A stretch of DNA of 44,166 nt from a virus: positions 1 to 44,166 of the IMG/VR virus record IMGVR_UViG_3300047546_000731. One strand, 5' to 3'. Shown one piece after another: positions 1 to 44,166 of this stretch; positions within the stretch are counted from its first letter, which is position 1; every line of letters starts with the position of its first letter. Position numbers and translations under genes: made by a program. The notes beneath the pieces were generated by a model. It searched no databases and was not told the origin of the DNA. It saw nothing but the letters and a program-made list of their open reading frames with translations.

Positions 1-106
1 CCATGAAACTCAAACCATAAGGAGGATCACAAACAACACTGTCAACACTACAATCCTCAACACCACTCAAAACATCCAAACAATCACCCAACAACAACGT
101 ATACAA
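1..106 (-). CDS. Duplicated 5' end of the DPPY methyltransferase gene (partial)
   Basis: This is the left-end copy of the first 35 or so codons of the methyltransferase encoded at 42838-44145, cut by the window edge. It is not a second gene; it exists because the circle was linearised with an overlap. The start is the TTG at 106-104, preceded on the minus strand by a GGGGGA ribosome site. Confidence 0.85.
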   Translation of the reverse strand, partial: MYTLLLGDCLDVLSGVEDCSVDSVVCDPPYGLSFM

Positions 107-127
107 TCAACATATCCCCCATTGACC
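1..127. repeat. Terminal direct repeat, left copy (assembly overlap of a circular genome)
   Basis: Bases 1-127 are identical to 44040-44166. The length of exactly 127 matches a common assembler k-mer, so this most likely is the overlap left when a circular or circularly permuted genome is written out linearly, not a physical phage end. The left copy carries the first codons of the leftward DPPY methyltransferase (TTG start at 106). Joining the ends gives a 44,039-bp circle. Confidence 0.93.
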
Positions 128-162
128 TAAACACGTCAACCAACTCTTAAATAAATTAGACT

Positions 163-230
163 ATATATCTACAAACAAGTAAGTTTTCAGAAGAAGCAAT
201 ATCGAAACTCTTACTTGTTTGTAGATATAT
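163..230. repeat. Perfect 21-bp inverted repeat
   Basis: The arms at 163-183 and 210-230 are exact reverse complements (21 of 21; core CTACAAACAAGTAAG) around a 26-base spacer. The inner flanks can extend the stem after a two-base bulge. As RNA this would be a long stable stem-loop on either strand; as DNA it could be a dimeric protein site. It lies just upstream of the leftward methyltransferase gene on the circular map. Confidence 0.85.
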
Positions 231-406
231 TTAAATATATGTCCTACACAAATTCGAACGCAAGATGACAAAACACAATAACAACAAAATAATACAACTA
301 TTTTTTACAATAGCATCAAAGCTTGTGACTCAATGATGAAAAGCGAAAGTGAGAAAATTTGGGGGTTACCTATTGCGATCTAGCCTTTTCGTTTTTGTTA
401 CAGTCC

Positions 407-428
407 TCTACATGTGACACGATGTAGA
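407..428. repeat. Small hairpin beside the G-rich run
   Basis: TCTACAT (407-413) and ATGTAGA (422-428) are perfect 7-bp arms around GTGACACG. It sits nine bases before the G-quadruplex motif. Function unknown. Confidence 0.5.
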
Positions 429-436
429 AAATGCGC

Positions 437-453
437 GGGAGGGAGGGGGAGGG
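437..453 (+). other. G-quadruplex motif
   Basis: The plus strand reads GGGAGGGAGGGGGAGGG: four runs of at least three G separated by single A bases, an ideal short-loop G4 pattern. It is the only such run I noticed in the genome and is non-coding. Confidence 0.7.
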
Positions 454-540
454 ATTTACCAGATATCCCCGGTTTACTGAGAATAAAAATGCCATTTACC
501 CGTCAAGCTTGACACGCTGCAATTGTTTACATTTGCCCGG

Positions 541-552
541 TTTTACGTAAAA
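541..552. repeat. 12-bp perfect palindrome
   Basis: TTTTACGTAAAA is self-complementary and lies between GC-rich segments. Possible protein-binding site; unproven. Confidence 0.45.
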
Positions 553-579
553 GCGCCCGCGAAATATATATTTAAGGTG

Positions 580-595
580 ATCCTAAATTTAGGAT
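580..595. repeat. 16-bp perfect palindrome
   Basis: ATCCTAAATTTAGGAT is fully self-complementary, with no spacer. It lies at the border between the AT-rich half and the GC word-repeat half, and resembles an operator or nucleoid-protein site. Confidence 0.5.
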
Positions 596-599
596 TTTC

Positions 600-1120
600 A
601 TTTGTTACGCCAGGGCGTTAAATGCCAACGCTAGCGGGTGTAGCGTACGGGCGCGTATAACGGGCATACGGGCGCGTTATATGATCGCGGGCATGTTTAC
701 CCGTACCGGGTAAATGCTGCAGCTACACGGGCGTACTACATGATGTACGGGCGCGTGGTAAATGCGGGCATGTAGCCTAATGTAAATAATTAAGGGATAG
801 CAGGTGATCGCGTACCGGGTGTATTACGGGCGCTTGACGTGTAACCGGGCGTGTAGTACTACCGGGCGTATACGGGGCGTATATGGGCGTTATACGGGCG
901 TGTAGCGGGTTGCAGCGTGTATATCGTTGCAGGTGATCGCGGGCATGTAACCGGGTTTATTATCTGCCCGTCAAGGTATCCGCAGCGATACCGGGCGATA
1001 TTCTACCGGGCGTGTATCTGCAGCTACACGGGCGTAATACTACCGGGTGCACGTGTAGCCGATACGGGCGCGTATTTTGCCCGTACGCGGGCATTATAGG
1101 ATCAGGTGAGAATATGCCCG
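600..1120. repeat. Interspersed short-word repeat tract
   Basis: Words of 6-16 bases recur without fixed period: TACGGGCGCG (about 647, 667, 746, 1063), GCAGCTACACGGGCGTA (near 719 and 1020, with small differences next to it), ACCGGGCG, GATCGCGGGCATGT (near 684 and 934) and GTGTAG. They are not tandem units of equal length and have no conserved spacers, so this is not a CRISPR array. The same vocabulary continues inside the neighbouring leftward genes up to about 3.7 kb. Confidence 0.7.
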
Positions 1121-1126
1121 TAAATG

Positions 1127-1154
1127 GAAAAAACCGGGCATTATCGCCCGGTTT
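1127..1154 (-). terminator. Rho-independent terminator of the small-gene operon
   Basis: On the minus strand AAACCGGGC and GCCCGGTTT form a perfect 9-bp stem around GATAAT, continuing into a T run. It lies 22 bases beyond the stop of the last small gene (1176), so it should end leftward transcription of 1176-3547. Confidence 0.85.
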
Positions 1155-1175
1155 GATGTCTAATTTGTACGCGTG

Positions 1176-1289
1176 TTATTCCGCGTTATATTTTTCCAAA
1201 GTATCGGCCGCATGCCATAGCGTACCACCCGCGATCGCGGCAGCTAGCACGGCCGCAGATAACAAAATAAGCGCGATTAATACCACCAT
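1176..1289 (-). CDS. Small membrane protein, 37 aa
   Basis: An ATG at 1289 opens 37 codons ending in TAA. The ribosome site AAGGTG lies 7 bases upstream, inside the last codons of the preceding gene, and the two genes abut (TGATATG). Residues 2-21 are almost entirely hydrophobic (VVLIALILLSAAVLAAAIAG), a single transmembrane helix, followed by a short polar tail ending in LEKYNAE. It is the last gene before the terminator. I recognise no family; small phage membrane proteins of this shape include holins and superinfection-exclusion proteins, but nothing here decides. Confidence 0.7.
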   Translation of the reverse strand: MVVLIALILLSAAVLAAAIAGGTLWHAADTLEKYNAE

Positions 1290-1290
1290 A

Positions 1291-1542
1291 TCAATACACC
1301 TTGATCCATTCTAACCCGTCAAATTTGAATTTCCGGGTGTCAAATTCCGATAGCTTGGTAGCCGATATGATCGCGCCCGTCAAAAATTCCTGCGTTATTT
1401 GCCCGGTTGTGATCGCGTCAATTAAACCGGATTTAAGGCGATCAATATCCCCCCATGATTCTACATGGGCGCATTTTGACGGTTGCATCAAGCGATCACC
1501 TTTAAGGTGTATCGTAACGTGAATTGCGTTTAACTGATCCAT
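1291..1542 (-). CDS. Hypothetical small soluble protein, 83 aa
   Basis: The ATG at 1542 was chosen over an upstream in-frame start because GGGGGAAATT immediately precedes it, the same ribosome-site style as its neighbours. The protein starts MDQLNAIHVTIHLKGDRL and ends DGLEWIKVY. It has no membrane segment, no Cys pair and no motif I can name. Its DNA is written in the same restricted words (GATCGCG, CCCGGTTG) as the adjacent non-coding tract. It belongs to a leftward operon of small genes, between two membrane proteins. Confidence 0.7.
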   Translation of the reverse strand: MDQLNAIHVTIHLKGDRLMQPSKCAHVESWGDIDRLKSGLIDAITTGQITQEFLTGAIISATKLSEFDTRKFKFDGLEWIKVY

Positions 1543-1559
1543 AATTTCCCCCATGTATC

Positions 1560-1754
1560 CTAGTACATCAAACCGATTAAATAGCGCAGCGTCAAAAATG
1601 CAGCTACACCCGCGCAAAATTTCGCGCTTGAAATGATCGCCCGGTAGCATGCCACGCTAGCGCGATCATGCATACCGTAAATCAGAAAACCACCGGCCCA
1701 TACTGTCAAATACATAACGCTAAAAAATAGCGCGTAATACTGATTAACTGTCAT
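1560..1754 (-). CDS. Small membrane protein with two predicted helices, 64 aa
   Basis: Starts at ATG 1754 with GGGGGAT upstream; that ribosome site overlaps the end of the 32-aa gene before it. Two hydrophobic segments are visible, about residues 7-27 (ALFFSVMYLTVWAGGFLIYG) and 43-63 (SAKFCAGVAAFLTLRYLIGL), joined by a short charged stretch with HDR. The hairpin topology fits a small inner-membrane protein such as a holin or pinholin-like protein, but family membership cannot be claimed, and the genome has another holin candidate at 25473-25805. Confidence 0.7.
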   Translation of the reverse strand: MTVNQYYALFFSVMYLTVWAGGFLIYGMHDRASVACYRAIISSAKFCAGVAAFLTLRYLIGLMY

Positions 1755-1760
1755 TTCTAA

Positions 1761-1859
1761 CTATCCCCCAATTACTGCATCGTTTACGATGATTTCGTAC
1801 AATCCCCATATCAATACCGCGATCCCTGCGGCAGCTAGCGCCCATAGTGTAATTAACAT
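1761..1859 (-). CDS. Tiny membrane protein, 32 aa
   Basis: ATG at 1859, stop TAG at 1761. Residues 2-20 (LITLWALAAAGIAVLIWGL) form one hydrophobic helix, followed by YEIIVNDAVIGG. The 3' codons GGG GGA TAG double as the ribosome site of the next gene, so translation is probably coupled. It is the first gene after the promoter-palindrome at 1891-1937. No family recognised. Confidence 0.65.
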   Translation of the reverse strand: MLITLWALAAAGIAVLIWGLYEIIVNDAVIGG

Positions 1860-1890
1860 AACCCGTACTACCTTCAATGTTTGATGTTTG

Positions 1891-1937
1891 ATTGTAGGAT
1901 AATAGGCGCGTATACGTCAAGGTTACGCGCCTATTAT
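1891..1937 (-). promoter_or_regulatory. Promoter overlapped by a perfect 14-bp inverted repeat
   Basis: Leftward: TTGACG (1915-1920), 18-base spacer, TACAAT (1891-1896), five of six matches to each sigma-70 box. An exact 14-bp inverted repeat (ATAATAGGCGCGTA; arms 1899-1912 and 1924-1937) places one arm in the promoter spacer and the other just upstream of the -35 box. This is the geometry of an operator that would block polymerase. As RNA it is also a strong hairpin after the stop of the gene ending at 1954, though its T run is on the plus-strand side only. Confidence 0.65.
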
Positions 1938-1953
1938 TTTCTACCGGGTGTAG

Positions 1954-2751
1954 CTATACCGTTTTCAGGTGCACCATTTTTTTCCTACCCTGCCCATGCG
2001 CAGCGAATACGATCACGCGCTTATTTGCATGCAGCATTTGATCGCGCATGCATAACCCACAAGCTTGACAATTAGCAGCGCGCCCGGTTTGTTCAGGACA
2101 TGGAATAAATGTGAACCCGTCATTTTTAAACGCGGTATCGTGCACATGTTCAGGGATCACGATCGCGGCAGCATAACCCGCAGCATGCGCAGCCTTAACA
2201 TGTTGCAGCGTCTCGCACGATCGTAAAACCGATATACGACCCCATGATGTACGTTTTGTATCGCGGGCGTGTGTGTACGTCCAAACGCGTACATTTTTAC
2301 CCTTGGCATTTCCGCGCGCTATATACCTATCGGCCGCAGCCGCTAATATCTGCGCAGCCTTATCCGTTCTAGCGTCTCCTACTACATGCAGCCTTAAATC
2401 CCGTTTACCCGTCAAGGTATCAATACCTGCAGCCTCAATTTGTGCAATTTCCGCGGGCGTCAATTCCGGGTGATCGCATGCCGCCTTATTTAATCTGGCC
2501 GTAGTAAACCCGGCCATACCAGTCTCCGCATAACAACCTGCGCCCATATGCGGGCAGCTTGACGGGCAGCTATTTTGTGCGACCCATGTAGCGGATACAC
2601 GGCCAATTTTGTTGTTGTCGGATATTTCTACCGCAGCGCAAATATCCGACAAATTCGATTTTGCGGGCGTGTATTCCGGGTGAAATATTGATTTGACTTG
2701 CATTTTCAATTCCAATTCACCCGCGTTGTTTATTACTGTTAAGATTCTCAT
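1954..2751 (-). CDS. Cys-rich GP88/DUF7227-like phage protein, 265 aa
   Basis: The ATG at 2751 follows GGGGGAAATA and overlaps the previous stop (TAATG). An early Cys cluster reads SCPSSCPHMGAGCYAE; then come LRLHVVGDARTD, VWTYTHARD, WGRISVLRSCE, IPCPEQTGR with CQACGLC, and a final IVFAAHG. This order (CP-x-x-CP...GCYA, then H-V/GD, W-T-Y-T, S, C-C-C cluster, F-x-x-H) is what I associate with the phage GP88/DUF7227-type families, whose biochemical role is not established. The paired Cys clusters suggest a bound metal or iron-sulfur cluster. The family call is from memory of the motif pattern, so moderate. It is the third gene of the leftward operon from 3547. Confidence 0.6.
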   Translation of the reverse strand: MRILTVINNAGELELKMQVKSIFHPEYTPAKSNLSDICAAVEISDNNKIGRVSATWVAQNSCPSSCPHMGAGCYAETGMAGFTTARLNKAACDHPELTPAEIAQIEAAGIDTLTGKRDLRLHVVGDARTDKAAQILAAAADRYIARGNAKGKNVRVWTYTHARDTKRTSWGRISVLRSCETLQHVKAAHAAGYAAAIVIPEHVHDTAFKNDGFTFIPCPEQTGRAANCQACGLCMRDQMLHANKRVIVFAAHGQGRKKMVHLKTV

Positions 2752-2990
2752 TATTTCCCCCATTCTCCCAATTTCCAATTATCTGATCGCAATTCCGTAG
2801 AATCACAAATAGCCGTGATACACCACCCGGCTACACGGGCGCCTAATTTCGTGATCGCGTAAAAATCCTTTAAGCTTGGTTCGAACCCGTACGAAATCCA
2901 TTCATTTGTATATGCGCGCAATTTTGGATTTTCCATTAATTCGCGCTTGACATCATTTACCGTCAAACCGGTAATTTCTACATTTTCCAT
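2751..2990 (-). CDS. Hypothetical protein, 79 aa
   Basis: ATG at 2990 with GGGGGAAATCGAATA upstream, overlapping the preceding stop. The protein begins MENVEITGLTVNDVKREL and ends in WKLGEWGK; it is mixed-charge and soluble. No domain recognised. Its 3' end provides the ribosome site for the Cys-rich protein, so the two are likely translated together. Confidence 0.65.
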   Translation of the reverse strand: MENVEITGLTVNDVKRELMENPKLRAYTNEWISYGFEPSLKDFYAITKLGARVAGWCITAICDSTELRSDNWKLGEWGK

Positions 2991-3547
2991 TATTCGATTT
3001 CCCCCATAACCTGATCACAAAAATACACCCGGAATTTGACCCGGTATATATCGGTACCATTTATTGTAACGATCAATTGATTTTCAGTATCGTTTTGCAT
3101 ATGGCATGCATCAATACCTAATTCGTACGCGCGATCGCGTACAAATTCAAAATCACCATTTTGGATGTATTCAAATGCCGCATGGCATTCTTCGATTTCG
3201 CGTAATTCGAAGCTATCGCCCGCAGCGTATAAAACCGGTTTTACGCTGCAATTTTCGCACATTTCATACATGATCGCGTCAATGGCATTTTGTACCATTG
3301 CACCCGGAATTAACGTTTTCTGTAAACCTTGACGGGTTGCAACATAATCCCCAATTGATCGCGCCAATTCCGCATAAGGCGGACACGGGCGTGTGATCAT
3401 GTCAATGTAGCGGATAGCTGCAGCAAACCGGGCGCGAAAATCGGAAAAATCCGATTCTACGGGTTTTACGCCCGTACAAAATCCGCGGGCGATCATTTCG
3501 CGCGCTAGGTCGCGGATATCTGCCCGGTTAAAAATAATTGGTTCCAT
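2990..3547 (-). CDS. Hypothetical protein, 185 aa
   Basis: ATG at 3547 preceded by GGGGGATTCT; an upstream in-frame ATG at 3562 lacks a ribosome site. The first gene after a strong leftward promoter (3577-3606). Contains several Cys and His residues spread along the chain (FCTGV, RPCPPY, YEMCENCS, ECHAAFE, DACHM), including a CENC pair, but no clear zinc-ribbon spacing. No family recognised. Confidence 0.65.
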   Translation of the reverse strand: MEPIIFNRADIRDLAREMIARGFCTGVKPVESDFSDFRARFAAAIRYIDMITRPCPPYAELARSIGDYVATRQGLQKTLIPGAMVQNAIDAIMYEMCENCSVKPVLYAAGDSFELREIEECHAAFEYIQNGDFEFVRDRAYELGIDACHMQNDTENQLIVTINGTDIYRVKFRVYFCDQVMGEIE

Positions 3548-3576
3548 AGAATCCCCCATCAAAGTATTGATGTAAC

Positions 3577-3606
3577 TTTATACGGGCATTGACGCGATTA
3601 TGTCAA
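3577..3606 (-). promoter_or_regulatory. Strong sigma-70-like promoter for the 3547-1954 genes
   Basis: On the minus strand: TTGACA (3601-3606, consensus), 18-base spacer, TATAAA (3577-3582). The predicted start lies about 20 bases before the ribosome site of the gene starting at 3547. Best promoter match I found in the window. Confidence 0.75.
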
Positions 3607-4137
3607 GGGTACGCGGGCAGCTATTTTTGACGTGTAACAAATGCCCGGGCGCGGGCGATCAATACCGGGCGAACGCTTGACATGCTACCGGGTGCACCTG
3701 CAGCTATACCGGGCAGATACACGGGCAGCGATCCAACCCGGCCGGTTTGCACCTTGACGGTATAGCGGGCGATCAATACCCGGGTTTGATCCTATCGGTT
3801 TGCATAGAACGGATTGCGCGCCCGAGAGATTCCAGATAATTTCCGGTCGCGGATGTGCGCGGGCACATATACGTGATTTACTACCCAAGCGTGGCGCCCA
3901 TTTGCGCCTATGCACATCCTAAAACGTATGCACACATTAACCTGTAAACCCGTAAGCTTGACCTACAACGCGCCTAATTTGCGTTCGTTTGCGTCCGGTT
4001 TGCAGCTACGTCCGGCGCCAGGCGATCATGCCATTATGTCCGTTCGATTTAGAATCCAATGCCAGATGCAGCGAGCTGTGGATCAGCCTGGTATGGATCT
4101 CAGCACATTTGCGACGTGGACACACACATGCACCTGC

Positions 4138-4162
4138 CCGTCCGTCCGTCCGTCCGTCCGTC
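4138..4162. repeat. CCGT tetranucleotide microsatellite, copy 1
   Basis: About six uninterrupted copies of CCGT. Perfect tetranucleotide tracts like this are rare in phage genomes and are prone to slippage. Two shorter tracts with the same unit lie at 4410-4426 and 5037-5049. Confidence 0.85.
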
Positions 4163-4201
4163 TTGCGTCCGTTTTAGCAGCCCGTCTCGGGTTAGCGTAT
4201 A

Positions 4202-4272
4202 TACGTGCGTTACGTGCGTTATCGTGCGGTAATACGTGCGATGCGAGCGCCTTACGTGCGGTCATCGTGCCT
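4202..4272. repeat. ACGTGCG word cluster
   Basis: ACGTGCG or CGTGCG occurs about six times in 70 bases (for example ACGTGCGTT twice in succession), with irregular spacing. Non-coding. Possibly a clustered protein-binding site or a slippage product. Confidence 0.55.
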
Positions 4273-4290
4273 GGCTCAAGCTTCTATAGT

Positions 4291-4324
4291 TTGTGGAGTC
4301 TAAAATCGATTCTAGGCTCCACAA
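4291..4324. repeat. 34-bp imperfect palindrome
   Basis: Begins TTGTGGAG and ends CTCCACAA, with a near-symmetric centre around AATCGATT; only two base-pair positions fail. No spacer, so a DNA cruciform or dimeric protein site is as likely as an RNA hairpin. It lies ten bases before the T run of the early-operon terminator. Confidence 0.6.
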
Positions 4325-4334
4325 CGAGACAAAG

Positions 4335-4365
4335 AAAAAACACGGCGGGTTGTTTACCTACCGTG
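4335..4365 (-). terminator. Rho-independent terminator of the early leftward operon
   Basis: Minus strand: CACGGTAGGT, loop AAACA, ACCCGCCGTG, then TTTTTT. Eight of ten stem pairs match. It lies about 65 bases beyond the stop at 4431, so it should end transcription of 4431-10289. Confidence 0.8.
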
Positions 4366-4409
4366 CTCACTATGCGCTATGTACGCTCGCTATGTACGCG
4401 TACACGCCT

Positions 4410-4426
4410 CCGTCCGTCCGTCCGTC
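4410..4426. repeat. CCGT microsatellite, copy 2
   Basis: Four copies of CCGT ending in CCC, directly beside the stop of the zinc-ribbon gene at 4431. Same unit as at 4138-4162. Confidence 0.75.
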
Positions 4427-4430
4427 CCGG

Positions 4431-4919
4431 TCATTGCTGCATCCAAGTCTCGGCATGCTCACAGTGCGCAAAGAAGCGCATAAACTCTGGTCTTTCCATT
4501 CTGTTCATTAGCCTGATGGCTCGCATCTCGCGATCATCCACCGGGGAGCTGAACTCCATGTCTTCTGGAAGCAGATGCCATGTGTCATCTGACATGTCAA
4601 GCAAGCTTAGGTTTGTGTTGATCATCGCGTTGTCTGGCACAGTCATTGACAACGTCTGCAGGTTGCCACGATCAAAGAACATATACTTGACCGCTTTACC
4701 TGTCGGAACAGGCAAGTTACGAACTGCGATCCTTCCTGACCACAAACGTGGCAGCAAGCTAAAGAACGATTCCGTACCTGCCTGAGAGACCATCACCTTG
4801 AGCTTGTCTGCGTACGTCACGGGTTCCGGATCACGGTGAACTTGGAACAATCGGCACTCGATACATTCACCATCAACTACCTGCATTGCGGGCACTCCGC
4901 ACTTTGGACATTTATCCAT
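4431..4919 (-). CDS. Zinc-ribbon protein, 162 aa
   Basis: Start ATG 4919, with GGGGATG upstream. A longer in-frame opening to 5057 has no ribosome site and would translate a GTCC repeat, so I reject it. Residues 4-22 carry C-P-K-C-G and C-I-E-C, two knuckles of a zinc ribbon, early in the chain. The rest (KVMVSQAGTESFFSLLP, then TVPDNAMINTNLSLLDM, ending HAETWMQQ) is unfamiliar. It is the last gene of the early operon, so a nucleic-acid or protein-binding accessory role is plausible but unproven. Confidence 0.65.
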   Translation of the reverse strand: MDKCPKCGVPAMQVVDGECIECRLFQVHRDPEPVTYADKLKVMVSQAGTESFFSLLPRLWSGRIAVRNLPVPTGKAVKYMFFDRGNLQTLSMTVPDNAMINTNLSLLDMSDDTWHLLPEDMEFSSPVDDREMRAIRLMNRMERPEFMRFFAHCEHAETWMQQ

Positions 4920-5036
4920 TTTGTCTACATCCCCATTTGCGTCAATGTGTGTGACGACTTTGCGTGTTTTCTGATTTGTTGGACACACACTACATTTGCT
5001 CGATATTAGGATATGAGCGTTGCTTATGTAGCATGT

Positions 5037-5049
5037 GTCCGTCCGTCCC
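5037..5049. repeat. GTCC microsatellite, copy 3
   Basis: Three copies of GTCC plus CC. It lies in the 168-base gap between the genes at 4431-4919 and 5088-5555. The rest of this gap shows nothing else distinct. Confidence 0.6.
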
Positions 5050-5087
5050 GACGTCATAGCTTGTGGCTATAAAATGTTGGTCAGTTA

Positions 5088-5555
5088 TTACGGATGCTTT
5101 GGGTTGAAAATCGCATCATGTTTACGCCAACGATTGTACTCATCAAGGTAATCATTGATCACCTCAGATTCCTTGACATGCTGGTTCCACATGTGTGCGT
5201 TGTCATCAAACTCATCTGCGGTGTACATCCAGATGCGCTCAATGTCATCTTCGGTAATCCGTGAAATCGTAAAGCTGACCGTGTCCATTACACGGATTCC
5301 GTAGTTCAGTTCCGCATCAATAGATACTTGTGTGAAGTGCGTGTTGACTTCCACCGTAATCTCTTTTGGCTCATACTTGCCGACCAACGTAAACTTTACG
5401 TTTGCACTGCAAGCGTGTTGATCGCCTTTGGTATCCATACCTATGGACGCATTGACAACGCGTACATCTTCCATCTCGCGAAGATGCTTGATGATGCCAC
5501 TGATTGTTTGCGCCACAGATCCTGTCTGTGTCCAGATTGCCTGATACGTGTTCAT
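5088..5555 (-). CDS. Hypothetical protein, 155 aa
   Basis: ATG 5555, with AAGGGGAATCAGTAGTT upstream; two bases separate it from the stop of the XRE gene. The sequence begins MNTYQAIWTQTGSVAQTISG and contains alternating beta-type stretches (NVKFTLVGKYEPKEITVEV) and a charged C-terminal helix region (DYLDEYNRWRKHDAIF). No known domain recognised. Within the early operon, downstream of the regulator. Confidence 0.65.
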   Translation of the reverse strand: MNTYQAIWTQTGSVAQTISGIIKHLREMEDVRVVNASIGMDTKGDQHACSANVKFTLVGKYEPKEITVEVNTHFTQVSIDAELNYGIRVMDTVSFTISRITEDDIERIWMYTADEFDDNAHMWNQHVKESEVINDYLDEYNRWRKHDAIFNPKHP

Positions 5556-5557
5556 AA

Positions 5558-5833
5558 CTACTGATTCCCCTTCAGTGCAGCAATGATTTGTGCGACCGCT
5601 GCAACGTCGCTATTGTCAAGACCGTAAGCTTGCACGGCCTTCAGAACATCTTCCCCGTAGTGATAGCGAATGTTCGCCACTAAGTACATCGCAGCACACT
5701 CGGTAAATGTGACACCCGTGATACTAGCAATTTCTTTGATGCGCTTTTGTGATGGCATACTCTTGCCACGCGCATACCTTGACACAACACCGTCGGTAAC
5801 TCCAAGAGCTTTCGACAACTCACTACCAGTCAT
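5558..5833 (-). CDS. XRE-family helix-turn-helix regulator, 91 aa
   Basis: Residues 3-36 (TGSELSKALGVTDGVVSRY then ARGKSMPSQKRIKEIAS) match a Cro/C1-type HTH: helix, turn at LGVTDG, recognition helix VVSRYARG. The rest is helical, possibly for dimerisation. Ribosome site CGGGGAAA. A 21-bp interrupted palindrome lies 14 bases upstream of the start, a natural autoregulatory operator. With no integrase in the genome it more likely times early genes than keeps lysogeny. Confidence 0.8.
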   Translation of the reverse strand: MTGSELSKALGVTDGVVSRYARGKSMPSQKRIKEIASITGVTFTECAAMYLVANIRYHYGEDVLKAVQAYGLDNSDVAAVAQIIAALKGNQ

Positions 5834-5847
5834 TGACTTTCCCCGTT

Positions 5848-5868
5848 CTGCGTTAATATAACACGCAG
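5848..5868. promoter_or_regulatory. Putative operator palindrome upstream of the XRE gene
   Basis: CTGCGT and ACGCAG half-sites (plus-strand arms 5848-5853 and 5863-5868) around an AT-rich 9-base centre. It covers the intergenic space between the DUF1064 gene stop (5872) and the XRE start (5833). Typical size and place for an XRE dimer site. Confidence 0.45.
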
Positions 5869-5871
5869 ATA

Positions 5872-6309
5872 TTAGCTTGACGTTTCCAATATGTCAATGC
5901 CATGTATTGATTTCATCAAACGTTTTTTAGTCTTGTATGCTTGCGTCTGATGTCCTTTGACGTCTTCCACAATCGTCTGCCCATCACGTGTATACACAAA
6001 GTCAGCTATGTACACACCGAAAAACACACCTTCGTGCTCAAGCTTGTAACGTACCTGGCGCTTGAGATCCTGTATCTCGCCAGCTTTCTGCAACAGCATC
6101 AAGACACCAAAGCGCTTAAACTCCATTTTAGAATCGAAGTGCCCGTGCTCTACCGAATAGACTCGGCTGTTCCCGTACTTACTTTTCTTCTTTGGAATAA
6201 CAGTCGCAAACTGAAGCTGACCACATGACGTGCAGTTGATCAGTGTAGTGCCATGAGCGCCTTGTGTAGGTACGCCTTCCGTCCCACACTTCTTACACGC
6301 TACTGTCAT
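5872..6309 (-). CDS. DUF1064-type nuclease with N-terminal zinc ribbon, 145 aa
   Basis: Cys5, Cys8, Cys26 and Cys29 form a zinc ribbon. From about residue 42 the chain follows DUF1064: KKSKYGNSRVYSVEHGHFDS, KMEFKRFGVLMLLQKAGEI, then GVYIADFVYTRDGQTIVEDV followed by KG. The D...ExK-like pattern (ADF, then VEDVKG) is a PD-(D/E)XK nuclease core, as expected for this family, which often acts in phage recombination or Holliday-junction processing. The added ribbon is unusual. The start overlaps the upstream excisionase-like gene by 17 bases. Confidence 0.75.
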   Translation of the reverse strand: MTVACKKCGTEGVPTQGAHGTTLINCTSCGQLQFATVIPKKKSKYGNSRVYSVEHGHFDSKMEFKRFGVLMLLQKAGEIQDLKRQVRYKLEHEGVFFGVYIADFVYTRDGQTIVEDVKGHQTQAYKTKKRLMKSIHGIDILETSS

Positions 6310-6646
6310 TTTGACTCGCTCTCATCTCGTCCAGGATTGGCCCGGTTAGAATGTCTGGTTTCTGTGTCAGCCACCACCTAAGATTCTCCGGATCGTTTGC
6401 TTCCATATAGGCACGGATGCTTGCACCATGTAGAAGAAATATCCTGCCCATCTTTTCCCCGGTAAAGATTCCGCGATGCTTGTATACACGTATCGTTGTA
6501 GGGTTCATCCGCAGGAATATGGCGGCATCACGATATGTCATCAAGTCATTCTCAATGCAAAGCTTTACACGCCTTCGCGGAGCATGCTTGTATCCGCTAT
6601 GCTCAGCGATTGGATCGTACTTTAACCTTCGTCCCCGCCACTTCAT
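6293..6646 (-). CDS. Excisionase/MerR-like HTH protein, 117 aa
   Basis: The middle section LMTYRDAAIFLRMNPTTIRV then YKHRGIFTGEKMGRIFLLHG is the helix-turn-helix-wing fold of the HTH_17/excisionase group (T-x-x-x-A-A-x-x-L-x-x-x-x-x-T-I-R). The N-terminus is very basic (MKWRGRRLKYDP, HAPRRRVKLC). The name does not imply excision here, since no integrase was found; a regulator or replication accessory is more likely. Overlaps the genes on both sides by 4-17 bases. Confidence 0.7.
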   Translation of the reverse strand: MKWRGRRLKYDPIAEHSGYKHAPRRRVKLCIENDLMTYRDAAIFLRMNPTTIRVYKHRGIFTGEKMGRIFLLHGASIRAYMEANDPENLRWWLTQKPDILTGPILDEMRASQNDSSV

Positions 6647-7050
6647 GGCATCCTCTTCCCTTCTATCAAGTCACGGAACTTCTGTCGGAATCTTTCCCGT
6701 GCTCTTTCCGTTTCTTCCGGATGTGCTTCGATTGCTAATGGTGCGCGGTAGATGCGACGTGCCTCCGCTTCGTTTGCAGCGATGTGTCGTCCTGCGATTT
6801 CGTCAGCCCAATCCTCGACTTCTTTTGGAGTCGGACGAAACTTACATTCGCGCCTAATCTTCATCTCCAGCTCAGTCAAACCTTTTGGGTTGTATGGCTT
6901 CGCAAGAGATCGGCAAGCTTGAGCGTATAACTTGCAATCCGTCTCATCTATCGTGACACCCTGATAACGCGCCAGAATCGGCACTATGCGGTCTACAACG
7001 TGCCTTATTGCCTCGGCATCCACACCACTCCGCGTTGCTACTTGGTTCAT
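6643..7050 (-). CDS. Replication-associated hypothetical protein, possible helicase loader/inhibitor type, 135 aa
   Basis: ATGA overlap with the initiator gene shows tight coupling. The protein is helical and charged: HVVDRIVPILARYQGVTIDE, DCKLYAQACRSLAKPYNPKG, FRPTPKEVEDWADEIAGRHI and a C-terminal arm rich in Arg and Glu (ETERARERFRQKFRDL). Position right after a replication initiator is where SPP1 G39P-like or DnaC-like loader partners are found, and the helical N-half fits loosely, but no P-loop is present. The function is inferred mostly from position. Confidence 0.5.
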   Translation of the reverse strand: MNQVATRSGVDAEAIRHVVDRIVPILARYQGVTIDETDCKLYAQACRSLAKPYNPKGLTELEMKIRRECKFRPTPKEVEDWADEIAGRHIAANEAEARRIYRAPLAIEAHPEETERARERFRQKFRDLIEGKRMP

Positions 7051-7868
7051 TGAATCTGCTCCAAAATCGAATCACGAAATCTATCCGCAACATCAACACT
7101 TGCTGTACGTTTTGCAGTCTTGATCAGTGCACTACCAGTGACCAGGGAATCCCATTGAGATATCAGGATCGTTGGCTTATGAGCGTTCTGTAAAACCCAT
7201 GTATCCGATAGCGTAAAAAACGCCGAAATAGACGACTTTATAGTCTCATCGGGTGTTTTACCAATAACGCGCTTAAAGTGCGCTCCTAGCGGTGCTAGCG
7301 AAGCCGTAGGGGCATTCCCATACTTTACTGTCCATGCATCCACGTACATAGCTACGCATGCCTTTGCTGTCAATGGCTCGTTTGCGTTAGCAAGCGATGA
7401 ATTAGTAATTACTTCTCTTATACATATATCTTTATCTTTATCTATTTCTTTATTCTTAATTCTTAATTCTATACGCGTGGAATCCTCTGCGGACTCCACT
7501 GTGGATTCCGGTGCGGATTCCGCTGCGGAATGATTGCGTTTAGCAACTACTCTGGTCTTTCTAGCACGATCATCAGCGCGTCGTTTTTCCACGTATTCGC
7601 GTGATGTTTGTGTGTCGGCAAAGCCAACGAATTCGTATTGCCAAGCGTCTGTCTCGCGCAGTAATCCAGACTGCAAGCACTCTGTAAATGCATCTTCTGT
7701 GACGCGCATACAGGCCGTAATCGTCTCAACATCCATAGAGTCAAGCTTGCCATCTGTAAGGTGTTCTCCGCAGTAACAGAGAGCGTAGATGTACCAACGA
7801 AACGCATCGCTGGATAGACGACGAACGGTTTTGTTCATCGGTAACTTAGTGTCTAGTTTTACCCACAT
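7047..7868 (-). CDS. Phage replication initiator (winged-helix, replisome organiser type), 273 aa
   Basis: Start ATG 7868, with AAGGGGAAATT upstream; longer upstream frame lacks a ribosome site. The N-terminus MWVKLDTKLPMNKTVRRLSS, then DAFRWYIYALCYCGEHLTDG and KLDSMDVETITACMRVTEDA, is the winged-helix start typical of phage replisome-organiser proteins. A charged linker (VEKRRADDRARKTRVVAKRN, SAPESTVESAEDS) separates it from a C-terminal domain (YVDAWTVKYG, AHFKRVIGKT, FFTLSDTWVLQNAH). The linker DNA contains four 12-bp iterons and an adjoining AT-rich tract, so the origin probably lies in the gene. No helicase or polymerase gene is present, so it should recruit the host replisome. Confidence 0.7.
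   Translation of the reverse strand: MWVKLDTKLPMNKTVRRLSSDAFRWYIYALCYCGEHLTDGKLDSMDVETITACMRVTEDAFTECLQSGLLRETDAWQYEFVGFADTQTSREYVEKRRADDRARKTRVVAKRNHSAAESAPESTVESAEDSTRIELRIKNKEIDKDKDICIREVITNSSLANANEPLTAKACVAMYVDAWTVKYGNAPTASLAPLGAHFKRVIGKTPDETIKSSISAFFTLSDTWVLQNAHKPTILISQWDSLVTGSALIKTAKRTASVDVADRFRDSILEQIQ
7401..7476. other. AT-rich tract next to iterons (candidate unwinding element)
   Basis: About 75 bases almost without G or C, including direct repeats TTCTTAA and TCTTTAT. It lies inside the initiator gene, immediately beside the 12-bp iterons, matching the layout of origins nested in initiator genes. Confidence 0.5.
7477..7532. repeat. Four and a half 12-bp iterons inside the initiator gene (candidate origin)
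   Basis: Units: GTGGAATCCTCT, GCGGACTCCACT, GTGGATTCCGGT, GCGGATTCCGCT, then partial GCGGAATG. Consensus GYGGANTCCNST, strict 12-base period over 7477-7524. In protein terms this is a Ser/Glu-rich linker, so coding constraint is weak. Lambda-type phages have iterons in the initiator gene, so origin function is a reasonable inference. Confidence 0.6.
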
Positions 7869-7918
7869 AATTTCCCCTTGTGATGCAAAGAACCCGGCTA
7901 CAAAACCGGGTTCCTGTT

Positions 7919-8278
7919 CTATCGCATTCTCGCTATGTCGAGCATTGCAGATCGCAATACGGTTGTTAGTAGCCATCTTGGTCTCTTGCTATCACAAAAC
8001 TGCTGTAGCTGACTATGAACCGTTTCCCCCAAGTTGATCTGTAGTCGCTCTTCCCTACGCGTAACTGCTCGTTTCTGTACGGGTTGTAGCGCTCCGCTCA
8101 GTAGCAGTTGTGCAGCTTCCCTGGCAAGTGCAGAAATGTATAAACCTCTACGCTCGGCAGCTGCAACAATAAAGTCCATCTCGTCTTTTGCAAAGCGTAG
8201 CATAAACGGTCGGTAGCCTACTTTGATTCGGCTACCAGTGTTTACCGCTTTGCGTTTGTGAAACGCATACTCAGGCAT
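7919..8278 (-). CDS. Double ribbon-helix-helix protein, 119 aa
   Basis: Start ATG 8278, with AAGGAG upstream; overlaps the previous gene by 8 bases. Two RHH-like segments are visible: about residues 21-60 (YRPFMLRFAKDEMDFIVAAA then ERRGLYISALAREAAQLLLS) and about 75-115 (EERLQINLGETVHSQLQQFC then DSKRPRWLLTTVLRSAMLDI). Each begins with a short strand and continues with two helices, as in CopG/Arc repressors. A tandem RHH in one chain would bind DNA as a pseudo-dimer. Probably a regulator of early or replication genes. The match is by pattern only. Confidence 0.6.
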   Translation of the reverse strand: MPEYAFHKRKAVNTGSRIKVGYRPFMLRFAKDEMDFIVAAAERRGLYISALAREAAQLLLSGALQPVQKRAVTRREERLQINLGETVHSQLQQFCDSKRPRWLLTTVLRSAMLDIARMR

Positions 8279-8543
8279 TAAACTTTTCAATCTCCTTCCA
8301 TATTCGGAATGCAATAAGCTTTTTGCTTTCCGACCACTTGCGCAAGTCGTAATCAAACTTTATGATTGCAACCGCATCACCCTTCCATGAAACTTGCACC
8401 ATCCTAATGTAGTCTGGATTCATCTTGGTTGTGACGTTCGTCAATGTCAAACCATCGCAGTACACCGGGCGTGTCCATCTTTGCATATGTCCCTTGGTTG
8501 GGAATTCCTCACCAATAAAAGAGTCAACATCACGTAGTGTCAT
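8271..8543 (-). CDS. Hypothetical protein, 90 aa
   Basis: Coupled to the Gp157-like gene by ATGA at 8540-8543. Begins MTLRDVDSFIGEEFPTKGHM; a central segment MNPDYIRMVQVSWKGDAVAI looks like beta strands. No family recognised. Lies between recombination genes and the RHH regulator. Confidence 0.6.
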   Translation of the reverse strand: MTLRDVDSFIGEEFPTKGHMQRWTRPVYCDGLTLTNVTTKMNPDYIRMVQVSWKGDAVAIIKFDYDLRKWSESKKLIAFRIWKEIEKFNA

Positions 8544-9088
8544 AGCGTTTTTATTGACATGCTTTCTTCCGCAGGGATGACTTCAAATGCATCTGTGTCT
8601 TCTGGTAACGATTCTAGATCAACCTTTGACACAAGCACTTTCTTTGTCGTTACGACTGCTTCAGGCGCATTGGCTTCCGCCCAGGCGATCGCCTTCTCGT
8701 CGTCCTTGACAACGATACGAGGATTCTTCTTTCGGAAGCTGACAGTGCCATAGACACAACGATACGTCTTGCTTCCGCGTGGAAGATTGCCTTCAGCTAC
8801 CATTCGGATCTCATCGTGATGCTTGAGTTTGTACCACTCAACACGTGCAGATAACTGACTGATCAGTTTGTTGGCATTCTCAACGATGGCGTTCAGTGCA
8901 AGCTTACGCGCTGCAAGATCGGATTCCATTTCCATCAGGTTAGACATGTAACGCTCAAGGTCATGGATGGTTTCCACACGCTTGATGTACTTACTGCTAT
9001 CCTCGACCATGCCGATGATTTCGCCGGTTTCTGCATCCACAAGCCAATCCCCGCTTCGTTCTACTTGTTGAAGACTTTGCTCGTCCAT
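8540..9088 (-). CDS. Siphovirus Gp157-like protein, 182 aa
   Basis: ATG 9088 follows AAGGGGAATAA. A coiled-coil N-half (ETIHDLERYMSNLMEMESDL, ARKLALNAIVENANKLISQL) is followed by YRCVYGTVSFRKKNPRIVVK, DDEKAIAWAEANAPEAVVTT, then VSKVDLESLP. This is the classic order of the Gp157 family (helical region, then G-x-V-S-F/R-K-x-P-x-I-V-V, then K-x-x-x-K), a protein normally encoded beside single-strand annealing recombinases. Here the ERF annealase is two genes upstream. Its exact role in recombination is not known. Confidence 0.85.
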   Translation of the reverse strand: MDEQSLQQVERSGDWLVDAETGEIIGMVEDSSKYIKRVETIHDLERYMSNLMEMESDLAARKLALNAIVENANKLISQLSARVEWYKLKHHDEIRMVAEGNLPRGSKTYRCVYGTVSFRKKNPRIVVKDDEKAIAWAEANAPEAVVTTKKVLVSKVDLESLPEDTDAFEVIPAEESMSIKTL

Positions 9089-9357
9089 TTATTCCCCTTG
9101 TCGTCTTTCCATGAAATGCGATCAGCATCAAGTACAAACACGATGCCTACTGGCTCGCCCATGTAATCGCATCGCTGAACAACCACGTGATCTGTGCCTT
9201 CATACTGATTGCCAACGGTCTTAGCGAAAACGCGTTCCCCACGCTGATTCGTATATTGGACAATCGTGTCATCTGCAATGCGTTTTGGTAGGAGAGTAAA
9301 CCCTCCCACCATGAAGCCAAGCATCGTACAAAAGATGCTTACTAGAATGTAACTCAT
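9061..9357 (-). CDS. Membrane-anchored hypothetical protein, 98 aa
   Basis: ATG 9357, with CAGGAGACAAA upstream, coupled to the ERF stop by ATGA. Residues 3-23 (YILVSIFCTMLGFMVGGFTL) form one N-terminal membrane helix or signal anchor. The rest is soluble and beta-rich (YTNQRGERVFAKTVGNQYEG, YMGEPVGIVFVLDADRI). Placement between the annealase and Gp157 is odd for a membrane protein. No family recognised. Confidence 0.65.
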   Translation of the reverse strand: MSYILVSIFCTMLGFMVGGFTLLPKRIADDTIVQYTNQRGERVFAKTVGNQYEGTDHVVVQRCDYMGEPVGIVFVLDADRISWKDDKGNKWTSKVFNK

Positions 9358-10013
9358 TTTGTCTCCTGTAACTTTCTAAGCGCCAAGGTGTATCCTTCAG
9401 GTGAAGGTTTATCCGTGCCACTCATCTCAACATAGATTTCTTTCTTTCGGTCGGGTGTCAAATCTGCGCCAAAGCGTTCTTTGACCGCCAACCAAAACTG
9501 ATCGCCAATAGCTAATGGCTTTTGAACAGGGATGACAGCATGCGTGGCTGCATTTCCGTCGTCATCTTCATCGGTAGCGAGAGCAAGCAAGGATGCAAGA
9601 CTAAAGCGCCGTGCATATGTCTGTGCAGCTCCAAGACCGTGTGCGTCAAACTTAGCAACAGGGACAATGCTGTAGGATTCTATCCACTGACCGGATAAAT
9701 GAATACAACGTGACAACGCTGTAATCGTAAACACTGATGTTTCCTGAAACGTCTCTACCGTTTGATCTGTCTGCTCGTTGTTTGACTTGCGACGCATCGT
9801 GACGTTATGAGTAGCACCCTCAGTAACTGTCTGCGTGATAAAACATCCGTGCTTGACAAGAATAGGACGTACCGTGTCAAGAATCGCATCTAACGATGCA
9901 TACTTTGACTTGAATGCTGGATTCTTTGAATCCTTTACTATCGCCCGTAACTCATTGTGAATGCCAACGAGCGCAGGTGCGATTTGATCTAACTGATCGC
10001 TTGTACGCGTCAT
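9354..10013 (-). CDS. erf: ERF-family single-strand annealing recombinase, 219 aa
   Basis: Start ATG 10013, right after GGAGGTAGAT; four more codons upstream are in frame but overlap this ribosome site. The ERF signature is clear: IAPALVGIHNELRAIVKDSK, NPAFKSKYASLDAILDTVRP, then ILVKHGCFITQTV and GLGAAQTYARRFSLASLLAL with ATDEDDDGN. Members anneal complementary strands during phage recombination and genome circularisation. Neighbouring Gp157-like, RHH and replication genes form the expected early recombination module; an SSB lies separately at 33377-33760. Confidence 0.9.
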   Translation of the reverse strand: MTRTSDQLDQIAPALVGIHNELRAIVKDSKNPAFKSKYASLDAILDTVRPILVKHGCFITQTVTEGATHNVTMRRKSNNEQTDQTVETFQETSVFTITALSRCIHLSGQWIESYSIVPVAKFDAHGLGAAQTYARRFSLASLLALATDEDDDGNAATHAVIPVQKPLAIGDQFWLAVKERFGADLTPDRKKEIYVEMSGTDKPSPEGYTLALRKLQETK

Positions 10014-10049
10014 ATCTACCTCCATACGGAGGCATTATGTCACAGGTAT

Positions 10050-10289
10050 TCACGCACCGTCAACATTTATGCGTTCTATCCTGATGCGTATTCCTAAAAT
10101 TTTTGCTTGTTCGTGACGGTTATTTGTGCCAAGTGTTTTCGATATACGGTACATGTGCCACTCAAGCGTTCGTTCGCTCTTGTGTAAAACCTTAGCTGCA
10201 CCTGTGAACCCAAGCTGAGTGACAGCAGCCCAGACCCGTTTTTGCTGGCGGGTTAATTCTTTGTGAATCTTAGGCTCTTTGGTTTCCAT
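10050..10289 (-). CDS. LuxR-type HTH protein, 79 aa
   Basis: Residues 12-66 read as a stand-alone GerE/LuxR C-terminal domain: ELTRQQKRVWAAVTQLGFTG, AAKVLHKSERTLEWHMYRIS, KTLGTNNRHEQAKILGIR. No receiver or ligand domain is attached. It is the first gene of the early leftward transcript, directly after a promoter (10300-10328), so it likely controls the early or late switch. The start has no good ribosome site. The name LuxR refers only to the DNA-binding fold. Confidence 0.75.
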   Translation of the reverse strand: METKEPKIHKELTRQQKRVWAAVTQLGFTGAAKVLHKSERTLEWHMYRISKTLGTNNRHEQAKILGIRIRIERINVDGA

Positions 10290-10299
10290 CTATTTTCTG

Positions 10300-10328
10300 T
10301 GTATACTACATGTGCTACGGTTCGACAA
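10300..10328 (-). promoter_or_regulatory. Promoter candidate for the early leftward operon
   Basis: Minus strand TTGTCG (10323-10328), 17-base spacer, TATACA (10300-10305); four of six in each box with ideal spacing. It faces the LuxR-type gene and, through it, the whole 4431-10289 block. Confidence 0.5.
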
Positions 10329-10347
10329 TTTCCCCATATGTAGCGAG

Positions 10348-10371
10348 ACCCGCTTGTTCCCCCAGGCGGGT
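10348..10371. terminator. Intergenic hairpin after the distal tail gene
   Basis: ACCCGC (10348-10353) and GCGGGT (10366-10371) with loop TTGTTCCCCCAG. It directly follows the stop at 10376, so it may end the late leftward transcript, but the T-rich side (TTTCTTTATG) is on the plus strand, so on the minus strand it would be a stem without a U tract. Direction uncertain. Confidence 0.45.
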
Positions 10372-10375
10372 TTCT

Positions 10376-13327
10376 TTATGTTAGGACTACTTCCCAAGTC
10401 ACACCTGAATCTGTAGACCGACAAACCTTCTTAGTCCCACCTATGTCGAAGATTGCGTATAGCATGCCACCAAGGCGTGGATCGTAGCTCGTATCTAGCA
10501 CCTTCCCTGCCTGCGGGCTAACACTGTTGATTGTGCAGTTAGCCGCTGTTGACCATGTATCACCTAAGTCTCTACTTATCCTGTACTTTATGTTTCCTGG
10601 CGTAGCTGTTGTGCCATCGTCGTAAATGAGAATCAATATCCCACGGTTTGTATCTGCTTCAAAACCCGCTGTTCCTGCTGTCACGGTCAGGTAATCTCCC
10701 TTCGTCGCGCCATTGTCGGTTGTGTAACTCAGTGTGTAACTTGTGCTTCCCTTTATAAGTATGTAGATAAAGTCTCCGGTGTAGTCTGAATCTCTTAGTT
10801 TGACGATGTTGTCGGACGTTATAACTGTTCCTGGAATGCGATCAGTCAGCGGGTTGTCTTGCCAGCGTACGTTTATCTTCGTAGCTTTCCCTAGCATCAA
10901 CAGTCCTTTATTCTTAAACGCTTCAATGGCGGAATATACTTCCTGTAGAACATCACGGAACCATACTCGGTGTCGATGGCTTGTGTGGATCGGATTGATG
11001 TTCTGGCTCTTTGTCAGGTAATCAACATGATGGTTGACTTCACCGAGACCCCAAGGTGTGCTAGTGTAATATCTGCCTTGCGCATCGATCGTTGAGTCTG
11101 TACCTCGGTTACTTGCATCACTGGTCTTTATAAGGTCAACCGTGCCTGTGGTCACAATGTCACCTGATGTGTCAAGTAGACCACCGTGAGCGATACCTCG
11201 CAGTAATGACACGCCACCTAGATACAACGCGCTGTCTGTTCCGCCATTGATGTCAAATGGATCGTACAAGTCTGGTGGGAAGTTACCGTTGATGCGGTCA
11301 AACACTGTTTGCGCTGTGATTGTTCCAGATGTTATTTGATGACCATACGCAAAGTCAGTGCCAGATGTTGCGTTAGGTGTAAGCAAGGCGCCTCCACCGT
11401 ACAACCATGTAGCAAGTCCTGTATCGCCATTAAGATAACAGTCGCGCAACGGAGGTTGGGATGCAGCGCACGTACCACCACCAGGTTGTGCCACCGACCG
11501 GGTCATAACCCATCCCGGATGGCGAACAATACTATTATCACTAGCATTTACCTGCGAAGCTAATCCTGCGATCGTCAGCATGCTTACTGAATACGTGGTT
11601 ACTCCAGTAGCGCCACCGACAGTCATCTGCCAATGTACGTCGCTTTCCTCCTCGTTCCTGCCATCGCGATCCTGTTGCCAAAATCTACGGCCGTAATAGT
11701 ATGTGGTCGTTCCTGCTTCAGCTACGATAGCCGGCGTTATGCGCTCAAACGCTGCCGTAGGTGTATCTGGTACGTACGTGCTGTCAGTGTTCGTGTACTT
11801 TAGTGTTGTCGTGCCAATGTCTATTGCCCCAGATGACACGCGTAACCTCTGGCATGACGTAACACCCCAGTACGCGCTATCAACGCTCTCTGAGCCAGCG
11901 TATGAAGTGCTACTAGTGTTCTTCCTTGAATACGGATTATCTTTCGCGTCCTTATCTGGCATAGATGCCAATGAATGAGAATCTGGCGAACATAGATCAA
12001 GAGTTATGGTCGCGTAACTCGTTGTTGCTGCCGTTACGTTCCATGACTTTGTGTTGCCATGATAGTCAGTCAACTCAATAGTGCCTGGCACACTTGTTCC
12101 GCTTTGCGCTTTTACTTGTACATCCAAGTAACGATAGCCAGACATTCCTTCATATGGTGCGTATGTTCTATCGTTGCCTGTACCAGAAATGGAACGGTTA
12201 TTCGTTTCTGCTACCGACCATCCTGTAAAGCGCCATCCACGAAACATAACCCGCGTGTCAGTGCTGTTATCACCATTGGTTGTTAGTGATGAGCCAGACA
12301 AGGCGGCTGATATCCAAGTAGGGACATCGTTGAGTGCCGTAGTTAATGTTCCGCTCCCAGCGGTCATATCAGTCAACGTTGTGTATGCAGAGTAATCATT
12401 GAAGCTGTCATTACCTGACCAACTACCGCTAGATGCCGTAACCGTGCGCGATCCACCGTCGTACCCACTAATAACTACATCAACGTTGTTGGGATAAGCG
12501 CCTTCCCAAGCGCGTATACGCCCAAACATATTAACTGATCGCGCAAGGCAGACAGTAGTGCTTATTGTGCCAGAACCAGTACGGTATATACCAAATGCGT
12601 CTGCATCTCCCTTGAGGGACAAAGACCATTCGGTTGCATCTTGCAGTCCCTTTGTTTGCGCGTGTGATATGTCCGGCACTGTTGTGCCATTCACTTTGAT
12701 GTTGGTTACGCCAAAGTCATGCGTTTGCGGGCCTGTGCAAAATCCAGTTGCACTTAACGTTGCTTTGTAGTTAGCAGTTTGCCTTGTACTCGACACAGTA
12801 TTAGTTGCCGTGACAGTTGATCCACCAACCGACAGGCTACATGTAGCGGTGCTACCTACGGTACTACGCTCGTACCATGTATAAGATGTCTGTGATGGAA
12901 ACTGAGTCGGAGCGCTTGTCGAACTAAACGCTGCCTCCGCAATATCCCAAAGCTTGTCGGTTCCCACACTTGCACTAAATGACCCAGCATACGTTGCGGA
13001 TGCATCAACGTAATATGCTGTCGATGTTCCTGATCCAACAGTGACTGTTGATGTCTGCGTTGCACCGTGACCGTTGTTTACTGTCACCGTCGCACGTAGT
13101 TCCCATCCCCATGTAGTTGTGTTGATTCCATAGGTATAGGTGATGATATTTATTGTGCCACTAAAACCTAAGTGACCACTAAACGTAAAGTCTGTCCGCT
13201 TATCGTAATACTGATCTTCCCATGTTGGTGGCGCAACGATGCCAATTGGATTGACGATGGTAACTGTAACATCCTGCGTGTGATCCATCGCAAGAGTACT
13301 AGTGCGCGTACCGTCAATGTAAGGCAT
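10376..13327 (-). CDS. Large tail/receptor-binding protein with Asp-box repeats, 983 aa
   Basis: Last gene of the late operon. It is Ser/Thr/Gly-rich and beta-type throughout with few charged residues, typical of tail tip or fibre proteins. Near the C-terminus, Asp-box motifs (S-x-D-x-G-x-T-W) appear as SRDLGDTWS and STDSGVTWE, with a degenerate TTDNGATK, suggesting a partial beta-propeller of the sialidase/BNR type, usually a glycan-binding or -cleaving module. The start overlaps the stop of the 82-aa gene (TAATG). Role in host recognition is inferred from position and composition; no catalytic domain is proven. Confidence 0.65.
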   Translation of the reverse strand: MPYIDGTRTSTLAMDHTQDVTVTIVNPIGIVAPPTWEDQYYDKRTDFTFSGHLGFSGTINIITYTYGINTTTWGWELRATVTVNNGHGATQTSTVTVGSGTSTAYYVDASATYAGSFSASVGTDKLWDIAEAAFSSTSAPTQFPSQTSYTWYERSTVGSTATCSLSVGGSTVTATNTVSSTRQTANYKATLSATGFCTGPQTHDFGVTNIKVNGTTVPDISHAQTKGLQDATEWSLSLKGDADAFGIYRTGSGTISTTVCLARSVNMFGRIRAWEGAYPNNVDVVISGYDGGSRTVTASSGSWSGNDSFNDYSAYTTLTDMTAGSGTLTTALNDVPTWISAALSGSSLTTNGDNSTDTRVMFRGWRFTGWSVAETNNRSISGTGNDRTYAPYEGMSGYRYLDVQVKAQSGTSVPGTIELTDYHGNTKSWNVTAATTSYATITLDLCSPDSHSLASMPDKDAKDNPYSRKNTSSTSYAGSESVDSAYWGVTSCQRLRVSSGAIDIGTTTLKYTNTDSTYVPDTPTAAFERITPAIVAEAGTTTYYYGRRFWQQDRDGRNEEESDVHWQMTVGGATGVTTYSVSMLTIAGLASQVNASDNSIVRHPGWVMTRSVAQPGGGTCAASQPPLRDCYLNGDTGLATWLYGGGALLTPNATSGTDFAYGHQITSGTITAQTVFDRINGNFPPDLYDPFDINGGTDSALYLGGVSLLRGIAHGGLLDTSGDIVTTGTVDLIKTSDASNRGTDSTIDAQGRYYTSTPWGLGEVNHHVDYLTKSQNINPIHTSHRHRVWFRDVLQEVYSAIEAFKNKGLLMLGKATKINVRWQDNPLTDRIPGTVITSDNIVKLRDSDYTGDFIYILIKGSTSYTLSYTTDNGATKGDYLTVTAGTAGFEADTNRGILILIYDDGTTATPGNIKYRISRDLGDTWSTAANCTINSVSPQAGKVLDTSYDPRLGGMLYAIFDIGGTKKVCRSTDSGVTWEVVLT

Positions 13328-13575
13328 TACGGTCTAGGTACGTCCGGCCCACCTGTCATGGAATATCCCGACAGGATGTAAAAGTTGCCGTTAGCGTCTT
13401 GCTGAGTAAACTCCCAATCCGGAGTAACGTATACAGGAAGCTCATGGAACGTTGAGACATTAGCGTTTAACTCACGCTCAGAATTAAAACCAATCGTTCC
13501 GTTTACTTGACCAGTCAGAAATGATTGACGCATCGCAGCTGCTTGCTGCATCTCTATCTGTGCTCTGATATTCAT
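13327..13575 (-). CDS. Small tail-region protein, 82 aa
   Basis: Lies between two large tail proteins with one-base spacing upstream and TAATG overlap downstream. It begins MNIRAQIEMQQAAAMRQSFL (helical) and ends with Gly/Pro-rich GYSMTGGPDVPRP. Possibly an adaptor or chaperone for the tail tip. No family recognised. Confidence 0.6.
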   Translation of the reverse strand: MNIRAQIEMQQAAAMRQSFLTGQVNGTIGFNSERELNANVSTFHELPVYVTPDWEFTQQDANGNFYILSGYSMTGGPDVPRP

Positions 13576-13576
13576 C

Positions 13577-15946
13577 TTAAAACACCGTGCTCATATAGTT
13601 TGATTCGCAAGAGTACTCTACCTTTGGTGCAACGACACCACCGCTATCTCGGCTGATAACGACTGTGCGGCGCTTCATGTACAAATCATCGTAGTCTGTA
13701 TCTACACCATTGACCATTAACATTCGGCATCTAGCACCAGGCTGGAAACCATCAACATAGTAGAACGAACATACCTTAAGCTGGAAGCGCCTAACCGCTG
13801 CGGCGTCATACACGCGACGCGTCATCTTCAAGATGTCATCCGGATTGACGTACGGAACAAAGATTGGCATTGACGTGACAATACGTCCAAGGTAGTCCGT
13901 AGAGTTAGCATCAAAAATGCTTGCTCGGTTAATCAGCGGGTGTGCAGCAGGTACGCGAGCTGCGTCGTTTTGTGCAGTCGTCGTACCAACACCATTGATA
14001 TAGTTAGTTTCTGGTGGCTGTACATTGATGCTGTAAACCTTTGGTGATTCACCAACGCATATCTTATTTAGCGCTACGTTATGATCTGCTGGGTTTGGCA
14101 CAAACTTCCATATGGTTGCTGCATTGTAAGCGGGTTTTTGTTCCAGTACCCATTTGTAATTAGCTGCATCCCAACGTAATCGATATTCGACAAATTGCTT
14201 CCGTAGTAACATCAAAATCTGTCGAATAATCTTGTCTCCTCGATCGCCAGTCTTTGTCCCATGCCTCCAGCTTTGACCACGGGGAGGGACAGGCACAGTC
14301 GTGTTTATTGCGTCCGCCGGCATATCTACAGTGGGGATAGCATCGTAACCAGCAGCATTGAGCACGTTATTGATTGCCGACGCTACGGTGTTGCCGTCAA
14401 ACGCTGTATGCAAGTATTGGTTTACTTCATTGAAGCGCCCAATCTCACTAGTAAGTTCCCAATCAGCTTCGTACCTGTAAGCAAATGAGTTTGTACCAGC
14501 GTTATCCAAGAACACATCACACGATGATAGACGCGCCCAACCTGTTTGCTGTGTTACCCATGTAGGCGTAACTGCGCCCGGATCATCGCATCGCTCAATC
14601 TTATATGTCGTGTCGCCACGCTCAACGATAGTAATTTCACCTTGCGTAGTATGAGTAGCCTTTAATCGTCCACCACCGTAGGCAAGGTCATCATCAAAAA
14701 ACTCTAGGTGGCTGTAACGATCAATTAGCACAGGAGTCGTTGACCGCAATACCTGTAGCTTGTCCCAGCGTAGATACACGCCATACACCATAGGCGTGTA
14801 AACAGCGTTGCTTGTTGAAAGCATCACCTTGTGGCGGAAGAAACGGTCAGTGCCGATGTCGTATGTGTTTACATCTTTGTCAACCAACGACACACTGGAC
14901 GACGTTGACGTATGAGTTTGATAAGCAGTAGCAACGTGGCTTGCCGGTGATGTAGCAGGTATGTAACCAGGATCGTACGTCTGTGTCAAGAAACGATAAC
15001 CAGAACCACCTTCAGCCGTTGTTTTATAACGAACCCTGTGCAGTGCTACGTGGTATGTCAGGTTACCAAAATCAGGATTAAACCCAAGCTCTAATTTACC
15101 AGCATCAATAACATATGGAACACCAGACGCTGTTCGCAGAGGCACTTGCACAAGCTTGCCTGATATTGCCTTGGAATCCGCTGCTGACTTAAAGCTTTTC
15201 TGAACGGTTGACTTCGTGGTGTGGTTTGTAATCAACACACCAAGTTGCGGTATCGGCAATATTGACAATGTCTGCCATTTGCCGGTCATCTCGGTGATTG
15301 TCCCGATATCGAATGTATCTACAAGTGTAGCTGTTGTATATACACCAGACACTGGTGCGTCGTACCAGTAGATCGAACACTTGCCGGTAAAGTCAACATG
15401 TATACCTAACTTCTCAATCGCAACGAATAGGCAGTTGCGATATCGGTTAGTCATGACCTCACGACTAGCAATCTTCCAGTTGATAACAAACGCCTCATCA
15501 CGATACGTGTCCGCACCAGCAGCAGTTTGTATACCCATGACAATCTTGTCATTAGCATAACCACTGACCGTGTTGTACTGAGGCACATGCACCGCACCTG
15601 ACAGCGCTGGCATTATCTTTGTGCCAAGCGTAGGCGTTTCGCTTGCTAAAAACTTACCATTGAACGCTACGTCACCATCTTGTCCATGCCACATCAATTC
15701 CCAATATGGCTCATCCCTAGTAAGGACAGATTCGTCGTACCAATGCTGTGCATCAGCCCACTGTGCAGTCAAGTAACTTGGCTTAAGCATCATGATGCCA
15801 GTGATTGGCTCCTGCCATGTCCACTCGTCATCATTGGACTTGATGTATTGCGTTATGTTTGTGCCAAACGGAGACTGAGCAAAGCCTGGGCGTTGCGTCA
15901 TCTTGTTCTCTACATCAAACGTGATGCGCCATTGAGGTATAGGCAT
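13577..15946 (-). CDS. Minor tail / tail-tip protein, 789 aa
   Basis: Directly downstream of the tape measure (TAATG overlap), the usual place of distal tail and tail-tip hub proteins. The N-terminus (MPIPQWRITFDVENKMTQRP, then ITQYIKSNDDEWTWQEP) resembles phage proteins that define local tail coordinates, and the middle contains MHR/ITEV-type beta stretches. The section near residues 500-600 (YLHTAFDGNTVASAINNVLN, IIRQILMLLRKQFVEYRLRW) looks like the hub domain. No enzyme motif was seen. Assignment rests on position and size. Confidence 0.6.
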   Translation of the reverse strand: MPIPQWRITFDVENKMTQRPGFAQSPFGTNITQYIKSNDDEWTWQEPITGIMMLKPSYLTAQWADAQHWYDESVLTRDEPYWELMWHGQDGDVAFNGKFLASETPTLGTKIMPALSGAVHVPQYNTVSGYANDKIVMGIQTAAGADTYRDEAFVINWKIASREVMTNRYRNCLFVAIEKLGIHVDFTGKCSIYWYDAPVSGVYTTATLVDTFDIGTITEMTGKWQTLSILPIPQLGVLITNHTTKSTVQKSFKSAADSKAISGKLVQVPLRTASGVPYVIDAGKLELGFNPDFGNLTYHVALHRVRYKTTAEGGSGYRFLTQTYDPGYIPATSPASHVATAYQTHTSTSSSVSLVDKDVNTYDIGTDRFFRHKVMLSTSNAVYTPMVYGVYLRWDKLQVLRSTTPVLIDRYSHLEFFDDDLAYGGGRLKATHTTQGEITIVERGDTTYKIERCDDPGAVTPTWVTQQTGWARLSSCDVFLDNAGTNSFAYRYEADWELTSEIGRFNEVNQYLHTAFDGNTVASAINNVLNAAGYDAIPTVDMPADAINTTVPVPPRGQSWRHGTKTGDRGDKIIRQILMLLRKQFVEYRLRWDAANYKWVLEQKPAYNAATIWKFVPNPADHNVALNKICVGESPKVYSINVQPPETNYINGVGTTTAQNDAARVPAAHPLINRASIFDANSTDYLGRIVTSMPIFVPYVNPDDILKMTRRVYDAAAVRRFQLKVCSFYYVDGFQPGARCRMLMVNGVDTDYDDLYMKRRTVVISRDSGGVVAPKVEYSCESNYMSTVF

Positions 15947-17868
15947 TATGCAAGTCCCGTGTTCATCATGTTGTTTCGCGTAGCCATGTACATCTCAAGT
16001 TCGATTGCTGACACGGCACCAGCACCACGTGGGCCGGCACCGATAATACTTGATGCAAGCATTGTCATTGCAACGGTTGCGTTGTTAAGTGCTTTGGTGT
16101 TTTCGTCAAGTGCTTTACTTGGAAGGTTATCTGGGTTCTCAGAAGTAAGGTAACCTGCTGCACCACCAATCAATGTTCCAGCAATGGTTCCCACAATGTT
16201 TCCTATGCCAGGGAATAATGTACCAATCATATTCCCTAGCATTGCACCACCTGATGCACCAGCAAGTGCATTTTGCATCCGGGTGTTTTCTGCCATTGCT
16301 CTTTGATTGCCAATGTTATTCATCTGTTGATTTGCAAAACTTTGAGATGCAATCATGCCACCTAACATCAAACCACCAGTCAACAAGTGACCAGCCATAT
16401 TGGGATTCATATTAGACATGAAGTTATTGACACCTGCATTCATAGCCGTCATCCTGCCTTGTATGCCAGCCTTTACCTTGTCCATTGGTGTCAACGGAAC
16501 GGTTGGAGTTGGTATAGGCACCCAAGTTTTACTAGCCGCGTCAAACGTGTGACCTGCCAAAAAACTTGGACTCATCGGACTCATTGGGACTTGCCCAGTC
16601 ATCACGTTTAATGGTGGTGTATATCTACCAGCTGGCCCTACGTGTAATCCTTGTACCGTAGTAGCAAGCGTAGTAATGCTTGTTGTGAACTGATCAATAC
16701 TCGATTTAGCGGTCGTAAACGCATTTCTGAGATAGTTGAAAGCGGAAACAAGTAGGATTAATCCTGGCACACCAAGTAAGGCCGTGTTGATTTTCCCTAA
16801 GACTTCAGCAAAGTCTGCGAGCATATTTAAGCCACCAAGAGCAACATTTAAGCCTTTACCACCTGTGCCCATCATCATTGCTTGACCACCCTCAAGCAAT
16901 CTTTGAGTAACCGATTCTAAACTTGTTCTACCAAGAGCTTTGGCTGAACCACCAAACTGACGATTCATTGCATCCAGAACTTCGTTTACACCTGCTGCGC
17001 CACGTCCACTTAAACGCGACTGTAGGAACATAGTTGCTTCTTGCTCGTTTTGGAATGGTCTTCTAGCCATTGCCTCCGCTGTCTGACGTAATGGCATACC
17101 CGAGCGTACAAGTCCAAGCAAAGTGTCTGAGTCTATTGCCCTTGGATTCATTCGCACCTTAGCAATAAACTCAGCTATGTCTCGCAACTCTCCTGCGCCA
17201 CCACCAGTCGCAGAAACAGCATCAGCCAAAGTAGTCAATTGAGGTATTAATTGACTACCAGGTGTGCCCATTGCAAGCATCTTGCGACCAACACCAGAAA
17301 AGTCCTCTACGCCAAAAGGAGTTTCCATTGCCAACTGTTGTAGTTGACTAGTAATCAAAGCGCCTTGCTTTGTATCTCTCAATATGGCGCTGATACCTGA
17401 TTGTATTCCACCAAGGTTTGCCGACATTGTAAAACCAGATACAGTGCCAACAAGTTGCGCTATGTCCTTAATGCCATATATCGCGCTATGAACAGCGCTT
17501 ACTGCATTTAAAATCGGGCTACTGAATCCAATAGCAAAAGAGCTTCCCATCCTCTGACCAGTTTGATTCATAGAGGATGCGTTACCCATTGAAGACCGCA
17601 TTCTTTGTTGTAGGCGATCCATTGATTGCGACTGTTCTTGTTCAGCCGCAGCAAAAGCATTTCTAAAAGCCAGTCTTAAACCACTAGCAAATGCTTCTGT
17701 TTGTTGACGAAATCCAGCTGAGAGATTCTGATTAATTGAAGAGGTCATGCCCGCACCCATGCGGTTAAACGCATTTTGAGCGCGGGACATAGCATTATTC
17801 AAAGAAGCTTCGAACTTCGTAACATCTACGTCAATAAGGATTTTAATGTCGCCGAGTTCTGTTGCCAC
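15946..17868 (-). CDS. Tape measure protein, 640 aa
   Basis: GTG start at 17868 (MATELGDIKILIDVDVTKFE), with GAGG upstream; the frameshifted chaperone reading overlaps its first codons. A helical N-half with NxxMSRAQNAF repeats is followed by the conserved phage tape-measure stretch (LQQLAMETPFGVEDFSGVGR, MLAMGTPGSQLIPQLTTLAD, AVSATGGGAGELRDIAEFI), then hydrophobic segments (LGVPGLILLVSAFNYL and a Gly-rich stretch near 535-575). At about 1.5 angstrom per residue it predicts a tail near 95 nm, an inference. Short for the class. Confidence 0.85.
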   Translation of the reverse strand: MATELGDIKILIDVDVTKFEASLNNAMSRAQNAFNRMGAGMTSSINQNLSAGFRQQTEAFASGLRLAFRNAFAAAEQEQSQSMDRLQQRMRSSMGNASSMNQTGQRMGSSFAIGFSSPILNAVSAVHSAIYGIKDIAQLVGTVSGFTMSANLGGIQSGISAILRDTKQGALITSQLQQLAMETPFGVEDFSGVGRKMLAMGTPGSQLIPQLTTLADAVSATGGGAGELRDIAEFIAKVRMNPRAIDSDTLLGLVRSGMPLRQTAEAMARRPFQNEQEATMFLQSRLSGRGAAGVNEVLDAMNRQFGGSAKALGRTSLESVTQRLLEGGQAMMMGTGGKGLNVALGGLNMLADFAEVLGKINTALLGVPGLILLVSAFNYLRNAFTTAKSSIDQFTTSITTLATTVQGLHVGPAGRYTPPLNVMTGQVPMSPMSPSFLAGHTFDAASKTWVPIPTPTVPLTPMDKVKAGIQGRMTAMNAGVNNFMSNMNPNMAGHLLTGGLMLGGMIASQSFANQQMNNIGNQRAMAENTRMQNALAGASGGAMLGNMIGTLFPGIGNIVGTIAGTLIGGAAGYLTSENPDNLPSKALDENTKALNNATVAMTMLASSIIGAGPRGAGAVSAIELEMYMATRNNMMNTGLA

Positions 17869-18016
17869 TGAATTTTTCCTCTTGTTCTTTTTTCATCCGA
17901 GCGTACTCTTTTTGCTCTATCTGTTCAAGTTCAATCAGATCAAGCAAAGCAAAGTATGGAAGGTCAACCTCTAATGGGTGTCTTCGCCAGTGCTTGGAGC
18001 ACACTCGGACGATGAG
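17843..18016 (-). CDS. Tail assembly chaperone frameshift extension (T-type part)
   Basis: A -1 shift at AAAAAAC continues for 57 codons to TAA at 17843, giving a 188-residue fusion (131 + 57). The added part runs LIVRVCSKHW, HPLEVDLPYFALLDLIELEQ, IEQKEYARMKKEQEEKFSGN: helical and charged, as in T extensions that contact the tape measure. This fills the otherwise empty 17869-17970 gap and overlaps the tape measure start. Read from the sequence; expression is inferred from the family rule. Confidence 0.8.
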   Translation of the reverse strand, partial: LIVRVCSKHWRRHPLEVDLPYFALLDLIELEQIEQKEYARMKKEQEEKFSGNRTRRH

Positions 18017-18408
18017 TTTTTTAGGTCGTTAGGCTTCGACCCACGTACCTGACTCAAACCAGCAAATGCCTCATTAAATGTACGGAAAAGATAATCAAAG
18101 CAGTCCATGTGGTTTTGTGCAATCCACGTATAGAACAATGCGGTTGGCCATTCTTCCGAAGGTAATGGCTTTTCATGGGCAGTAGCCATCGCACAGATAT
18201 CCATAGCCAAAGGAAATGGAATGTCTGGATAACGCTTTATAAGTTCTTGAGCGTCCATACTTGATTGATAGATTTGTGGAACACCAGGTCTTCGCCAAGT
18301 AAGAATAACTTTCTCTTGGTCGTCCTTACCTAACCAATCCGTCACATCCACCTCAACAGCTGGACGCTCATACTTAGGAGCGTTTTGAACAATGTCACCT
18401 AGTTTCAT
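17971..18408 (-). CDS. Tail assembly chaperone, upstream product (G-type), 145 aa
   Basis: Lies between tube protein and tape measure, where siphoviruses encode the paired G/GT chaperones. The protein (MKLGDIVQNAPKYERPAVEV, WPTALFYTWIAQNHMDCFDY) has the helical, acidic look of these chaperones. Near its end, codons AAA AAC (18021-18016) preceded by A form the slippery heptamer AAAAAAC in the right frame. Without slippage translation ends at 17971 after NSSSECAPSTGEDTH. Confidence 0.8.
   Translation of the reverse strand: MKLGDIVQNAPKYERPAVEVDVTDWLGKDDQEKVILTWRRPGVPQIYQSSMDAQELIKRYPDIPFPLAMDICAMATAHEKPLPSEEWPTALFYTWIAQNHMDCFDYLFRTFNEAFAGLSQVRGSKPNDLKNSSSECAPSTGEDTH
18016..18022 (-). promoter_or_regulatory. 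Programmed -1 frameshift site (AAAAAAC)
   Basis: X XXY YYZ heptamer A-AAA-AAC, aligned to zero frame as CTA AAA AAC. Both tRNAs can re-pair after slipping. It is the classic form of the conserved tail-chaperone frameshift in long-tailed phages. Confidence 0.85.
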
Positions 18409-18426
18409 ATAGCCATCTTACTATAC

Positions 18427-18894
18427 TTATGGAGGTGTTATTGCACTTGGCCATCCAGTTGTGTCAGCCATACCGTCAAGCTCAATGTCTTCAATTAGCG
18501 GATTACCTTGGTCAGTACTCATTCGAAAACTTCGAATAACTCCTACAAAGTCCTGATACGTAGCAAGTGCACCATTGTTCTTGATGCGTACATAAGCAAC
18601 GTAACCGACCGGAGAGTACACAGTAAGACCACGAATAGCAGACAAGTTTGATACGTTGTCTGCATTGTAGGTCGTGACCTGACGCAGGCGAACCATCTGC
18701 TGGCGGTTAAAGTAGCGGCGTTTAATACCTGCTGCGCCACCAGCGTTCACACTGTCAAACTCATCAGAGTATTCAACAGATCGTGACACGCCGATGATTG
18801 CAGAGTTTGCCGTAAACGTCGGCGTAGCTGTAGGGGAATAAGGAAGTGCGGATACCCATAACTGGATAGCCATATCCTCCATAATCAATGCCAT
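18427..18894 (-). CDS. Tail tube protein paralogue B, 155 aa
   Basis: Same length and aligned all along with the gene just upstream (18897-19364): both begin MALI-EDM, share SDEFDSVNAGGA-GIKRRYFN, -YNA-NV-NL and MSTDQGNP-IE. Ribosome site AAGGAG. Position next to the chaperone pair makes this a tail tube (major tail protein) paralogue. One copy may build most of the tube and the other a cap, or they may mix. Confidence 0.75.
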   Translation of the reverse strand: MALIMEDMAIQLWVSALPYSPTATPTFTANSAIIGVSRSVEYSDEFDSVNAGGAAGIKRRYFNRQQMVRLRQVTTYNADNVSNLSAIRGLTVYSPVGYVAYVRIKNNGALATYQDFVGVIRSFRMSTDQGNPLIEDIELDGMADTTGWPSAITPP

Positions 18895-18896
18895 CG

Positions 18897-19364
18897 TTAT
18901 GCTCCTTGGTTAACGGTGTAGGAACCCCAGTCAGCCATCAAGTCGATTTCCATCTCCTCGATTTGTGGGTTACCCTGGTCGGTGCTCATAGACATACGAC
19001 GCATAACGCCTTCAAACACGCGTGAAGGTGTCAGCGTAGAATTGTTCTTTACAGTGATCTTAATGTTGTACAGACCAAGCGTGTATGTCGTCAGCGATTT
19101 AGCCTGTGGCAAGTTCAAAACGTTGTTAGCGTTGTACGTGACAACACCACGAATACGAATCATCTGGTTACGGTTGAAATAACGACGCTTGATACCAGTC
19201 GCTCCTCCAGCGTTTACAGAATCAAACTCGTCCGAGATCTCGATTGATCGTGCTACACCGAGGTACGAATACGTTGCTGCGCCTGTCCAGTTTGGTGCAG
19301 TGCCGGGAGTGTATGCATCACCAATCGAAAAGGTGATAGACATATCCTCAAGAATTAGTGCCAT
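18897..19364 (-). CDS. Tail tube protein paralogue A (major tail protein), 155 aa
   Basis: Lies directly after the tail-completion gene and before its paralogue, two bases apart. The shared core (SDEFDSVNAGGATGIKRRYF; MSTDQGNPQIEEMEIDLMAD) and beta-rich make-up fit a siphovirus tube protein. Ribosome site TAGGAG. The tandem copies must come from gene duplication; about half of the positions agree by eye, so it is old. Confidence 0.75.
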   Translation of the reverse strand: MALILEDMSITFSIGDAYTPGTAPNWTGAATYSYLGVARSIEISDEFDSVNAGGATGIKRRYFNRNQMIRIRGVVTYNANNVLNLPQAKSLTTYTLGLYNIKITVKNNSTLTPSRVFEGVMRRMSMSTDQGNPQIEEMEIDLMADWGSYTVNQGA

Positions 19365-19373
19365 CTCTTACTC

Positions 19374-19790
19374 CTATAAGTTACTGACGTATATCCGCCA
19401 GGTTCTACCAACAGTACGCCAATACACTTGGCCGTCACCTAGTTCAATCGTGGAAGGAACTATGGCAGACGAGCGACATATCACGCGATACCCACCGTAC
19501 GTCTCGTTCGCATTAATTAATGCAGTATCTATTACATCCATCGCATTGTACATATTGTCATCATCACGTCCTGCAAATCCCACTACCAGCACGTGAAATT
19601 CAATAAATGCACCTTGCCGATGACCAGCTTCAAGGTCATAACCGCCAATCTCCTCGATGATTACATAAGGACTATTAGCGTCTTGAACAGCCAAGTCCTG
19701 ATAAATTCCGGAGACGTAGTTAAGAACGTTCGTAGCATTTAGTTTGCTATTGATCCACTGTCTCGCTAACCTTGGCTCATATATGCTCAT
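19374..19790 (-). CDS. Tail terminator/completion protein, 138 aa
   Basis: The order gp10-like, this gene, tube protein is standard for tail completion proteins. Sequence features (PYVIIEEIGGYDLEAGHRQG; AFIEFHVLVVGFAGRDDDNM; AMDVIDTALI) fit the DUF3168/gpU-like alpha-beta fold that caps the tail tube at the head end. Overlaps the upstream gene by ATGA. Family call moderate. Confidence 0.65.
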   Translation of the reverse strand: MSIYEPRLARQWINSKLNATNVLNYVSGIYQDLAVQDANSPYVIIEEIGGYDLEAGHRQGAFIEFHVLVVGFAGRDDDNMYNAMDVIDTALINANETYGGYRVICRSSAIVPSTIELGDGQVYWRTVGRTWRIYVSNL

Positions 19791-20167
19791 GGTAGTACCT
19801 GTGCGATGTTGTCGCGCACAATGCGCACAACGTTGTCTTTCTGGTCAACCATTGCTTTAACTAGGAACGGGTTTCCAGCGTAAGCAACAATCGGAGCACG
19901 GTGTCCTTGATGTAGGAATATTGCGTAGTGTACGGTTTGACCAACCCAGTTAACACCTACGGGATCAGCAATAACCTCTGCTTGAAACTTACTGACTTTA
20001 CGACCACGGATACTCTGTAGTAATTCTCCTGTGTCCGTATTTGGTGTTGCATACACCTTAGCGGATGCAGCAACACGTTGTGCAGCTGGACGCAAGCCAG
20101 AAGCAACGCCACTCTTAATGCTGAGTGACACAGAACGGACGTTGCTAGTGACTTGGACGTATTTCAT
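19787..20167 (-). CDS. HK97 gp10-like head-tail joining protein, 126 aa
   Basis: Pattern RPAAQRVAASAKVYATPNTD, TGELLQSIRGRKVSKFQAEV, HYAIFLHQGHRAP, NPFLVKAMVD matches the HK97 gp10 family (A-x-x-x-P-x-D-T-G-x-L-x-x-S-I; Y-A-x-F-x-x-x-G; P-F-L). These proteins link the head completion proteins to the tail. Its partners, the head-tail connectors, lie 5.6 kb upstream, across the inserted fibre block. Confidence 0.8.
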   Translation of the reverse strand: MKYVQVTSNVRSVSLSIKSGVASGLRPAAQRVAASAKVYATPNTDTGELLQSIRGRKVSKFQAEVIADPVGVNWVGQTVHYAIFLHQGHRAPIVAYAGNPFLVKAMVDQKDNVVRIVRDNIAQVLP

Positions 20168-22252
20168 TTATCCGCTACTTAACTGTACAAGGAATGGGCC
20201 GAAGGTAGTTGTAACACCACTCATTGTACGCTCTACAACGATGCGATATGTACCTGCTGTCGTAACTCCTAGTGCCGTCCATGACAGGTTAGGCGACCAT
20301 CGGATTACACCGCCATCAGCGTAAGCAACCGTAGGCGTTACATTGTTGACGACTGCTGTACCCGCTTGGTTTCGTACACGCATTACAAGTGTTGCGCCTG
20401 CAACGGAAACCGATCCACCACTACTATCAATCAACACCATCTCAATGTTAGGCACTGTAGACAGGAACTGGTTGACTTCAGTGATGACACTGTCAATGGC
20501 GTTCTGCTTGATGAGAAATGGGCCTTGTCGAAGCTGTATGCGCGATGTGTCAGCACCGGTAGATACCTTTGTGTCAAGGTAATCACCAAAGGAGTTAGGT
20601 ATCGTGTGGTTAGCCTTTAGTTCGTCCCATACATTTGCTGGAATATTCTGAGCGAGAATCTCTGTATTACCCGCTACATTACGGGTAGCGTTTACTACAC
20701 CACCAAAGTCAGTCTCTGCTAGATAACCAGCAGGGCTTGCACCCCAGACAGCCGAGGCAGTCTGTGCAGATGTCAAGCCACCAGAGGACAGTTTGATTGT
20801 CATCACCGCACCGTTAGTACCAGATGCACCACGCACCACGACAGTGACATCGTCAGCACCAGCAGCCAGTGCAGCATCGGGCAAGTCCAGTCTATACACG
20901 CCCGGCATATTGGTAGCGTCTACCTCCGCAAATCCGCCTGCTGTCCACGCCTGAGCAATGGTACGGGCTACCAGCGGGATAGATACGCTTGCCGTACGTG
21001 TACGGTTGTAGCGAGCTGAGAGACCAGAGGTAGAGGCTGTGAGACCTGTAGCACCCAGATACAGTTCGATGCTTTGTGATGTACTTCCCGGAGCGATTGT
21101 GATGGTAGATGCGTTGCGTTCTGTTGGATTGTAAACGCCAATATTTCCCGGTGTTGCGTACGTTCCCGCGCCGATATCAGGATTAGCACCAGACCACGTC
21201 ACACCATAGATATCGGTAAGTGGTGCGCCGGTTGATGTTCCTGCGTTTGCGTTTGGACTCAGGTAGTAACTTTGTAAGGCAGAGAGGTTTGGTAGACCGA
21301 CTATGCGTGAATAGTTTTGGTCAATGCCAAAGGAACCAGCAGTGGTTGTATTTGCTCCAAATACTGAGATATTAGTACCAGAATTTGCAGACCTAATTTT
21401 ATTGAAATTCTCTGTTAGTACATTTGCTGTTTGTAATATTATACCTGTGGCTCCAGTTCCTATTCCCATAATTAGGGAGTTGTATAAAGTCGATGGAGTT
21501 GCTGTGTTTGATGTATTGAACCAAATACATCGTGTGATTCCGTATATCGTGCAGTTGAAAACATTAACGCCATTACTTGTTGTTACTGCCGCTCCATTCG
21601 CAGTAACCATAACTCCAGCGTAGTTACCAAGTACATGACAATTTCTGATTGCTATCTGAGGATTATAGACAGTGCCAGAGGATGGTAATCCGATTATCAA
21701 TCCAACCTGACACGTGAAATAACTACACTCAATCACAATATTAGTATTTGACGCTGCCGTAGAAATGTAACAAGCGGCGGCGAAACTATCGAAATATGCG
21801 CTATTTACTATAACCATTTTACGAATGGTAACGTTCGTACAACTTTTGATATCAACCAAAGCACCGTCGATAATGTCGTCAGTCTTTAAACCATCAATAT
21901 AGATATTTTCAAGCGTAAAATACGATTTGGTGTTTGAAAAGAAAACTCGGCTTGATGACGGACGAGCATTATCAGTGACAAAGTTTGTCAGCCGTACAAC
22001 ACCCTGTGCAACGCCTGTAAACTGTGCCGCTGTTGGGTCTCCTGAAATCACCAAAGTATTCGATACTGTTGGAGTAATGTTTAAAACAACAGATTCACGA
22101 TAGACACCGGGAGCGATGTAGATGTAGTTTATGCCGGTCGTTAGAACTGCATTGGTTAGGGCATATTGAACGGTCAACCACGCTTGACCAGCCGCTGGAC
22201 CAGTTCCTGTGTTAGCGTTACTTCCGTCTGGTCTTACATAATACGTTGCCAT
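20168..22252 (-). CDS. Beta-helix fibre/spike protein B, 694 aa
   Basis: The N-terminus MATYYVRPDGSNANTGTGPA, GINYIYIAPGVYRESVVLN starts a right-handed parallel beta-helix of the pectate-lyase/DUF1565 type (about residues 1-370, with NCxI/NxxI-type coils such as IRNCHVLGNYAGVMV). A central module (about 377-500, TERNASTITIAPGSTSQSIE...ASAVWGA) is nearly identical to that of protein A. The C-terminal Ig-like part (VSVAGATLVMRVRNQAGTAV; GTYRIVVERTMSGVTTTFGP) resembles baseplate-type beta sandwich modules. Probably a surface spike or fibre. Second copy of a duplicated cassette; no catalytic residues identified. Confidence 0.7.
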   Translation of the reverse strand: MATYYVRPDGSNANTGTGPAAGQAWLTVQYALTNAVLTTGINYIYIAPGVYRESVVLNITPTVSNTLVISGDPTAAQFTGVAQGVVRLTNFVTDNARPSSSRVFFSNTKSYFTLENIYIDGLKTDDIIDGALVDIKSCTNVTIRKMVIVNSAYFDSFAAACYISTAASNTNIVIECSYFTCQVGLIIGLPSSGTVYNPQIAIRNCHVLGNYAGVMVTANGAAVTTSNGVNVFNCTIYGITRCIWFNTSNTATPSTLYNSLIMGIGTGATGIILQTANVLTENFNKIRSANSGTNISVFGANTTTAGSFGIDQNYSRIVGLPNLSALQSYYLSPNANAGTSTGAPLTDIYGVTWSGANPDIGAGTYATPGNIGVYNPTERNASTITIAPGSTSQSIELYLGATGLTASTSGLSARYNRTRTASVSIPLVARTIAQAWTAGGFAEVDATNMPGVYRLDLPDAALAAGADDVTVVVRGASGTNGAVMTIKLSSGGLTSAQTASAVWGASPAGYLAETDFGGVVNATRNVAGNTEILAQNIPANVWDELKANHTIPNSFGDYLDTKVSTGADTSRIQLRQGPFLIKQNAIDSVITEVNQFLSTVPNIEMVLIDSSGGSVSVAGATLVMRVRNQAGTAVVNNVTPTVAYADGGVIRWSPNLSWTALGVTTAGTYRIVVERTMSGVTTTFGPFLVQLSSG

Positions 22253-22479
22253 TATTCAGCTGTCCCTGCTACGATTTCTTGAGCCATAATCACCGCAAAT
22301 TGGTTGCAGTAGTTCTGTTGAAAGAATGAATCTTGTAACGCCCACCAAGTAAAAACGCTGGTTCCATCAGGCCCGAACGTACCGAGCAGGTTGCCTTGGT
22401 CATCATAGATATCACCGAACACAATCCAATCACCGGGGCTGTTTGGATTAGGCTCTAGCCTATAGTTCTGGAGGTTCAT
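22252..22479 (-). CDS. Fibre-cassette small protein B, 75 aa
   Basis: Paralogue of the gene at 24963-25190: both start MNLQN and end FAVIMAQ-IVAGTAE, sharing FGDI-DD-GN-LGTFG-DGTSV--WW. Its stop overlaps the start of the beta-helix gene (TAATG). Possibly a chaperone or attachment adaptor for the fibre, by position. No family recognised. Confidence 0.75.
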   Translation of the reverse strand: MNLQNYRLEPNPNSPGDWIVFGDIYDDQGNLLGTFGPDGTSVFTWWALQDSFFQQNYCNQFAVIMAQEIVAGTAE

Positions 22480-22598
22480 TTGCCCACCTTCAAAGCACTT
22501 GCCTCAACACCTTTGAAAGGCATAGTTAAGAACGCCAGCACACTAGACACCGCAGCAGAGACACCAGCCGCAACAGCCTTAGACCCGTACAGTGCCAT
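22476..22598 (-). CDS. Fibre-cassette micropeptide B with membrane helix, 40 aa
   Basis: ATG 22598, stop TGA 22476, overlapping both neighbours by ATGA. Residues 8-25 (AVAAGVSAAVSSVLAFLT) are hydrophobic. The last 15 residues, MPFKGVEASALKVGK, match those of the 19-aa peptide in the other cassette. Conservation across a duplication together with perfect coupling argues that it is translated. Confidence 0.7.
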   Translation of the reverse strand: MALYGSKAVAAGVSAAVSSVLAFLTMPFKGVEASALKVGK

Positions 22599-22780
22599 CA
22601 CTTCAATACCTTCCTTGCATCAATAGTAAGCATGACCACATCACGTACCTTTTCAAGGTCAGACGTAGACAAGAAGCCAATATGCTCAATGATGTTTTGG
22701 ACAAGCAAAGCTTCTCCAAAAGGTATCTTTACTTCGGGTACGTTAGCGTTCTTCTTTAAGAACTTGCTTATCCAACTCAT
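22598..22780 (-). CDS. Hypothetical small protein, 60 aa
   Basis: Sits between the two duplicated units (ATGA overlaps on both sides). Helical, amphipathic: MSWISKFLKKNANVPEVKIP, FGEALLVQNIIEHIGFLSTS, then a charged tail DLEKVRDVVMLTIDARKVLK. No match recognised and no counterpart in the other unit. Confidence 0.65.
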   Translation of the reverse strand: MSWISKFLKKNANVPEVKIPFGEALLVQNIIEHIGFLSTSDLEKVRDVVMLTIDARKVLK

Positions 22781-24963
22781 TGCACTTGTACCTTTATCTG
22801 TAACGGGCCAAACGTTGTCGTTGTTCCACTTACCGTGCGATCAACAAACAAGCGATACATGCCAGCAGGGCAACCAATGCTTACATACGAACCTGGTGCT
22901 GTCCATCTAACGATGCCACCTGTACCGTATTCTATTGTAGGTGTACCTGTCTCAACCACAGTGCTTGTCACGTCAAGGATGCGTAGTCCAAGTGTTGCTC
23001 CCGTGACAGGGACAATGTTGTTGTCACCATCAAACAACTGCAACTCAAACGAAGGTGTGTCTGTTGTAAACGCTTCAATAATGTCACCTTGCGTTGTTCC
23101 TGTCTGAGTTAACTGGAACCGACCAACGAACACGCGAGTAGAGTTACCCGACAACAGGTTGCTGTCAATGTAGTCAGTGCCGTTGTGCAGCAAAGCTCCT
23201 TCCAACTCATTAGCCGCTGCGGTGCTCGTAGAGATGCGCACAACGTCAGAATCAACGTACCCTGTGCCATCGTGGTTCAATGCTCCCTTAAGTGCCGTGG
23301 CTGCTGCTGTGTCGTTGGCAATAGCGTGTACATCAGCATCAACACGACTAATGCCACCAGACTGATGAAGAGTAACCAGTCCTTCCTTGGAGTCTTGATC
23401 CGCACGTAAAACATTCCAGCCAAACGTGCCATGTGTTGTGTGGTCGTTCGTCAGTGCTCCCCATACTGCCGAGGCAGTCTGTGCTGTTGTAAGACCACCG
23501 GAGCTGAGTTTGATACTCATCACTGCACCGTTAGTACCAGATGCTCCTCTGACAACAACGGTAACGTCATCAGCACCAGCAGCTAAAGCCTCGTTTGGAA
23601 TATCCAAACGATAAACACCAGGCATCGTGTTAGCGTTGACTTCAGCAAATCCACCGCTAGTCCACGCTTGCCCTATTGTGCGAGCAACGAGAGGTATCTG
23701 TACATCTGCACTACGTGTACGGTTGTAATACGCTGAGAGACCAGAGGTAGAGGCTGTCAGGCCTGTAGCACCAAGGTACAGTTCGATGGATTGTGAGGTT
23801 GAGCCGGGAGCGATTGTGATGGTTGATGCGTTGCGCTCAGTTGGAAGATACTGACTTGATGGCGTGTAACTTGCAAATTCTGATGCGCCAATCGTTGGAG
23901 TTGTAGGAGTCAGCCACGACGTACCGTAAATGTCAGCCGCAAGACTGTTTGTGTTTATGCCGCTGTTTATACCTGCTTGGGCTGAGGCCAATGCAGATAT
24001 AAATGGATAATCTGCCCATCCTTGGATTTTACTAATTGAACCATTGATGGTAGCAAATCCATTTGTAATCGTTGTCCCACTGCTTGCCACGTTGGTCAAT
24101 GGGGTTGATGACTGAATCACGTTGTATGACTGTGTAATTTGACCGTTATTTGTTAGGGCAGATATGCCAACTGGTGCTTCAATCAAACAGTTTTGCACCA
24201 ATGATGGGTGCGTCGTACTCATCTGCGATTGACCGATAACACCTGCACCTGCCGACAGATAGCAGTTTATAATCTTCACGCCACCATGCTGTCCAGATGT
24301 TTGTGATTGTAATCGCACTGCATTATTTGTCTGAAAATACGTATTCTGGTTTATAAAAATAGAATCAGTGACGGTAGTTTGACTATTCCAAGTTCCCGAA
24401 TGCGTCAAGCCTTGCAGTGTGATGCCTCCACCAAGAAACACGCATCGGCTAATATTAGGCCCTACACCACCAGCTTTTGCAGCAAAGTATGCAAAGTACA
24501 ATTCGGTAGAAGATGTAGGCTGATACATTAGACATCTTGACATAATAAGCGAAACAGATGTTGATGCCCAGATATTGTAATAAGGTGATCCACCAGGATT
24601 GTTACCAGTAAAACAAATATCCTGAACTGTCACATAGTCTTTATCAATGACAAAAACATTACCTGCGCTTATTGTTGTATTAGTCAAAAAGTTTGTAATT
24701 ACAACTGGGCCAGCATTGATACCACTAAACTGTGACGCAGTTGGATTACCCGCTATAGTTACTCGCTGTCCTTCATTTGCAGGATTTGTAAACGCAGCAG
24801 TGAAAATGCCACGATATACACCCGGAGCAATATACAAAGTATCTCCCGGAGCGATACCCGTAGCACCTATCGCTTTAGTTATAGTCTGCCACGCCTGATT
24901 TGTAGCAGGGCCAGTGCCAGCGTTACTGTCACTGCCGTCAGTCCTAACGTAATAAGTAGCCAT
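22777..24963 (-). CDS. Beta-helix fibre/spike protein A, 728 aa
   Basis: Starts MATYYVRTDGSDSNAGTGPA, GDTLYIAPGVYRGIF: the same pectate-lyase-like beta-helix opening as protein B. The helix body is diverged, while the central module (TERNASTITIAPGSTSQSIE...ASAVWGA) is almost unchanged. A longer C-terminal linker has degenerate repeats (VDADVHAIANDTAAATALKG, ALNHDGTGYVDSDVVRISTS, TAAANELEGALLHNGTDYID) before the Ig-like end (GMYRLFVDRTVSGTTTTFGP). First copy in transcription order. Likely surface spike or fibre; no catalytic site identified. Confidence 0.7.
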   Translation of the reverse strand: MATYYVRTDGSDSNAGTGPATNQAWQTITKAIGATGIAPGDTLYIAPGVYRGIFTAAFTNPANEGQRVTIAGNPTASQFSGINAGPVVITNFLTNTTISAGNVFVIDKDYVTVQDICFTGNNPGGSPYYNIWASTSVSLIMSRCLMYQPTSSTELYFAYFAAKAGGVGPNISRCVFLGGGITLQGLTHSGTWNSQTTVTDSIFINQNTYFQTNNAVRLQSQTSGQHGGVKIINCYLSAGAGVIGQSQMSTTHPSLVQNCLIEAPVGISALTNNGQITQSYNVIQSSTPLTNVASSGTTITNGFATINGSISKIQGWADYPFISALASAQAGINSGINTNSLAADIYGTSWLTPTTPTIGASEFASYTPSSQYLPTERNASTITIAPGSTSQSIELYLGATGLTASTSGLSAYYNRTRSADVQIPLVARTIGQAWTSGGFAEVNANTMPGVYRLDIPNEALAAGADDVTVVVRGASGTNGAVMSIKLSSGGLTTAQTASAVWGALTNDHTTHGTFGWNVLRADQDSKEGLVTLHQSGGISRVDADVHAIANDTAAATALKGALNHDGTGYVDSDVVRISTSTAAANELEGALLHNGTDYIDSNLLSGNSTRVFVGRFQLTQTGTTQGDIIEAFTTDTPSFELQLFDGDNNIVPVTGATLGLRILDVTSTVVETGTPTIEYGTGGIVRWTAPGSYVSIGCPAGMYRLFVDRTVSGTTTTFGPLQIKVQVQ

Positions 24964-25190
24964 TATTCAGCTGTCCCCGCTACAATCTGCTGCGCCATAA
25001 TCACCGCAAACTGTTGCACAATCCCATACTGGAACTGCTCATCCTGCTGAACCCACCAGACATTAACGCTCGTTCCATCCTGCCCAAACGTGCCGAGGGT
25101 ATTCCCGTTATCGTCCTCGATGTCACCAAACACACGCCAATCAGTAGAAGGCGCAGGTTCCTTTTCAATCCGGAAGTTTTGCAGGTTCAT
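24963..25190 (-). CDS. Fibre-cassette small protein A, 75 aa
   Basis: Paralogue of the gene at 22252-22479 with the same length and ends. It couples to the beta-helix A gene by TAATG and to the 19-aa peptide gene by ATGA. Conserved Trp pair and FG-rich centre suggest a small folded adaptor. No known family recognised. Confidence 0.75.
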   Translation of the reverse strand: MNLQNFRIEKEPAPSTDWRVFGDIEDDNGNTLGTFGQDGTSVNVWWVQQDEQFQYGIVQQFAVIMAQQIVAGTAE

Positions 25191-25246
25191 TTGCCCACCT
25201 TCAGGCTGTTTGCCTGCACACCCTTAAAAGGCATCGTGTTATTCAT
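25187..25246 (-). CDS. Fibre-cassette micropeptide A, 19 aa
   Basis: ATG at 25246 within the ATGA at the end of the preceding gene, stop TGA at 25187 within the ATGA of the next. The peptide MNNTMPFKGVQANSLKVGK repeats the C-terminal motif (MPFKGV-A--LKVGK) of the 40-aa peptide at 22476-22598 but lacks its membrane helix. Very short, so only the duplicated motif and tight coupling support it. Confidence 0.55.
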   Translation of the reverse strand: MNNTMPFKGVQANSLKVGK

Positions 25247-25473
25247 CTTGCTTGTCCCATACGCCCTTCGATGTTTGACACACGGCTTTCAATCTTACCT
25301 AAGCGTGTTTCTATCGTGTTGCCACGAGTCTTGACTTCATGTATCTCATCACGCATACCACGGAGCTGTTCATCCATGCGAGCAAAACCCATAGCAGTTT
25401 GAACACCTACAACAACCATAGGAAACAATAGCGTCAATACCGCCACAATCAAATGCCAAACTTCTAAACTCAT
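25243..25473 (-). CDS. Membrane-anchored coiled-coil protein, 76 aa
   Basis: An N-terminal membrane helix (about 6-28, WHLIVAVLTLLFPMVVVGVQ) is followed by a heptad-rich tail (MDEQLRGMRDEIHEVKTRGN, TIETRLGKIESRVSNIEGRM). The arrangement is reminiscent of XhlA-like or DUF2746-like phage proteins found next to holins; XhlA itself has the opposite topology. Overlaps the holin candidate's stop. Role in lysis is inferred. Confidence 0.65.
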   Translation of the reverse strand: MSLEVWHLIVAVLTLLFPMVVVGVQTAMGFARMDEQLRGMRDEIHEVKTRGNTIETRLGKIESRVSNIEGRMGQAR

Positions 25474-25805
25474 TAGACTTCCTTTCCCGCTGCCGTGTAT
25501 CGGGAGAGTATCTGGGTTTCAATATCTTTGCGCAATGCTGCTTCAATCTCTGTCTTTATGTCGCCTTTAAACGCTGGCACATCTGCATCCTGACGCATAA
25601 AGAACGCAATCAGTGCTGTAATCACAGCAGGCACACCAGCTCGCAAAGCTTCTATGCTTGCAATGCTAGTCACCTTCATAACATGCCCGAATGTTGCGTC
25701 GTCTTTGATCGGCATACCTTCCCATGCTTGATTAAACGCAGGTAAAGCACTAGCAAAGAAACTGCCGATAATAACCCAAATCAGCCGACTGTACGCAAGT
25801 TTCAT
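25473..25805 (-). CDS. Holin-like membrane protein, 110 aa
   Basis: Two hydrophobic segments, about residues 7-25 (RLIWVIIGSFFASALPAF) and 52-70 (AGVPAVITALIAFFM), then a charged C-terminal tail (TEIEAALRKDIETQILSRYT). Size, two helices and charged tail fit a class II holin, and the neighbour is a membrane coiled-coil protein. The endolysin lies 9 kb away at 35211, so the lysis genes would be split. Confidence 0.6.
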   Translation of the reverse strand: MKLAYSRLIWVIIGSFFASALPAFNQAWEGMPIKDDATFGHVMKVTSIASIEALRAGVPAVITALIAFFMRQDADVPAFKGDIKTEIEAALRKDIETQILSRYTAAGKEV

Positions 25806-26212
25806 GCTTTACGCCTTTCCGCTTTCACGGTAATGAAAACTGCGTCTGTCCTGCCTGGGTCACTACCCGTAACGTGATAATCAATATTATTTACACGTAG
25901 TCTGTCGTACTGTGTAACTTCTGCATCAGCAGGAAGGATAATCTCGGCATCGTACAAAGGTTGCGTCTTCTTACCCGCAAACTCCTCGTTACGTGCCTGC
26001 CGTGGCAATCTCACACGACAAGGGAAAGTCTTATAACCACCCGGCGCCGGTACAAGCGTGTACTGAACGTTAGCCGATCCAATACTTGTTGTTGGGCCTG
26101 TGTTGACTGGTCTAAGCGCATACGCAGTGTCAGTAAGCAAGCGTGCCTGCATCTGCGTAGTCAAGTAGCCCATCATGCCTTTGCCAGGCGTTGCAGGTAT
26201 CACGGTACCCAC
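25802..26212 (-). CDS. Head-tail connector / head closure protein, 136 aa
   Basis: Position after the adaptor gene and beta-rich content (PCRVRLPRQARNEEFAGKKT, AEIILPADAEVTQYDRLRVN, IDYHVTGSDPGR) fit the HK97 gp7/SPP1 gp16-like closure proteins. GTG start at 26212 overlaps the previous stop by 13 bases; an ATG at 26176 is an alternative start. Confidence 0.6.
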   Translation of the reverse strand: MGTVIPATPGKGMMGYLTTQMQARLLTDTAYALRPVNTGPTTSIGSANVQYTLVPAPGGYKTFPCRVRLPRQARNEEFAGKKTQPLYDAEIILPADAEVTQYDRLRVNNIDYHVTGSDPGRTDAVFITVKAERRKA

Positions 26213-26676
26213 ATATCCATAAAGCTGTTAGCCATGCGTACACAATGAGCATGTCGCTGTTGTAGTTCGAGTTGAAGCCATTCATCCGAAGTGTTGATAT
26301 CGTTTACACACTTCAAGGCTTTCAATGTCCATGCTGCCTTAGCAAGACCAGACAAGTCGTAGTTGTCTGTTGGCGCATCGCCTTCATCTTGCCAGTAGCA
26401 CGTGTTGTCTGTCACAACATAGCCTACTCTACTAGCACGTAAAGTAGGCCATGATGGTTCGGTTGCACCAGTAGTGCCAGATTCAATACACCTATACAGG
26501 CGATTGTTTGTGGCTACCTTGATTCGGTAATTTCCGTTGAAAGCGGTAGACGCTGCCCAGTCATTAGCAATCTTGTACCGATTGACCAGTTGCACTAATT
26601 CATCCGGAGAAAGTACCGGATCAATGTTGGCATCAGCGTATGTCGTCAGCCAGTTGATTGCTTCTATCTGTGTCAC
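26200..26676 (-). CDS. Head-tail adaptor protein, 158 aa
   Basis: GTG start. The helical ends (IEAINWLTTYADANIDPVLS, DELVQLVNRYKIA; LSGLAKAAWTLKALKCV) match head-tail adaptors of the HK97 gp6 kind. A beta insert in the middle (GNYRIKVATNNRLYRCIESG, TTGATEPSWPTL) resembles the VYRC-TTG-T-EP-WP motif seen in many phage structural proteins. The combination of adaptor and insert is plausible but not certain. Confidence 0.65.
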   Translation of the reverse strand: MTQIEAINWLTTYADANIDPVLSPDELVQLVNRYKIANDWAASTAFNGNYRIKVATNNRLYRCIESGTTGATEPSWPTLRASRVGYVVTDNTCYWQDEGDAPTDNYDLSGLAKAAWTLKALKCVNDINTSDEWLQLELQQRHAHCVRMANSFMDMWVP

Positions 26677-26691
26677 GTCTACCGCCTATAA

Positions 26692-27138
26692 CTACGATCC
26701 GCCGTTGAGGAAGATGCCGCCTTCGACAGTCGTTGCATCCTGCGTCACAGGAACCTGTGTTGCATTCCACAACTTAGCGTCAAGGTAGTCAACCGTTGCG
26801 TTCTGAGTTGCACGGGAAGTAACGATACGGAAGTAGCGTTTCTTTGGCTTGTGCACCTCGAAGAAGACAATCTTGTTGTCATCCGTGTCAGCGATTGTAA
26901 CACTTCCACCGGTTACATCAGTAAAGGTGGTGTTGTCGTCAGACCACTGAAGCTTAGCACTTGTAACAGCACCAGATACAATAGCGCCCATTGCCAACTG
27001 GAAGCAGATGTTGTTGAATCCAACAACGTCAATGCTGTCACTGGTAATAGCGGTAGTACCAGCTGCACCAACAAAGTTGGTACCATCTGGCTTCATGCGC
27101 TTGTGGTAAATCTCTTTTTGGATTTGGCGAAGAACCAT
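26692..27138 (-). CDS. Capsid decoration or minor head protein, 148 aa
   Basis: Directly after the major capsid gene, with AAAGGAAACG before ATG 27138. Beta-rich and soluble: DSIDVVGFNNICFQLAMGAI, SAKLQWSDDNTTFTDVTGGS, RYFRIVTSRATQNATVDYL. Such proteins often decorate the capsid or form head fibres. Family not recognised; function from position and composition. Confidence 0.5.
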   Translation of the reverse strand: MVLRQIQKEIYHKRMKPDGTNFVGAAGTTAITSDSIDVVGFNNICFQLAMGAIVSGAVTSAKLQWSDDNTTFTDVTGGSVTIADTDDNKIVFFEVHKPKKRYFRIVTSRATQNATVDYLDAKLWNATQVPVTQDATTVEGGIFLNGGS

Positions 27139-27156
27139 AATCGTTTCCTTTCAATC

Positions 27157-27178
27157 GGGGAGGATGTTACTCCTCCCC
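27157..27178. terminator. Hairpin downstream of the major capsid gene
   Basis: GGGGAGGA and TCCTCCCC form a perfect 8-bp stem around TGTTAC, seven bases after the capsid stop. No U run follows on the minus strand, so it probably stabilises or attenuates the capsid message more than ending it. Confidence 0.5.
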
Positions 27179-27185
27179 TATGTCA

Positions 27186-28505
27186 CTATGCAGATACCTT
27201 GTGAGCAATCAGCTTCCATGGTTCCACTGGACGTCCACCGTGTCGGAAGCGTCCAACAAGTCCAACCTTGTTGTTCTCTGCGTACTTCTCAAGGAGAACC
27301 TGTACGGAGAGTCCAAGTCGGTTTACCAAGTAATAACCGGAGAAGTCACCGGAGATAACTGGATATGCGTTGGCTGCAACGTTTGGCATGAATCCGCTGT
27401 AAACAACAGGGTAGCCAAGAAGCGTGTCAACACGGGAGCCAGCAAGACCGGAATCCTGATAACCATAGGCAAACAGGTAGCGGTTCTGCAAGTCCTTGAG
27501 CTTATCAACGGAACGCTTCGTTGAAACCTTATTCATGACAACCTTGATGTTCTCTGAATACTGTTCTGGGAGCGTGTCGATGAGATCAATAAGACCATCT
27601 GCCGTCAACGCAGATGCGTTACCAGAGTTGACGATGCGTGGTGCATCAGCAGTGCCGATAGCAGAGAGGATACCAAGTGGTTGGTTTACACCGGAACCAC
27701 TAAGAATCATACGATCGCGCTCAAGTGCGATGGTCTCATCGAACTTGTCAGCAATCCATCCCTGGATGTCGATGGCAGCATCTTCCAGCATGTTGCGGGT
27801 AATGCGGCTTTTCATCATACCGGTGTAGACATCGATACGAGTCTGACCGAACAGGTCAGCATCGTCCACAAGTCCTTCGTCGGTAGCAGGTGTTTCACCA
27901 GTATACGTGACACGGAATCCTGTGCTGTAGATGTCGTTGCTATCAACATAGTTGACCTTTGGCATCTCAATAGCATCACGGCTTGTCGAAAGCTGCGTTA
28001 CGAGACCAGCAACACGTGTAGGAGTAGCCAGACGGGTTACAACACGGTTGATGATTTCAGGTGTAACAAAGTATCCACCCTGTGGGTCAAGACCGACTTC
28101 AAGGTCTTTTAGTGCAGTGCGTCCAAGACCAGTAACACCCTTGCGGAGATACTCGCCGAATGCTTGCTTGTAAGCATTGGAGTTCATGTGCTCCCAGACA
28201 GACTTGGTAAATGTACCTTCGCCAACGTGATTGATTTCCATCTCTTCACGTGAACGTGCTACATCGGTGTGTCCAGCCTTGGTGTACATGACGTTGCCAG
28301 GAAGTTCGTTTGCTGGCTCAGAGAACCAAGCCTTCTCATCCTGTGCAGCCTTGACAGCTTCGTACTGTTGCTTAGCAACTGTAATCTGGTCGTTAATCGA
28401 CTTTACCTTTGCCAGGTCATCAGAACTAAACTCAGACTTAGCGAGAATCTGATCGCGTTCTGCCGACTTGGCTTTGATACCATCGACAATCTTGTTAAGA
28501 TCCAT
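27186..28505 (-). CDS. Major capsid protein, HK97 fold, 439 aa
   Basis: The first ~95 residues are a charged helical delta-type segment (MDLNKIVDGIKAKSAERDQI; SINDQITVAKQQYEAVKAAQ), which in HK97 relatives guides assembly and is removed by the protease. The rest follows phage_capsid family features: GLDPQGGYFVTPEIINRVVT, RLATPTRVAGLVTQLS, FDETIALERDRMILSGSGVN QPLGIL, and a late VLLEKYAENNKVGLVGRFRH. Ribosome site AAGGAGAGATCAC. Protease-scaffold fusion lies just upstream. Confidence 0.92.
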   Translation of the reverse strand: MDLNKIVDGIKAKSAERDQILAKSEFSSDDLAKVKSINDQITVAKQQYEAVKAAQDEKAWFSEPANELPGNVMYTKAGHTDVARSREEMEINHVGEGTFTKSVWEHMNSNAYKQAFGEYLRKGVTGLGRTALKDLEVGLDPQGGYFVTPEIINRVVTRLATPTRVAGLVTQLSTSRDAIEMPKVNYVDSNDIYSTGFRVTYTGETPATDEGLVDDADLFGQTRIDVYTGMMKSRITRNMLEDAAIDIQGWIADKFDETIALERDRMILSGSGVNQPLGILSAIGTADAPRIVNSGNASALTADGLIDLIDTLPEQYSENIKVVMNKVSTKRSVDKLKDLQNRYLFAYGYQDSGLAGSRVDTLLGYPVVYSGFMPNVAANAYPVISGDFSGYYLVNRLGLSVQVLLEKYAENNKVGLVGRFRHGGRPVEPWKLIAHKVSA

Positions 28506-28516
28506 GTGATCTCTCC

Positions 28517-29887
28517 TTACTTGATTGATAGCTCAAAGATTTCTTTATCAATATCAGCACTAGCCTTCAGAGCTTCCACCAATGCTGACTGTGATTCGGC
28601 TTTCGCGACATCCCGCTGCTTCCAGCCTTGTGATGCAATTATCTTTGCATCGCTCTTAGAGAAGCGTCCACTAGTGTGCAACCACTTCTCAAAGTCTCTT
28701 ACCGTTGTCAATTGTACAGACTTGACTTGACTCATAAAGTCTTCGCCCATAGCGTCAATGTGTGAAATCAAAACTTTTGCTTTGTCTGCGAATTCATCCA
28801 ACGCTTCTCCAACCATCTCTGGCTCATCCGGGTTGTTTGCAATGTAGGACATCAACCTACCAAACAACATCTGTAAGCCATACAACGACATTTCATCGTC
28901 AATGCTGCCTAGTGCTCCGCTGTCTTCGGCTTCTTCTCCCGACTCGTCTTCCGGGATGCCTTCGTCTTCAGATTCCATTTCAGCCTTAGAGGACTCTTCC
29001 TCATCGTCCTCTTCCTCTTCCATATCATCTGGGTCATAAGCACCAAACATACTCTTGTTATTCATAATAGTGTTACGGCATCTCTTAGCAAAGGAGAATC
29101 CAGCGTCTCCACCCCACGCATCCCATGCAACGCGTCCCTTGGATGGATAACCTTCCTCGCCTGCACTAAAGCCAGTAGCCTTTTTATCTACCTCATGACG
29201 ACTAAAGAATGAATACATGCGAAGGCACGTTTGTGCAGACAGTGACTCGCCTTTGACAATCTGATTGGCTCTAGCCCATCCAACTGCCGTAGCACCTGGT
29301 CTACCTGCCTCACGCCAAGCAATAGCACGTTTAGCAGCTACCTTCATGCCTGCCGTTGGCTTAAATGTCTTTTCTTCCTTTACCGCATCCATAATCAATG
29401 ACTTTACTGGCATAACTTGGTTACGTGGCTCAGCTGGACAAGGAGTTAGCGATGCTTCCGCAATCGGCCATGAAAGAATCTCTTTGCGAGCATCACTCTT
29501 ACGATTGTAAGAAACCAGATGAGGAGCAGCACCGCTAGAAAGTCCAAGGCGTCCCTCTTTCAATAACTGTGCAACCTTCGCCATGTACTTGTTGTTTATT
29601 TCAATCTGACCTTCATACCAAAGACCAGCATCATCCATCTTTACTTTGCCATGACCGATAACCTGATTGCCGAATACATCGGTAAATCCATGTCCGTAAT
29701 AAAGGTTTAGGTCAAACACATCACCGGATTTCATAGGACGTCCAAAGTCAGTGTTGCGTGTAAAGTATTCACCAGTAGTGTCGTTTGCGCTTCCTTGGTC
29801 GTCAAACCGTACAAGGTATCCAGCAAACTTACCGTCAGAGGATGCTTTGACTGCGTCCCCAATCCAACACAAGACTTCGTTATTCAC
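28517..29887 (-). CDS. Prohead protease fused to a scaffold-like acidic domain, 456 aa
   Basis: Residues 1-165 are a caudoviral prohead serine protease: LNLYYGHGFTDVFGNQVIGH with catalytic His, and GRLGLSSGAAPHLV with catalytic Ser, then SWPIAEASLTPCPAEP. A second domain (about 185-280: AAKRAIAWREAGRPGATAVG, YSFFSRHEVDKKATGFSAGE, VAWDAWGGDAGFSFAKRCRN) is a conserved phage module of unknown role. Then a very acidic linker (DDMEEEEDDEEESS) leads to a helical C-terminus that probably is the scaffold. GTG 29887 fits the ribosome site GGTGG; upstream alternatives lie at 29896 and 29899. Overlaps the portal stop. Confidence 0.82.
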   Translation of the reverse strand: MNNEVLCWIGDAVKASSDGKFAGYLVRFDDQGSANDTTGEYFTRNTDFGRPMKSGDVFDLNLYYGHGFTDVFGNQVIGHGKVKMDDAGLWYEGQIEINNKYMAKVAQLLKEGRLGLSSGAAPHLVSYNRKSDARKEILSWPIAEASLTPCPAEPRNQVMPVKSLIMDAVKEEKTFKPTAGMKVAAKRAIAWREAGRPGATAVGWARANQIVKGESLSAQTCLRMYSFFSRHEVDKKATGFSAGEEGYPSKGRVAWDAWGGDAGFSFAKRCRNTIMNNKSMFGAYDPDDMEEEEDDEEESSKAEMESEDEGIPEDESGEEAEDSGALGSIDDEMSLYGLQMLFGRLMSYIANNPDEPEMVGEALDEFADKAKVLISHIDAMGEDFMSQVKSVQLTTVRDFEKWLHTSGRFSKSDAKIIASQGWKQRDVAKAESQSALVEALKASADIDKEIFELSIK

Positions 29888-31319
29888 TTGATCCACCAAC
29901 CTTTTTCAAGTCCGACGGGGACGGAATATGTATTTCCTCACTTGCCTGTTCACGACGCGAGATATCTTCACTCCGTGGTTTTGTACTTGCTAGTGACGGT
30001 GTAACAGTTGGCGCTTCAGTAGTCGCCAAGTATTCCGTACGCGCATCAACAGATTCCATGTCGGCTTGCATCGCTTCATGGAACGATAGTTCACGCCCAA
30101 CTTCTTCACGTGCTTCATCAACCGTAATGATTCCTGCAAGAACGTCTGCCCTAGCTTCACGCCTGCTGTCAAGCACATCAGACTTAAGTTCAAGAATGCC
30201 TGACGTATCGTAAAACACCCAAAGGTCTTCACTGTCAGGATATGTGCGCAACACCTTGCGAGTCAACTCATACGCAACAAGCTTCATAAGTGGGATAATC
30301 CCACCACGCCATGACTGCTTGATAGATTCTTGCTTGTTGTTGAATGTCGCGCGTTGCACACCTGTCCATAAACCAAGTGACAATGGATCTAATCCTAGTG
30401 CCGCAGGTATGCGTGTCTCAGGCATTGATCGCACATCATTTAGCGCCATCTCATCTGGCTTGAATCCCAATTGATGCATGTCAAGAGCGCCTGGGATAAA
30501 CCTTGGCTTACCTGGCTCGCGACTCATCTTCTCCTGCAAGCGACGAGTCATGTTGTCTGCTTGCTCAGGAGTCATCGGTGCGGCTTGCTCGCCGCCTTCA
30601 AGTTTTAGGATCTTGGGGGTAAATACGACCGGAGGTACACCACCGGAGGAAGCGAGTCCAGCACTAAAGTCACTGTAGGAGTTATCGGTAATAATCTCCC
30701 TATACAACGGCGCAAGCGGTGAAACACCCTGCAAAGGTAGGCGCTCGTCAATTCCATATTTAATGTGTACAACGTCTTCTTTTTTAAGTTTTAGAACTTC
30801 GCCAAATGGTGAATACTCGTAGTGCGCTAAATAACCATTTTGATTTGGTATAGGTCTAATCCAGCGAGCTGGAACCCAAGACAGGTGAATCGGCATTCCG
30901 CTGCGATCGCGCGTGACATAAATATATGCGTTGCCCTTACGGATTAAGTCAGTAAGAACAGACCACATCAACTGTGTGCCGCCGTAGTTGTCGTTGGGAA
31001 ACTCTATTAACTGTTCTAGCGGATGTTGCTTCTCAAGTCCTTTGTAGTTGACACCATCTCTTGTACCTACTGACACAGGCGCTTGTTGCCATGACGTAGC
31101 GATGAAGTTTACGCAGATGCTAACAATAGCATTGTCTCGACCTTCATTGGCTTGTGCAGGATCTAGTGTTCGATATGGAGATAACAGGTCAGAGAATGAC
31201 TGAAAGCCACTGATGTATTGTCCGTAGGCATAACGTGGCAGTGGTGTGTCGTCACCAATGGATAACTCATTGATCTTCTTGATGCCAAGTCTTTGTAAAG
31301 CTTTATCCCAGAATGCCAT
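29880..31319 (-). CDS. Portal protein, HK97 type, 479 aa
   Basis: Contains family landmarks: AIVSICVNFIATSWQQAPVS, LIEFPNDNYGGTQLMWSVLT, LIRKGNAYIYVTRDRSGMPI, LSWVPARWIRPIPNQNGYLA, DVVHIKYGIDERLPLQGVSP, and FNNKQESIKQSWRGGIIPLM. It forms the ring at the capsid vertex through which DNA enters and leaves. ATG 31319 follows GCGAGGC. It lies in canonical order between terminase and protease. The 80 bases upstream hold only AT-rich DNA with a weak TATACT box. Confidence 0.92.
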   Translation of the reverse strand: MAFWDKALQRLGIKKINELSIGDDTPLPRYAYGQYISGFQSFSDLLSPYRTLDPAQANEGRDNAIVSICVNFIATSWQQAPVSVGTRDGVNYKGLEKQHPLEQLIEFPNDNYGGTQLMWSVLTDLIRKGNAYIYVTRDRSGMPIHLSWVPARWIRPIPNQNGYLAHYEYSPFGEVLKLKKEDVVHIKYGIDERLPLQGVSPLAPLYREIITDNSYSDFSAGLASSGGVPPVVFTPKILKLEGGEQAAPMTPEQADNMTRRLQEKMSREPGKPRFIPGALDMHQLGFKPDEMALNDVRSMPETRIPAALGLDPLSLGLWTGVQRATFNNKQESIKQSWRGGIIPLMKLVAYELTRKVLRTYPDSEDLWVFYDTSGILELKSDVLDSRREARADVLAGIITVDEAREEVGRELSFHEAMQADMESVDARTEYLATTEAPTVTPSLASTKPRSEDISRREQASEEIHIPSPSDLKKVGGSSE

Positions 31320-31399
31320 TATGCCTCGCTAAAAAGTATACAGACCGATATAAAATCCATAACTAAATCAGATAACTCTCGTCAAGTCTATACACTTGC

Positions 31400-32866
31400 T
31401 TAGAATACATCCCAGTTAACAGTAACTTGCCGACGGGCAGTTTCTTCAGCCAGCGTTGTAAATGCGTCCGCTAGTGCGTCAACGATATCGTCGTGTCGCC
31501 CATTGGGAAACATCTTCAATTCATCCACTACTATACTATTCCATTCGGCTTTTACCATGCGGAAATGACCTTGGTTTACTTGACTTGACATTGGATCAGC
31601 ACGTATGGTTTTGTCTCCGGATATAGGTTTAAATCTCAATCTATGCCCCGCCAGCATTCTCGTTATACTTGCAACCAATGATTTACCAGCTGCACCAGGA
31701 TCCTGTGGAAACCGCTGAATAGTCTCTTCCATGCCATCAACCATAGCAGTAACGCGAATCATCTCATCGCGCTCATTGGTGGCTAACTGTTTACGAACAA
31801 CATCAAGAATCCAGTAATGTCCGTCAGTACCTAAACCAAGAAGAACACCAACAGTGTAGTCACCTTTGCCTTTCGTAGATGCTAAGTCCCATGCACGTAC
31901 ATAGTGTGTACATTCAGGTGGATTGCCTTCAAGGATATTGTCGGCAAGAATCATGTTGCCTTGTTGGGTACTTGGTCGCTGTTGATACTGACTATTCCAA
32001 ACACGCTCACTGACAGCCGCACGTAACCCGGCAAGCTCCTTCACGTCGTATCGTTCAGGCCATAATGCTTCGCCATGCTTACGACCAAGAGAATCTGTCT
32101 CCGCACCATCAGGTTCTGCGGTTGCTGGGAAGCTTACAATCTTCCATTGTTCACCAGCATGTTTCATCTCTTCAATAAGACGACCAGCTAGGTCATCCTC
32201 ATGCCACCGAGTCATAATCAGGATGATGCGACCACCAGGCTCAAGACGAGTACGAAGCTTAGACTGATACCAGCGCCATAAACTCTCGCGCCTATCCTCA
32301 GTCCAGACTGCTTCTTCATCTGCTACCGGGTCGTCAATAAGGATAAGGTCAGCACCACGTCCGGTAATACCACCGCCTACACCAGCGGCGCGATACGTTG
32401 CTCGGTGTGCCCATAGAAGCGCCCACGTCTGTGCGTTACGTTGGTCGGTTGCTAACTGGCAATCAGGGAATACCGCAGCAAAGTCACGGTTACTCTGTAT
32501 GGTGTCACGGACAGAACGGCTAAACTGCTCAGCCAAGTCATTAGAGTAGGAACAGTGGATGATAGTACGCCGTGGATCGCGTCCTAGAAACCATGCAGGA
32601 AATTTCTCTGATACTGTCGAAGACTTCCAGTGTCTAGGTGGCATGAACACCATCAAGCGATCAACATGACCACTTTCTACAAGCTCAAGTTCTTTTGCTA
32701 GTGCCTTTAGGTGCTTTGCCTTGTATTGCTCGGCAGCCTTGCGGTCAATGAACCCAGCAAACTCAGTAAGGCTGATACGTGCAGCACTGACTTTTTTCTC
32801 GTATGCTCGCTTGGCTGCTTCCGCCATCAATGCCGATGTAGCGGCAGATTCTTGAATCCTACTCAA
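31400..32866 (-). CDS. terL: Terminase large subunit, 488 aa
   Basis: ATPase: LMVFMPPRHWKSSTVSEKFP is the Walker A region (PPRHWKSS, a deviant loop with Trp) and LILIDDPVAD the Walker B. IILIMTRWHEDDLAGRLIEE is the coupling motif. The RNase H-like nuclease begins at VRAWDLASTKGKGDYTVGVL and ends with GRHDDIVDALADAFTTLA. The start is uncertain: TTG at 32866 has GGAGGAGG upstream and overlaps the small-subunit stop; upstream in-frame ATG and TTG codons (32890, 32905) have no ribosome site. A headful or cos mode cannot be decided from sequence alone. Confidence 0.92.
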   Translation of the reverse strand: MSRIQESAATSALMAEAAKRAYEKKVSAARISLTEFAGFIDRKAAEQYKAKHLKALAKELELVESGHVDRLMVFMPPRHWKSSTVSEKFPAWFLGRDPRRTIIHCSYSNDLAEQFSRSVRDTIQSNRDFAAVFPDCQLATDQRNAQTWALLWAHRATYRAAGVGGGITGRGADLILIDDPVADEEAVWTEDRRESLWRWYQSKLRTRLEPGGRIILIMTRWHEDDLAGRLIEEMKHAGEQWKIVSFPATAEPDGAETDSLGRKHGEALWPERYDVKELAGLRAAVSERVWNSQYQQRPSTQQGNMILADNILEGNPPECTHYVRAWDLASTKGKGDYTVGVLLGLGTDGHYWILDVVRKQLATNERDEMIRVTAMVDGMEETIQRFPQDPGAAGKSLVASITRMLAGHRLRFKPISGDKTIRADPMSSQVNQGHFRMVKAEWNSIVVDELKMFPNGRHDDIVDALADAFTTLAEETARRQVTVNWDVF

Positions 32867-33377
32867 TGACTTCTGCCTCCTCCGCATCATCTGGCTTGGC
32901 TGCAATAAGTTGAGCTTCCGCTAGAATCTCTTCCTGTGACAAGCCATACTGCTCAGCCAGAACACGCCATTGACCACTTGGGCCAATACCAACATTCTCC
33001 GTGTTCTCTCCAGCAAGGAGTAACCGTAGCTTGACCATCTTTTCCAGATCGTCGGTTTTTTCGAGGCGTATCTCGCCACGGGACAGGTTTTGTTTCCATT
33101 GCTCAATAGCATCGTCAATAATGTCGATGTATGCAGCCTTGGCTACGGCTACTGATGCAACAGACGACTTTGATAATTGGGCAGACACCTCAGCATCACG
33201 CTGAAGTGTCCTTGTTTCCCAACTAAAGTTGCGCCGCCAACTACGAACAGTCTGTATTGATACGTGATGCTTATCCGCTACCTTTTGGAGACTACGGTCT
33301 CTAGTGTCGCCTAGACTGTAGTAAGTCTCGAATGCTTCACGTTGCAGTAAGTTTTCGTTGGCTACGTGCTTAGACAT
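32859..33377 (-). CDS. terS: Terminase small subunit, 172 aa
   Basis: The N-terminal HTH (FETYYSLGDTRDRSLQKVAD, KHHVSIQTVRSWRRNFSWET) is the DNA-recognition domain of small terminases, followed by a helical oligomerisation region (AKAAYIDIIDDAIEQWKQNL; DDLEKMVKLRLLLAGENTEN) and an acidic tail (PDDAEEAEVIE). Position upstream of the large subunit with overlap supports it. It should bind the packaging site, which I cannot point to. Confidence 0.85.
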   Translation of the reverse strand: MSKHVANENLLQREAFETYYSLGDTRDRSLQKVADKHHVSIQTVRSWRRNFSWETRTLQRDAEVSAQLSKSSVASVAVAKAAYIDIIDDAIEQWKQNLSRGEIRLEKTDDLEKMVKLRLLLAGENTENVGIGPSGQWRVLAEQYGLSQEEILAEAQLIAAKPDDAEEAEVIE

Positions 33378-33760
33378 TAAGCAAATGGATCCTCAATGTC
33401 CGACACATCAACCGGTGCACCACCACCAGCCGGCGCATCCTCGCGATTGCCTTTTGTCAGAGGAGATACATTGGCAATCACAATGTTTGTAAACCGCTTC
33501 TGACTACCATCCATAGCTTGCACTACGTTGATTTCGATGCGTCCAGTCACGGCTACCAAACGTCCTTTCTCGAGGTACTTACCAACAAACTCTGCAGTCT
33601 TACCCCATGCGACACAGTCAAAGAAGTCAGTCTGCTTTTCCTTGTCCTTCATGTATGGGCGATCAACAGCGACAGAAAAGTTGCAGCGTGGCGTTGCGCC
33701 TGTACCTACGAATGATGGGTCTTTAGTTATCCTGCCCACCAGTGCTACTTGATTCATCAT
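33377..33760 (-). CDS. ssb: Single-stranded DNA-binding protein, 127 aa
   Basis: Standard bacterial-type SSB: MNQVALVGRITKDPSFVGTG, CNFSVAVDRPY, FFDCVAWGKTAEFVGKYLEK, GRLVAVTGRIEINVV. It ends in the acidic tip DIEDPFA, which in SSBs docks partner proteins. TAATG overlap with the terminase small subunit puts a replication gene into the packaging operon. The first or second Met can start it. Confidence 0.92.
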   Translation of the reverse strand: MMNQVALVGRITKDPSFVGTGATPRCNFSVAVDRPYMKDKEKQTDFFDCVAWGKTAEFVGKYLEKGRLVAVTGRIEINVVQAMDGSQKRFTNIVIANVSPLTKGNREDAPAGGGAPVDVSDIEDPFA

Positions 33761-34010
33761 CTAACTCGATTAACTCCTTGAGACGCCAGCATGCTTTTTT
33801 GACTTCTTCAGCTGCGTCATCGCTTCCCGTAAATTCCTTAGCCAAGTACCAAATGGCTTTTGCTAAGTCCCCGTGATAGGTACATCCAGCTTTTTGACCA
33901 CGGCGCTGAATGTACTTGATTGCCGTGAAGAGGTATCTATTCAACCCCCAAGAATCCGCTACGTCGGTTGGACGTAGCGAATACTTTTCGTAGTGACTGT
34001 TATCCTTCAC
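33723..34010 (-). CDS. DUF3310-like protein, 95 aa
   Basis: The core SHYEKYSLRPTDVADSWGLN, RYLFTAIKYIQRRGQKAGCT, YHGDLAKAIWYLAKEF matches the DUF3310 pattern (H-Y-x-x, ... A-x-K-Y-I-x-R-x-x-x-K; D-L-x-K-A-x-W-Y-L), common in phages with unclear role (sometimes annotated as nucleotide kinase). GTG at 34010 was chosen because the longer frame merely shadows the upstream gene; no strong ribosome site, so coupled translation is likely. Confidence 0.7.
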   Translation of the reverse strand: MKDNSHYEKYSLRPTDVADSWGLNRYLFTAIKYIQRRGQKAGCTYHGDLAKAIWYLAKEFTGSDDAAEEVKKACWRLKELIELDDESSSTGGQDN

Positions 34011-34320
34011 TAGGAGCGGAAACCTTTGGCTTGCGTGGCTTTGGTGTCTGCGGGATGTTCTCATCCACAGGCTGAACAGCGTCCACGTCAAACTCATGCT
34101 TGGTTTCATGCGCACCAGTAAGGTTCAACTTCGAGAATACCCAATCCTGGGCTTCACACAACTTCGTAAATACTTCTTGACCAGCGTTCGTCTCATCGTA
34201 AACGTTTGCCACAAACGACGAAGGCGAAAGATGAACGATAGCTTTTACTTCCGATCCAACATGTAGGCGAACAATGCGTTCAGCACCATTCACCGTATCA
34301 AACTGCCACACGGGTTCCAT
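34000..34320 (-). CDS. Hypothetical protein, 106 aa
   Basis: ATG 34320 with TAGGAGATACAC upstream; first gene of the late leftward operon. Alpha-beta N-half (MEPVWQFDTVNGAERIVRLH, EVKAIVHLSPSSFVANVYDE) and a low-complexity Pro/Lys tail (NIPQTPKPRKPKVSAPSEG). No family recognised. Confidence 0.65.
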   Translation of the reverse strand: MEPVWQFDTVNGAERIVRLHVGSEVKAIVHLSPSSFVANVYDETNAGQEVFTKLCEAQDWVFSKLNLTGAHETKHEFDVDAVQPVDENIPQTPKPRKPKVSAPSEG

Positions 34321-34365
34321 GTGTATCTCCTAGTAACTAAGGTTTTTTTACTATACACTTTACCT
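34321..34365. promoter_or_regulatory. Divergent promoter region
   Basis: Only 45 bases separate the leftward late operon from the rightward block. Leftward: TTGCGT (34373-34378), 17 bases, TATAGT (34350-34355). Rightward: TATACA (34352-34357) ends 8 bases before the ATG at 34366, so a rightward message would be nearly leaderless. The two -10 boxes overlap, which would make the promoters mutually exclusive. Confidence 0.45.
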
Positions 34366-34902
34366 ATGCGTGACGCAAAAATTAGCAAACAACCAAGCAT
34401 ACATGGGTACACCGCGACGCAACCTATCTGTATGACAAAGGAAATGACAGGCGCAGAAGACGACTTTGGTGCATGGCCGACAGAATATCATTGTGAAGCG
34501 TACACAAAGACATGCATACGATTACCTGACCACCTGTTTGCCATTATCAAAGACCAAGGTTTCGTAAAGACTATACGCAGGCTGATCCTGATTAGTAATC
34601 CACTGTATGCCCATCACTTGATCACGCTAAGACCGCTTAGCACATTGAACAGAAATCAACTAAAGCAGGTCAGGGACGAGGCACTATCTCTTCAGGCAAT
34701 GTCAATAATGATTGAGTCTAACCTGCCTGGTATGCGCGAGAATCTATCAAAGCTAATTGCTATGGCAGATCATATTGCTGACCAGCGAGACAATGAGCGC
34801 AAGCGAGCACTCCGCGAAGGACGCAGGCAGCGACTGCTTGATTTGAGAGCAAAAGGGAAACTTAATGTACGAGTACGGGCTAAACATAAAGAGAGTAATT
34901 GA
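34366..34902 (+). CDS. Hypothetical protein, 178 aa
   Basis: ATG 34366; no ribosome site and a -10-like TATACA just upstream suggest a leaderless start. A middle part (TCIRLPDHLFAIIKDQGFVK, TIRRLILISNPLY) could be a small helical DNA-binding unit, and the C-terminus is very basic (RDNERKRALREGRRQRLLDL, RAKGKLNVRVRAKHKESN), suggesting nucleic-acid contact. No family recognised. Overlaps the nuclease gene by 38 bases. Confidence 0.6.
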   Translation: MRDAKISKQPSIHGYTATQPICMTKEMTGAEDDFGAWPTEYHCEAYTKTCIRLPDHLFAIIKDQGFVKTIRRLILISNPLYAHHLITLRPLSTLNRNQLKQVRDEALSLQAMSIMIESNLPGMRENLSKLIAMADHIADQRDNERKRALREGRRQRLLDLRAKGKLNVRVRAKHKESN

Positions 34903-35218
34903 CGGCGACACGATTGTTGCCGACGTTGACTTAGGTTTTGGCATCTGGCTTAGCGATAAACACATCAGGTTATATGGTGTCAACGCACCAGAAAAGAATA
35001 CTCCGGAAGGCGTCATTGCAAAGAAGTTTGTTGAATCTCTAGTAACACACGATACTGCGCTTTACATACTAAATGTCATTGAGCACAAAGCTGATAAATA
35101 CGGTCGGTTACTCGGTAATGTTTACATGCAGGTAGGAGTTACAACAAAAGGATTGTCGGAAGAAATCATCGCATCCGGTAACGGCAAGCCCTACTTTGGA
35201 GGAAAGAAAAATGTCTGA
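34865..35218 (+). CDS. Staphylococcal nuclease-like (SNase) endonuclease, 117 aa
   Basis: SNase fold core: IKRVIDGDTIVADVDLGFGI (calcium-binding D-G-D-T), IRLYGVNAPE (catalytic Arg and Glu), and ADKYGRLLGNVYM (second catalytic Arg), ending with SEEIIASGNGKPYFGG. All key residues are present. No signal peptide, so it would act in the cytoplasm, perhaps on host DNA or in recombination. Ribosome site AAGGGAAA inside the upstream gene. Confidence 0.88.
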   Translation: MYEYGLNIKRVIDGDTIVADVDLGFGIWLSDKHIRLYGVNAPEKNTPEGVIAKKFVESLVTHDTALYILNVIEHKADKYGRLLGNVYMQVGVTTKGLSEEIIASGNGKPYFGGKKNV

Positions 35219-35750
35219 TAGACCAATCGCACTCAAGTCAATTGAGTTTGCTAGACTAAACCTTGGCGTTCGTGAAGAAGGCAATAACCGTGGTAAGGCG
35301 GTAGAAGCTTACTTGGCTTCTTGTGTGCCATCGCTTCCTCCAGGGAATCCTTGGTGCGTTGCCGTTGTCAGGTTTCGACTAAAGCAAGCTGCGACATCAC
35401 TAGGCGTCAAGTATGACGAGACGATGCCAAGGACAGGTTACACGCCTGACTACGTTAGATGGGCTAAGAAGAATGGTTATTGGATTCCTGTTTCTGCAGC
35501 TCGCACACAACCACATGTGCTAGAAGAAGGTGATCTTGCATGCTTCTGGTTCCGACAATTAAACAGGCATGCTCACATGGGACAGATCGACAAAGTACGC
35601 GCAGATGGAACCGGGGTACTAACGATCGAAGGCAATACATGCCCAGAAAACTTCTTCGGTGATGAACGTGACGGCGATGGCTACTACCCTAAAGTCCGAG
35701 ATTGGGATGAGTTAGGGCTCCACGGTGGCTTCATTAAGCTAAACTTCTAA
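35211..35750 (+). CDS. CHAP-domain endolysin, 179 aa
   Basis: ATG 35211, with GGAGGAAAGAAAA upstream. Catalytic Cys lies in PPGNPWCVAVVRFRLKQAAT and His in FRQLNRHAHMGQIDKVRADG, followed by VLTIEGNTCPENFF (the N/E site). This order and spacing mark a CHAP-type amidase or endopeptidase of peptidoglycan. There is no signal peptide and no cell-wall-binding domain, so release would need a holin; the candidate is at 25473-25805. Confidence 0.8.
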   Translation: MSDRPIALKSIEFARLNLGVREEGNNRGKAVEAYLASCVPSLPPGNPWCVAVVRFRLKQAATSLGVKYDETMPRTGYTPDYVRWAKKNGYWIPVSAARTQPHVLEEGDLACFWFRQLNRHAHMGQIDKVRADGTGVLTIEGNTCPENFFGDERDGDGYYPKVRDWDELGLHGGFIKLNF

Positions 35751-35755
35751 CATAC

Positions 35756-35777
35756 ATGTAACGACTGTGAGTTACAT
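35756..35777. promoter_or_regulatory. Inverted repeat ATGTAAC-N8-GTTACAT
   Basis: Perfect 7-bp arms (35756-35762, 35771-35777) just upstream of the promoter at 35787-35816. Spacing of half-sites fits a dimeric regulator, maybe one of the phage's own HTH proteins. Confidence 0.5.
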
Positions 35778-35786
35778 CACACTTAC

Positions 35787-35816
35787 TTGCGTTATTTGTT
35801 ACCGCCATTGTATGAT
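35787..35816 (+). promoter_or_regulatory. Promoter for the methyltransferase-ThyX-dUTPase operon
   Basis: TTGCGT (35787-35792), 18 bases, TATGAT (35811-35816); start expected near 35823, about 22 bases before ATG 35845 and just ahead of its AGGAGG site. Confidence 0.6.
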
Positions 35817-35844
35817 TCCCTGACTGTGTAAACAGGAGGGGAAT

Positions 35845-36051
35845 ATGAAAAATCGTCAACAGAGAGTCAAACAACTATTGGAAGTTGTCATCAGCGCGTC
35901 GTGTGAAGCAAAGTACCTTGGCATTGAAGGTGCGATTCGACCAGAGATTGAAAGAACGCTTGATCAAGCAGCAAAAGACATCAAGACACATGTTGCTGAG
36001 TCTCGTCAACCGCAACGCACAAACTGGCTGAAAGCATTCGGTATTCGCTAA
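35845..36051 (+). CDS. Hypothetical small helical protein, 68 aa
   Basis: Strong ribosome site AGGAGGGGAAT. Helical: RQQRVKQLLEVVISASCEAK, ALRPEIERTLDQAAKDI-type amphipathic repeat, C-terminus QRTNWLKAFGIR. First gene of its operon; TAATG overlap with the methyltransferase, so it may regulate or partner it. No family recognised. Confidence 0.65.
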   Translation: MKNRQQRVKQLLEVVISASCEAKYLGIEGAIRPEIERTLDQAAKDIKTHVAESRQPQRTNWLKAFGIR

Positions 36052-37442
36052 TGCGTTACTTGTCTGTATGCAGTGGCATTGAAGCTGCATCCGTAGCATG
36101 GGAGTCCCTGAGATGGACTCCTGTTGCTTTTGCTGAAATCGAAAAGTTTCCATCTCAGGTCTTGGCTCATCACTTTCCGCATGTGCCTAACCTTGGTGAC
36201 ATGACGAAGTTTAGGGAGTGGGATATTGAAAGAGGTGCAGTTGATGTTCTCGTTGGAGGGACTCCCTGCCAGTCCTTCAGCGTTGCCGGACTCCGCAAAG
36301 GGCTTGATGATCCACGAGGAAACCTTGCACTCACATTCGTTGCAATGGTTGACCACTACCGCCCCAAATGGGTTATCTGGGAAAACGTCCCCGGTGTTTT
36401 GTCATCCAGCGGAGGACGGGATTTTGGTTCCTTCCTCGGGGCGTTGGGGCAACTCGGGTATGGGTTCGCCTACAGAGTGCTTGACGCTCAATACTTTGGA
36501 GTGCCCCAAAGACGTAGAAGAGTCTTTGTTGTCGCACATTCTTCAGGGGACAGCAGACGTGCAGCCAAAGTATTATTTGAGCCAGAAAGCTTGCGAGGGG
36601 ATTCTCCGAAGGGCAACCGCAAGGGGCAAAAGTCTACCTCCAGCCCTGCATCAAGCTCTGATGCAAACGGCATCCAAAGGACAGTGATGTATGAAAACTA
36701 TCCAAATGATTCAAGGATAACCGGCCCAGTTGACCCAAGCCCTACGGTAGCTGCACGATGGGGTACAGGTGGCGGTAATACACCACTGGTACAGCACACT
36801 TTCCGTAAGTCACGCAGAGCGCAGAGCGCTGATGACTTTGAGACATGGGTTCCTGATGGCGTAACCAACACGCTCAACTGCTTTGATACGGGAGATATTA
36901 GATCGGTTGATATTGTCGTTGAGTCATTCGCACAGAACCAACTCGGTGAGTTGCGAACAAGCCCGATAGCCAGCACACTAGGCACAAACTCAAATGCTAG
37001 TGGGCGCAACACGCCTATGGTTATTCAACCAATAGCCCTTGCAGAGAACACCATCGGACGGCAACCAAGCAATGGCGGTAACGGTGATGGATACACGGTA
37101 GGTGGTCCGATGTACACGCTAAACGCTACCGGGGTTCACGGTGTAGCGCATCCAGCCCATGCATTCAAAATACGTGGTGGGTGTGAAGGTGGAGACAAAG
37201 GATATCTAGGTACAGATGAAAAGGTGTTCACATTATCGACCACACAAGACCAACAGATAATGCATGGCATGGCTGTACGAAGGCTTACACCCGTAGAGTG
37301 TGAACGGCTACAGGGATTTTCTGACGGCTGGACAGACATATTGCCTAACACGCCAGACGGGCAACGATACAAAGCCATCGGTAACAGCATGGCTGTACCT
37401 GTCATGCGCTGGATTGGAAAACGAATAAATGAACATTGCTAA
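36051..37442 (+). CDS. dcm: C5-cytosine DNA methyltransferase, 463 aa
   Basis: Motif I YLSVCSGIEAASVAWESL (residues 3-20), motif IV GGTPCQSFSVAG with catalytic Cys73, motif VI WENVPGV, motif VIII QRRRRVFVVA, and motif IX-X region near the C-terminus (VECERLQGFSDGWTD, YKAIGNSMAVPVMRWI). The middle of the target-recognition part (about 175-400) is variable, rich in repeated TVAARWGTGGGNTPLV-type segments, which may set a distinct target. No cognate restriction enzyme was found, so self-protection against host restriction is the likely role. Confidence 0.92.
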   Translation: MRYLSVCSGIEAASVAWESLRWTPVAFAEIEKFPSQVLAHHFPHVPNLGDMTKFREWDIERGAVDVLVGGTPCQSFSVAGLRKGLDDPRGNLALTFVAMVDHYRPKWVIWENVPGVLSSSGGRDFGSFLGALGQLGYGFAYRVLDAQYFGVPQRRRRVFVVAHSSGDSRRAAKVLFEPESLRGDSPKGNRKGQKSTSSPASSSDANGIQRTVMYENYPNDSRITGPVDPSPTVAARWGTGGGNTPLVQHTFRKSRRAQSADDFETWVPDGVTNTLNCFDTGDIRSVDIVVESFAQNQLGELRTSPIASTLGTNSNASGRNTPMVIQPIALAENTIGRQPSNGGNGDGYTVGGPMYTLNATGVHGVAHPAHAFKIRGGCEGGDKGYLGTDEKVFTLSTTQDQQIMHGMAVRRLTPVECERLQGFSDGWTDILPNTPDGQRYKAIGNSMAVPVMRWIGKRINEHC

Positions 37443-38073
37443 ACTTGTAACAATTACGCCAGACGCAGAACGACACATCGCTTACTGCGCACGGGTCTCA
37501 TCACCAAATCAAAACAACCCAGAAATTACCAAACTTCTAAAGTACTGCATTGCACACAAGCATTGGAGTATTTTTGAAATGGCACACATGGTTGTCGAGA
37601 TAAAAACATCCCGCGCCATTGCAGCGCAGATCCTGCGACATAAAAGCTTTAGTTTCCAAGAGTTTTCGCAAAGGTATGCCTCAGTGCCAATCGAGCCACC
37701 AAAAATCATTAGTATGCAAAGGTTGTCTGGCACATACAATCGTCAATCTAGCTTGCCTTTGCCTGAGTGGGAAGAACTAACTAATCAACAGCAACAAGTC
37801 CTCATACGGGCAGATGACGCAATCACAGAGGCATTTACCGTATACAACGACTTACTAGAACAGGGATTTGCTACAGAAACAGCACGTATGGTTTTGCCTA
37901 TGTCAACCGAAACGCGGATGTACATGGCTGGCAACATCAGAGACTGGCTTCACTACGTTGATCTGCGTACGCAGGACGACACGCAGTGGGAGCACAGACA
38001 GATTGCTAAAGACGTCAAGCTCATAATCGAAGAACAGTTACCAACAATCTATGCAGCTATGTGGGGGAAATAA
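37429..38073 (+). CDS. thyX: Flavin-dependent thymidylate synthase ThyX, 214 aa
   Basis: ThyX signature at residues 70-83: RHKSFSFQEFSQRYA, a variant of R-H-R-x-x-S-x-Q-E-x-S-x-R-Y with Lys for the second Arg, as seen in various phage forms. The upstream ITPDAERHIAYCARVSSPN and late YVDLRTQDDTQWEHRQIAKD also fit. It makes dTMP using FAD and NADPH. Coupled to dUTPase by TAATG and overlapping the methyltransferase by 14 bases: a nucleotide-supply pair. Confidence 0.93.
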   Translation: MNIAKLVTITPDAERHIAYCARVSSPNQNNPEITKLLKYCIAHKHWSIFEMAHMVVEIKTSRAIAAQILRHKSFSFQEFSQRYASVPIEPPKIISMQRLSGTYNRQSSLPLPEWEELTNQQQQVLIRADDAITEAFTVYNDLLEQGFATETARMVLPMSTETRMYMAGNIRDWLHYVDLRTQDDTQWEHRQIAKDVKLIIEEQLPTIYAAMWGK

Positions 38074-38498
38074 TGAACATCTTTGCACTTATTAACACAG
38101 ACGAGGAAGTATTCCTTCCTCAGCAACAGACGACTAGGTCAGCCGGATACGACTTAAGGGCATGTATCGGCGAGGAGCGCGTAATACATCCTGGTGAACG
38201 CATGCTTATTCCGACAGGTGTATGCCTTACTACTGACATGCCAGATAACTACTTACTCGCGGTCTGTAGTAGGTCGGGGCTGGCAATCAACCACGGAATC
38301 TACGTGTTGAATGCACCAGGCATTATTGACGCTGACTTCATCGGTCACGAGATACAGGTAATCTTGGCTAACTGTGGATCAACACCTGTATACATCCAGC
38401 CGAGACTACGCATTGCTCAATGCGTACTCTTTGAACACAAGGGACAGGTAGGCACAAACGAGACCCTACGCCTAGGCGGCTTCGGTAGTACTGGTTAG
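38073..38498 (+). CDS. dut: dUTPase (trimeric type), 141 aa
   Basis: All five trimeric dUTPase motifs are visible: SAGYDLRA, VCSRSGLAINHGIYVLNAPG, IIDADFIGHEIQVI, PRLRIAQCV and LRLGGFGSTG. Start ATG 38073 with GGGGGAAATA upstream. It converts dUTP to dUMP, substrate of ThyX. The stop overlaps the convergent metallophosphoesterase stop. Confidence 0.93.
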   Translation: MNIFALINTDEEVFLPQQQTTRSAGYDLRACIGEERVIHPGERMLIPTGVCLTTDMPDNYLLAVCSRSGLAINHGIYVLNAPGIIDADFIGHEIQVILANCGSTPVYIQPRLRIAQCVLFEHKGQVGTNETLRLGGFGSTG

Positions 38499-39388
38499 AT
38501 AATCAATCTACTGTTGACTACAAGCTCGCGTTTGTTCTTTTGTTGATCGTCAACACACTCTAACTCCAACATCATTCCACCTTTTGGTAGCGCACTACCA
38601 TCCATGAGTGCTCCGTAGTTATCTTTACGGCCATGCTCCATTAGGTGGTCTGATGTTGTTCCTACATATGTATCCATGTAAGCTGCCGTGCGGATCGTAA
38701 GTACATCCTTGTGATTGACACGGTTTTCCAGCTTTACCTTGGATGTATCAAAGACAATCTTGCCGTCACGTCCAGCCTGTCGATTGTGTGTATGCCCACG
38801 CCAGATTGCGTTTACTCCTTCAAGCCACATCTGTGCGCGAGAGAAGGTAATAGCGCCTTTTGTTACGGGCGCTCCACCTCCTGCTCCGTGATGGTAGTGG
38901 ATTACATAATGACCAAATCCACGCTTTGCATCATGACCTATAGACATCTTGAAGTGTAGGAATCCGTGGTAGCCACCATACGCAATAGACTTGCCTGATT
39001 CCTTGGCAAGCAAAATACATAGGTGCTTTACTGGCTCGATGTGATGGAATCTAGCAACGCTATCATCGTGGTTGCCGTCGCCAATCATAATAATGCGATC
39101 TGCATATGGCTCAAGTATCTCAGCAGCCCATCTGATGCTTTCACCAATCATGTCGTCGCCAGCTGAGTACATGCGAGGATGCAAGTTATTAGCGCGGTAA
39201 CGCTTCCTGTCACCAGGAAGTATGGCGTCAAATACGTCGCCATTGATTGCAATAAGCGCGTCTTGTTCTTTTGCTCGCTTCAACTCATCGTCAATCAGCT
39301 TGTAATCGGTATGCAGTGATCCGATGTGCAAGTCAGACATCAAGGCTATCTTTACGGTAGATCCGGTTATGTGTTCGATTACTGTCAT
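38495..39388 (-). CDS. Calcineurin-like metallophosphoesterase, 297 aa
   Basis: Motifs in order: KIALMSDLHIGSLH, INGDVFDA, MIGDGNHDDSVA, YVIHYHHGAG, AIWRGHTHNRQAG. These give the standard two-metal site (D, H, D, N, H, H, H). Substrate unknown; phage relatives include DNA repair (Mre11-like) and nucleotide phosphodiesterases. The ATG at 39388 lacks a ribosome site. Alone on this strand with the next gene; 3' end overlaps dUTPase by 4 bases with no terminator seen. Confidence 0.85.
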   Translation of the reverse strand: MTVIEHITGSTVKIALMSDLHIGSLHTDYKLIDDELKRAKEQDALIAINGDVFDAILPGDRKRYRANNLHPRMYSAGDDMIGESIRWAAEILEPYADRIIMIGDGNHDDSVARFHHIEPVKHLCILLAKESGKSIAYGGYHGFLHFKMSIGHDAKRGFGHYVIHYHHGAGGGAPVTKGAITFSRAQMWLEGVNAIWRGHTHNRQAGRDGKIVFDTSKVKLENRVNHKDVLTIRTAAYMDTYVGTTSDHLMEHGRKDNYGALMDGSALPKGGMMLELECVDDQQKNKRELVVNSRLII

Positions 39389-39482
39389 ATTTCGATTATT
39401 GACACATAATCTGGTGTGTGTAGTAATGCGTGTTAACTGCTGACAGATAGCAAGTGCATAGACTTGAACCACGCCATAGCAC

Positions 39483-39508
39483 AAAAAAAGGGCATCCGAA
39501 GATGCCCT
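39483..39508 (-). terminator. Rho-independent terminator after the gp7-like gene
   Basis: Minus strand AGGGCATC-TTCG-GATGCCCT then seven T: perfect 8-bp stem with UUCG tetraloop, 16 bases beyond the stop at 39525. It separates the gp7-like gene from the metallophosphoesterase. Confidence 0.93.
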
Positions 39509-39524
39509 AATAAAGGGAGATTAG

Positions 39525-40604
39525 TTATGGGAGACCTTGCTCACGCAAGATAGAAAGAGGAGTAATGCGAATGAGCTGGCCATACTCCTCTGTCTGTTCT
39601 ATGTATATCATACGATCCACCGACACACCGGAGTCATACAGTGCTAACCTTGCCGGGCCGAGAATATCAGCCAATACTTCCCGTGGGAGCATAGCGATTA
39701 ATTCATCCCTAGAAAGGTCGGTCGGCACTGCGCCACCACGAACACCAGCATAATCCATCCATGTAGCCGATATAGGCACAAGCATGCACCTACACCGTGG
39801 ATGTGATTCAAAATCATCCGTTGTTGCGTAGATCTTGCCATGTAGCGCCAAGCATCCCACGCATGTCTTATTATCAATGACTGCGACACGTCGATATCCA
39901 CGAACAATGTTTGGGTTTAGCCTATTGATCCGCTGCACAACGCTACGTGAAGTTTCCATAATCTCTGTCGTTGATATATTCTCAGCGTAGCTATCAATGA
40001 CATCAATCGCTTCGTTTACATCGCGTATAAAGTCTTCCCTGGTTACATCTGGATTCGATGCATTCTCAGTCAGCCTAACAATATAGCGAGTAAATGTATC
40101 TGTTGACGTCTGTCTTACTAAGTCACTGATGCGTGTACCGCCAAAGCTAAACCCAGTGTTGAATTCTTTCTTCTCTGGAGTGCGAATCTTTGGCTTCATG
40201 ACACGCGCTGGCTTTGCGCCCATGTATGCAACGATTACAGGAGGATAGAACATCAATGTGGCAGATATGGCAGCATCCTGCGCCGCTTCTACGTCATCCT
40301 CTACGGATTCAGCGTATCTGTCCTGCTTCTCTGGATCCTGTAACAAGTCGATGATTTCTCTGTAGAACATCTGGACTTGAAGCTCCGTCACGTCTGGCTT
40401 GTGAGCCATAGCAAGAAGATCAATGATGCGGTCATACACCTCAACAAAAGTGTTACTCAACTTATCCTTGGCTTGCAGTAAGACGCTGTCTATTTCGTCA
40501 CGGTAGTAACCGAGAGCGCCATTGACGTAGTTGTAGGTTTCCTTTGTGCTGATACGCTCGCAGCAACCATCACCGCAGATGTAAGACATCCACTTATTGT
40601 CCAT
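39525..40604 (-). CDS. SPP1 gp7 / Mu F-like minor head protein, 359 aa
   Basis: Start ATG 40604 with AAGGAG. A long helical middle (RYAESVEDDVEAAQDAAISA; TRYIVRLTENASNPDVTRED) is followed by the gp7/Mu-F C-terminal motif: VAVIDNKTCVGCLALHGKIY, FESHPRCRCMLVPIS, with the characteristic Cys pairs and HPRCRC. Usually encoded directly after the portal gene; here it is about 8 kb away with its own terminator, so head genes are split. Confidence 0.78.
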   Translation of the reverse strand: MDNKWMSYICGDGCCERISTKETYNYVNGALGYYRDEIDSVLLQAKDKLSNTFVEVYDRIIDLLAMAHKPDVTELQVQMFYREIIDLLQDPEKQDRYAESVEDDVEAAQDAAISATLMFYPPVIVAYMGAKPARVMKPKIRTPEKKEFNTGFSFGGTRISDLVRQTSTDTFTRYIVRLTENASNPDVTREDFIRDVNEAIDVIDSYAENISTTEIMETSRSVVQRINRLNPNIVRGYRRVAVIDNKTCVGCLALHGKIYATTDDFESHPRCRCMLVPISATWMDYAGVRGGAVPTDLSRDELIAMLPREVLADILGPARLALYDSGVSVDRMIYIEQTEEYGQLIRITPLSILREQGLP

Positions 40605-40617
40605 AAAAACATTCTCC

Positions 40618-40647
40618 TTGCTATACAACCACCACTTGTTATAGAAT
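40618..40647 (+). promoter_or_regulatory. Promoter of the Tad2-like operon
   Basis: TTGCTA (40618-40623), 18 bases, TAGAAT (40642-40647) on the plus strand, 43 bases before ATG 40691. It overlaps the 5' leader of the leftward gp7-like gene, so the two transcripts diverge from a shared 85-base region. Confidence 0.5.
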
Positions 40648-40690
40648 AGTGTAACGCATTTTGATGCTACCACGGGGAATAGTGAGGCAT

Positions 40691-40906
40691 ATGTCGAACA
40701 AGAAACAAGGTTTTACATGGGCGCTTGTCGAGTTAATGAAGGGAAACCCGGTTACTCGGTTTGAAGCTCGTTGGTTATTGCAGATGGTAGAGAAATCCAT
40801 CATTCGTTACCGCATTGACGGCGCTGGTAACCGTGTATTTGAAGGCCATGCAACGCTTTCATCTGCTGACCTTCTTGCCAATGATTGGACAGATTACGAA
40901 GCATGA
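40691..40906 (+). CDS. Tad2-like (DUF2829-type) protein 1, 71 aa
   Basis: ATG 40691 with GTGAGG just upstream. N-terminus GFTWALVELMKGNPVTRFEA and C-terminus SSADLLANDWTDY follow the DUF2829 frame: F-x-x-A-L-x-x-L-x-x-G-x-x-V-x-R near the start and D-L-x-x-x-D-W at the end. DUF2829 includes Tad2, a sponge that sequesters the Thoeris signal molecule. The usual G-W after the Arg is weaker here (ARW). First gene of a fully coupled operon. Confidence 0.65.
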   Translation: MSNKKQGFTWALVELMKGNPVTRFEARWLLQMVEKSIIRYRIDGAGNRVFEGHATLSSADLLANDWTDYEA

Positions 40907-41121
40907 CATTTGCACAGGCATATCCACGGTTATTTGAAGGCCGTGGGATCAGGCGCCAAGCATGGGAGCCAGGGATGGTTGTGCGTTTATCAGCAATTAA
41001 CGCAGATCATCTAGTCATGCATTATGTGGGTGGTAACCGTTCGGTGTTCTGTCCAGCTGCATCTGACTTATACGATAGGCAATTACAACAACTTAGGGAC
41101 GACTGGGAGGTAGTGTTATGA
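40903..41121 (+). CDS. Tad2-like (DUF2829-type) protein 2, 72 aa
   Basis: ATGA overlap at 40903. Best member of the set: MTFAQAYPRLFEGRGIRRQA then WEPGMVVRL, ending LRDDWEVVL. It matches the DUF2829 opening (F-x-x-A-x-x-x-L-x-x-G-x-x-I-x-R-x-x-W) and the terminal D-W-E. Short length is normal for the family. Signal sequestration in the cytoplasm is inferred from the family; the ligand is unknown. Confidence 0.75.
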   Translation: MTFAQAYPRLFEGRGIRRQAWEPGMVVRLSAINADHLVMHYVGGNRSVFCPAASDLYDRQLQQLRDDWEVVL

Positions 41122-41420
41122 CACACATAACTGTAAAAGACAACGGATTTGACTTTCCTGACCATTGGATAGAAGTATACGAAGTTTGCGCTGACAATGG
41201 GTACGGTGCGAAGATTGCGCAATATGAGCAAGTTGCCATTGGTGCAGTCGTGCAGGAAATGCGCAACGTAAAGCATGGCACGATCAAACCAGAAAAGCAT
41301 CATCAACAAGTGTTGGATATGGTCAAAGAATTGATCGAGACGACGGATGTAGACGAATGGCTTCAAGAGCTTACTGAAATCTTGACGGACTTCAACTACG
41401 AGTTGGAGTACGAAGACTAA
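41118..41420 (+). CDS. Acidic hypothetical protein in the Tad2-like operon, 100 aa
   Basis: ATGA overlap upstream, TAATG downstream. About one residue in four is Asp or Glu, concentrated in the C-half (LIETTDVDEWLQELTEILTD then FNYELEYED); Lys/Arg are few. No family recognised. Its place inside an apparent anti-defence operon makes an immunity-related or DNA-mimic role worth testing, by context only. Confidence 0.65.
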   Translation: MTHITVKDNGFDFPDHWIEVYEVCADNGYGAKIAQYEQVAIGAVVQEMRNVKHGTIKPEKHHQQVLDMVKELIETTDVDEWLQELTEILTDFNYELEYED

Positions 41421-41818
41421 TGGACAAGCGCAAGAAGCTCAGCGACACAGACATCAAGAAGATTCATCGCCTGTTGAAACAAGGTGTCAAAGGCGAAGCG
41501 ATCATGCAGCTTATGGGCATCAGTAGCACACATTTCTACAGAATCCAACAAGCGTATCGCAATGGCGAAGTCAACTTGAAGCGTACATCGCTTCATAGCA
41601 TTTCACACTTTGTTGCATCTGGACTACCATTCAAGCGCATCGCATGGAAAAACCACCTCTACTATTACTATGACACTGAACAATCCTGGTTCGTAAAGCA
41701 TAGGTGCATGTTTGGCAAGAGCAATGATTACGAAGTCATTGAATACACTCTCAATCTAAGCTTGCAAGACTTGCTTGCCAAGGATTGGGTTGCGCTTACA
41801 TGGGAGTCAGTACGATGA
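41420..41818 (+). CDS. HTH domain fused to a Tad2-like domain, 132 aa
   Basis: Residues 5-48 form a small HTH of the resolvase/homeodomain-like kind (KLSDTDIKKIHRLLKQGVKG, EAIMQLMGISSTHFYRIQQA). Residues 61-130 repeat the DUF2829 layout: SISHFVASGLPFKRIAWKNH, LYYYYD, then LSLQDLLAKDWVALTWE. I know of no described protein with this pairing, so a ligand-sensing regulator is a possible reading. Coupled on both sides. Confidence 0.65.
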   Translation: MDKRKKLSDTDIKKIHRLLKQGVKGEAIMQLMGISSTHFYRIQQAYRNGEVNLKRTSLHSISHFVASGLPFKRIAWKNHLYYYYDTEQSWFVKHRCMFGKSNDYEVIEYTLNLSLQDLLAKDWVALTWESVR

Positions 41819-42009
41819 CAGGTGTAGATGCACTGATCGCATTGCGTGAAGGTAAAGCCATAAGGCGATCAATATGGCTGAAAGACATGGTAATCCGTGT
41901 CATTGACAATGAGCTGTCATGGGAACGCCATAAACATAGATGGCCATGCAGAGAACACAACTGCAGTATACAGAACATGTTGCACGATGATTGGGAGGTA
42001 GTGAAATGA
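41815..42009 (+). CDS. Tad2-like (DUF2829-type) protein 4, 64 aa
   Basis: MTGVDALIALREGKAIRRSI then WLKDMVIRVID, ending MLHDDWEVVK. The G-K-x-I-R-R-x-x-W opening and D-D-W-E-V-V end closely parallel protein 2, while the middle (WERHKHRWPCREHNC) is different and carries two Cys. ATGA overlaps on both ends. Confidence 0.75.
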   Translation: MTGVDALIALREGKAIRRSIWLKDMVIRVIDNELSWERHKHRWPCREHNCSIQNMLHDDWEVVK

Positions 42010-42224
42010 AATTCAGTGAAGTGGTCGAGGCACTTATGATGGGTAAGCGTATACGTAAGATTAGCTGGGATACACATCATGCGTACGTTATTTATGAAAA
42101 GGAATACAACACATTTGACTTTTACATGATGTCAGATGGAGAAGTTTACAACTTACAGTCGTACACAACGCTTGATCTGACACCTAGGGATTTGGTATCC
42201 ACTGATTGGGAAATATTGGAATGA
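42006..42224 (+). CDS. Tad2-like (DUF2829-type) protein 5, 72 aa
   Basis: MKFSEVVEALMMGKRIRKIS then WDTHHAYVIYE, ending LTPRDLVSTDWEILE. It follows the DUF2829 frame (F-x-x-x-x-x-A-L-x-x-G-K-x-I-R-x-x-x-W; D-L-x-x-x-D-W-E) with an aromatic-rich middle (YNTFDFYMMSDGEVYNLQSY). Highly divergent from its paralogues except at these ends. Confidence 0.75.
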   Translation: MKFSEVVEALMMGKRIRKISWDTHHAYVIYEKEYNTFDFYMMSDGEVYNLQSYTTLDLTPRDLVSTDWEILE

Positions 42225-42529
42225 CAGTACATACATACAAAATCAACATGGTAGGCACGGTTGGCTTAACAGAACAATATGACGGATTAGGAGAAGCATA
42301 CGATCACAACGTATGGGATATGGACTGCATTCATGACATGCACATTTTTGACCTACTGCTTGAGCAGCTCAATATGGCTGAGGATGACTCCATCTTGTGG
42401 TTTGATAGTACAAAACCAGGTGATCCAAAGCAATGGACAATGGCTTCTTGGAACGGAACCTTTAAAGCTGTAGCACGATTGGTTACCGATGAAGAAATAG
42501 CAGAAGCAGAATCCAAAGACAAAGAGTGA
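42221..42529 (+). CDS. Acidic hypothetical protein at the end of the Tad2-like operon, 102 aa
   Basis: ATGA overlap at 42221. Strongly acidic: YDGLGEAYDHNVWDMDCIHD, LNMAEDDSILWFDSTKPGDP, ending VTDEEIAEAESKDKE, with few basic residues. It lacks the Tad2 frame. No family recognised; a DNA-mimic or other anti-immunity role is only suggested by charge and neighbours. Confidence 0.65.
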   Translation: MTVHTYKINMVGTVGLTEQYDGLGEAYDHNVWDMDCIHDMHIFDLLLEQLNMAEDDSILWFDSTKPGDPKQWTMASWNGTFKAVARLVTDEEIAEAESKDKE

Positions 42530-42601
42530 TGGTAGAATCTTCTCTGTATAAGAAAGGTCTCCAGAAAACCCGGTTCATATACAATCCTTCTGTCCAACCA
42601 G

Positions 42602-42673
42602 AAAAGACCACTGGCAAGTATGCATCTGAGTAAGCACCCTCAGGCGAAGTGCATATACGGTAGTGGTCTTTTT
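42602..42673 (+). ncRNA. Nested stem structure ending in a T run (operon terminator or small RNA)
   Basis: Outer stem AAAAGACCACT (42602-42612) with AGTGGTCTTTT (42662-42672), 11 bp, followed by T and G. Inside it, GTATGCA can pair with TGCATATAC and CTGAG with CTCAG, giving a three-tier stem. It should end the Tad2-like transcript, but the internal helices exceed what a terminator needs. Not a tRNA by layout. Confidence 0.5.
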
Positions 42674-42680
42674 GTTTGCC

Positions 42681-42732
42681 AACTTGTAAGAGATCCTTAC
42701 AAGTTCAACTGTTTCCGGAATAGAAACAGTTG
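42681..42732. repeat. Two back-to-back perfect inverted repeats
   Basis: AACTTGTAAG/CTTACAAGTT (10 bp, loop AGATC, 42681-42705) is followed directly by CAACTGTTT/AAACAGTTG (9 bp, loop CCGGAATAG, 42706-42732). The arms differ, so these are two separate hairpins or operator sites. They sit right upstream of the promoter-like boxes at 42730-42759. Confidence 0.65.
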
Positions 42733-42765
42733 TAAAGAAATCCTTGACTAGTGTAAACTACAGAC

Positions 42766-42858
42766 GGCAGGAGCAATCCTGACTACGTTTAATCAACAAC
42801 TATTGGATTGGTGCTTGATGAGCGACAGAAAGACCACCTACTTTGGGTGGTCTTTTTG
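42766..42858 (+). ncRNA. Candidate small RNA, rightward
   Basis: Boxes TTGTAA (42730-42735) and TAAACT (42754-42759) with 18-base spacing predict a start near 42766. The transcript would contain CAGGA-GCAA-TCCTG (GNRA tetraloop stem, 42768-42781) and end at the terminator AAAGACCACC...GGTGGTCTTTTT (42829-42858). Its end overlaps the 3' end of the methyltransferase gene antisense. No known RNA family recognised. Confidence 0.35.
42829..42858. terminator. Terminator shared by the plus-strand RNA and the methyltransferase
   Basis: AAAGACCACC and GGTGGTCTTT are perfect 10-bp arms around a 7-base loop, followed by TTG on the plus strand. The methyltransferase stop (42838) lies within the stem. 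The stem uses the same AGACCAC/GTGGTCT core as the element at 42602-42673. Confidence 0.7.
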
Positions 42859-44145
42859 CTTGTAAGCATGTACTACTCTGGCTTCCGCTATCTTGTAGTA
42901 CTCCTCATCCATCTCACAACCGATAAATCGGAATCCCTCAAGCATGGCAGCTTTACCTGTCGTCCCGGAACCCATGAAAGGATCCAGTACTACGCCACCA
43001 GGCTGAGTAACCAACCGACATAAGTAACGCATGAGGTCGGTAGGTTTTACCGTTGGATGTGGGTTACTTACCTTCTGTAACTCTACATGAGTAATACCAG
43101 CAGCTCTCTCAGCGGCGTTTCCTAGCCTAGTATTACCTTGACCATTGTTATGCGTTCCACTGCCACGGTTATACTGTGCTTCAAAGTCTTCTAGACCTTC
43201 GTTACGATCAGCTTTATTAGCCTTTGGACAGTAGAAGAAGCGAGCAGCAGATCCTGTAGAAGCATCGCTTCGACCAGAAGCGATATACCCTGTCTTCTTC
43301 CCGTTATTATTGAAATGACGAGCGCCATCCGTATTAACCCATGAACCACCTTTGACATCAGGGAAGAGATCCAATACCTCTTGGCTACCATCATGTATAA
43401 AGTTAGCTGGCCATCGACCCAACGGACTAGCTGGGTTAGCACCACTTAGGTCGCTACTATTCTTCCAGCTATTTTCCATGGATCCGCCACGCTCACGGAT
43501 AGCATCCACACCACGAGATAACTTCCCAAAGTCATCTTGATCCATAGGCACACGGCAGCCATCTATATTCATAGCACCAGTGCCCCACTTCAATACATTC
43601 TCAGCTATAGTCCCATCCAAAGGCTTACGAGCCACAGTAATGGGTTCAATGCTCGGCTTCAGCGCACTGCCCCAGCCACTCCAAACCTTTGCATCATCTG
43701 TCTTTGGCTCATACGGGCCAACAGGATTACTAGTAAGCTTGTTCTCCTGCTCCACATCAGATGCCTGGTAACTACTAGCAGTAGGTATAGACCTACCTCT
43801 ATTACCATGACCAGCCATCTTATCTATAGAACAACTGACGTTATGACTCTTAGGAAATCCAGATCCATACACCCAAGCAATCATGTCCCTAATCTCAAAC
43901 CCAGCATCCTCGATATTAACCGCCATACGATGCTGAGTCCTACTACCAGCAAAAGCTAACAAATAACCACCAGGCTTCAACACCCGTAAACACTCTTTCC
44001 AAATAGCAACAGATGGAACATCATAGTCCCACCTCTTACCCATGAAACTCAAACCATAAGGAGGATCACAAACAACACTGTCAACACTACAATCCTCAAC
44101 ACCACTCAAAACATCCAAACAATCACCCAACAACAACGTATACAA
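42838..44145 (-). CDS. DPPY-type DNA methyltransferase (N6-adenine or N4-cytosine), 435 aa
   Basis: Motif IV DPPY at residues 27-30 (VVCDPPYGLSFMGKRWDY) comes before the SAM-binding motif I near the C-terminus (LDPFMGSGTTGKAAMLEGF, RFIGCEMDEEYYKIA), with the target-recognition part between: the beta-class order. VHPTVKPTDLMRYL-like SNPHPTVKPTDLMRYLCRLV also fits. The TTG start at 44145 has GGGGGA upstream. No restriction partner, so an orphan self-protecting enzyme; with the C5 methyltransferase it gives the phage two modification activities. The start lies in the terminal overlap. Confidence 0.9.
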   Translation of the reverse strand: MYTLLLGDCLDVLSGVEDCSVDSVVCDPPYGLSFMGKRWDYDVPSVAIWKECLRVLKPGGYLLAFAGSRTQHRMAVNIEDAGFEIRDMIAWVYGSGFPKSHNVSCSIDKMAGHGNRGRSIPTASSYQASDVEQENKLTSNPVGPYEPKTDDAKVWSGWGSALKPSIEPITVARKPLDGTIAENVLKWGTGAMNIDGCRVPMDQDDFGKLSRGVDAIRERGGSMENSWKNSSDLSGANPASPLGRWPANFIHDGSQEVLDLFPDVKGGSWVNTDGARHFNNNGKKTGYIASGRSDASTGSAARFFYCPKANKADRNEGLEDFEAQYNRGSGTHNNGQGNTRLGNAAERAAGITHVELQKVSNPHPTVKPTDLMRYLCRLVTQPGGVVLDPFMGSGTTGKAAMLEGFRFIGCEMDEEYYKIAEARVVHAYKQKDHPK

Positions 44146-44166
44146 TCAACATATCCCCCATTGACC
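44040..44166. repeat. Terminal direct repeat, right copy
   Basis: Exact copy of bases 1-127. On the closed circle, base 44166 is followed by base 128, which puts the non-coding region 128-1175 directly upstream of the leftward methyltransferase gene. Confidence 0.93.

Follow-up and report, generated by a model that had tools for sequence, protein, structure and literature searches.

A phage operon of five diverged Tad2-like genes, a candidate modular counter-defense cassette

Results

In this work, we analyzed the virus record IMGVR_UViG_3300047546_000731, a 44-kb contig of an uncultivated tailed phage whose entire 44,166 nucleotides are here called the window, and we found that it appears to encode, in a phage accessory operon, five Tad2-fold proteins of ancient divergence, including one fused to a helix-turn-helix (HTH) domain. 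The chances that this operon of Tad2-fold binders serves as a modular counter-defense cassette, with targets that differ from member to member, seem to us about even. The window also encodes a capsid protein, a Mu-F-like head protein, terminase, ERF recombinase and a Mu Gam-like protein, together with ThyX, dUTPase, and C5 and N6/N4 DNA methylases. The array genes (40691-42224, + strand) lie between two genes of the opposite strand, the Mu-F-like gene and an N6/N4 methylase gene. No anti-defense gene was identified among the neighbors of the array with the families searched, and no host or prophage relative was found among GTDB genome contigs.

A preliminary description made from the sequence had placed five Tad2-like (DUF2829) genes in one translationally coupled operon. 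All five are present and are called m1 (40691), m2 (40903), m3 (41420), m4 (41815), and m5 (42006). The coupling was borne out, in that all six junctions overlap, but the operon comprises seven genes, two of which (41118-41420 and 42221-42529) are not Tad2-like. The overlaps measure 1-4 bases, with ATGA at five junctions (m1-m2, m2-41118, m3-m4, m4-m5, and m5-42221) and TAATG at one (41118-m3). Its parts are as follows, with L numbers denoting viral loci compared with the window.

40600..40675, + strand: upstream intergenic region, putative promoter; 76 bp, 96-97% identity in L006, L013, and L014
40691..40906, + strand: m1, Tad2-like, 71 aa; weakest Pfam match (15.4 bits), with support from a relatives-only HMM and profile-profile comparison
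40903..41121, + strand: m2, Tad2-like, 72 aa; 30.5 bits; orthologs in L006, L013, and L014
41106..41111, + strand: Shine-Dalgarno GGAGGT for the 41118 gene, within the terminal W-E-V codons of m2
41118..41420, + strand: conserved operon protein, 100 aa; no domain recognized; L006 ortholog 82% identical
41420..41818, + strand: m3, HTH (aa 1-57) plus Tad2-like domain (approximately aa 60-126); HTH_23, PF11195, AlphaFold, and Foldseek
41815..42009, + strand: m4, Tad2-like, 64 aa, variable slot; 28.3 bits
41994..41999, + strand: Shine-Dalgarno GGAGGT for m5, within the terminal W-E-V codons of m4
42006..42224, + strand: m5, Tad2-like, 72 aa; 32.5 bits; AlphaFold and Foldseek; orthologs at six other loci
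42221..42529, + strand: last operon gene, 102 aa; ATGA overlap with m5; no domain recognized

When Pfam, NCBIfam, PADLOC, and PHROG were searched, the 41118 protein gave no notable match and the 42221 protein no family match; for the array itself, PADLOC and NCBIfam yielded nothing useful. Membership of the five genes in the Tad2-like family PF11195 (formerly DUF2829; Pfam gathering cut-off, 25 bits) was assessed in three ways. First, a PF11195 search of the whole record gave exactly five matches, which coincide with the five genes described earlier: 42006 (E = 1.6e-8), 40903 (1.9e-7), and 41824 (3.6e-6), plus two sub-threshold places at 41615 (4.1e-4) and 40850 (0.033). Three of the five proteins (m5, m2, and m4) score above the Pfam cut-off, while m3 (17.7 bits; 16-18) and m1 fall below it. 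Second, a family HMM built from relatives' proteins only, with no window sequences, was run against every stop-to-stop ORF of the window with 40 or more codons, 520 in total. The array genes filled the first five ranks (5.6e-24, 9.6e-19, 2e-14, 7.2e-12, and 5.2e-8, of which the last two belong to m1 and m4, respectively), and the next ORF had an E value of 0.015. Since this HMM includes orthologs of m1, m2, m3, and m5 but none of m4, the m4 figure is an independent value. Third, a profile of m1 orthologs aligned with the array-family profile over 64 columns (probability 96%, E = 2e-9), the two having no sequences in common. The assignment of all five genes to the family was thus upheld, and the profile search that had been proposed as a check found matches for all members rather than missing most of them. 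The PF11195 record search and the relatives-only ranking rule out a chance resemblance of motifs. The opening motif on which the genes had originally been grouped, A-L/x-x-L-x-x-G-x-x-[VI]-x-R-x-x-W, fared less well: it is exact in m2 and m4 only, with two additional residues before the W in m1, F for V/I in m3, and K for R in m5.

Structure prediction, the other check proposed earlier, was run for m5 and m3. An AlphaFold2 model of m5 from an 18-sequence alignment had a mean pLDDT of 90.1, and its first 12 Foldseek matches in the PDB were all Tad2 chains (probability 1.00, TM by query 0.52-0.68), the thirteenth being an odorant-binding protein at a probability of 0.30; the Foldseek E values were modest (best, 0.003), as is to be expected of a protein with 72 residues. 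Among matches of the m5 model in BFVD, several are labeled 'Thoeris anti-defense 2-like'. The m3 model (pLDDT 88.5) likewise returned Tad2 chains as its first 11 matches (probability 0.96-1.00), followed by unrelated regulators at low probability. In structural alignments, identity between window members and Tad2 structures is 11-21%. As modeled, then, both members have the Tad2 fold, and neither has a fold unlike it.

The scaffold is largely retained and the canonical pocket motif is not. We took the ligand contacts of Tad2 from a review, in which the gcADPR pocket is described as consisting of the beta1-beta2 and beta3-beta4 loops, strand beta4, the beta4-alpha3 loop, and helix alpha3, with an insertion between beta2 and beta5 that accommodates cyclic dinucleotides (PMC12043709). 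In our reference set of 64 canonical viral Tad2s, the columns of R-E-G-W-N-G-K-G-M and of W-x-x-S-x-x-D-x-L-A-x-D-W are 92-100% conserved, and in the m5 model the former segment lies in the beta1-beta2 loop. All five window proteins keep the scaffold residues G14, W22, D83, and W84, and some keep R19, S75, D78, L80, and A81. The W-N-G-K-G-M loop motif is lost from all five (N-G-K-G-M is gone as a motif), and W72, the invariant W before S-x-x-D, is missing from four. Their domains span 64-73 aa vs. approximately 88 aa in canonical Tad2s, being 15-25 residues shorter with most of the long middle insertion gone; the shortening is certain, but the residue equivalences in the middle of the domain are not. 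Conserved positions cluster in the scaffold, and the divergence lies mostly in the loops lining the canonical pocket. None of the five carries the pocket motif of Tad2 proper, the anti-Thoeris sponge, and we rejected a canonical gcADPR sponge for that reason. With both the pocket-loop motif and the long insertion lost, the known Tad2 ligands cannot be assumed for these proteins; they are built on the Tad2 scaffold, yet classing them as Tad2 sponges is not warranted. Array members also score only 15-33 bits against PF11195 vs. 78-102 for canonical Tad2s, suggesting that the function of the array may have shifted. The earlier proposal, of sponges with diversified pockets that could block several signal-based immune systems at once, is thus supported in part: it survives as to the fold, in the models of m3 and m5, but not as to the canonical loop.

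What such proteins might bind can be approached from their family. The experimentally assigned roles that we found are the sequestering of gcADPR, hisADPR, and cyclic dinucleotides (PMC12043709, PMC13299392, PMC12657218), plus the disputed AcrIIA7. Ligands differ among known Tad2s, with gcADPR for SPO1 Tad2, His-ADPR for MoTad2, and cGG for SptTad2 (8wjd), indicating that the scaffold tolerates changed specificity. Alternatively, the loss of canonical ligand-loop motifs from all five proteins could mean that the fold serves as a protein-binding scaffold, each member directly inhibiting a different host protein in the manner of AcrIIA7 and capturing no nucleotide. PF11195 does include AcrIIA7, in which DUF2829 has been reported (PMC6739104), and 9kzr and 8kbi ('Inhibitor of Type II CRISPR-Cas system') were matched in our PDB profile search. 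However, AcrIIA7 activity is disputed (PMC13131331), the Tad2s of described function in the literature that we found bind nucleotides, and a changed ligand would yield loop divergence equally well; we consider direct protein inhibition unlikely.

The age and maintenance of the array were examined in related phages. L006, L013, and L014 each carry orthologs of m1, m2, the 41118 gene, m3, and m5, arranged as in the window, and near-identical copies of those in L006 are present in L007 and L008. Identity is approximately 20% among the paralogs vs. 60-79% for most orthologs, which upholds the original view of the genes as diverged and indicates that the divergence is old; a recent tandem duplication was rejected on the same figures. 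Between the window and its relatives, the Tad2-like genes show pN of 0.11-0.34 and pS of 0.51-0.83, a sign of purifying selection, and since coding differences are mostly synonymous, the genes are evidently maintained as proteins. The m4 slot is empty in L006 and is taken up by another Tad2-like gene in L013, whereas L014 instead has an extra one after m5. These slot-4 differences point to a turnover of content, as expected of an arms-race cassette. Searches of viral contigs with m4 alone found no relative, and neither a search with m2 alone nor an alignment-based scan for relatives was productive. Further afield, the L016 array, which adjoins what we take, from sequence alone, to be a DnaB-like helicase gene, comprises m5, the Tad2 domain of m3 with no HTH attached, and an m1-like gene whose start and end are more canonical; in L009/L010, the HTH-Tad2 gene is present and the other members are absent. 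A common C-terminal tail (D-H-[IV]-V-D-x-N-K-[KE]-V-like) was seen on differing Tad2-like paralogs, in many cases the final one of an array (L006:6389-6646, L010:6001-6426, L013:6001-6255, L014:6216-6452, L016:6365-6610, L017:5714-5977, and L019:5719-5982), as if modules were inserted ahead of a fixed tail.

Two starts in the window have their ribosome sites inside the preceding gene, where the terminal W-E-V codons (TGG GAG GTN) spell GGAGGT six bases 5' of the next ATG. Similar W-E-V-embedded Shine-Dalgarno sites were observed in L006, L013, L014, L016, L017, and L019. Across the arrays, coupled W-E termini use GAG 12 times and GAA 3 times, vs. 10 and 24 for other W-E dipeptides encoded by these contigs (p = 0.0016); when orthologs are collapsed, these hand-collected counts become 7 vs. 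3 (p = 0.03). It is suggestive, and only that, of each array member supplying the ribosome site of the next gene, which would ease the addition of modules. Coupling would also keep stoichiometry, and another possibility is that the paralogs co-assemble into one hetero-oligomer, with combinatorial pockets or as a single complex, and not as five independent sponges. Overlaps at all junctions, several Shine-Dalgarno sites within preceding frames, and the ordered block of m1, m2, the 41118 gene, m3, and m5 that the window shares with L006, L013, and L014 would suit such a complex, as would the tetrameric structure of Tad2, whose pockets span protomers (PMC12043709). On the other hand, m3 stands alone in L009/L010, m5 has other partners in L016, L017, and L019, and paralogs that are approximately 20% identical make shared interfaces uncertain. 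Co-assembly seems to us quite unlikely.

The third member differs from the others in its N-terminal HTH (HTH_23, E = 6e-5, just under the cut-off). Between the window and L006, the HTH is 95% identical and the attached Tad2 domain 52%; between the window and L013/L014, both domains are 40-47% identical, and pN of the HTH ranges from 0.02 to 0.39. The HTH-coding segment (41420-41590) is 47% identical to L013, and the adjacent upstream 41118 gene approximately 80% identical in both L006 and L013. Judging from these comparisons, domain exchange or replacement, or relaxed change, may possibly have occurred in m3. The noncoding region at 40600-40675, which separates the operon from the divergent Mu-F-like gene, has 96-97% identity to its counterparts in L006, L013, and L014, vs. 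approximately 76% for the m1 protein. Being better conserved than the adjoining genes, it is likely a promoter or control site. It contains a sigma-70-like TTGCTA-18-TAGAAT (40618-40647), in a promoter scan that showed no excess over shuffles. The HTH-Tad2 protein would be the natural candidate for binding to this region.

The fusion suggests regulation or sensing, and the whole cassette might be mainly regulatory, its Tad2-fold domains sensing small molecules, with the HTH-Tad2 protein repressing or activating transcription and the other members in a modulating role. Besides the fusion, the conservation of the HTH relative to its Tad2 domain in L006, the conserved 76-bp upstream region, and weak matches of three members to PHROG 643, labeled 'transcriptional regulator' (E = 0.003-0.008), would agree with this. 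Yet an HTH occurs in one of the five members, the m3-type Tad2 domain lacks it in L016, the conserved 76-bp element is absent beside the HTH-Tad2 gene in L009/L010, and the PHROG label is weak. We find a mainly regulatory role quite unlikely. An Aca-like autoregulator is an HTH protein that lies within the anti-defense operon it represses and binds the promoter of that operon; here an HTH inside the operon and a conserved promoter region were seen, and the element is missing at the second HTH-Tad2 locus (L009/L010). A long shot is that m3 acts as a phage sensor, its Tad2 domain binding a defense signal and the HTH then altering transcription of the array, such that counter-defense is deployed on alarm.

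Copy number was compared in 50 whole viral records encoding relatives of a canonical Tad2, counting PF11195 matches at E <= 0.001. All 50 had exactly one match, at 78-102 bits. The window has four matches at this threshold and five in all, and other array phages have 3-12, short and divergent. The claim that phages usually carry one copy, and that the number here is unusual, is in line with these counts, which contrast two types and are no census, since the canonical and array samples were drawn with different queries; short divergent copies also occur singly, as in the L114 record. Given kin with 3-12 matches, we rejected the idea that arrays are a quirk of one contig. The larger phages L017/L018, L019, and L113 have 9-12 PF11195 matches, most of them in one run. 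Upstream of their arrays, we noted proteins of approximately 190-290 aa with at least two Tad2-like domains (L017:3820-4515, L019:3879-4739, and L113:2707-3276). Among isolated phages, the Lactobacillus phages Iacchus (L100) and LP65 (L101) have three to four clustered partial PF11195 matches, while tblastn searches of isolated phages with m3 and one array member were unproductive.

Discussion

The preliminary description of this operon is extended here by the N-terminal HTH of m3, by the turnover between relatives, and by the recurrence of arrays (up to 12 matches). We favor counter-defense because of what is known of the family's functions and because the scaffold is conserved while the loops diverge and the genes turn over. 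In a counter-defense cassette, coupled translation would make the small Tad2-fold proteins together, presumably early in infection, and each member, with its own binding loops, may capture a different host immune molecule and so blunt host defense. By analogy with known Tad2s, the likeliest targets would be nucleotide-type signals. Regulation of the cassette, or of other genes of the phage, is the probable role of the HTH-fused member.

Canonical Tad2 is a single gene in the phages surveyed, and recurrent arrays would mean that a phage can carry a whole set of binders that share one small scaffold. If so, each array member could point to a host immune molecule, perhaps an undescribed one, and the lost pocket motif leaves the question of ligand directly testable with proteins of 70 residues. 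The HTH fusion raises the possibility that phages sense immune signals, and the cultured Lactobacillus phages LP65 and Iacchus, with comparable clusters, offer an entry point for laboratory work. In a 2019 study, DUF2829 proteins were found to adjoin AcrIIA7 homologs, themselves DUF2829 proteins (PMC6739104). Our searches of the open-access literature, with subscription papers and preprints mostly outside their reach, turned up no account of multi-copy Tad2-like arrays or HTH-Tad2 fusions.

Several known systems resemble the window array in part. Like Tad2 (SPO1 Gp34.65, Myroides MoTad2, and SptTad2), its members are small phage proteins, the two that were modeled share the fold by Foldseek (probability 0.96-1.00), and the members largely retain the opening alpha-helix, the G-x-x-V-x-R-x-x-W-type start, and the D-x-L-A-x-D-W end. 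Unlike Tad2, they have shorter domains without the W-N-G-K-G-M loop and most of the insertion, array phages carry three to twelve copies vs. one, and one window member is fused to an HTH. AcrIIA7/HgmTad2 (PDB 8kbi and 9kzr) belongs to the same Pfam family and was matched by the array profile, but its chains are longer (104 and 158 aa) and no tandem arrays of it are described in the literature that we found. The DUF2829 clusters of Iacchus and LP65 similarly comprise three to four short divergent Tad2-like ORFs in one operon-like stretch; these are annotated as hypothetical proteins, match mostly in the N-terminal half, and have no clear orthology to the window genes. The arrays of the IMG/VR contigs L013, L014, L016-L019, and L113 share some orthologs of m1, m2, m3, and m5 with the window, as well as ATGA coupling and embedded Shine-Dalgarno sites, but differ from it in membership and size (up to 12) and, in L016-L019 and L113, also in neighborhood.
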